Below, in pieces: positions 1 to 37,133 of a DNA stretch of 37,133 nt (position 1 is the first letter of the stretch; each line of letters starts with the position of its first letter). Source of the stretch: Kordiimonadaceae bacterium (GTDB lineage: Bacteria > Pseudomonadota > Alphaproteobacteria > Sphingomonadales > Kordiimonadaceae); assembly GCA_030148905.1 (NCBI GenBank), contig JASBSO010000156.1:1-37133 (forward strand). The letters run 5' to 3'. A program made the position numbers and the translations under genes. Below the pieces are notes generated by a model that saw only the letters and a list, made by a program, of their open reading frames with translations, was not told the origin of the DNA and made no database searches.

Positions 1-774
1 CAGGCCAGGCTCGGCATAGGCTGCGATATGTTCGATCATGGCATCGGTCGAGCCATCAAACAGCGCATCCTGGTTCCAGACATAGAGGCTGCTCACCCGA
101 ACGCCCTTACCGGAAACCCGCACATTGCTGCGGTCATTGACAAAATCGGTGGCCAGTGTTTTCAGGCGCGCGCGCACATTTTTGCCGGTAAAGCCAACGG
201 TGCCCAGCATGTTGGTGCCCTTAACGCCGTAGCACAGACCATAAATCGCCAGCGGTTCGTTGAACCCGTCCACCAGAATACGCTCGACGTCTTCGAGCGA
301 CAGTTCGTAGCCTTCAACCACGAAAGAGGTCTCCGACCACCACTCGCCCGGGTCACCAGGCGTGCCGCGAAGGCGCTTGATCCGGCCTTTTTTGCGGAAA
401 TCTTCAGCAATTTTTTCAATGACGCCGACATTGTGCAGGTTCAGCCAGAATGCCAGCTGCTCGTCGCGGTTCAACAGCGAAACCTTAACACCTTGCAGAT
501 AGTCTTTGTAAGCGCGGACATACCCAAGCGCCTGACCCTCAAGTGCCTGATAGGCCGCTGCTGACTTGCCGCGTTCCTCAACCGTGATGAATTTCAGGAT
601 ATTGGTCATCGGTGAATGGTCGAGGGCAAAAGTTTGATTGGGGTCATGGACTTCCCAATGTGCCGCATCGAACATGCCTGCGCCGCTGTCCTGCGCGATG
701 GTCGCGGGTGCTACCAGCGCCGAACCGGCTAGAAGAATGGCTGCTACAGCCCCTTTAGCATTCAAATTCATCAT
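1..774 (-). CDS. DUF547 domain-containing protein with signal peptide (3' end beyond window)
   Basis: Reverse strand reads MMNLNAKGAVAAILLAGSALVAPATIAQDSG... then ...LNRDEQLAFWLNLHNVGVIEK...NEPLAIYGLCYGVKG..., a DUF547-like pattern. ORF is open to the window edge, so absent from the ORF track. Confidence 0.75.
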   Translation of the reverse strand, partial: MMNLNAKGAVAAILLAGSALVAPATIAQDSGAGMFDAAHWEVHDPNQTFALDHSPMTNILKFITVEERGKSAAAYQALEGQALGYVRAYKDYLQGVKVSLLNRDEQLAFWLNLHNVGVIEKIAEDFRKKGRIKRLRGTPGDPGEWWSETSFVVEGYELSLEDVERILVDGFNEPLAIYGLCYGVKGTNMLGTVGFTGKNVRARLKTLATDFVNDRSNVRVSGKGVRVSSLYVWNQDALFDGSTDAMIEHIAAYAEPGL

Positions 775-926
775 TGCTCGCCTCCAAACAGTTGGCTTTA
801 ACTCACCAGTGACGCTCCCACGCCAATCTCCAGAGAACCTTATCGGGCGAATGGAAAATGTGGATTAAACTCGCATAAACTAAAGGTGAGGCTACTGTTA
901 TTGAGTGCTAAGTCTCTAATACCGCA

Positions 927-1532
927 TCACTTTTCTTCCGACAGCCGCCACAGGTGACGGATAGACTTTTGCGGGAAATACAGCCGTTTGGCGGGATTGT
1001 GTTGCGCAACGACCAGCATGTCCTGGTCGAAATGAAGAAAAGATTTGATCAAGCCGCGGTGGTCGACCGTTTCGATCAGCACATCGCACGGCGCTGCTAC
1101 CGGCAGGGCGGGATTGACAAAGACCAGATCGCCCTGAGGATAGTGCGGCTCCATGCTGTTGCCGATCACAAAGACCGCAAAACAGTGATCGATCCCCACG
1201 AGAGACGGCGGCCGGTATACCCAGTCCACTGGCCCGTCGTGCATGATCAGTTCTCCGTCGCCGCCCTCTGCCCGCCCAAGAACAGGAACGTCTTTTATCG
1301 GGCGTCGCAGACCGCGGTGTCGGTGGTATGAACGGGTAGGGCAGCATCTATGGTGCCTTGGGTCCGCCAGCACCGCATGTCTGTCCCTGATTTCGCCGTG
1401 TAGACGCATGCGGGCAAAGGCCTTTCGTTCGATGAGGGGTTGCTGCGTCGCGTTGGGGGAAGCCGGGGCGCAGCGGCTGCCCCATCCTTCCGGTGTATAT
1501 GTCTCCTGATGGTCCACCAATCGTCCTGTCAT
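927..1532 (-). CDS. S24 (LexA/UmuD-type) peptidase domain protein; start codon uncertain
   Basis: DVPVLGRAEGGDGEL...FAVFVIGNSMEPHYPQGDLVFVNPALPV...GLIKSFLHF matches the S24 Ser-Lys peptidase fold. No recognisable HTH in the N-terminal part of the ORF. Confidence 0.7.
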   Translation of the reverse strand: MTGRLVDHQETYTPEGWGSRCAPASPNATQQPLIERKAFARMRLHGEIRDRHAVLADPRHHRCCPTRSYHRHRGLRRPIKDVPVLGRAEGGDGELIMHDGPVDWVYRPPSLVGIDHCFAVFVIGNSMEPHYPQGDLVFVNPALPVAAPCDVLIETVDHRGLIKSFLHFDQDMLVVAQHNPAKRLYFPQKSIRHLWRLSEEK

Positions 1533-1540
1533 ATTTACAT

Positions 1541-1555
1541 GTTCACTATATGTTC
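1541..1555 (-). promoter_or_regulatory. Candidate alphaproteobacterial LexA/SOS box (GTTC-N7-GTTC)
   Basis: gttcACTATATgttc on + strand. It lies directly downstream of a possible minus-strand promoter (TTGCAA 1584-1579, N17, TAAAAA 1561-1556) and 8 nt upstream of the S24 ORF start. Confidence 0.5.
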
Positions 1556-1604
1556 TTTTTATGCGTGTACTCTACACCTTGCAAGTCTGATGTTTTGTAT
1601 TGGC

Positions 1605-1620
1605 TGGCACGCCTTTTGCT
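1605..1620 (+). promoter_or_regulatory. Sigma-54 (-24/-12) promoter upstream of flgK
   Basis: TGGCACGccttTTGCT matches TGGCACG-N4-TTGCW with GG-N10-GC spacing; next + strand gene is flgK at 1812. Confidence 0.75.
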
Positions 1621-1811
1621 AATCCAGGGGGTGAAGACCGACCATTGTGCCGGGTACCTGGCCAGAGAGTTGCCGCAATCGATGATGAAAATTGCAATGA
1701 TATCAAAAGCGTACCGCCAAGTTTTGGTGGCTTCGGTGATATGCGGCACTGCAAATGGACCATGCCCGCGATCAGTAGAAATGGCCGGGTTATCATCTGG
1801 GGGAGGCAAAA

Positions 1812-3956
1812 ATGTCGCTGAATAGCATTTTGTCGACATCGCTGACGGGGCTGTTCACCAGTCAGGCGGCGATCAATACGACCTCCAACAATATTGCCAA
1901 CGTCAACACCGAAAATTTTGCCCGCTCGCGGGTGGTACAAGAGGTTGCCGTTCTTCAAGGCCAGACCGTTGGGGTGCAGATTGCCGAGGTCCAGCGCGTT
2001 GTTGACACATTTCTTGAGTCGTCATTCCGCACGTCATTATCGAACACGGCCGAATTTTCGGTTCAACGGTCCTTCCATGACCGTCTGCAAGGGCTGCTTG
2101 GGTCGCCAGATTCGGAAAGCAGCCTTGCGCAAAACCTTAACGGTGTCTTCAGTGCGCTGGCGGATGTATCGCTTGCGCCCGCAGAGATACTGCGCCGCAC
2201 CGATGCCTTGTCGGAATTGCAGACCTTTTTGGGGCAAATTGATACCATTCAGGCCTCCATCCAAGGCTTGCGCGGCGACGCCAGTTTCCAGCTGGTTGAA
2301 ACCATCGACGTGGTCAACGAGCAACTGAAGCGTATCGGCGAAATCAACCCGCTTCTCGTTGTGGGCAAAGCCACCGGCTCGGATGTCAGCGGGCTTGAAA
2401 ACCAACTCACCGACGCCTTGAACACTTTGTCGGAAAAACTGGATATTCAGGTTATTACCGGCGAGGGCGGTAGCGTCAGTGTGTTTACCACCTCTGGTGC
2501 GTCGCTCGTTGACAATGGCTTTGTCCAGCTCGATTACGACACGCCCGGCATTGTCACCGGCAGTACAATTTTTCCGCCGATTACGGCGACGCGCGTTGAC
2601 CCCGACACATTGGAGCCAACAGGGGTCACAAGTGATTTGTCAGGGGCTATTCGCTCGGGTGAAATTTTTGGCCTGCTGGAGCTGCGCGACAACGACCTTG
2701 AAGATTTGTCGGTGTCTTTGGGGGAATTGTCCGCCCGCGTGCAGGACGAATTTAACCGTGTGCACAACGCCTTTACGGCGGTGCCCCCGCCCAACAGCTT
2801 GACCGGGGCCACAACACTGGTCGACGGTGCCCACACGCCGAACTTTACCGGCGAAGTGACCTTTGCCGTGGTGAATCAAAACACGACCGTTTTGGGCGAT
2901 AGTGTTACCGTAAATTTCGACACCCAAAGCATCGACGGAGTGGCCAATGCGGCTGCGTTTGCAAACTTCAATAGCCTCTTTGCGGCGGTCAACGCGGCAT
3001 TGACAGGCGGCACCCTGTCGATCGCCAATGGGGTTGTCAGCTTTGATGCCACAGCCGCGACCGACGGTGTGGTTATTCAGGATACACTCAGTAATCCATC
3101 CAGCCGTGCCGGCCGGGGTTTTAGCCATTTCTTTGGGTTGAATGACCTTGTGACCGCAGACGAAAAGGGCATTTTCGAAACCGGTATTGTGGCAACCGAC
3201 GACCACAATTTGAATGCTGGCGGGACGATCGATTTCTTGATCACCGACGGCACCGGGCGGGAACTTGCCAATCAAACCGTTTCCTTCACCGGCACCACAT
3301 TCAATGATCTGATCGCCGATCTGAACAACCCGGTAACGGGGCTGGGCAATTTCTTCAGCTTTACCTTCGATGCCGCCACCGGGTCGATCAATTTCGCGCC
3401 GCTGAACGAGGGGGTTGAATTCAAGGTTCAAAGCGACACCACCCAAATCGGGACAACGGGCCTAAGCGTCAGCCGTGCTTTTGGCTTTGGGGACCAATTC
3501 CGTGTCAACGCCGCGCGCAGTGTCGAAGTGGTGTCGTCAGTCCTCAACAATCCAACGCAACTGGCGCTGGCCGAGTTTAACACCAGCATTTTGCCGGGCA
3601 CCACGGCCACCCTGACCGCAGGCGATCAGCGCGGGGCGCTGGCGTTTCAGGCGCTGGAGACCGAGCTGGTGGGCTTTGCCGAATCGGGCGAGCTGGACGC
3701 AGGCAATGTCACCCTGAGCCAGTTCACCGCACGCTTTTTGGCCAATAGCGGCCAAATCGCCGAACGCGTCAGCGACCTGGAAGCCGATAACCGCGCGCTT
3801 CAGGATGAAATTTTTCAGCGCCAGGCCAGCGTGTCCGGGGTCAATCTGGACGAAGAGCTTGCCAATCTGGTGATTTTCCAAAACGCCTACAGCGCCGCAG
3901 CGCGGGTTTTGTCCAGTGTGCAAGACCTGTTTGATGATCTGCTGGCGGTTGTGTGA
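1812..3956 (+). CDS. flgK: Flagellar hook-associated protein FlgK
   Basis: N-term MSLNSILSTSLTGLFTSQAAINTTSNNIANVNTENFARSRV; C-term ASVSGVNLDEELANLVIFQNAYSAAARVLSSVQDLFDDLL; RBS ggggagg upstream; followed by flgL. Confidence 0.95.
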   Translation: MSLNSILSTSLTGLFTSQAAINTTSNNIANVNTENFARSRVVQEVAVLQGQTVGVQIAEVQRVVDTFLESSFRTSLSNTAEFSVQRSFHDRLQGLLGSPDSESSLAQNLNGVFSALADVSLAPAEILRRTDALSELQTFLGQIDTIQASIQGLRGDASFQLVETIDVVNEQLKRIGEINPLLVVGKATGSDVSGLENQLTDALNTLSEKLDIQVITGEGGSVSVFTTSGASLVDNGFVQLDYDTPGIVTGSTIFPPITATRVDPDTLEPTGVTSDLSGAIRSGEIFGLLELRDNDLEDLSVSLGELSARVQDEFNRVHNAFTAVPPPNSLTGATTLVDGAHTPNFTGEVTFAVVNQNTTVLGDSVTVNFDTQSIDGVANAAAFANFNSLFAAVNAALTGGTLSIANGVVSFDATAATDGVVIQDTLSNPSSRAGRGFSHFFGLNDLVTADEKGIFETGIVATDDHNLNAGGTIDFLITDGTGRELANQTVSFTGTTFNDLIADLNNPVTGLGNFFSFTFDAATGSINFAPLNEGVEFKVQSDTTQIGTTGLSVSRAFGFGDQFRVNAARSVEVVSSVLNNPTQLALAEFNTSILPGTTATLTAGDQRGALAFQALETELVGFAESGELDAGNVTLSQFTARFLANSGQIAERVSDLEADNRALQDEIFQRQASVSGVNLDEELANLVIFQNAYSAAARVLSSVQDLFDDLLAVV

Positions 3957-3966
3957 AGGAGACTGA

Positions 3967-4980
3967 GTGATGGTATCGCGTGTCGCAAGTTTTGGTCAGC
4001 AGGCGCTTTTGCTCTCGGCCACGCTTGAAAACCAGGTGCGCGTGGCAACCGCACAGGAGCAGATTGCCACAGGCCGTCAAACCGATGAATTTCGCGGCCT
4101 TGCAGGACAAACCACGACACTGCTTGGCGCGCAGTCGACCCTGACACGGGTGGAAACCTTCCAGCGCACCATCGACACGATCAACGGGACGATCACCGCC
4201 AATGATGTGCAGGTCGGTGGGATCATCAGCGCCTTTGAAGACATTCAGGACACCCTGCGGCTGGCCATCGCCAATGATCAGGGCGCGGGGATCGAGCAGC
4301 TGTTGGAGACCAACTATCAGTTTATCGTCAATGCGCTGAACACCAATTTCAACGGCGGCTTTTTGTTTGCAGGGGCCAATACTGGCACACAGCCGCTGAG
4401 TTCGGTCACCATCGGGGGCACAAGTTTCGATATCACCACGCTGGACGGTCTGCAAAATGCGATCACCGCCGGGGCGGCCGAGGTGCCACCGCTGACGGCT
4501 GCTGATGTGATTGCGCAGGCCTTTCAAAACTCCGACATTCCGTTCCAGGCACGCGTTGCCGACGGTGTCGATATTGAATTTGGCTTGCTGGCAAACGAGA
4601 TTGGCGAGGCGGGCCTCAATGCCATTCAAAGCGTTATCGGCTATATCCAGGATCCGGCGACCTTGCCGGTTGACCAGTTGGAAGGGCCGTTGAGCGATAC
4701 CGCTCAGGCATTTTTGACCGGCATATTGGCAGACTTTGACGCAGCCATCGATGCCGCGCGGACCCAGCAAACGGCCAATGGTCTCACCGCGCAGCGGCTT
4801 GAGGTTATCGATTCCCAGCACGCCGACAGCGCGGTGTTTCTGGAAACCTTTATCGCCGATATTCAGGATGTCGATATCGCCGAGGCGATTACCCGTCTCA
4901 ACAACGATCAGGTTGCCCTTCAGGCCAGTTTTCAGGCGATCCGCAGCCTCAGCGATCTGTCCTTGCTGGACTTCCTCTAG
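3967..4980 (+). CDS. flgL: Flagellar hook-associated protein FlgL (flagellin family)
   Basis: Flagellin-like N-term (QIATGRQTDEFRGLAGQ) and C-term (DIQDVDIAEAITRLNNDQVALQASFQAIRSLSDLSLLDFL); 10 nt after flgK with RBS aaggaga. Confidence 0.9.
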   Translation: MMVSRVASFGQQALLLSATLENQVRVATAQEQIATGRQTDEFRGLAGQTTTLLGAQSTLTRVETFQRTIDTINGTITANDVQVGGIISAFEDIQDTLRLAIANDQGAGIEQLLETNYQFIVNALNTNFNGGFLFAGANTGTQPLSSVTIGGTSFDITTLDGLQNAITAGAAEVPPLTAADVIAQAFQNSDIPFQARVADGVDIEFGLLANEIGEAGLNAIQSVIGYIQDPATLPVDQLEGPLSDTAQAFLTGILADFDAAIDAARTQQTANGLTAQRLEVIDSQHADSAVFLETFIADIQDVDIAEAITRLNNDQVALQASFQAIRSLSDLSLLDFL

Positions 4981-5077
4981 GGACAGGACCATATGAATGG
5001 GTCTTGGCCCTAAGCTTCTGTCTTTTCGTCGGCTTTAAGCTGGTTTAGTGTGCGCCGCAAGGAGGCCTGCACACAGA

Positions 5078-5605
5078 ATGAGCATTCAAGAAACCGAATT
5101 TCGCAATGGCATGCGCCAGCTTGGCGGTGCTGTGACCATTGTTAGCACGTGCAATGGTTCTGTACGCGCCGGGCTCACGGCAACCGCCGTGACGTCGCTA
5201 TCGGCGAGCCCGCCGCGTCTCTTGGCCTGCATCAACCGTCAAGGGGCGACCTATGAGACCCTGTCGCGCGGACGTACCATGTGTGTCAATGTGCTCAGCA
5301 GCGCCCACAAAGACCTGGCCATGCGTTTTGCCGGGATGGACGAAACGCCGGAGACCGAGCGCTTTGAAGACCGGTTGTGGCATCGCTTGTCCACCGGTGC
5401 CCCAGCCCTGAAGGATGCGCTGGTCAGCTTTGATTGCACGGTGGACAGCGTGTTGGATGTGGGCAGCCACGGCATTGTTATCGGTGAAATTACCGCTGTA
5501 TCCTTCGGCGACGAAGACGGGGCACCGCTTTGTTACCGCGACGGCCAGTGGGCCACGCTTGTACCCTTGACGGACGAGGTTATTCGCCGCGCCGATATGG
5601 CATAG
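5078..5605 (+). CDS. Flavin reductase-like FMN-binding domain protein
   Basis: FRNGMRQLGGAVTIVSTCNG...AGLTATAVTSLSASPPRLLACINR typical of the flavin reductase family; AAGGAGG upstream of ATG 5078. Confidence 0.85.
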   Translation: MSIQETEFRNGMRQLGGAVTIVSTCNGSVRAGLTATAVTSLSASPPRLLACINRQGATYETLSRGRTMCVNVLSSAHKDLAMRFAGMDETPETERFEDRLWHRLSTGAPALKDALVSFDCTVDSVLDVGSHGIVIGEITAVSFGDEDGAPLCYRDGQWATLVPLTDEVIRRADMA

Positions 5606-5690
5606 GGCTTGACTTTAGCCGAATCGAATCGCATAAGACTCGTATAAGCCAGCCTATAGACTGGTGTATTTGCCTGACCACCGGGACCAG

Positions 5691-5729
5691 AAAAGCGGCC
5701 ATTTCGCACCTGCGGAACGCCGCTTTTTT
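5691..5729. terminator. Bidirectional rho-independent terminator between convergent genes
   Basis: aaaagcggc...gccgctttttt; A-run and T-run flank the stem, between CDS ending 5605(+) and 5738(-). Confidence 0.8.
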
Positions 5730-5737
5730 CATGGGGC

Positions 5738-6508
5738 TCAGGCGACAAATTGTTCGCTGAAAATCCGGTCTGCCAGATTGTGGTCATGGTCAAACAGCAA
5801 GGTCAGGGTGATGTCGGTGGCCTGTTCCACCAGCACCTTGCGCACGTCGCGCACCTCGTGCATGTCGGCGACTGCCGACACCGGTCGTTTGACGGGTTCT
5901 TTGACCCGGAAGCAAATCGCCGAATCCTTGGGGATCAGCGCCCCGCGCCAACGCCGCGGCCGAAACGCCGACAAGGGGGTCAGCGCCAGCAGATTTCCGC
6001 TCATCGGGATAATCGGCCCGCCCGCCGACAGGTTATAGGCGGTCGACCCCGCTGGCGTGGCCACCAACACCCCGTCGCCGATGAGTTCCTCCATGCGGAT
6101 TTCGCCGTCGATGCTGATCGAAATTTTGGCGGTTTGCCGGGTTTCGCGCAGCAGGGACACATCATTGATCGCATGGAAGATATGCTGTTTGTCGTCGAAG
6201 GTTGTTGCCGTCATGCGCAGCGGGTTCAAGGTGAAACGCGCGGCTTTGGCGATACGCTCCTGCAGGTGATCCACCTCAAACTGGTTCAAAAGAAACCCGA
6301 CAGTGCCAAGGTTCATCCCGAAAATCGGCACCGGGCGGGCCATGGCGGCATGCAGGGTTTGCAGCATCGTGCCGTCGCCCCCGAGCGCCACCAGAATATT
6401 GGCGTCGTCACGGTCGACAAAGCTATAGCGGGAATGCAGCTTTTCGGCTGCGTCCTGCGCTTCGTCGGTGTCGGCGGCAATCAGCGCCATGGCGGGAACA
6501 GCCGTCAT
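5738..6508 (-). CDS. nadK: NAD kinase
   Basis: ILVALGGDGTMLQTLH, FGMNLGTVGFLLN, LIGDGVLVATPAGSTAYNLSAGGPI motifs. Confidence 0.95.
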   Translation of the reverse strand: MTAVPAMALIAADTDEAQDAAEKLHSRYSFVDRDDANILVALGGDGTMLQTLHAAMARPVPIFGMNLGTVGFLLNQFEVDHLQERIAKAARFTLNPLRMTATTFDDKQHIFHAINDVSLLRETRQTAKISISIDGEIRMEELIGDGVLVATPAGSTAYNLSAGGPIIPMSGNLLALTPLSAFRPRRWRGALIPKDSAICFRVKEPVKRPVSAVADMHEVRDVRKVLVEQATDITLTLLFDHDHNLADRIFSEQFVA

Positions 6509-6509
6509 G

Positions 6510-7553
6510 TCAGCCTCCTGTGTGGCTCATATGACGGCCAACGCCGCCGGTCAGCTGGCCCCCTTCGGCAGCGAAATCATGACGCTCGGGCTTGGCCAGC
6601 ATCGCCCGGTCAAGGAGCGTATCCAGGCTATGCGGCGTTTCTCCGCGCAGGGCAGCGCGCAGATCGATATGGTCATCCTGCCCCAGGCACATATAGATCC
6701 GGCCCGTACAGGTGACCCGCACCCGGTTGCACCCGGCGCAGAAATTTTGCGTCAGCGGTGTAATCAGCCCCAGACGTGTGCCACTTGTCCCAACGTCGTA
6801 ATACCGCGCTGGTCCGCCTGTTTGATGCTGTGACGGGGTCAGTTGAAACTTCGCTTTCAGGTCATCCAGCACAGCCGTCAGCGGCAAAAACTGGGCGTCG
6901 CGGGCTGCGATATCATCCCCCATGGGCATGGTTTCGATCAGGGTCAGGTCCATCCCGCGTCCGCTGCACCAGGCCAGCATGTCTGCGATCTCATCGTCAT
7001 TGACGCCGCGCACCGCCACCATATTGACCTTAACCCGCAGCCCAGCGTCTTGCGCGGCGTCGATGCCGGCCTCGACCTGGCGAACGTCACCCAGCCGGGT
7101 AATGGCGCGAAACCGGTCCGGGTCGCGGCTATCGAGCGAAACATTCACCCGCCGCATGCCTGCGCGCGCCAGATCACCGGCAAAGCGCGGGAGCTGCGTG
7201 CCGTTGGTTGTCAGTGTCAGTTCGTCCAACATGCCGCGCCCCAACTGCGCGCCCAGGGCGTTGATCAGCCATAGAATATCGCGCCGCACCAGAGGTTCAC
7301 CGCCGGTTAGGCGGATCTTGCGCACGCCTCTGTGGATGAAAGCAGTACACACAGCCAACAGCTCTTCCAGCGACAGCACTTCGCGCTTGGGCAGAAAGGT
7401 CATGTCTTCTGCCATGCAATAGGTGCAGCGCAGGTCGCAGCGGTCGGTCACCGACAGGCGCAAATAGGTAATGGTGCGCCCAAATGGGTCTTTCAGAATT
7501 GGTTTGGCTGTATTTTGGTCGAACATAGCGCGCATTGTGGCGGCGCGCGCCAA
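6510..7553 (-). CDS. moaA: GTP 3',8-cyclase MoaA (start may be the internal Met at 7526)
   Basis: Radical SAM motif CDLRCTYCMAE, FCAGCNRVRVTCTGRIYMCLGQ, C-terminal GG (MSHTGG). Confidence 0.95.
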   Translation of the reverse strand: MARAATMRAMFDQNTAKPILKDPFGRTITYLRLSVTDRCDLRCTYCMAEDMTFLPKREVLSLEELLAVCTAFIHRGVRKIRLTGGEPLVRRDILWLINALGAQLGRGMLDELTLTTNGTQLPRFAGDLARAGMRRVNVSLDSRDPDRFRAITRLGDVRQVEAGIDAAQDAGLRVKVNMVAVRGVNDDEIADMLAWCSGRGMDLTLIETMPMGDDIAARDAQFLPLTAVLDDLKAKFQLTPSQHQTGGPARYYDVGTSGTRLGLITPLTQNFCAGCNRVRVTCTGRIYMCLGQDDHIDLRAALRGETPHSLDTLLDRAMLAKPERHDFAAEGGQLTGGVGRHMSHTGG

Positions 7554-7566
7554 GAAAGCAAGCGCG

Positions 7567-7935
7567 TTACACGCTTTCGTCTAAGAGAGCGCCCATAATG
7601 CCTTTTTGGTATTCAGCAATGACACTGAATGCGATGGTGCTAGCGCCGGTGGGCAGCGCGCTGGCGCTGCTGAGGCCAAGCGATGCAAGGTCGCTGATCA
7701 GCTTGTCGGCCAATAAGGAACTGCCCGCCGTCACCGGCGGCGGCCCAGCAGGAATTGGCGCTGACAGCACCCCTGCAAAGGACGACTCGCCCGCGGGCGC
7801 GACCGAGGACGCACTGGCCTCAACCGGTGCAGGCTCGCTCGCTGCAGCGTCTAGAATATTCTGAACAGCGACACCCGCGCGTTCAGTCGCGTCGAGAACG
7901 CTCGACGCGGTCACAGAAAATGTTGTGTCAACCAC
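7567..7935 (-). CDS. Hypothetical Ala/Ser/Pro-rich 122 aa protein (GTG start)
   Basis: Uninterrupted ORF in a gap with no better ORF, 13 nt upstream of moaA; no recognised domain. Confidence 0.45.
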   Translation of the reverse strand: MVDTTFSVTASSVLDATERAGVAVQNILDAAASEPAPVEASASSVAPAGESSFAGVLSAPIPAGPPPVTAGSSLLADKLISDLASLGLSSASALPTGASTIAFSVIAEYQKGIMGALLDESV

Positions 7936-8016
7936 TATTCACCCGTTAATATTGGTTATCACGTTGTATTGTGTCGATACTCAGAACTGAGAGAGTACGC
8001 TTCACTCCTTCGTCCA

Positions 8017-8038
8017 GCACGATTTCACCCAATCGTGC
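8017..8038. repeat. Inverted repeat GCACGATT-N6-AATCGTGC
   Basis: Perfect 8-bp arms read directly. Confidence 0.85.
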
Positions 8039-8049
8039 GACGCTTAATG

Positions 8050-8082
8050 CGCCTGGCCAGACCAAAAGGTCAAAGCCAGGCG
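8050..8082. repeat. Nested hairpin CGCCTGGC-ca-GACC-aaaa-GGTC-aaa-GCCAGGCG
   Basis: 8-bp outer and 4-bp inner perfect stems; no T-run on either strand. Confidence 0.85.
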
Positions 8083-8097
8083 ACTTACTCAGAACAA

Positions 8098-8117
8098 TTC
8101 GTACGAATTCGTACGAA
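8098..8117. promoter_or_regulatory. 20-bp perfect palindrome TTCGTACGAATTCGTACGAA, probable operator
   Basis: Self-complementary over 20 bp; 66 nt upstream of the CDS at 8183. Confidence 0.65.
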
Positions 8118-8182
8118 CACTGCCTTTATAGATTTGGGCAGCGCGAATGAAAAATAACATCCAATAACAGGAGTGTTAGCCG

Positions 8183-8821
8183 GTGGAGATTGATGTCGTC
8201 ATCGATGTAGTGTGCCCGTGGTGCTATGTTGGCAAACGCCAGCTGGACAAGGCCCTGAGCCAAAAGCCTGACCGGCCGCAGATACGCTACCGGCCCTATC
8301 AGTTAGCGCCCGATATGCCGCAAGAGGGGATGGACCGGCGCGCCTATTACCGGCGAAAATTTGGTGACAATCCCCAGGCCAAAGCCGCCCGCCAGAACCT
8401 GCTTGACCTTGGTGACAGTCTTGGCATCGCCTTCGACTTTGAAAGCGACGTGCAGGTTGCCAATACGCTGGATGCGCACCGTTTGATGCGTTGGGCCATG
8501 AGCGCCGGGTGTCAGGAGGCCGTGGCCGAGGGCCTGATGCGCCGTTATTTCGAAGAAGCGCGTTTTCTCGGCGATCACGCCTTGCTGGTTGAAACCGCCG
8601 AAGAAGCTGGTATGGACGCCGACCTTGTCCGCAAGCTGTTGGCCGACGACACCGACAAGGCGCTGGTGACCCAGGACGTGCAGACCGCCTACCGCATCGG
8701 GGTCACCGGAGTGCCAACCTTCATCGTCGACAACAAGGCGGCGATTTCGGGGGCGCAGGACGCCGAAACCCTGCTGAAATTTTTTGGTCAGGTCGAAGCG
8801 GGGACAACCGCCGCCTCTTAA
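8183..8821 (+). CDS. DsbA-family (FrnE-like) oxidoreductase
   Basis: IDVVCPWCYVGKRQLDKAL CxxC-type start, ...TGVPTFIVDNKAAISGAQDAETL end typical of the 2-hydroxychromene-2-carboxylate isomerase/DsbA family. Confidence 0.9.
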   Translation: MEIDVVIDVVCPWCYVGKRQLDKALSQKPDRPQIRYRPYQLAPDMPQEGMDRRAYYRRKFGDNPQAKAARQNLLDLGDSLGIAFDFESDVQVANTLDAHRLMRWAMSAGCQEAVAEGLMRRYFEEARFLGDHALLVETAEEAGMDADLVRKLLADDTDKALVTQDVQTAYRIGVTGVPTFIVDNKAAISGAQDAETLLKFFGQVEAGTTAAS

Positions 8822-8867
8822 AGCGCGGGTCAGACCCGCCTTGTCCGGCCTTTATCCCGCCCGGCCT

Positions 8868-11800
8868 CTATCCCGCTTGGGCGATGTCGCCCAGCTTGCG
8901 GGCGATTTGCGCAACAAATTTCAACCGTTCGCCAATTTTGTCGGCGCGGGCCGAGATGAACAGGCTGTGGTCGGGGCGGATTTTGGCGGTGCGTTTCAAG
9001 GACGAGATAAAGTCCACAAGCCCCGCCGGGTTGGCAAAGCGCAGATCGCGGAAATTGAGCGTCAACCCTTTTGGCCCCGCATCCATTTTGTCGATCCCGG
9101 CGCGTTTGGCGTGCGCCTTGATGATCGTCACAGCCGCTAACTGCTTGACCGCGCCCGGCAGCGGGCCAAAGCGGTCGATCAGTTCGGCGCAGAAATCATC
9201 CACCGCCTCGCGGGTATCGAGGTCGGCAAGGCGGCGATACAGCGCCAGGCGCTGGGTGAGATCGGGGACGTACCCCTCTGGGATCATCACCGTTGCGCCC
9301 AGATTGATCTGCGGTGACCAGTCGAGGTCGCGCTCGGCCTCATCGCTGCCTGCGCGCGCGGCGGCGACCGCTTCCTCAAGCATGGACTGATACAGCTCAA
9401 CGCCGACTTCCTTGATATGGCCCGACTGCTCGTCGCCCAACAGGTTCCCCGCACCGCGAATATCCATGTCATGGCTGGCGATTGAGAAGCCTGCACCCAG
9501 TGTGTCGAGGGTTTGCAACACCTCAAGCCGGCGCGTGGCGCTGGTGCTGATGATCCGCTCTGGCGGGGTGGTCAGATACGCATAGGCCCGAATCTTCGAC
9601 CGGCCGACCCGGCCGCGCAGCTGGTAAAGCTGTGCCAGGCCAAACTGGTCGGCGCGGTACACCACAAGCGTGTTGGCGCGCGGGATGTCGATGCCGCTTT
9701 CGACAATAGTGGTCGACAGCAGCACGTCATAGCGACCTTCGTAAAAGGCGGACATCACCTCTTCGAGGGTCGAGGGCGGCATCTGACCGTGGCCAACGAC
9801 GAATTTGACCTCGCCGACTTCCTCCTTCAGGAAGCGCGCGACGTCATCCAGATCGGCGATGCGGGGCACCACGACAAAGCTTTGCCCGCCGCGGTAATGT
9901 TCGCGCAGCAAGGCCTCGCGCAGTACCACCGGGTCAAAGGGCAGCACATAGGTGCGCACCGCCAGCCGGTCAACGGGCGGCGAGGCGATGATCGACAGGT
10001 CGCGAATACCGCTCAGCGCCATTTGCAGGGTGCGCGGGATCGGCGTTGCGGTCAGGGTCAGAATATGCACATCGGCGCGCATGGATTTCAGCCGTTCCTT
10101 ATGCGCGACGCCAAAATGCTGTTCCTCGTCGACGATCAACAGCCCGAGCCGCTTGAACGACACATCCTTGGACAACAGCGCATGCGTGCCGATGGCGATG
10201 TCCAGCTTACCTTCAGCCATTTCGGCCTTGTTGGCCTTCGACAGCGCCCCTTTCACCAACCGCGACAACTGGCCGATGCGTACCGGCAGGCCGGCAAAGC
10301 GTTCGACAAAGGTTTGATAATGCTGGCGTGCAAGCAGGGTGGTGGGGGCCACCACGGCCACCTGGTACCCCGCCATAACCGCCAGAAATGCGGCTCTCAG
10401 CGCCACCTCGGTTTTGCCGAAGCCAACGTCGCCGCACACCAGCCGGTCCATCGGTCGGCCCTTGCTGAGGTCAGCAACCACATCTTCGATCGCCCGCAAT
10501 TGGTCGTCGGTTTCCACATAAGGGAAGCGCGCGCAAAATTCGTCATACAGGCCCTCGGGCGGGGCGATCAGCGCACCCGATTTCATTTCGCGCTGGGCGG
10601 CAAGGGCAATCAGTCCCTCGGCCATTTCGCGGATGCGTTCCTTCATCCGTGCCTTGCGCGCCTGCCAGGCGACACCGCCCAGCTTGTCCAGTTGCACGGT
10701 GTCGCTGTCGCTGCCGTGCCGGGACAGAATTTCGATGTTTTCCACCGGTACATACAGCTTGTCGCCGCCGTGATAACTCAGCAGCACGCAGTCATGCGCC
10801 GCACCTGCAGCGGTGACCGTCTCCAGCCCTTCAAACCGGCCAATGCCGTGGCTGGCATGCACAACAATGTCGCCAGGGGCCAGTGTGCTGGCATCGCGCA
10901 AAAAATCCTCAGCCCGGCGCGATTTGCGGCTTTTGCGCGACAGGCGGTCACCCAACACGTCCTGCTCGCTGATCACCGCCATATCGGGCGTGACATAACC
11001 GGTCTCCAGCGGGAACACGGCAATAGCGACAAGGCGGGTATTGGCGCGCCTGATCTCGTCCCATCTGTCTGCAACCGCAACCGGAGCCACACCGTGATCC
11101 TCCAGCACTGTTTTCAGCCGGTCTGCGGCTCCGGCGCTGGCGGCAGCCAGCACCACGCGCTTGCCGCCTGCGCGCAGGTTGTCGATATGGCCGGCGACCG
11201 CGTCATAGACATTAACCTGCGTATTGCCACGCTCGGGCCCGAAATCCCGCCCCTTTTGTGCGGGCCAGTTCACCACATCCTTGCCTTCGGGGACCGTAAA
11301 GGGCGAGAGGTTATGAGCATTCTGAGCCTTGAGGCGCTGTTGCCATTCGTCGTCGCTCAAAAACAGCGACGTGAGCGGAACCGGTTTGTAGATGGGGGCG
11401 GCAAGGAGACCGGCCTCTTTGTTGGCTGTTTTGTTGCGCTGGTCGTATTGCACTTTGCGGGCGTCAAAATAATCGGCCACGGCGGCCTGGCGCTCCTGCG
11501 CGACCTCGCTCAGTTGGTGGTCCAGCACCACATGCGCGCCGGGCAGGTGGTCAAACAGCGTCTCAAGCCCGTCATGAAAAAACGGCAGCCAATGCTCCAT
11601 CCCTTGATAGGGGCGACCTTCGACGACGCTGTCATATAAGGGGTCACCGTCTTTGTTGGGGCCGAAAGCGTTGACATAATTGCGGCGGAAGCGCTGGCGC
11701 GCCTCCTCGTCAAAGGGCGCTTCGCTCGCCATCAACAGCGTCAGTGTGTTTGCCGTGCGCTCGGTGCGTTGGCTGATCGGGTCAAAAACCCGGATGCTGT

Positions 11801-12386
11801 CGATATCATCGCCGAAGAAATCAAGCCGCAGCGGTGCCTCGGCCCCGGCGGGGAAAATATCCAACAGCCCGCCGCGCACAGCAAATTCGCCCGCCTCGGT
11901 CACCTGGCTGTTGCGGGTGTAACCATTGACGGTCAAAAACCGGATCAGCGCATCCATGCCCATGGTGTCACCAACCGACAAATGCAGGTTGCCGGCGGTG
12001 ACCGCCTTACGCGTGGGCAGGCGTTGCAGGCTGGCATTGACGGTGGTGACCACCAGGCGCGGTTTGCGTGCCGGGCGGCTGAGCGCGGCAAGTGCGGCAA
12101 TCCGGCGCGAAACAATGTCGCGGTGCGGGCCCACCCGGTCATAAGGCAAACAGTCCCACGCGGGCAGGGTGATCACGTCTAGGTCTGGGTCGTAAAATTC
12201 GGCGGCGCTGGCGACGATATTGGCGCGGCTGTCGTCGCGGGCAATGAACAGCAAAGTCCCCTTGTTGTCGGCAAAGGCCCGCGCGGCAAGGCGCGCCAGC
12301 ATTTCGGCGTCATAGCCCGAAGGCACGCTTGCCAGCGTCAGGCCGTGCTTGGCGGCCAGGGTCGTTTCATACAGGTCGGGTGTCAT
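8868..12386 (-). CDS. mfd: Transcription-repair coupling factor Mfd
   Basis: 1172 aa; GDVGFGKTEVALRAAF, DEEQHFGV, TATPIPRTLQMAL, QLRGRVGRS helicase motifs plus CarD-like RNAP-interaction region. Confidence 0.97.
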   Translation of the reverse strand: MTPDLYETTLAAKHGLTLASVPSGYDAEMLARLAARAFADNKGTLLFIARDDSRANIVASAAEFYDPDLDVITLPAWDCLPYDRVGPHRDIVSRRIAALAALSRPARKPRLVVTTVNASLQRLPTRKAVTAGNLHLSVGDTMGMDALIRFLTVNGYTRNSQVTEAGEFAVRGGLLDIFPAGAEAPLRLDFFGDDIDSIRVFDPISQRTERTANTLTLLMASEAPFDEEARQRFRRNYVNAFGPNKDGDPLYDSVVEGRPYQGMEHWLPFFHDGLETLFDHLPGAHVVLDHQLSEVAQERQAAVADYFDARKVQYDQRNKTANKEAGLLAAPIYKPVPLTSLFLSDDEWQQRLKAQNAHNLSPFTVPEGKDVVNWPAQKGRDFGPERGNTQVNVYDAVAGHIDNLRAGGKRVVLAAASAGAADRLKTVLEDHGVAPVAVADRWDEIRRANTRLVAIAVFPLETGYVTPDMAVISEQDVLGDRLSRKSRKSRRAEDFLRDASTLAPGDIVVHASHGIGRFEGLETVTAAGAAHDCVLLSYHGGDKLYVPVENIEILSRHGSDSDTVQLDKLGGVAWQARKARMKERIREMAEGLIALAAQREMKSGALIAPPEGLYDEFCARFPYVETDDQLRAIEDVVADLSKGRPMDRLVCGDVGFGKTEVALRAAFLAVMAGYQVAVVAPTTLLARQHYQTFVERFAGLPVRIGQLSRLVKGALSKANKAEMAEGKLDIAIGTHALLSKDVSFKRLGLLIVDEEQHFGVAHKERLKSMRADVHILTLTATPIPRTLQMALSGIRDLSIIASPPVDRLAVRTYVLPFDPVVLREALLREHYRGGQSFVVVPRIADLDDVARFLKEEVGEVKFVVGHGQMPPSTLEEVMSAFYEGRYDVLLSTTIVESGIDIPRANTLVVYRADQFGLAQLYQLRGRVGRSKIRAYAYLTTPPERIISTSATRRLEVLQTLDTLGAGFSIASHDMDIRGAGNLLGDEQSGHIKEVGVELYQSMLEEAVAAARAGSDEAERDLDWSPQINLGATVMIPEGYVPDLTQRLALYRRLADLDTREAVDDFCAELIDRFGPLPGAVKQLAAVTIIKAHAKRAGIDKMDAGPKGLTLNFRDLRFANPAGLVDFISSLKRTAKIRPDHSLFISARADKIGERLKFVAQIARKLGDIAQAG

Positions 12387-12395
12387 AAGATGCGG

Positions 12396-12692
12396 TTATC
12401 TTGCGCGCAGGGCCCGCCCATCCTGGTCCCGTACGGCTTTGAAATGTGGCGTATCATAGACCGGCGGCACGGGCTCGTTCCCGGTGATCCAGCGCAGCAC
12501 CTGCTGGTCATTTTCTTCAAAGAGTTTTTCAAACCAGGCACAGTCGGGATGGTCGAAGCTTGCGAGGTGCGTGTCGATATAGGTGCCGAACAGCAGGTCC
12601 AGTTCCTTGATGCCACGGTGCCAGGCGCGAAATTTCAGCCGCCGTCGGCGCGTCTCAAGGTCGAGTTTTCCGTGCACTTGGTAATTTGGCAT
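12396..12692 (-). CDS. sdhE: FAD assembly factor SdhE (succinate dehydrogenase assembly factor 2)
   Basis: RRRRLKFRAWHRGIKELDLLFGTYID with RGxxE motif; position between mfd and recG. Confidence 0.88.
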   Translation of the reverse strand: MPNYQVHGKLDLETRRRRLKFRAWHRGIKELDLLFGTYIDTHLASFDHPDCAWFEKLFEENDQQVLRWITGNEPVPPVYDTPHFKAVRDQDGRALRAR

Positions 12693-12799
12693 GGGACACC
12701 CTTGTCGCAGTATTGGCGGGCCGCGAACCATAAGATAAGTTACGCAAAGTGCAAGCCGGAATGCGGCGCTGCGTCAGAAAAACCACGAAGGGCGGGGGT

Positions 12800-14890
12800 A
12801 TGGCCGGGCGACCGGAGAACTTATTTGGCTATTTTCGGGATGTCGACAGCCTTCGCGGCATTGGCCCGCGCTTAGCGGCGGCGCTTGAGCGGCTGTGCGG
12901 GCGGCGTGTGCGCGACCTGTTGTTTCATGCGCCCAGCCAAGTCATCGACCGCAGCGCCGTGCCCAAAATTGCCGATGTGCTTACGGGCATGCGCGCAACC
13001 ATCGCGGTGGAAGTGCGCGAGCATGTCCCCGCCGCCAACCGGCGCAGCCCTTATAAGGTGATTGTCGGCGACGACAGCGGCACGATGACGCTGGTGTTTT
13101 TTCACGGTCGCGGCGACTGGCTGAAAAAACAACTGCCCGTGGGCGAACAGCGTTATGTCTGCGGCGAAGTGGAGGATTTCCAGGGCCAGTGGCAAATGGC
13201 GCACCCCGATTATATTTTGCGGCCAGACGCGCTGGAAGACCTCCCCAGGATTGAACCGGTGTACCCGCTCACCGAAGGGGTGTCGAACAAGGTGATCCGC
13301 AAGGCGGTGATGCAGGCGCTGAGCACGGTGCCCGCCCTTGACGACTGGCAGGACACGGGCGCGCGCGACGCCGCCGGTTGGCCAAGCTTTAATGCTGCCC
13401 TTGCCGCGCTGCATGCACCGGAAAGTGGCATGGATTTAAGCCCGCTTTCCCCGGTGCGGGCGCGGCTTGCCTATGATGAAATTCTGGCCGACCAACTGGC
13501 GATTGCGTTGGTCAGAAACCGCGAACGGGCCCGCAAGGGCCGCGCGGTCACAAGCGACGGCAGCCTGACGGCCCGCGCGCAGGCGGCCTTGCCTTATCAG
13601 TTGACCGGCGACCAGCAAGCCGCCCTTGATGCGGTGGTGGCCGATATGCGGTCCGACAAGGCCATGCTGCGCCTGTTGCAGGGGGATGTGGGCTCGGGCA
13701 AGACCGTGGTGGCGTTTTTGGCGGCGCTGCACAGCATCGAGGCCGGGCATCAGGCGGCCCTGCTGGCCCCGACCGAAATATTGGCCCAGCAGCATTTCAT
13801 GACACTGCGTGCGCTGGGTGAAAGCGTCGGCATCAGTGTTGCGTTGCTGACGGGGCGGATCAAGGGCAAGGCCCGAGCGGAGCTGTTGGCGGCGCTCGCA
13901 GCCGGTGATATTGATCTTTTGATCGGCACTCACGCCATTATTCAGGACGCGGTGGTGTACCATGATTTGGCGCTGGCGATTATTGACGAACAGCACCGGT
14001 TCGGCGTGGCACAGCGGCTGGCGTTGGCGCGCAAGGGGGCGGCGGGCGTCGATGTGCTGGGGATGACGGCAACACCGATCCCGCGCACGCTGACGCTCGC
14101 ATTGTTTGGCGATATGGATGTGTCGCGCATTGCCGAAAAACCACCGGGGCGCAAACCGATCACCACGCGCGTTGTCGCCCGCGAGCGCTTGGACGCGGTG
14201 GTGGACAGCCTCCGACGCGCCTTTGCCCAGGGCGCACAGGCTTACTGGGTGACCCCGTTGATTGCCGAAAGCGCCAGCACCGATATGGCCGCCGCCGAGG
14301 AACGCTTTGCCCATCTTCAACAGCATTTTGGCGACAAGGTCGGCCTGTTGCACGGGCAGATGCTGGCCCGTGACAAGGATGCGGTCATGGCGCGCTTTGC
14401 CGAGGGCGCGCTCAATCTTTTGGTGGCGACCACGGTGATCGAGGTGGGGGTGGATGTACCGGCGGCGTCGATCATGATCATCGAAGGGGCCGAACGCTTT
14501 GGTCTGGCGCAATTGCACCAGCTGCGCGGCCGCGTTGGGCGCGGCGATCAGGACAGCAGCTGCCTGTTGATCAGGGGCGATCATCTAAGCGATGTTGCCA
14601 AAGAACGCCTGAAGGTCATTCGCGACAGCGAGGACGGCTTTTTTCTTGCCGAGGAAGACCTCCGCCTGCGCGGGGCCGGCGAGATTTTGGGCAAGCGACA
14701 GTCGGGCCTGCCGTCGATGCTGTTTGCCGACTATGCGGTGCACGGCGAGCTGTTGGCCCGGGCCCGCAAGGAAGCACGCTATTTGGTGGAGATGGATGCA
14801 CTCAATACCGGCGCGCGCGGGGCGGCGCTGCGCACGCTTTTGTATCTGTTTGAACGCGACACGGGGATCCGGCTTATGCAGTCGGGTTAG
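12800..14890 (+). CDS. recG: ATP-dependent DNA helicase RecG
   Basis: GDVGSGKTVVAFLAAL, DEQHRFGV, MTATPIPRTLTLALFGDMDVS, QLRGRVGRG; start chosen at MAGRPENLFGYF. Confidence 0.96.
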   Translation: MAGRPENLFGYFRDVDSLRGIGPRLAAALERLCGRRVRDLLFHAPSQVIDRSAVPKIADVLTGMRATIAVEVREHVPAANRRSPYKVIVGDDSGTMTLVFFHGRGDWLKKQLPVGEQRYVCGEVEDFQGQWQMAHPDYILRPDALEDLPRIEPVYPLTEGVSNKVIRKAVMQALSTVPALDDWQDTGARDAAGWPSFNAALAALHAPESGMDLSPLSPVRARLAYDEILADQLAIALVRNRERARKGRAVTSDGSLTARAQAALPYQLTGDQQAALDAVVADMRSDKAMLRLLQGDVGSGKTVVAFLAALHSIEAGHQAALLAPTEILAQQHFMTLRALGESVGISVALLTGRIKGKARAELLAALAAGDIDLLIGTHAIIQDAVVYHDLALAIIDEQHRFGVAQRLALARKGAAGVDVLGMTATPIPRTLTLALFGDMDVSRIAEKPPGRKPITTRVVARERLDAVVDSLRRAFAQGAQAYWVTPLIAESASTDMAAAEERFAHLQQHFGDKVGLLHGQMLARDKDAVMARFAEGALNLLVATTVIEVGVDVPAASIMIIEGAERFGLAQLHQLRGRVGRGDQDSSCLLIRGDHLSDVAKERLKVIRDSEDGFFLAEEDLRLRGAGEILGKRQSGLPSMLFADYAVHGELLARARKEARYLVEMDALNTGARGAALRTLLYLFERDTGIRLMQSG

Positions 14891-14920
14891 GGGCGCAAGT
14901 GCGGTGCGCGCCCCGCCGCA

Positions 14921-16072
14921 TCAATCGCCGGGGCAGCGCACCGGCTTTTCATAAATGCGGTAGGTTTTGTAATGCTCGCAGCCGATATCGACGAGGATAT
15001 TGCTCATGCCGGTATTGTCGTCGAGAATCCAGCCAAGCTCGCCCCAATAGGCCCCGCGTTCGCGGACATTGGTAGTGCTGTAATCGATCATCCAATAGGC
15101 CATCGCCGCACCCGAGACCGTGCGCTGATATTTCTGCTTTACGCCCATCAACGGCACCCGCATGCGGCCTTCCTTGCGCGTCAGGATGCGGCGGCTGAGC
15201 AGCTTGAAAATATTGAACGGAAACAGTTTGCCGCCGAAGTCGCGAATATCGTGGTTCAGGTCAGGGATGGTGATCATGAAGGCGGCGGGTTCGCCGTCGA
15301 CCTCGCAAATCACCGTGCGGTGCGGCTTGAGGATGAGTTTGAGCGAGTCTGCCAGATGCGTCGCCTCGCGCTCGGTAAAGGGCAGAAAGCCCCAATTGTC
15401 GGCCCAGGCGTCTTCGACGATATCGACGATGATTTTCACCTCGTCGCGCAGGTTTTTCAGGTTTGCCTCGCGCAGGACGAGTTTTTTGTTGCGCTCGGCG
15501 GCGCGGACAATGCGCTTGGTTTTCTCGGGAAAACCTTTGGTGAGGTCCAGTTCATAGGCCAGCAGGTCATGCGCCTTGGCAAAGCCAAATTCGGTGATCC
15601 ATGCGTCATAATCGGGGCGCCCGTGCGGCATCAAAAACGCTGGCGGGGTGTCAAACCCGTCCACCAGCGTGCCGCATTCCTCTTTTGACGACAGCGACCA
15701 TGGCCCCTGAATGCGCTTGGCCCCGCGCTCGCACGCACAGGCCTCCGCCGCGCCCAACAGCAGGTGCGCCACCTCTTTGTCCTGGGCTTCGAAATAGCCG
15801 AAATGCGCCAGATTTGGGCCCCATTTGTCCTGTGCCATCTCGTCGATCTGCGCCGAAATGCGGCCAACCGGATAACCATTGCGCTCGGCCAGATACAGCA
15901 CCACATGGGCATGCTCGAAAAACGGGTTTTTCTTGGGGTCCAGGCTTTCCAGCCGCTCCAGGTCGAGAGGCTGTACCCAATTGGGGTCATCCGCATAGAT
16001 GTCAGCAGTGACCCGGATGAACTTCATCAGGTCTTCTTTGCCGTTAACGGGGCGGACAACAAGATCACCCAT
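14921..16072 (-). CDS. GNAT-fold acyltransferase-like protein, candidate bacterial ceramide synthase (Caulobacter CCNA_01212/CC_1154-like)
   Basis: MGDLVVRPVNGKEDLMKFIRVTADIYADDPNWVQPL...NPFFEHAHVVLYLAERNGYPVGRISAQID; size and context with spt/acp/cerR suggest the ceramide synthase family. Specific assignment is inferred. Confidence 0.65.
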   Translation of the reverse strand: MGDLVVRPVNGKEDLMKFIRVTADIYADDPNWVQPLDLERLESLDPKKNPFFEHAHVVLYLAERNGYPVGRISAQIDEMAQDKWGPNLAHFGYFEAQDKEVAHLLLGAAEACACERGAKRIQGPWSLSSKEECGTLVDGFDTPPAFLMPHGRPDYDAWITEFGFAKAHDLLAYELDLTKGFPEKTKRIVRAAERNKKLVLREANLKNLRDEVKIIVDIVEDAWADNWGFLPFTEREATHLADSLKLILKPHRTVICEVDGEPAAFMITIPDLNHDIRDFGGKLFPFNIFKLLSRRILTRKEGRMRVPLMGVKQKYQRTVSGAAMAYWMIDYSTTNVRERGAYWGELGWILDDNTGMSNILVDIGCEHYKTYRIYEKPVRCPGD

Positions 16073-16106
16073 GATTTCTGTCCTTAGTGCGGGAAGCGGC
16101 TATAGT

Positions 16107-16874
16107 TTATGAGCCTTGCGGGGCCTGGCGTTTGTCGCGCGGCGAGCGGCTGTCGACGCCACCCGAAAGATTGGCAACCCAGGGGTATTTTTCGGCCTCT
16201 TCGGCGGTGTAGCCCAGATTGTTCACGGTCGGGCTGCGGCCTTTGACCTCGCTGCGCTCGTAAAACGTGCCAAACAGCTTGTCCACAGCAAAATTGGTAA
16301 TGCCGTAATTGCCATTTTCCTCCAGAAAATGGTGCATCATGTGGCGTTCTTTGAGATCGCGCAAAATACGGTTTTTCGGCTTGAAGTTCAGGTGTTGAAT
16401 ACAGTGCACATATTCATAGACCATGGTCAAAACCAGCCCGGTCATATAGCCAATAATGGCCCCGCCCCAGCCGTCGATCGCATAACCGAACGGCATGGTG
16501 GTCAAGGCAACGCTGGGCAAGGTGGTGTAAAGCGCGCCGAACAACACCTCAAGGTGATGCGGGTCCTGATGATGATCATAGTGGATGCGCTTCCAGAAAT
16601 TTGCCGTCAGCGGTGATTTCCACAACCACCGGCCATGCATGATAAAGCGGTGGGTGATATACCAGAAAAACGGAAACAGAACGGCATTGACCAGCACCGA
16701 CAGCAACCCCAAACGCCAGTCCGTGATCAATAGATAGCTCAGATACCCCGCAATCAGCGTCAGCACGATATACACCTGCACGGTGTAATGCGTGAAATAG
16801 GCGCGGTTCAGATCCTTGATGCCCATCTTGTTGAGATAATGACTTTTTTGTCGGTACAGGCTTTTGCCAAGCAT
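16107..16874 (-). CDS. Sterol desaturase / fatty acid hydroxylase superfamily membrane protein
   Basis: Histidine boxes HRFIMH, HYDHH, HMMHH in a multi-span protein; start taken at MLGKSLYRQKSHYLNK. Confidence 0.88.
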   Translation of the reverse strand: MLGKSLYRQKSHYLNKMGIKDLNRAYFTHYTVQVYIVLTLIAGYLSYLLITDWRLGLLSVLVNAVLFPFFWYITHRFIMHGRWLWKSPLTANFWKRIHYDHHQDPHHLEVLFGALYTTLPSVALTTMPFGYAIDGWGGAIIGYMTGLVLTMVYEYVHCIQHLNFKPKNRILRDLKERHMMHHFLEENGNYGITNFAVDKLFGTFYERSEVKGRSPTVNNLGYTAEEAEKYPWVANLSGGVDSRSPRDKRQAPQGS

Positions 16875-16980
16875 ATGTCTCTCCGTCGGTGGTGGCCGAC
16901 CATCGCTACCCGGTGTGGCTATTTTGCGGCTCTCTAGCAGATTTTGGGGCCTGACAACAATCGAAAATCCCGTGATCGCG

Positions 16981-18495
16981 CTAGGCGCGGCGTCTGAACG
17001 CACCCAATTTTCCAAGGGCTGCTGCGTCGGACGCGCGAATGCCATAATTCAGTTGCAGCCACAGGCCTGCTGCCAGCGCCAGGATTGCGGTGGCAATCCC
17101 TGCGCCCATACTGCCCGCGTGGGCCCAGTTAGAGCCCCCCACCGCGACGGCAAATACCGCCAGCGCCAGCGCTGCAATGCGCACAAGGTCCCATGTCCAC
17201 AGCGGGATATTCAGGCGGTATGCCTGCAAAAAGGCCAAATATGCGGTCATATTTAACCCCAACGCGGCAGCGATGGCGGCGCCGTTTAGCCCGCCAAATG
17301 GCCCGTCAGACGGGATTAGCCAAAAGGACAGGCTGGCCGTCACCGCAATTCCGGCAAGGCCGTTCAGGGTTGGCACCAGCGGGTGGCTTAAGGCTTCGTT
17401 CAACGCGGCGGCTGGGCCCGTCATTGCCTCAGTCATGCGGCCACCCAGCAAAATGAGCGTGGCAAAATACGCCGCCGCAAAGGCCGGCGATAGCAGGGCG
17501 AGGATATCTTCGGCGGCAAGGATAAGCGCGCACCCAAGCGACAACGCAAGCGCCGCCGCCAACCGGGTGGAAAATTGCGCCATGGTCAAGACCGCATCGT
17601 CGTCATGGGCGCGCCGCCCCGCCGCTGACAGTGGGGCCATGACATAATCAAAGGCAAGGCGCACAACCTGCAACACGCTGGCGAGCTTTCTGGCGACGGC
17701 ATACAGGCCCGCAGCTGCCGCACCGCCCGCACCGGCGATCAGCGCATTCAGCATGAAGACGGGCAGTTCGCTAAATAATTTGCGGACCAGATTGACCGGC
17801 ACCAGCGCGCCGCCCAGTTTGACATGCTGTGCGACACCGCTGGCATTCAGGGCAAAAACCTGTCGCCACCTGTAATGTTTCACGATCAAGCGCAGGGTCA
17901 GCAGAGCGGCAAGGCCGACACTGATCAGGTGGGCATAAAACAAACCGGCGCTTGTTAGCCCCATACCGGCAAACCCAACCGCGAGCGCGAGCCTGAGGCC
18001 TTGTTCGTAAAATATCCGCACCTTGATTTCGGGCCCAAAGGTCCCTAGCGCCCGAATGGCCGAGGTGCCAACCTCAACAAAGGTCCACAGCGGTAACACC
18101 CAGACATAGATGCGAAGAATATGACGAAGGTGCGGCATGTCGTCCGGTGCGGCACTGATCAGCGCACCAAGCCTGTCAGCATTCAAAGCGGTGACGAGGG
18201 CAAGGCTCACGGCCAAAACGAGGCTGACAGTCAGCGCTGCACGCAGGGCGCGGGCTTGCGCATCTGGGGTTTCACCCGGCACAAGGCGCTGGAGGACAAT
18301 CGGCTGCGCCCATTCGGTGATGGCTGTCATCACCTTCATATAACCCCACAACACCGCAAACAGGCCAAAGCCCTCAGCACCATAAAGCCAGGCAAAAACA
18401 ACGATGGAAACTGCCTCGATCAGGGCCCCCATGCGGCCCAGGAGGGCGGCAAAAAACCCTTGCGCGACCTTACCTTCTACCCCGTCAGTCGTCAT
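16981..18495 (-). CDS. MOP-superfamily oligosaccharide/lipid flippase (Wzx-like)
   Basis: ~500 aa multi-span protein; GAEGFGLFAVLWGYMKVMTAITEWAQPIVLQRLVP, KLASVLQVVRLAFDYVMAPL. Start ATG overlaps the stop of the upstream permease (18492-18495). Confidence 0.8.
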   Translation of the reverse strand: MTTDGVEGKVAQGFFAALLGRMGALIEAVSIVVFAWLYGAEGFGLFAVLWGYMKVMTAITEWAQPIVLQRLVPGETPDAQARALRAALTVSLVLAVSLALVTALNADRLGALISAAPDDMPHLRHILRIYVWVLPLWTFVEVGTSAIRALGTFGPEIKVRIFYEQGLRLALAVGFAGMGLTSAGLFYAHLISVGLAALLTLRLIVKHYRWRQVFALNASGVAQHVKLGGALVPVNLVRKLFSELPVFMLNALIAGAGGAAAAGLYAVARKLASVLQVVRLAFDYVMAPLSAAGRRAHDDDAVLTMAQFSTRLAAALALSLGCALILAAEDILALLSPAFAAAYFATLILLGGRMTEAMTGPAAALNEALSHPLVPTLNGLAGIAVTASLSFWLIPSDGPFGGLNGAAIAAALGLNMTAYLAFLQAYRLNIPLWTWDLVRIAALALAVFAVAVGGSNWAHAGSMGAGIATAILALAAGLWLQLNYGIRASDAAALGKLGAFRRRA

Positions 18496-19637
18496 GAGCG
18501 GCTGACAACCCGACGAAAGCGGCCCTCTTCGGCCAGGATCAAAATCGCATAGCCGACCAGCACAAACAGCAACAGGGGCGCCCATGCCGCCAAAAACGGC
18601 GGCACCACGCCAAATTTTCCCATAGCGATCATGAAATTATCGGCAACGAAAAAGGTGAAGCCGAGCGCCACCCCAATCGTTAGCCGCAGGGCCAGACTGC
18701 CGGTGCGGCGTGCACCAAAGGCCGTCACCGCGCCCAAAAGCGGCATGATAAGGCTCGAGAGTGGCCCGCTGAGACGTTTCATCAGGCTGGAGCGCAAGCG
18801 GTCGGTTGGCAGCCCCTCGCGGTCCAATTGACGGATCGCCTTATTCAGCGCGGTGAGCGACTCTTCGTCCGGGCGGATGCTCAGCGCCAAAAACCGGTCG
18901 GGCGGCGTGGTCAGCGACCAGGGCAGGCGTGCGTGCACCTCGGTCGCATAGCTGCGGGTGTCGAGCGCACGGACATTGTGCAGGGTCCACTGCCCGCCGC
19001 TGTAAAATGCAAAGTCAGCGCGGCGCGCACCGGTGATCTGCCCGCGCGGCCCCCGGCTGTAGAGTGTCAAACCATCCAAAACGATCTGCCCGCGAATAAG
19101 GCTGACGGTATCCACATAAACAAGCTCAGATCCATTGGTGATCCGCACCGCTGTCGGGGCGGCCTGAAAATCGCGGTGATCGACGGCAAAATCCGCGCTA
19201 CGCCAGCCGCTCAGGCTGCGATTGGCATCGATGACGACCGCTTCATGAAAGGCGAAATGGCTGCCGGCAATCATGGCGCAGGCGAGCCCAAGCGGAAACA
19301 AGATGCGGTGCGGTGACAGGCCCGCGGCGCGCATCACGGCGATTTCGCTGTGTTGGTTCAGTGTCGCGAGCGACAACAAGGTTGCCAGCAATGCGGCAAA
19401 AGGGGCGAATTGGCTGACAAGCTGCGGGAAGCGCAGCGCGACATAGCGCAGCAACTCGGCGCGCGTTGCCCCGTCTGCCGCCAGAATATCATCGCTGGTG
19501 GCCAGCAGGTCGAGCATTTGCAAAATAATGGTCAAGCCCAGCAAAATGCCAACAAAACGCTGAAGAAACAGGCGGGTGATATACCCACCAAGTGTTACGG
19601 ACGGCATGAAGAAACGGCGAATGCGGCGAACCATCAC
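18492..19637 (-). CDS. LptG-like permease (YjgP/YjgQ family)
   Basis: TLGGYITRLFLQRFVGILLGLTIILQMLDLL, LATLLSLATLNQHSEIAVMRAAGLSPHRI typical of LptG; overlaps the upstream LptF-like gene by 4 nt. Confidence 0.88.
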   Translation of the reverse strand: MMVRRIRRFFMPSVTLGGYITRLFLQRFVGILLGLTIILQMLDLLATSDDILAADGATRAELLRYVALRFPQLVSQFAPFAALLATLLSLATLNQHSEIAVMRAAGLSPHRILFPLGLACAMIAGSHFAFHEAVVIDANRSLSGWRSADFAVDHRDFQAAPTAVRITNGSELVYVDTVSLIRGQIVLDGLTLYSRGPRGQITGARRADFAFYSGGQWTLHNVRALDTRSYATEVHARLPWSLTTPPDRFLALSIRPDEESLTALNKAIRQLDREGLPTDRLRSSLMKRLSGPLSSLIMPLLGAVTAFGARRTGSLALRLTIGVALGFTFFVADNFMIAMGKFGVVPPFLAAWAPLLLFVLVGYAILILAEEGRFRRVVSRS

Positions 19638-20818
19638 GACAGCCCCAGCAGTTTTTTCGCTCCAACTTCGAGCGGTCTGCGAATACGGTCCCAGGCCGCG
19701 TCAATGGCCGACAGCGGGTCGCCGCCCGCTTGAAAAGCGCGCGCATAAAATATCCACAGCGACAGGCCCGCAAACCCCAGATACAACAGCCATATGGTGG
19801 AATACGGCGATGCACCGCCCGCCACCGACGCCTGCATCACCTCCATCAGTTCATTATAGACGATCAGCAGGGCAAGGCCGAGCACGACGCCTGTGCCGCG
19901 CGGGTTGCGGCGATTGGTGATGCCCATGGGGGCCGCCAGAAACGGCAGGATGAAAAAGGTCAGGCTGTGCATGATGCGCCAGTGAAATTGGGCATTGATG
20001 GCATTGCGCTCGGCGCTTGGCCGGTCCAGCGCGAAGCGTTCGCGCTCCAGTTCGATCAATGTCAACTCGCGCTCTTGCCCGCCGCGACCACGGAAGGTGG
20101 CGGCTTCTGGCAGGTCAATCGCCAGATCCTGTTGTTCGAACTGTAAAACCCTGGGCAGATTGTGGTCGGGGTTCAGGTCAACACTGGTGCCATTAAAAAG
20201 TCGCAGCAAAACCCGATCACTGCCAGGGGCGGCAAAAAACTGCCCGCGCTCGGCGCTGACCGCTAGGGTGCGCTCAGGCTCGCGGCGTTCGACAAACACG
20301 CCCAACAGCTCGCGGCCATTGTTGCGGGCACCGTCCACGCGCAGAACAGTATTTTTACCGATGGAAACGAATTCGCCGACATGGATGCTGGCCCCCAGCG
20401 CACCGCTTCTGAGTTCAAACACAAGCTCGCGGTAAGTATAGCGGCTATAGGGTTGCACCCAACCGGTCAGGACCAAATTGACCACCGCCAGAAACCCGGC
20501 AAGCCCAAGGGCGGGGCGGAGCAGGCGCAACAGGCTTTGCCCGGCGCTGGTGGCAACGTCATATTCGCTCGACAGCGACAAGGACCGAAACGCCATCATC
20601 ACCCCCAAAAACAGGCCAATGGGCAGCGCCAGCCCCATATAATGCGGCATCAAATTGGCCAGCATTTCAAACACCACATCAACAGGACCGCCCTGATTGA
20701 CGACAAAATCAAACAGGCGCAGCATGCGCTCCAGAACCAGGAGCAACGCAGCAATGCTGAGAGTGACCAGCAAAGGCACCAAAATGTGCCGCAATATATA
20801 TCGATCGAGCCGGTTCAC
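19634..20818 (-). CDS. LptF-like permease (YjgP/YjgQ family), GTG start likely
   Basis: VNRLDRYILRHILVPLLVTLSIAALLLVLERMLRLFDFVV...YMGLALPIGLFLGVMMAFRSLSLSSEYDVATSAGQS typical of LptF. Confidence 0.87.
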   Translation of the reverse strand: MNRLDRYILRHILVPLLVTLSIAALLLVLERMLRLFDFVVNQGGPVDVVFEMLANLMPHYMGLALPIGLFLGVMMAFRSLSLSSEYDVATSAGQSLLRLLRPALGLAGFLAVVNLVLTGWVQPYSRYTYRELVFELRSGALGASIHVGEFVSIGKNTVLRVDGARNNGRELLGVFVERREPERTLAVSAERGQFFAAPGSDRVLLRLFNGTSVDLNPDHNLPRVLQFEQQDLAIDLPEAATFRGRGGQERELTLIELERERFALDRPSAERNAINAQFHWRIMHSLTFFILPFLAAPMGITNRRNPRGTGVVLGLALLIVYNELMEVMQASVAGGASPYSTIWLLYLGFAGLSLWIFYARAFQAGGDPLSAIDAAWDRIRRPLEVGAKKLLGLS

Positions 20819-20984
20819 TATGCGCCTTTGTCCTGATGTTGACCCGTGCACCCAAAAGATGCCGAAACTGTGACCGTCTTTGTATCGAAGTCATCCGCGG
20901 CTTGCGACACAATTTCGCCATGACCCGCTGGCAATGCTCTGACAAGCGGAAAGGGCCTGTCACAGGGTATAAGAAGGATCATCA

Positions 20985-21491
20985 GTGAAAATGACGCGCC
21001 TGACACACCAAGCTATGATATTTGCGGCTTTGCTTGGGGGCAGTAGTTTGACGGCAAGCGCTGCCACTTGCGACAGCGAAAGCACACACCATGCTGCGGT
21101 TACGGTGAACAATATCTCCGGACCCGAAGGCAATATCCGCGTACAAATCTACAGCGATGACCCCGGCGAATGGCTGGAGAAGGGCAAAAAGCTGGTCCGC
21201 GTCGACACCCCCGCGACCGCCAACAAAGGCGGATCGCAGGAAATTTGTGTTCCTGTGCCTGGTGCGGGCACCTTTGCTTTTGTTGTGATGCACGACAAAA
21301 ATGCCAACGGAAAAGCCGATATTTTCTCGGAAGGGTTCGGGTTTTCCAACAATCCTGACCTTGGTTTATCCAAGCCGGACCACGAAGATGTGATCGTTTC
21401 TGTGAATACAGAGGTGACTAAACTATCGATCGACCTTAAGTATGTCTTTGGTGGACCTAAGAAAAAAAGATCGGGTCGGCGTCGCGGATAA
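20985..21491 (+). CDS. Secreted DUF2141 domain protein with polybasic C-terminus
   Basis: Signal peptide MKMTRLTHQAMIFAALLGGSSLTASA; GTFAFVVMHDKNANGKADIFSEGFGFSNNPDLG is the DUF2141 pattern; C-term KKKRSGRRRG. Confidence 0.85.
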   Translation: MKMTRLTHQAMIFAALLGGSSLTASAATCDSESTHHAAVTVNNISGPEGNIRVQIYSDDPGEWLEKGKKLVRVDTPATANKGGSQEICVPVPGAGTFAFVVMHDKNANGKADIFSEGFGFSNNPDLGLSKPDHEDVIVSVNTEVTKLSIDLKYVFGGPKKKRSGRRRG

Positions 21492-21638
21492 CGCAATTCA
21501 TTGTTTCAAAATTGTGACTTTACGGCTACAACACTGTCAACTATAAGGCGCCCGCACAAAGCGGTGGGCCCACCAATGGGCAAGATGGGTATAGTACAGG
21601 CTAAGTAAAACTAGCCTTAAGGGGTTGGAGCGCATTCC

Positions 21639-22634
21639 ATGCAATTAGACAAGCGCATTCTCCAGAGCGGGGCGTTGATCCCGATGGTTGCGGTGTTGTC
21701 CAACCCAAAGTCGACCACCAATCAGTTGGCGATGGACAGGGTGCGGTCGATTGTTAATGAAAGCCCCAATGTTGTGCATTTCGAGCTGAAAGACATCAGT
21801 TCGATCGATGAGGCGCTGGAACTGTTTGCGCGCGCCAACCCTTCGCTTTTGGTGATCAATGGCGGTGACGGCACCGTGGGCGCGGTTCTTGCGGCGCTCT
21901 TATACCGCAACCCGTTTCGGATCATTCCCCCCATTGCGGTGATGCCGGGTGGCAAAACCAACATGACCGCCGCCGACTTGGGCATCAAGGGCGACCCTGA
22001 AGCTGTGCTCAAACAATTGCTGTTGATTGCGCGCCAGGGCCGCATTCCGGACATGCTAACCAACCGCAACCTGATCGAGCTGGATCTCGGTAACGGTGAA
22101 GAGCCCAAAGTGGGTACCTTTTTCGGCGCGGCGGGCATCGTCAAGGCGATCAAATGGACCCGCGAAAACGCCTATTCCAAAGGCCTGCCCAATTGGTTGA
22201 GCCATTTTATGGCGTTTACCCGTGTGGCCGGTGCGTTTTTGGGATTTGGCCGCGATCAAAGCATTGTCAAAAGCGGCGAGATCGGTATTTCAATGCGCGG
22301 CGCGACGCCGCAGTCGTCCAATTATGTCATGATCACCGCGACGACGCTTGACCGTCTGGTACTCGGCCTTAAGCCTTATGGCCATGAAGGCGCCGGAGGG
22401 ATCAAATTCTCGGCGGTGGAATACGGCGCCGACAACACCAGGCGGGCGCTGTGGGCGCTGTTTACGCGCGGCTGGGGCGGCTCGAAAATTGATGGGTTGT
22501 TCACCCGCCGCTCGAACGAAATCAGCATCACCTGCTCGGATTCGGTGACGCTGGACGGCGAGCTGTTTGATCTTGATGACAAACAGGTTCTGCGCCTGCG
22601 CGGCGACAGATCATTGACCTTTGTCAGCCTTTAA
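21639..22634 (+). CDS. Diacylglycerol kinase-catalytic-domain lipid kinase, candidate ceramide kinase
   Basis: VLSNPKSTTNQ...LLVINGGDGTVGAVLAALL...AVMPGGKTNMTAADLG; adjacent to sphingolipid genes. Confidence 0.82.
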   Translation: MQLDKRILQSGALIPMVAVLSNPKSTTNQLAMDRVRSIVNESPNVVHFELKDISSIDEALELFARANPSLLVINGGDGTVGAVLAALLYRNPFRIIPPIAVMPGGKTNMTAADLGIKGDPEAVLKQLLLIARQGRIPDMLTNRNLIELDLGNGEEPKVGTFFGAAGIVKAIKWTRENAYSKGLPNWLSHFMAFTRVAGAFLGFGRDQSIVKSGEIGISMRGATPQSSNYVMITATTLDRLVLGLKPYGHEGAGGIKFSAVEYGADNTRRALWALFTRGWGGSKIDGLFTRRSNEISITCSDSVTLDGELFDLDDKQVLRLRGDRSLTFVSL

Positions 22635-22652
22635 GGCACTTCCTGTGGCGCT

Positions 22653-23570
22653 ATGACGCGCCAAATTTCCGATATTCTTGATTTCATCACTGCCGAATGG
22701 CAACGCGACGTAGCGCCTGAGGCTATGGCGGCCGCGCGCGCACTGGCTGACACGTACGGCGATGCCACAGTCGGTGTGCTGTTTTACGGGTCGTGCCTGC
22801 GGACAGGCATCATTGCGGACAGAATTCTGGATTTTTACGTCATTGTGCGCAGCTACAGGGCGGCCTACGGCGCGCATGTTGGCGGGCGGCTGTTGGCGGT
22901 GGGCAATGCCGTTCTGCCGCCCAATGTGTTTTATCACGAGATCGACGCGGACGGTGTGTGCGTTCGCAGCAAATATGCGGTCCTGTCGCTTGAAGATTAT
23001 GAAGCCCGCACCCGGCCGGATGTGTTGAATGTGTCGGTGTGGGCACGGTTTTGCCAGCCGGCGGTGCTGTTGTGTGCTGCAGATGACGACGTGTACAGTC
23101 GCCTGCGTGCGGCAACCGCCGAGGCGGCAAAAACAATGGTGCGCCATGCCGTGCCGCTTGCCGGTGGGCGCGACAGCGAAACCCTGTGGCCGACCGCCTT
23201 TGATCTGACCTACCGCTCCGAATTGCGGTCCGAGCCCGAGGGTAAGGGCCAGGAAATCTACGACCTCGACAAGGACCGCTATGACCGGCTGACGCCCCTG
23301 ATCCTGGACGCGATTGATGATGACACAGATGTCGCACCTAAGCGCGCCAAACGCCTGTGGGCCTTGCGCCGACTGAACGGCAAAACGGTCAGTTTTTTGC
23401 GGCTCATCAAGGCGGCTTTTACCTTTCAGGGGGGGATTGATTATCTCGCCTGGAAGATCAGCCGCCACTCGGGTGTGGCGGTAGAGATCGCCCCCTGGAT
23501 GCGCCGCGTGCCGATTGTGGCAGGGCTGTATCTGTTCGTCACCCTGCGCCTGAAGGGCGCGTTCCGCTGA
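22653..23570 (+). CDS. Nucleotidyltransferase-like protein, candidate sphingolipid head-group enzyme
   Basis: GVLFYGSCLRTGIIADRILDFYVIV resembles the NTase G-S...D-h-D motif with the last acidic residue replaced; 18 nt after the lipid kinase. Confidence 0.6.
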   Translation: MTRQISDILDFITAEWQRDVAPEAMAAARALADTYGDATVGVLFYGSCLRTGIIADRILDFYVIVRSYRAAYGAHVGGRLLAVGNAVLPPNVFYHEIDADGVCVRSKYAVLSLEDYEARTRPDVLNVSVWARFCQPAVLLCAADDDVYSRLRAATAEAAKTMVRHAVPLAGGRDSETLWPTAFDLTYRSELRSEPEGKGQEIYDLDKDRYDRLTPLILDAIDDDTDVAPKRAKRLWALRRLNGKTVSFLRLIKAAFTFQGGIDYLAWKISRHSGVAVEIAPWMRRVPIVAGLYLFVTLRLKGAFR

Positions 23571-23587
23571 GCCAAAGCTGTTGTCGT

Positions 23588-24790
23588 TCAGGGGGTTAAC
23601 GACAAACCGATATCACTAGCGGTTTTGACAAAGGCGTCGATGATCTGGTCAATCTGCGCGGTAGAATGCTGGGCGCTGAGCGATGTCCGCATCAGGAAAT
23701 AACCCGCCGGTGTGGCCGGCGGTGCCGACAGATTGACATACACCCCGTTCAAAAACAGCGTTTCCCAAAACCGGGTTGCCGCCTCAAGGTCGGGCAACAG
23801 CACGGCAATGATCGGGCTTTCGGCGGTGTCGGTGGCCATGGTGAAGCCCGCGTCTTTCAATCCGGCATGCAGGCGGCGTGAATTTTCCCACAAATGCTGG
23901 GCGCGGTTGCCGCTGCGGGCGATGGTTTGAATGTTGACCAAGGCGCTCGCCACCACGCTGGGCGGCAGCGACGCCGTGAACATATAAGGCCGACAGGCGA
24001 TCCGCAGCGTTTCAAATTTAGGGTGGTTCGAGACCGCAAACCCGCCAACCGTCCCGACCGATTTGGAAAAGGTGCCAACGATGAAATCACACAGATGTTC
24101 GACGCCAAACATCTCGGCCACACCGCGGCCTTTCTCGCCGCAAAAGCCCATGGAATGCGCCTCGTCCACCAGGGTCATGGCGCCATATTGTTTGCAGACC
24201 TCCAGCATCTCCTTGATCGGGGCCTGGTCGCCCAGCATCGAATAAATGCCCTCGATCACCACCAGCTTGCCCGCCCCCTCGGGGATGCGTTTCAGGCGGC
24301 GCTCCAGATTGTCGACATCATTGTGTTTGAAGCGGATGACATTGGCGTTGCCCATCGACGAGCCGTCATAAATGCTGGCATGACTATCGGCGTCGATGAT
24401 CAAATAGTCATCCTTGGCGCACAGGGTGGATATCAGGCCCAAATTCGCCTGATATCCGGTGGAAAACACCATGCAGTGCTCGGTGCCATAAAAGCGGGCA
24501 ATTTCAGCTTCCAAAGCCTTGTGGCTGCCATAGGTCCCGTTGAGCACGCGCGAGCCGGTGGTGCCGGTGCCAAAGTCATCAAGCGCCTTTTTGGCGGCGT
24601 CGATGGCCTCGCCGTTAAAGGTCAGACCCATATAATTATTGGTGCCGGCCAAAATGGTGCGACGCCCTTGAATCACCGCCTCGGTCTCGGACAAAACCTC
24701 GTCCATAACCACGGTCAGCGGGTCGGCCTTTTGAAAAGGCATGCTTTCGCGCGACTCTAGGATGTAATCAAATTTATCAAGCAAATCCAT
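23588..24790 (-). CDS. spt: Serine palmitoyltransferase (alpha-oxoamine synthase family)
   Basis: NNYMGLTFN...FGTGTTGSRVLNGTYGSHKALEAEIARFYG, DEAHSMGFCGEKGRGVAE, PLP-Lys region GTFSKSVGTVGGFAVSNHPKFE. Confidence 0.92.
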   Translation of the reverse strand: MDLLDKFDYILESRESMPFQKADPLTVVMDEVLSETEAVIQGRRTILAGTNNYMGLTFNGEAIDAAKKALDDFGTGTTGSRVLNGTYGSHKALEAEIARFYGTEHCMVFSTGYQANLGLISTLCAKDDYLIIDADSHASIYDGSSMGNANVIRFKHNDVDNLERRLKRIPEGAGKLVVIEGIYSMLGDQAPIKEMLEVCKQYGAMTLVDEAHSMGFCGEKGRGVAEMFGVEHLCDFIVGTFSKSVGTVGGFAVSNHPKFETLRIACRPYMFTASLPPSVVASALVNIQTIARSGNRAQHLWENSRRLHAGLKDAGFTMATDTAESPIIAVLLPDLEAATRFWETLFLNGVYVNLSAPPATPAGYFLMRTSLSAQHSTAQIDQIIDAFVKTASDIGLSLTP

Positions 24791-24820
24791 TTGGTTGGCC
24801 CAATTTTATTATGTGTAAGA

Positions 24821-25069
24821 TTAATTTTTATCGGCGACGATGCGATCTACGGCATCGGCCACCTGACCAATAGTTTCTAATTCGGGCAAAAGATTGATCG
24901 GCAAAAGAATATCAAACTCGTCCTCGATATCGGCGACCAGACCCATCACGGTCAGGCTGTCCAGTTCCAGGTCGGCTGCGAAGGTGGTGTCGGCCGTCAG
25001 CGGCACACCCTTTTTGTTGATAGGCTCGATCAGGTCGCAAATCTTGGCGAGTGTGGCTTCGGATGTCAT
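24821..25069 (-). CDS. acpR: Acyl carrier protein (sphingolipid-dedicated, AcpR-like)
   Basis: FAADLELDSLTVMGLVADIEDEFDI contains the phosphopantetheine DSL motif; directly upstream of spt. Confidence 0.88.
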   Translation of the reverse strand: MTSEATLAKICDLIEPINKKGVPLTADTTFAADLELDSLTVMGLVADIEDEFDILLPINLLPELETIGQVADAVDRIVADKN

Positions 25070-25151
25070 ATTTTCCTCGGCGAAAAAAGAGGGGTGGAAT
25101 CTGCCAGACCACGCTCGCATTAAGCCGGTGGCAACACGGCCCGCGACATTA

Positions 25152-26090
25152 TCACAAAAGATCGTTTTGGCGATACCAATCTATTGTCGCGGCCATTCCG
25201 TCTTTCAGGGTCACCCCAGGCGCCCACAGGGCATCAGGGGGGCGCCTGTCGGGCTGGACGGTCCAATCCGGATGACATAGATATTGGGCTGTGGTGCGCG
25301 TCAGCATCGCCGGTGTGTTGGTGATCCGCGCGCGCCAGCCATTGATGACACCGCCAAGCCATAGGGCAGGCATGGGGATGGTGACAATGCGGACCTCGGC
25401 ATCAATGGCGGCGGCGATATCGCTGATCTGATAGCCGCCGTGGCCGTCATCAACCTCGAACGTCCCGTTGATATGCGGGTTTTCGGCCGCGCGTACCAGG
25501 GTTGCCGCCAGGTCCGGAGCAAAGCACATGGAAAATCGGTTTGACCGGCTACCCAGCGCGGGCAAAAAGCCGCTCTCTGCGACCTGAATGATTTTCAGAA
25601 TTTCATGGTCGCCGGGCCCGTAAATGGCGGGCGGGCGAATGATCGTCCAGCGCAGCGAGCGCGGCCTGCCGGACAGCAACAAGTCACCAGCGGCCTTGCT
25701 GGCCCCGTAATGCGACAGGCTGGGCTCGCGTGCAGCAAGGCTTGAGACCTGAACAAAATGCTTGGCCCCGACGCGCTCTGCCGCCATCAGCAGGCGTTCT
25801 GTGCCTTCCATATTGACGTCAAAAAACTGGCTGCGGCCGATGGCCTTGGTGAGGCCGGCGATATGCACAACCGAATCAGCCGCTTTGGTCAGGGCTTCAA
25901 GCGCCGAGACATGTTCAAGCGAGCCGTGAATCCATTCTACACCAGGGCGGGGCGGTTGCGGCCGCCGGGTGAGGGCGCGCACAAACCAGCCGCGTTCAAG
26001 GAAATGATCCAGCACATGCGCACCGAGAAAGCCGGTTGCTCCGGTCAGGGCGACCGTCTTGCCGTTCCAGTCGGCAGGCTTCAGTGACAT
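25152..26090 (-). CDS. cerR: NAD-dependent epimerase/dehydratase, candidate 3-oxo-ceramide reductase (CerR-like)
   Basis: VALTGATGFLGAHVLDHFLERGW Rossmann motif, YGASKAAGD (YxxxK); directly downstream of the acyl-AMP ligase (TAA|ATG). Confidence 0.8.
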   Translation of the reverse strand: MSLKPADWNGKTVALTGATGFLGAHVLDHFLERGWFVRALTRRPQPPRPGVEWIHGSLEHVSALEALTKAADSVVHIAGLTKAIGRSQFFDVNMEGTERLLMAAERVGAKHFVQVSSLAAREPSLSHYGASKAAGDLLLSGRPRSLRWTIIRPPAIYGPGDHEILKIIQVAESGFLPALGSRSNRFSMCFAPDLAATLVRAAENPHINGTFEVDDGHGGYQISDIAAAIDAEVRIVTIPMPALWLGGVINGWRARITNTPAMLTRTTAQYLCHPDWTVQPDRRPPDALWAPGVTLKDGMAATIDWYRQNDLL

Positions 26091-27842
26091 TTAGCTGGCG
26101 AGCGCTTGCAGGCGCCCAGAAAGATACTGAATGCGTGCTTTTGACCGGCTCAACTTGCCCGATGAGGTGCGGGGTAGCGAGCGCGGTGGCACCAGCTCGA
26201 TAATGCAATTGATGCCGGTTTCGCGCTGAATATGTTTTTTCATATCGTCAACAAAGCGGGCGCGTTCGCTGGCGTCTCGCACGCCGAACTGCGCCAAGAT
26301 CATCGGCACTTCCTCGGCGTTTTCGCCGGGCACCGAAATTGCCGCCACATCCCCGTTTTTTACGCCGGGCAGTTGTTCGGCGGCCCATTCGATATCTTGC
26401 GGCCAGTGGTTGCGGCCATTGACAATGATCAGGTCTTTGGCGCGGCCCACAATGAACAGGTCACCGTCTTTCAAAAAGCCCATATCGCCGGTGTCCAGCC
26501 ACCGGTCTTCGGACAAAACCGCCTTGGTGGTCTCCGGGTCATTGAAATACCCCGCCATCACCGACGTCCCGCGGACAAACACACGGCCAACAACGCCGCC
26601 GTCGACGACGGCGTCGTCTTCGTCGCGGATTTCCACTTCATATTCAGGCAGAGGGCGACCACAGTTTACCACCTCGCGGTAGCGCGGTTCGTGCGCCGCA
26701 CCGTTGACCAGAATATGTCGCTCGCCCGCCAGGCGGGCTTCTTCCACGCGCTCGATCGAAATGCCCTTGCCAACCTCACCAAAACTGACGCCAAGCGTAC
26801 ATTCTGCCAGGCCGTAGCTGGGCAAAAACGCGTTTTCTGAAAACCCGACCTTGGCAAAGGTATCGGCAAAGGCACGCATCACATCGGGGCGGATCATATC
26901 GCCGCCAATGCCGGCAACGCGGACCGACGACAAATCCAGATCGTCCATCGCGTTGGCGCGCAGCGAGGCGCGCCGCGTGCAAATGTCAAATCCAAAGGTT
27001 GGGCTGTAGGTAATGGTGCCGCGATTGGCCGACATAATGCGCAGCCAGGTCAAGGGGCGACGGGCATATTCTTCGGTTGGGATGAAATCAACCGAGCACT
27101 GCGATGTCACCGTCGTCAGGAACGTCCCAACAAGGCCCATGTCATGATAAAAAGGTAACCACGAGACACAGCGGTCGTCGTCGCGCATTTGCACCCCGTG
27201 TTCGCCCATGCCGCGTGTGTTCGACAAAAGCGACCGGTGGGTTACTGCGACACCGTGCGGAAAGCGGGTGCTGCCCGACGAATATTGCAGATAAGACAAA
27301 TCGTCAGGGCTGGGCAGGGCCAGGTCGCCGTCACCCGCATAGGCCATATAATCGCTGAGGGCGCCGCTGAACCGCAGGTCAACATCGGTACTGGCTTGTT
27401 CAACCATATCCTGCATGAAGGCGGGGGCCATGACGCCGGTGGCCTCGCACGATTTCATTTGCCCGTTCAGTTGGTTGATATAACCGTCTTTACCGCCAAA
27501 ACTGGTCGGCAACGGCAGGGGAACAGGCAACACGCTTGCGTATTGGCAGCCCAGAAAAAACACAACAAAATCGGCGCTGGTTTGCGCAATCAGCGCAATG
27601 CGGTCACCGCGCTCGAACCCCATGGCGGTCAGTTTTTTAGCGAGCGCAACGGCTTTTTCGCGAACCTCGGCCCATGTCAACGCTTCGACAAGGTCGCCCC
27701 GGCCACTGAAAAAATTCACCCCGCGCTTGCCTTTGGCGGCATAGTCGAGGGCCTCAGTCAGTGTTGGGAAATCCGCCATGCGACGCGGCAGGCTGTCGTC
27801 CAGCGTGGGTGTAACACCTGTAATCAATTCATTTCCAACCAT
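26091..27842 (-). CDS. aasR: Fatty acyl-AMP ligase / acyl-ACP synthetase (AasR-like)
   Basis: YLQYSSGSTRFPHGVAVTH, VGRAKDLIIVNGRNHWPQDIE (FAAL hallmark), SGKLSRSKARIQYL; start taken at MVGNELITGVTPTLDD. Confidence 0.88.
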   Translation of the reverse strand: MVGNELITGVTPTLDDSLPRRMADFPTLTEALDYAAKGKRGVNFFSGRGDLVEALTWAEVREKAVALAKKLTAMGFERGDRIALIAQTSADFVVFFLGCQYASVLPVPLPLPTSFGGKDGYINQLNGQMKSCEATGVMAPAFMQDMVEQASTDVDLRFSGALSDYMAYAGDGDLALPSPDDLSYLQYSSGSTRFPHGVAVTHRSLLSNTRGMGEHGVQMRDDDRCVSWLPFYHDMGLVGTFLTTVTSQCSVDFIPTEEYARRPLTWLRIMSANRGTITYSPTFGFDICTRRASLRANAMDDLDLSSVRVAGIGGDMIRPDVMRAFADTFAKVGFSENAFLPSYGLAECTLGVSFGEVGKGISIERVEEARLAGERHILVNGAAHEPRYREVVNCGRPLPEYEVEIRDEDDAVVDGGVVGRVFVRGTSVMAGYFNDPETTKAVLSEDRWLDTGDMGFLKDGDLFIVGRAKDLIIVNGRNHWPQDIEWAAEQLPGVKNGDVAAISVPGENAEEVPMILAQFGVRDASERARFVDDMKKHIQRETGINCIIELVPPRSLPRTSSGKLSRSKARIQYLSGRLQALAS

Positions 27843-28127
27843 GCCAGCCCCGGATGGCCCATCACTATTATTCGTACACGTTACCCAACACAAACCGAAT
27901 CAACAAGCGCTTAAGCGAGGCGCCGATCTGGCGCGGTGCCCGCACATTTGGACAAATGCGGTGAAAATCGGTTGCGTGTTCTTGAAGCCGCTGATCTATT
28001 TTATAGCATCAGAATGCCCCAGAATGTTACGGCTCAATTACAGTCTGGAACGCATTACTGCAAGCGAATTTTCAGGTGGTGGGCCGATCTGTAGCGGTGC
28101 ACAGAGCAAATCAGGGGGTGGGTCCGC

Positions 28128-29327
28128 ATGACGCAAAACACCAACACAGCGGTGCCGGATTGGGCGCAAATCCGCGCCGAAACGCCCGGCACTGCCGAGC
28201 GGCTTCATCTGGATAATTGCGGGTCGTCGCTGCTTCACATGTCGGTCATCACCCGGATGAAAACCCATTTTGAGCTGGAAATTGCCCTGGGTGGCTATGT
28301 GGCCCAGGAGCGCACCGCAGACGAGATTGAGGGCTTTTATGCCAGTGCCGCCCGCCTGATCGGCGCAAAGCCCGCAGAGATCGCGCTGACATCCAGCGCG
28401 GTCGATGCCTGGACCAAGGCCTTTTACAGCCTGGACTGGCAGGCGGGCGAGACCATCGTGACCGCCTACAATGAATATTGCAGCAACTATGTCGCCTATC
28501 TTGATGTGGCGGAAAAAAAGGGCGTCAAAATCCGTGTTGCCCGGTCCGACCCGGCGGGCGGGCTCGATTACGAGCATCTTGCAGGATTGGTAGACAGCAG
28601 CACACGGTTGATCAGCTTGTCGCATGTCTCGTCGTCCAGCGGCGATGTGATTGATGCGGTGCGGGTGGGCGCGACCGCAAAGGCGGCGCAGGTGCCGTTT
28701 CTTTTGGACGCGTGCCAATCGGTTGGGCAAATGCCCGTCGATGTTGGCACCATTGGCTGCGACATGTTGTCGGCGACATCGCGGAAATTTGTGGCCGGTC
28801 CGCGCGGGGTGGGGATGCTCTATATGTCCGAGGCCATGCGTGCGCGCACAACACCGGCGATGCCCACCAACCAATCTGCCGTCTGGAGCGGTACGAACAC
28901 CATCGAGCGCCGCACCGATGCCCGTGCCTTTGAAGCGTGGGAGCGCAGCGTCATGCTGCAGCTTGGCTTCAAACAGGCGATTGACAATAGTCTACATTGG
29001 GGGGTTGAGGCGGTGTCGGCGCGCATAAGCGACCGGGCCAAACGGCTGCGGGACGGTCTTGCGTCGCTCGACTGCGTGCGCCCTACATGCCCGCCCGGGG
29101 CCGAAGCCGCCATCATCACCTTTCAGCACGCACGGCTGTCGCCGCAGGATTTCAAGGCCTGGATGGATGCGCGCGGGATCGGGGTGCAGGTCGCATCGGT
29201 TGTGCATACCCGGCTTGATTTGGAAGCGCGCGGCATCGAGTCCACCATTCGGATTTCGCCGCATATATACACCAGCGACGACGAGATTGACCGCTTTCTC
29301 AGCGAAGTTCAGCGCGCGGGACAGTGA
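28128..29327 (+). CDS. Aminotransferase class V-fold PLP-dependent enzyme (cysteine desulfurase-like)
   Basis: FLLDACQSVGQMPVDVGTIGCDMLSATSRKFVAGPRGVGMLYM with the PLP Asp and Lys positions of class V. Confidence 0.85.
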   Translation: MTQNTNTAVPDWAQIRAETPGTAERLHLDNCGSSLLHMSVITRMKTHFELEIALGGYVAQERTADEIEGFYASAARLIGAKPAEIALTSSAVDAWTKAFYSLDWQAGETIVTAYNEYCSNYVAYLDVAEKKGVKIRVARSDPAGGLDYEHLAGLVDSSTRLISLSHVSSSSGDVIDAVRVGATAKAAQVPFLLDACQSVGQMPVDVGTIGCDMLSATSRKFVAGPRGVGMLYMSEAMRARTTPAMPTNQSAVWSGTNTIERRTDARAFEAWERSVMLQLGFKQAIDNSLHWGVEAVSARISDRAKRLRDGLASLDCVRPTCPPGAEAAIITFQHARLSPQDFKAWMDARGIGVQVASVVHTRLDLEARGIESTIRISPHIYTSDDEIDRFLSEVQRAGQ

Positions 29328-29908
29328 CGATCATGCCCAAACCGCGTCAACAGACCGAGCCCCAGCGCACCAAGAAAGTCACTGCTGATTGGCTGGAACG
29401 CGCGGGGCTTTATTATTTGGGGCGGTTTTCTGCCAGCGAAGCGCATTTCCGCACGGTGATGATGAGAAAAATCCAGCGCCGCCTGCCAGACGGCTGCGAT
29501 GTGCAAGCGCTTCACCATGACTGGCTGGATGCGCTGGTCGAAAAATTGAAGCGCTATGACTATCTCAATGACGCCACTTACGGCGAGGCGCGCATGCGGG
29601 CGCTGCGTGCACGGGGCAAGCCGCTGCGGCGTATCCGCGATGATTTACGGCACAAAGGCGTCCCCGACGATATGATTGCAAACCTGTTGAACGAGCTGGA
29701 CGACGGCGAGGGCCATCCGGATCTGCGTGCGGCGGTCCGCTATATCGAGCGGCGCCGTTTTGGTGCCTTTGCACGCGCGGGGTCAGAAAAGCCCTATGAC
29801 AAACAGCTTGCGGCCATGGCGCGTGCGGGATTTTCCTATGACATTGCCCGTGCTGTGCTGGATGCAGACGATCCGCACGGTCTGTTGGAGGATCAGACGT
29901 TGTCTTAA
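29324..29908 (+). CDS. recX: Regulatory protein RecX
   Basis: YYLGRFSASEAHFRTVMMRKI, LKRYDYLNDATYGEARMRALRARGKPLRRIRDDLRHKGVPDDMI is RecX-like; GTG start overlaps the previous stop. Confidence 0.85.
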   Translation: MTIMPKPRQQTEPQRTKKVTADWLERAGLYYLGRFSASEAHFRTVMMRKIQRRLPDGCDVQALHHDWLDALVEKLKRYDYLNDATYGEARMRALRARGKPLRRIRDDLRHKGVPDDMIANLLNELDDGEGHPDLRAAVRYIERRRFGAFARAGSEKPYDKQLAAMARAGFSYDIARAVLDADDPHGLLEDQTLS

Positions 29909-30492
29909 GGCGCGGTGGCGAACAGATCGCTTGGCCGGTCGATATCGCGCATCTCGTCAGGGCTGAATTCGTGCAAGGCGACCGTCAATTGGCCCGACCG
30001 CAGCAGCTGGGCCGCGCCCGTGTCGCCGTCGAGCGTCAAAAGCGCGTCAAAGCAGTGCCGCTGAAACAGCACCGGCGGCCCCGGTTTAGGGTAACGGGCA
30101 GCAACAGCGTCCAACGCAGGGGATCGAAGCGCCAGCATCGCCCGCAGCGACGCCGGTTTTAAAAACGGCATGTCACCAAGCAGTATCAGCATCCACTGAT
30201 ATTGCGGGTCCTTGCGCACGGCCTTTACGGCGAGGCGAAGGGATGTGGAGATGCCGCCCTCGGGGTGGGGGTTGACCATGGCCTCGCAGCCTGCGGCCTC
30301 GGCGATATGGTGCTGGTCGTCTGTGCGGCACACGACCAGCGGGGTGCCTGTGCCCAACTGCGTTGCCGTGTTTAGGACAGCGCCCAAAACTGTCTCTTTG
30401 CCTGTGTGCGCAATCAGCTTGTCGCCCGCACCCCAGCGCGAAGACAGCCCCGCCGCCAAAACCACGGGACGGATGTCGGGCGCATCACCCAC
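29905..30492 (-). CDS. MobA/MocA-like NTP transferase (molybdenum cofactor cytidylyltransferase type)
   Basis: VLAAGLSSRWGAGDKLIA...GKETVLG...ILLGDMPFLKPASLRAM...YPKPGPPVLFQRHCFDALLTLDGDTGAAQLL. Confidence 0.85.
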   Translation of the reverse strand: MGDAPDIRPVVLAAGLSSRWGAGDKLIAHTGKETVLGAVLNTATQLGTGTPLVVCRTDDQHHIAEAAGCEAMVNPHPEGGISTSLRLAVKAVRKDPQYQWMLILLGDMPFLKPASLRAMLALRSPALDAVAARYPKPGPPVLFQRHCFDALLTLDGDTGAAQLLRSGQLTVALHEFSPDEMRDIDRPSDLFATAP

Positions 30493-31429
30493 CTTTGGCC
30501 TGGCGCAGGGTTTGGATCATTTCTGCCAGGATCGACACGGCGATTTCTGCGGGCGACCGTGCGCCGATATCAAGGCCAACAGGGCCGGATATGCGGGCAA
30601 GCGCAGACGCATCAAAGCCATGTGTGCGCAGGCGGTCCAGCCGCTTGGCATGGCTTTTTTTGCTGCCCAATGCGCCAATATAAAAAGCTGGACTTTTCAG
30701 TGCCTCGGTCAATGCCGCGTCATCGATTTTGGGATCATGGGTCAGGGCGACAAGGGCCGTTCGGCTGTCAATGGTTCGCTGCGGCAGGGCATCATCGGGC
30801 CAATCGCATATGATGGCGGCGGGGGCCAGTTTGCGCGCCTCGACAAAGGCGGCACGCGGGTCGATCACCGCACAGTCAAACCCACACCGGTGCGCCATGG
30901 GCACCAGAAATTCAGCAATATGCACCGCACCGATAACGACCAGTTGGGGCGCTGGTTCGATTGCGATTTTTACGGTGTCGTCTGTATAGCTGACAACAGA
31001 CCCGCTGTTTTTCGACCCATCGGTTAGTGCCAAGCCATGACTGTTTGCTGTTAGGCAGGCGGCCTTCCGGCTGTCGATGGCGGCGAGTGCGGCGCTGAGC
31101 ACATCATCGTCGTTGGATGTAAGCGCGATAAGGAGGATGGTGATCTGACCGCCGCAGGCCAAACCCGCTGCGAAGGCGTTGTCATTTTCAACGCCGTAGG
31201 TCAGTCTGCGTACCGCGCCCGGCGGGGCGCTCACTGTGGTTGCCTCGGCGACGACTGCCCCCTCGACGCAGCCACCCGATACCGAGCCCGAGAAGCGACC
31301 ATCAGGTGCCACTACCAGCAAGCTGCCGACCGGACGTGGGGCCGATCCCCATGTCTCGGCGACGATGGCAAGACTAACCGCACCCTTTGATTGGAGCCAA
31401 TGTCTTGCAGTTGATAATTCTTCTCTCAT
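30485..31429 (-). CDS. XdhC/CoxI family protein
   Basis: [86 protein letters not shown]; overlaps the mocA-like start by 8 nt. Confidence 0.92.
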
Positions 31430-31541
31430 TCGCGGTATTCTGACTTCGTTTTTTATTTCAGCCCTGTTATGTAGGCGGCCATGCTGCACCTTTGCGCGTT
31501 CAAAAGCGCGGGGCAAGTACTGCAAAAGAGTGAGGGACGTT

Positions 31542-33125
31542 ATGGCAATTTTTTCGCAACCAGCAGGCCGAAATTTTTTGGGGCAGTCTGCTGAATGGTA
31601 CAAGACCCTGATCTTGGGCTTTTTGCTGATCAATCCCATCCTGTACTTTGCGGTCGACCCCTATCTGGCGGGCTGGGTTCTGGTGATCGAGTTCATTTTC
31701 ACCCTGGCGATGGCGCTAAAATGCTACCCCCTGCAGCCCGGCGGATTGCTGGCGATCGAAGCGGTCTTTTTGGGCATGACATCGCCCGCAACAATTTATC
31801 ATGAATTACAGGAAAACCTGCCGGTGATCCTGCTGCTGATCTTCATGGTCGCAGGTATTTATTTCATGAAGAATATGCTGCTGTTCGTATTCACCAAGCT
31901 GATTGTCAATGTCCGCAGCAAAGTGATGTTGTCGCTGTTGTTCAGCGTTGCTGCGGCTGTTCTCTCGGCGTTTCTCGACGCGTTGACCGTCACCGCCGTT
32001 GTGATTTCGGTGTCGGTCGGATTTTACAGCATCTATCACAAGGTGGCGTCGGGCAAATCCTTCCACGACAAGCATGACCACAGCCACGATGCCAGCATGG
32101 ATAAGGTCAGCCATGACGATCTGGAGCAGTTCCGTGCCTTTTTGCGCAGCCTGATGATGCACGCCGCTGTCGGCACCGCGCTGGGCGGTGTGACCACGCT
32201 GGTTGGCGAGCCACAAAATCTGCTGATTGCCGAGCGGGCTGGTTGGGAATTTGGGGAGTTTTTCCTCCGCATGGCACCGGTGACCATGCCGGTGCTTGTG
32301 GTTGGCTTGTTGACTTGCATTGGCCTTGAGATGACCAGATCCTTTGGATACGGCGCTGCCATTCCAGAAAAAGTTCTGCACATTTTGTCGGATTATGACC
32401 GCTATACCAGCGAACGCCGTACGCCTGCCGAAAAGGCATCGCTGATCGCCCAGGGTGTTGTGGCGCTCTGGTTGGTGATCGGGTTGATGTTCCACCTCGC
32501 CGAGGTTGGCCTGATCGGCCTGAGCGTGATTGTGCTGGCCACCGCCTTGACCGGCGTGACCGAAGAACACCAGATCGGCCATGCCTTTGAAGAGGCGCTG
32601 CCATTTACCGCGCTTTTGGCGGTGTTTTTCGGTGTTGTCGCGGTGATCAAGGACCTCAGCCTGTTCGCACCGGTGACAGAATTTGTCCTGTCGCTTGAAG
32701 GCCAGGGCCAGATTGTCGCGCTCTATATTGCCAATGGCTTGTTGTCGGCGATTTCCGACAATGTGTTTGTGGCCACCGTTTATGTTGGTGAAACCGCGCG
32801 CGCGCTGGCGCAGGGCGTGATCAGTCGCGACACTTTTGACTTGATGGCGGTGGCGATCAATACCGGCACCAACATCCCGTCGGTGGCAACGCCCAATGGT
32901 CAGGCCGCCTTTTTGTTCCTGTTAACCAGTGCGCTGGCGCCTTTAATTCGTCTCAGCTATTTTAAAATGGTGTCGATGGCGCTGCCCTATACGATCACCA
33001 TGTCGATTACCGGATTTATTGCTGTTCTATACTTGCTGAACCCGGCAACAGACGCGCTGTATGATGCGCATTTGATCGAACATCACAGCGCCGCGCCAAG
33101 CCAGGACGCCCCAGCGCATCATTAA
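31542..33125 (+). CDS. nhaB: Na+/H+ antiporter NhaB
   Basis: [40 protein letters not shown]...[40 protein letters not shown]; start taken at [14 protein letters not shown]. Confidence 0.93.
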
Positions 33126-33135
33126 CTCGGTACCC

Positions 33136-33159
33136 GTGGCGGGTGTGCAAGCCCGCCAC
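33136..33159 (+). terminator. Strong hairpin after nhaB, possible terminator (no T-run)
   Basis: GTGGCGGG-tgtgcaag-CCCGCCAC, perfect 8-bp stem 11 nt after the stop codon. Confidence 0.45.
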
Positions 33160-33231
33160 ACACCGCTATCAAAATCCGATATTCTCTTGATTTATCGGGA
33201 TTTATGTTGATTCCGAAACGAATCTCTCTAC

Positions 33232-33260
33232 TTGATTGATTCTTAACAGATGCCTAAGAT
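33232..33260 (+). promoter_or_regulatory. Putative sigma-70-type promoter for the cold-shock gene
   Basis: TTGATT-N17-TAAGAT, 29 nt upstream of the ATG at 33290. Confidence 0.5.
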
Positions 33261-33289
33261 GTGATGTGTGACGAGGCAGGGGAATCCCG

Positions 33290-33838
33290 ATGAATAGCGG
33301 AAAACCGGTCGAAGTGCCGGAGGAAGCCGAAGCGCTCGAAGTAATTAATGGGCGGGTCAAGTGGTTTGACGCCGTCAAGGGATATGGTTTTATTGTCCCA
33401 GAAGACACTGGTGGCGACGTTTTACTGCACTTTTCTGTATTGCGTGAAATTGGCCGCCGTTCGGTCCCCGAAGGTGCAGCCGTGACCTGCGAATCGGTGA
33501 GCCGCGACCGCGGCAGACAAGCTGTGCGTGTCATTTCGCTCGACCTTTCAACCGCAGTGACCCCAGAAGACCTTGGCAGATCCTCGTTTTCGCACCCCGG
33601 TATGGACGTCGATGTCAAATCAGAATTCGAAGACGTGACGGTCAAATGGTTCAACCGTGTCAAGGGCTATGGCTTTGTCACCCGGGGCGAGGGCACACAG
33701 GATATCTTTGTCCATATTGAAACCTTGCGCCGTGCGGGTTTGACCGACCTTGACCCCGGCCAGGAGGTGCGCGTGCGCATCGGCGACGGTGAACGTGGGC
33801 CATTGGTGGCGCAAATCGCCTTGCCTGGCGACGCGTAA
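33290..33838 (+). CDS. Two-domain cold-shock (CSD) protein
   Basis: Two CSD repeats: [31 protein letters not shown] and [31 protein letters not shown]. Confidence 0.95.
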
Positions 33839-33856
33839 GCCCGGTAAGCTGGGTGC

Positions 33857-34363
33857 ATGACACCCTTTCTGTTTTCCCATATCCGAACTCTTGTTCTCGG
33901 CGCTGTGATCGTGTGGCTCGCAGCGGTCGCGGTCTATGCCCAGCAACCCGCACAGGGACTTATCCAGCACAGCGTCAGTCCCGATCCGGTGGTGGTCACC
34001 ACCGCGGATGGCAGCAAGCACCAGTTCACCGTGGAGTTGGCGGTGACCGAACGCGAACAGCAGCAAGGCTTGATGTTCCGCGAGTCGCTGGATGACGACA
34101 AGGGCATGTTGTTTCCGTATCAGCGGGCGGATTTCCGGTCTTTCTGGATGCGCAACACCCTGATTCCGCTGGATATCATATATATTAAGCGCGGCGGTCG
34201 TATTGCCAATATCATCACTGCCGAGCCCCAGACCGATACCTCGCGCCCCTCCAAGGGCCGGGTGATTGCGGTGCTGGAACTGCGCGGCGGCCTTGCGGGC
34301 GAGTTGGGGATTGCACCGGGTGATGTGGTTCAGCACCCGCTGATCGTCGGGTCGGTGCAGTGA
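33857..34363 (+). CDS. DUF192 family secreted protein
   Basis: EREQQQGLMFRESLDDDKGMLFPYQRADFRSFWMRNTLIPLDIIYI. Confidence 0.9.
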   Translation: MTPFLFSHIRTLVLGAVIVWLAAVAVYAQQPAQGLIQHSVSPDPVVVTTADGSKHQFTVELAVTEREQQQGLMFRESLDDDKGMLFPYQRADFRSFWMRNTLIPLDIIYIKRGGRIANIITAEPQTDTSRPSKGRVIAVLELRGGLAGELGIAPGDVVQHPLIVGSVQ

Positions 34364-34818
34364 CCTGGGCCAAAAAGCGCACCGCCACGCCCGATATGGT
34401 GGCGGCCGCCAATCCGCCTGCGGGGTTCGCGCCGATCGAGTCCTGGTCGGCCTTTGGTTGGGAAAATGGCCCCATTTTCGAACGACGCACCGAAGAAGGC
34501 CTGCAGCGCGGCTTTCGCGTGGCGGAAAAACACGGCAACGCCGGCGGCTTTTGTCACGGCGGGATGCTGATGACCTTTGCTGATATTTTGCTGGCGTCGG
34601 CGGTGTATACCGTGGCGAAGCCGCCCATGGTCACCGTGCGGCTCAGCGTTGATTTTATTGCCCCTGCCCCCGTGGGGGCCTGGGTGGAAGGCCGCGCCTG
34701 GGTGACCGGCGTGGACGACCGCATTGTCTCCGGGCAGGGGAACATCACGGTGGACGACACCATTGTTGCCGCGCTGTCTGGCGCCTTCATGGTCAAAACG
34801 GTGACAAAGCAGACCTGA
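34360..34818 (+). CDS. PaaI-type hotdog-fold thioesterase
   Basis: GNAGGFCHGGMLMTFADILLASAVY...MVTVRLSVDFIAPAPVGAWVEGRA; GTG start overlaps the DUF192 stop. Confidence 0.88.
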   Translation: MTWAKKRTATPDMVAAANPPAGFAPIESWSAFGWENGPIFERRTEEGLQRGFRVAEKHGNAGGFCHGGMLMTFADILLASAVYTVAKPPMVTVRLSVDFIAPAPVGAWVEGRAWVTGVDDRIVSGQGNITVDDTIVAALSGAFMVKTVTKQT

Positions 34819-34923
34819 GGCTGAGTTTCTTGGGGCTGTCCTGATATTTTTCATCGCGTCGTGAAAATTTCCCCTTGCGTGTGCGGCCTGAAAACCCTAG
34901 AAACCCCCAGCGATTTACCCGGT

Positions 34924-35000
34924 CGGGGAGTGGCGCAGCCTGGTAGCGCACCTGTTTTGGGTACAGGGGGTCGCTGGTTCGAATCCAGTCTCCCCGACCA
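34924..35000 (+). tRNA. tRNA-Pro (anticodon TGG), CCA encoded
   Basis: Acceptor CGGGGAG/CTCCCCG, anticodon arm CCTGT-TTTGGGT-ACAGG, T-arm CTGG TTCGAAT CCAG, 77 nt. Confidence 0.95.
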
Positions 35001-35018
35001 CCAATCGCTTAAAAGATC

Positions 35019-35060
35019 AAAGCCCCCGGAGTACCAGGTCCGTGGGGCTTTCTTTTTCTC
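35019..35060 (+). terminator. Rho-independent terminator after tRNA-Pro
   Basis: AAAGCCCC...GGGGCTTTctttttct. Confidence 0.8.
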
Positions 35061-35116
35061 TGCACTGGCGCTAAGACATTTTTCGGTGATGTCGTCTGAG
35101 GAAGGGCGTTTCGATT

Positions 35117-35398
35117 ATGGCCAAGGCACGCATTTATCGTCCCGCAAAAACCGCAATGCAGTCGGGTACCGCCCGCACCAAGGCATGGCGGCTGGAATTT
35201 GAACGCGAGGGCGGCAAAAGCATCGACCCCTTAATGGGTTGGACCGGGTCCAGTGATATGACGGGTCAGGTGCGCCTGACATTTGACACCCAGGAAGAAG
35301 CCGAAGCCTATGCCAAACGCGTGGGTTTGGACGTTGAGGTGCGCGCACCGCATACCAGACGCCGCATCATCAAAACCTATGCGGACAATTTCAAATAG
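35117..35398 (+). CDS. NDUFS4-like accessory subunit of respiratory complex I
   Basis: AKARIYRPAKTAMQSGTARTKAWRLEFE...DPLMGWTGSSDMTGQVRLTFDTQEEAEAYAKRVGLDVEV. Confidence 0.93.
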   Translation: MAKARIYRPAKTAMQSGTARTKAWRLEFEREGGKSIDPLMGWTGSSDMTGQVRLTFDTQEEAEAYAKRVGLDVEVRAPHTRRRIIKTYADNFK

Positions 35399-35408
35399 CA
35401 TCGCACGC

Positions 35409-35485
35409 GGCCCCGTAGCTCAGTTGGATAGAGCAGTAGACTTCTAATCTTCAGGTCGTGGGTTCGAATCCTACCGGGGTCGCCA
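35409..35485 (+). tRNA. tRNA-Arg (anticodon TCT), CCA encoded
   Basis: GGCCCCG/CGGGGTC acceptor, D-arm GCTC/GAGC, anticodon loop CTTCTAA, T-arm GTGGG TTCGAAT CCTAC, 77 nt. Confidence 0.93.
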
Positions 35486-35525
35486 GCGCTGTTGCCGCAC
35501 CTGATTGAGCCGGGAGTGCCGCACA

Positions 35526-36221
35526 ATGACCCTATCGCTTGACCATGTTGCCTTTGGGCTCTTTGTTGTGATGTGGTTCGGCTATAACTATCTGGCCGAC
35601 AGCTCACCGCTGAGGCGGCATACACTGGGGGCAAAGATGGACCTGGAGCGCCGAGTGTGGATGCGCCGCGGCGGGCAGGCCGAAGAGCGGATTTCCTCCA
35701 CCGCAGTGTTACAGGTGATGATGAGCGGGATGAGCATTTTTGCCTCCTCCGCCATTTTTGTCATCGGCGGCTTGGTGGCGGGCATTGCCTATGCCCCCGA
35801 GATCAGCGCCGCGTTCAAGCGTGTGCCGTTTATTCCGGCGGCGACGCCCGAATTGCTGATGATCAAAATGGGCGTTTTGCTGGCGATGTTCGTGTATATT
35901 TTCTTCAAGCTGGGCTGGGCGATCCGGCTGGCGCATTACACCGCGATCATGGTGGCAACCCTTGGCGGCGAGGGGGAGACACGCACCCGCGAAGACGACG
36001 CCCGCTCAGAGGCCGCAGCCGTGCTGGCCAACCGCACGGGCTTTCATTTCAACCGCGCGCTTCGGGGGTATTTTCTGGCGCTGGCGCTTGTCGGCTGGTT
36101 TTTCGGCGCAGCGGTGTTCATTGCCGCCACCATCTTCGCCATGTTCACCATTGCCCGGCGCGAATTTTACTCTGAAGCGCACCGGGTGCTGTGCATGATT
36201 TATGACAAATCCGACGCCTGA
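35526..36221 (+). CDS. DUF599 family membrane protein
   Basis: MWFGYNYLADSSPLRRHTLGAKMDLERRVWMRR...FKLGWAIRLAHYTAIMVATLG...NRTGFHFNRALRGYFLALALVGWFFG. Confidence 0.85.
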   Translation: MTLSLDHVAFGLFVVMWFGYNYLADSSPLRRHTLGAKMDLERRVWMRRGGQAEERISSTAVLQVMMSGMSIFASSAIFVIGGLVAGIAYAPEISAAFKRVPFIPAATPELLMIKMGVLLAMFVYIFFKLGWAIRLAHYTAIMVATLGGEGETRTREDDARSEAAAVLANRTGFHFNRALRGYFLALALVGWFFGAAVFIAATIFAMFTIARREFYSEAHRVLCMIYDKSDA

Positions 36222-36237
36222 GGGGCAGGCCCCGCAT

Positions 36238-37133
36238 TCAAGCCCCAACGGCAGTGCGCCAGCGATCAAGCCCGTCGGCGAGGTCGGCCTTTAGGTCGTC
36301 CACGTCCTCCAGCCCGATTTGTAGGCGCAGCAAGGGCCCCGGTGCCTGCCACGCGACCGCCGTGCGCGACGGCGTTGGGTCAGACGGCAAAATCAGACTT
36401 TCATAGCCGCCCCAGCTGAACCCCATTTTAAACAGCCGCATGCCGTCCACCAGTGCCGCCGTGTCGTCATAGCTGCCGCGGTCCAGAATACAGGCAAAGA
36501 GCCCGGTTGCCCCCTTGAAATCGCGGGTGAACAGCGCGTGGTCGGGGTGCGACGGCAGCGCGGGGTGCAGGACGGCGTGCACATTGGGCTGGCCCTCAAG
36601 CCAGTGTGCGATCTCCAGCGCGGCGGCTTCATACGCCTTCAAGCGCACCCCCAGCGTGCGCATACCCTTCAGCGCCGCATAGGCGTCGTCGCCTGTCACC
36701 ATTTGCCCCATGGAAAAGGCGGTGTTTTGCAACCGCTTCCAGATGCGCGGGCCGGCGGATGCGCTGCCCATCATCACGTCCGAATGGCCGGCGATATATT
36801 TGGTCACGGCTTCCACGGCAATATCGGCCCCGTGGTCGAGCGGGCGGAAATTGATGGGCGTCGCCCAGGTGTTGTCGGTAATCACAAAGGCTCCGCGGTT
36901 GCGCGCAACGCCCGCAATGGCGGGGATGTCCTGCACCTCGAAGGTCAGTGAGCCGGGGCTTTCGGTCACCACGCAGCTGGTGTTGTCTTGAAACAAGTCG
37001 GCAATGCCCGCACCGATGCGCGGGTCATAATAAGTGACACTGAGGCCGAAGCGTTTAAACAGCCCGTCGGTCATCCGCCGCGTCGGTTCATAGGCGCTGT
37101 CGGTAATCAGCACATGGTCGCCGGTGCGGGTGC
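36238..37133 (-). CDS. metC: Cystathionine beta-lyase (5' end beyond window)
   Basis: TDSAYEPTRRMTDGLFKRFGLSVTYYDPRIGAGI...FVITDNTWATPINFRPLDHGADIAVEAVTKYIAGHSDVMMGS; PLP-Lys motif. Confidence 0.92.
   Translation of the reverse strand, partial: TRTGDHVLITDSAYEPTRRMTDGLFKRFGLSVTYYDPRIGAGIADLFQDNTSCVVTESPGSLTFEVQDIPAIAGVARNRGAFVITDNTWATPINFRPLDHGADIAVEAVTKYIAGHSDVMMGSASAGPRIWKRLQNTAFSMGQMVTGDDAYAALKGMRTLGVRLKAYEAAALEIAHWLEGQPNVHAVLHPALPSHPDHALFTRDFKGATGLFACILDRGSYDDTAALVDGMRLFKMGFSWGGYESLILPSDPTPSRTAVAWQAPGPLLRLQIGLEDVDDLKADLADGLDRWRTAVGA

Follow-up and report, generated by a model that had tools for sequence, protein, structure and literature searches.

A Caulobacter-type locus predicted to synthesize, modify and export sphingolipids in a Kordiimonadaceae bacterium

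The sphingolipid gene cluster of Caulobacter crescentus has been defined experimentally (CC_1168-CC_1152; PMC11324152), and its N-acyl hydroxylase is reported to be of the DesA type (PMC11324152). AcpR and AasR have been published as a specialised acyl-loading pair (PMC9386255), and the transport route of bacterial sphingolipids to the outer membrane was called unknown in 2024 (PMC11324152). Related gene sets occur in other bacteria: loci of Sphingomonadaceae, for example Sphingomonas parapaucimobilis, hold a reductase, an ACP, SPT, LptF, LptG and bCerS close together, and the spt operon of the E. coli BL21/B7A type carries SPT, ACP, reductase, acyl-AMP ligase, the bCerS homologue YghO and LptF/LptG. 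The same genes are found in the stretch of DNA analysed here (the window), 37,133 nucleotides from a draft Kordiimonadaceae genome that is 93% complete. The window locus is a further example of a type already known, the Caulobacter kind.

For comparison we used, in place of C. crescentus, the named locus of Caulobacter endophyticus, which has the published CC_1165-CC_1152 gene order. A further set of related loci, suspected to come from Caulobacter, proved to be of other origin on the evidence of a CtrA search and of named contigs. The window and Caulobacter share the aasR-cerR-acpR-spt operon, bCerS, CpgB, CpgC and a second-type LptF/LptG pair, in the same relative order and on the same strands; a DUF2141 gene is also common to the window and the C. 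endophyticus locus. Genes for a flippase-like protein and a hydroxylase, between LptG and bCerS, are present only in the window, whereas the window has no counterparts of Caulobacter CpgA (CC_1159), CC_1158, CC_1153 or CpgD (CC_1152). A search of the host draft for this CPG2 pathway pair returned no match for CpgA and no full-length match for CpgD. The Sphingomonadaceae stretch differs from the window in lacking CpgB, CpgC and the flippase-like gene, and in having, in the hydroxylase slot, a gene of the fatty acid desaturase type on the opposite strand. As an earlier note on this DNA had proposed, the locus falls into three apparent transcription units, read from strand and spacing rather than transcripts, because a plus-strand unit (DUF2141, kinase and CpgC-like genes) sits between two minus-strand units. 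The second of these runs LptF-LptG-flippase-hydroxylase-bCerS, with bCerS as its last gene. Promoter-like sites in the window showed no excess over chance. Since relatives keep the gene order, a chance arrangement is excluded.

The earlier note had also named a candidate for each of the five roles in ceramide synthesis, four of them at 23588-27842 and a GNAT-like protein at 14921-16072, all on the minus strand. Every one of these open reading frames is intact, and profile matches together with identity to the C. endophyticus locus (SPT 54%, AasR 50%, bCerS 44%, CerR 37% and ACP 38% over 56 residues) uphold all five assignments. The serine palmitoyltransferase (SPT; 23588-24790) scores 597.6 bits with NCBIfam NF047599 (cut-off 500), matches solved bacterial SPT structures in a PDB sequence search (2X8U, 543 bits) and carries the PLP lysine motif GTFSKSVG, as expected of a rhodobacterial-type SPT. 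Adjoining spt, the dedicated acyl carrier protein AcpR (24821-25069; PF00550) has a PP-binding domain with the DSL serine. CerR (25152-26090; PF01370), the predicted 3-oxo-ceramide reductase, is an extended SDR inside the spt operon, orthologous to CC_1164, with GATGFLG and YxxxK motifs. AasR (26091-27842), a fatty acyl-AMP ligase/acyl-ACP synthetase in the same operon, scores 796.9 bits with NF006624 (cut-off 600) and would complete the acyl-loading pair with AcpR.

The GNAT-like protein (14921-16072) gave no match in Pfam, NCBIfam or PDB sequence searches; the CpgC-like protein likewise gave nothing useful in the PDB search and nothing in Pfam. We therefore turned to structure prediction for both. 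The model of the GNAT-like protein (pLDDT 89) matches tandem GNAT structures (E 9e-15). In a phylogenetic tree, the window protein and Caulobacter bCerS, encoded by CC_1154, both lie within an spt-linked group; two of three tested GNAT paralogues fall outside it with support 100, and the third (25% identical) sits on a very long branch, so that its placement is unsure. The linkage of bCerS to spt, acpR, cerR and aasR holds in the window, in the loci of relatives and in annotated records. E. coli YghO (40% identity) was considered as a counter-example to this linkage and rejected, as it sits in an spt operon. Judged by sequence, tree and predicted fold, the GNAT-like protein is a bacterial ceramide synthase, placed in that clade as the earlier note had suggested.

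That note had further read the interleaved genes as modification and transport functions, which their family memberships (LptF/LptG, CpgB, CpgC, hydroxylase, flippase-like) bear out as predictions. On the plus strand, a DUF2141 protein of conserved position (20985-21491; PF09912) is followed by a CpgB-type lipid kinase (21639-22634; DAGK_cat, PF00781) with an NGGDGT motif. It lies between LptF and CpgC, is predicted to be a ceramide kinase and shares about 30% identity with the protein that occupies this position in Caulobacter. The CpgC-type protein (22653-23570), 35% identical to its Caulobacter counterpart, is a predicted cytidylyltransferase whose model is closest to the CDP-diacylglycerol synthase Tam41 (E 2.6e-8); the likeness is one of predicted fold, sequence similarity being undetectable and identity in the structural alignment 13%. 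On the minus strand, the flippase-like polytopic membrane protein (16981-18495) matches MatE weakly, under the cut-off (E 0.0028); relatives keep its gene between LptG and bCerS, and a search for homology to CC_1166, made in the sequence that precedes spt in Caulobacter, gave no match.

The remaining modification gene (16107-16874, minus strand, with its start placed at 16874) encodes a member of the PF04116 fatty acid hydroxylase superfamily (65.8 bits) that we predict to be a ceramide N-acyl hydroxylase. It shares the PF04116 histidine-box family with the ceramide fatty acid hydroxylases Scs7 and FA2H, to which it has a significant profile match, and a likeness in substrate is putative; unlike them, it is a distant, 255-residue protein that lacks a cytochrome b5 domain. 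PF04116 spans several substrate classes, and Scs7, the sole type of significant PDB match, is found partly by default, as the only member-type structure able to match. The enzyme might instead act on the sphingoid base, hydroxylating it at C4, or on a different lipid, for instance a carotenoid. We consider this possible but on balance unlikely, in view of the position of the gene. It is kept adjoining bCerS in relatives, and across 108 loci the same slot holds a PF04116-type enzyme in 27, a DesA-type enzyme in 40 and both in none; the two hydroxylase types are unrelated and mutually exclusive, and DesA is the type reported for the N-acyl hydroxylase of Caulobacter. N-acyl hydroxylation is therefore our preferred reading.

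The transport genes bear on the composition of the outer membrane. LptG2 (18492-19637) and LptF2 (19634-20851), both minus-strand PF03739 permeases, score 264.9 bits with TIGR04408 (cut-off 240) and 236.4 bits with TIGR04407 (cut-off 230), above the cut-offs of NCBIfam models that are named for LPS export. These scores, and a second LptFG pair that adjoins a glycosyltransferase elsewhere in the host genome, would suit a pair that exports LPS or another glycolipid and adjoins the ceramide genes by chance. We weighed this role and judged it improbable, for the following reasons. In our tree the order's LptF proteins join those of other sphingolipid loci in a clade with support 99, apart from canonical LptF; canonical LptFG from Alphaproteobacteria is represented in this tree by a single long-branched example, and a direct AU test against the S. 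meliloti canonical LptF was marginal (p 0.049). LptFG of the E. coli BL21/B7A type, in contrast to that of the window, groups with gammaproteobacterial canonical LptFG and therefore looks separately recruited. The order, which in our genome collection takes in Kordiimonadaceae, Iodidimonadaceae and Sphingomonadaceae, was searched in 81 genomes, 67 of them near-complete. LptF/G is linked to bCerS in 60 of the 67; exactly two LptF/G matches, one pair, occur in 54, and in 49 of these the pair lies within 10 kb of bCerS. The lipid A search, which covered LpxC and LpxK, found LpxC in none of the 81 genomes, the Sphingomonadaceae with such loci included, and LpxK above cut-off in one, as a partial match. 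Caulobacter, which retains both enzymes, and E. coli were positive as controls. Every near-complete genome of the order (67/67) has bCerS, compared with 57 of 387 in a sample of the class.

The order thus appears to have lost lipopolysaccharide, and since LpxC and a complete LpxK were not found in it, sphingolipids probably take the place of LPS in the outer leaflet. We somewhat favour the fuller reading that the order lost lipid A and the canonical LPS permease and kept LptF2/LptG2, normally as its sole Lpt permease; the outer leaflet would therefore be built of sphingolipid, delivered by a dedicated Lpt machine, and the ceramide would be hydroxylated by either of two unrelated, interchangeable enzymes whose genes adjoin bCerS.

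From sequence and genomic context, on which the gene roles were assigned, we infer the following catalytic steps in the host. AasR would activate a free fatty acid and load AcpR, SPT would condense the AcpR-bound acyl chain with serine, bCerS would attach the second acyl chain and CerR would reduce the ketone to give dihydroceramide. The PF04116 enzyme would then probably hydroxylate the N-acyl chain, after which CpgB would phosphorylate the ceramide and CpgC probably convert it to CDP-ceramide, on which a headgroup transferase with its gene elsewhere would act. The flippase-like protein and LptF2/LptG2, with the lipid as presumptive cargo, would carry the finished product towards the outer membrane. 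That the SPT-like genes yield some other alpha-oxoamine-derived compound, such as a sulfonolipid or a different acylated amino-ketone, with an unrelated GNAT acyltransferase, seems very remote: the family does include BioF, Kbl and cysteate acyltransferase, and the GNAT protein lacks a curated family match, but SPT exceeds its equivalog cut-off while falling far under those of the NCBIfam KBL and BioF models, the GNAT protein groups with Caulobacter-locus bCerS, the neighbourhood matches a proven cluster and a ceramide-kinase-type gene adjoins. We put at roughly 90% the probability that the locus is a complete Caulobacter-type sphingolipid factory, covering synthesis, modification and export by this scheme.

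A taxonomic survey in 2020 concluded that alphaproteobacterial sphingolipids appear restricted to Sphingomonadales, with Kordiimonadales treated as a separate order (PMC7179689); the locus predicts sphingolipids in Kordiimonadales too. With the PF04116 enzyme, it also supplies a bacterial candidate for a ceramide hydroxylase of the Scs7/FA2H kind. The pattern seen across the order renders sphingolipid export through a dedicated Lpt machine testable, and a seemingly lipid-A-less order, where most genomes carry just one LptF/LptG pair, generally housed in the ceramide locus, offers a clean natural system for the export question.

The open reading frames that the earlier note had assigned to a ceramide locus are all in place and uninterrupted, and the locus has three units, as that note had counted, two on the minus strand and one on the plus strand. 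The first (minus strand, 20851 to 14921) encodes the sphingolipid-linked permease pair LptF2 and LptG2, a flippase-like protein, a predicted hydroxylase and the bacterial ceramide synthase (bCerS); the second (plus strand, 20985-23570) encodes a DUF2141 protein, the ceramide-kinase-type CpgB and CpgC; and the third (minus strand, 27842-23588) encodes AasR, CerR, AcpR and serine palmitoyltransferase (SPT). Likely inner start codons lie at 16874 for the hydroxylase and, from reading of the translations, at 18495 for the flippase, 25069 for AcpR and 27842 for AasR. Domain and equivalog scans back the identities of SPT, the ACP (AcpR), the extended SDR (CerR) and the fatty acyl-AMP ligase (AasR), and the top PDB matches of the SPT are bacterial SPT structures. 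On the model of published Caulobacter work, synthesis would proceed from AasR through AcpR, SPT and bCerS to CerR; whether reduction precedes or follows the second acylation is debated in the literature. On either side of the locus (12749-14890 and 28128-29908) are genes for RecG, RecX and a PLP enzyme resembling EgtE, which are retained there in many relatives, apparently with no functional tie. The position of the DUF2141 gene (20985-21491) is constant across Kordiimonadaceae loci and the C. endophyticus locus, and such a gene also lies near LptF in Roseomonas. Its positional counterpart in C. crescentus, CC_1157, has been called unrelated to the pathway; because the position is conserved, the protein may belong to it.

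The proposed ceramide synthase found no match among curated families or PDB sequences in domain, equivalog and PDB sequence searches. Its AlphaFold model (pLDDT 89) matches tandem GNAT acyltransferases in a structure search, and the predicted fold therefore bears out the original description as GNAT-like. In a maximum-likelihood tree, the protein falls within one group with Caulobacter bCerS, represented by C. endophyticus standing in for C. crescentus CC_1154; two paralogs lie outside this group with full support, and a third, 25% identical, sits on a very long branch of unsure placement. The C. endophyticus locus (cerR-acp-spt, cpgC-cpgB-cpgA, a phosphoesterase, DUF2141 and LptF2-LptG2-bCerS-nucleotidyltransferase, with a CpgD-like gene farther along and AasR beside cerR in the adjoining stretch) is laid out like the C. 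crescentus cluster that was defined by experiment. Tree and arrangement together uphold the assignment as ceramide synthase.

Searching 80 relatives and the window's own genome, we found bCerS in all 67 near-complete genomes of the order (here Kordiimonadaceae, Iodidimonadaceae and Sphingomonadaceae); gene order around it is largely retained in 20 of these loci, with parts missing in some families. In a wider class sample, 57 of 387 near-complete genomes carry bCerS. Named genomes with a match include Kordiimonas, whose family is that of the window, Iodidimonas, many sphingomonads and Caulobacter endophyticus. A 2020 survey (PMC7179689) concluded that sphingolipids among Alphaproteobacteria appear restricted to Sphingomonadales. 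Two Iodidimonas-family genomes encode a second bCerS paralog, 33-34% identical, with no ceramide gene within 10 kb. On an E. coli plasmid record (L087, 1337-9116), YghO, annotated by name alone, is a bCerS homolog 40% identical to the window protein, and its neighbours are SPT, ACP, reductase, acyl-AMP ligase and an LptF/LptG pair.

The gene between the flippase and bCerS encodes a PF04116 protein whose sole significant PDB matches are to Scs7, the yeast ceramide fatty acid hydroxylase. In some Kordiimonas genomes a PF00487 DesA-type enzyme fills this slot; the Caulobacter N-acyl hydroxylase CC_0202 is also reported to be DesA-type. In 108 loci where enough sequence lay to either side of bCerS, raw counts that ignore kinship for a 1.5 kb distance from that gene gave 27 with the PF04116 type, 40 with the DesA type, 41 with neither and none with both; annotated examples are a sterol desaturase family protein in Roseomonas and a fatty acid desaturase in Sphingomonas. 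We infer non-orthologous replacement of a putative ceramide N-acyl hydroxylase, the N-acyl chain being the predicted site for the PF04116 enzyme.

Two lipid A genes, LpxC and LpxK, were sought in 81 genomes of the order, with E. coli and Caulobacter controls positive for both. LpxC was found in none; LpxK gave seven short fragments below the cut-off and one partial match above it, in an 85% complete genome (G053, contig C63, 16262-16594), which may represent contamination or a remnant. Despite the absence of LpxC matches, LptF/G occurs in 65 of the 67 near-complete genomes, as a single pair (exactly two matches) in 54. It lies within 10 kb of bCerS in 60 of the 67, among them 49 of the single-pair genomes. 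In the LptF/LptG tree, the order's LptF shares a clade (support 99) with LptF proteins linked to sphingolipid genes in Caulobacter, Diaphorobacter and other bacteria, separate from canonical LptF of E. coli, Pseudomonas and S. meliloti; a constraint joining it with S. meliloti LptF was rejected only marginally (p 0.049). The LptFG of E. coli and Pseudomonas sphingolipid loci clusters with gammaproteobacterial canonical LptFG, which suggests a second recruitment. The C. crescentus study (PMC11324152) named LptC2/F2/G2 as probable transporters and called the route unknown; sphingolipid is the putative cargo here. The window's own genome is among the minority with a second pair (G000, C4:8599-10319 and C176:3-650, interrupted by a contig break), whose LptF also falls in the sphingolipid-type clade. 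Ahead of this pair lie a gene of glycosyltransferase type and one for a polytopic membrane protein, and the pair is possibly a glycolipid exporter. A literature search that left out most preprints and subscription journals returned no paper devoted to Kordiimonas sphingolipids, nor one on sphingolipid producers without LPS in which LptFG is normally the only Lpt permease.

Counterparts of CpgB and CpgC are present at the locus. CpgA had no match in 12 tested genomes of the window's family, including its own 93% complete draft, and CpgD had only weak or partial matches in the same set; a CPG2-type double headgroup is therefore not predicted. The CpgC-like protein gave no match in a Pfam scan, and the closest structure to its model is the CDP-DAG synthase Tam41 (E 2.6e-8, TM about 0.5). 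An InterPro domain in CC_1161 had earlier prompted the idea that ceramide-1-phosphate is activated to NDP-ceramide, and the predicted Tam41-like fold supports that idea structurally. In this organism, CDP-ceramide would be the activated form, and a headgroup is likewise predicted.
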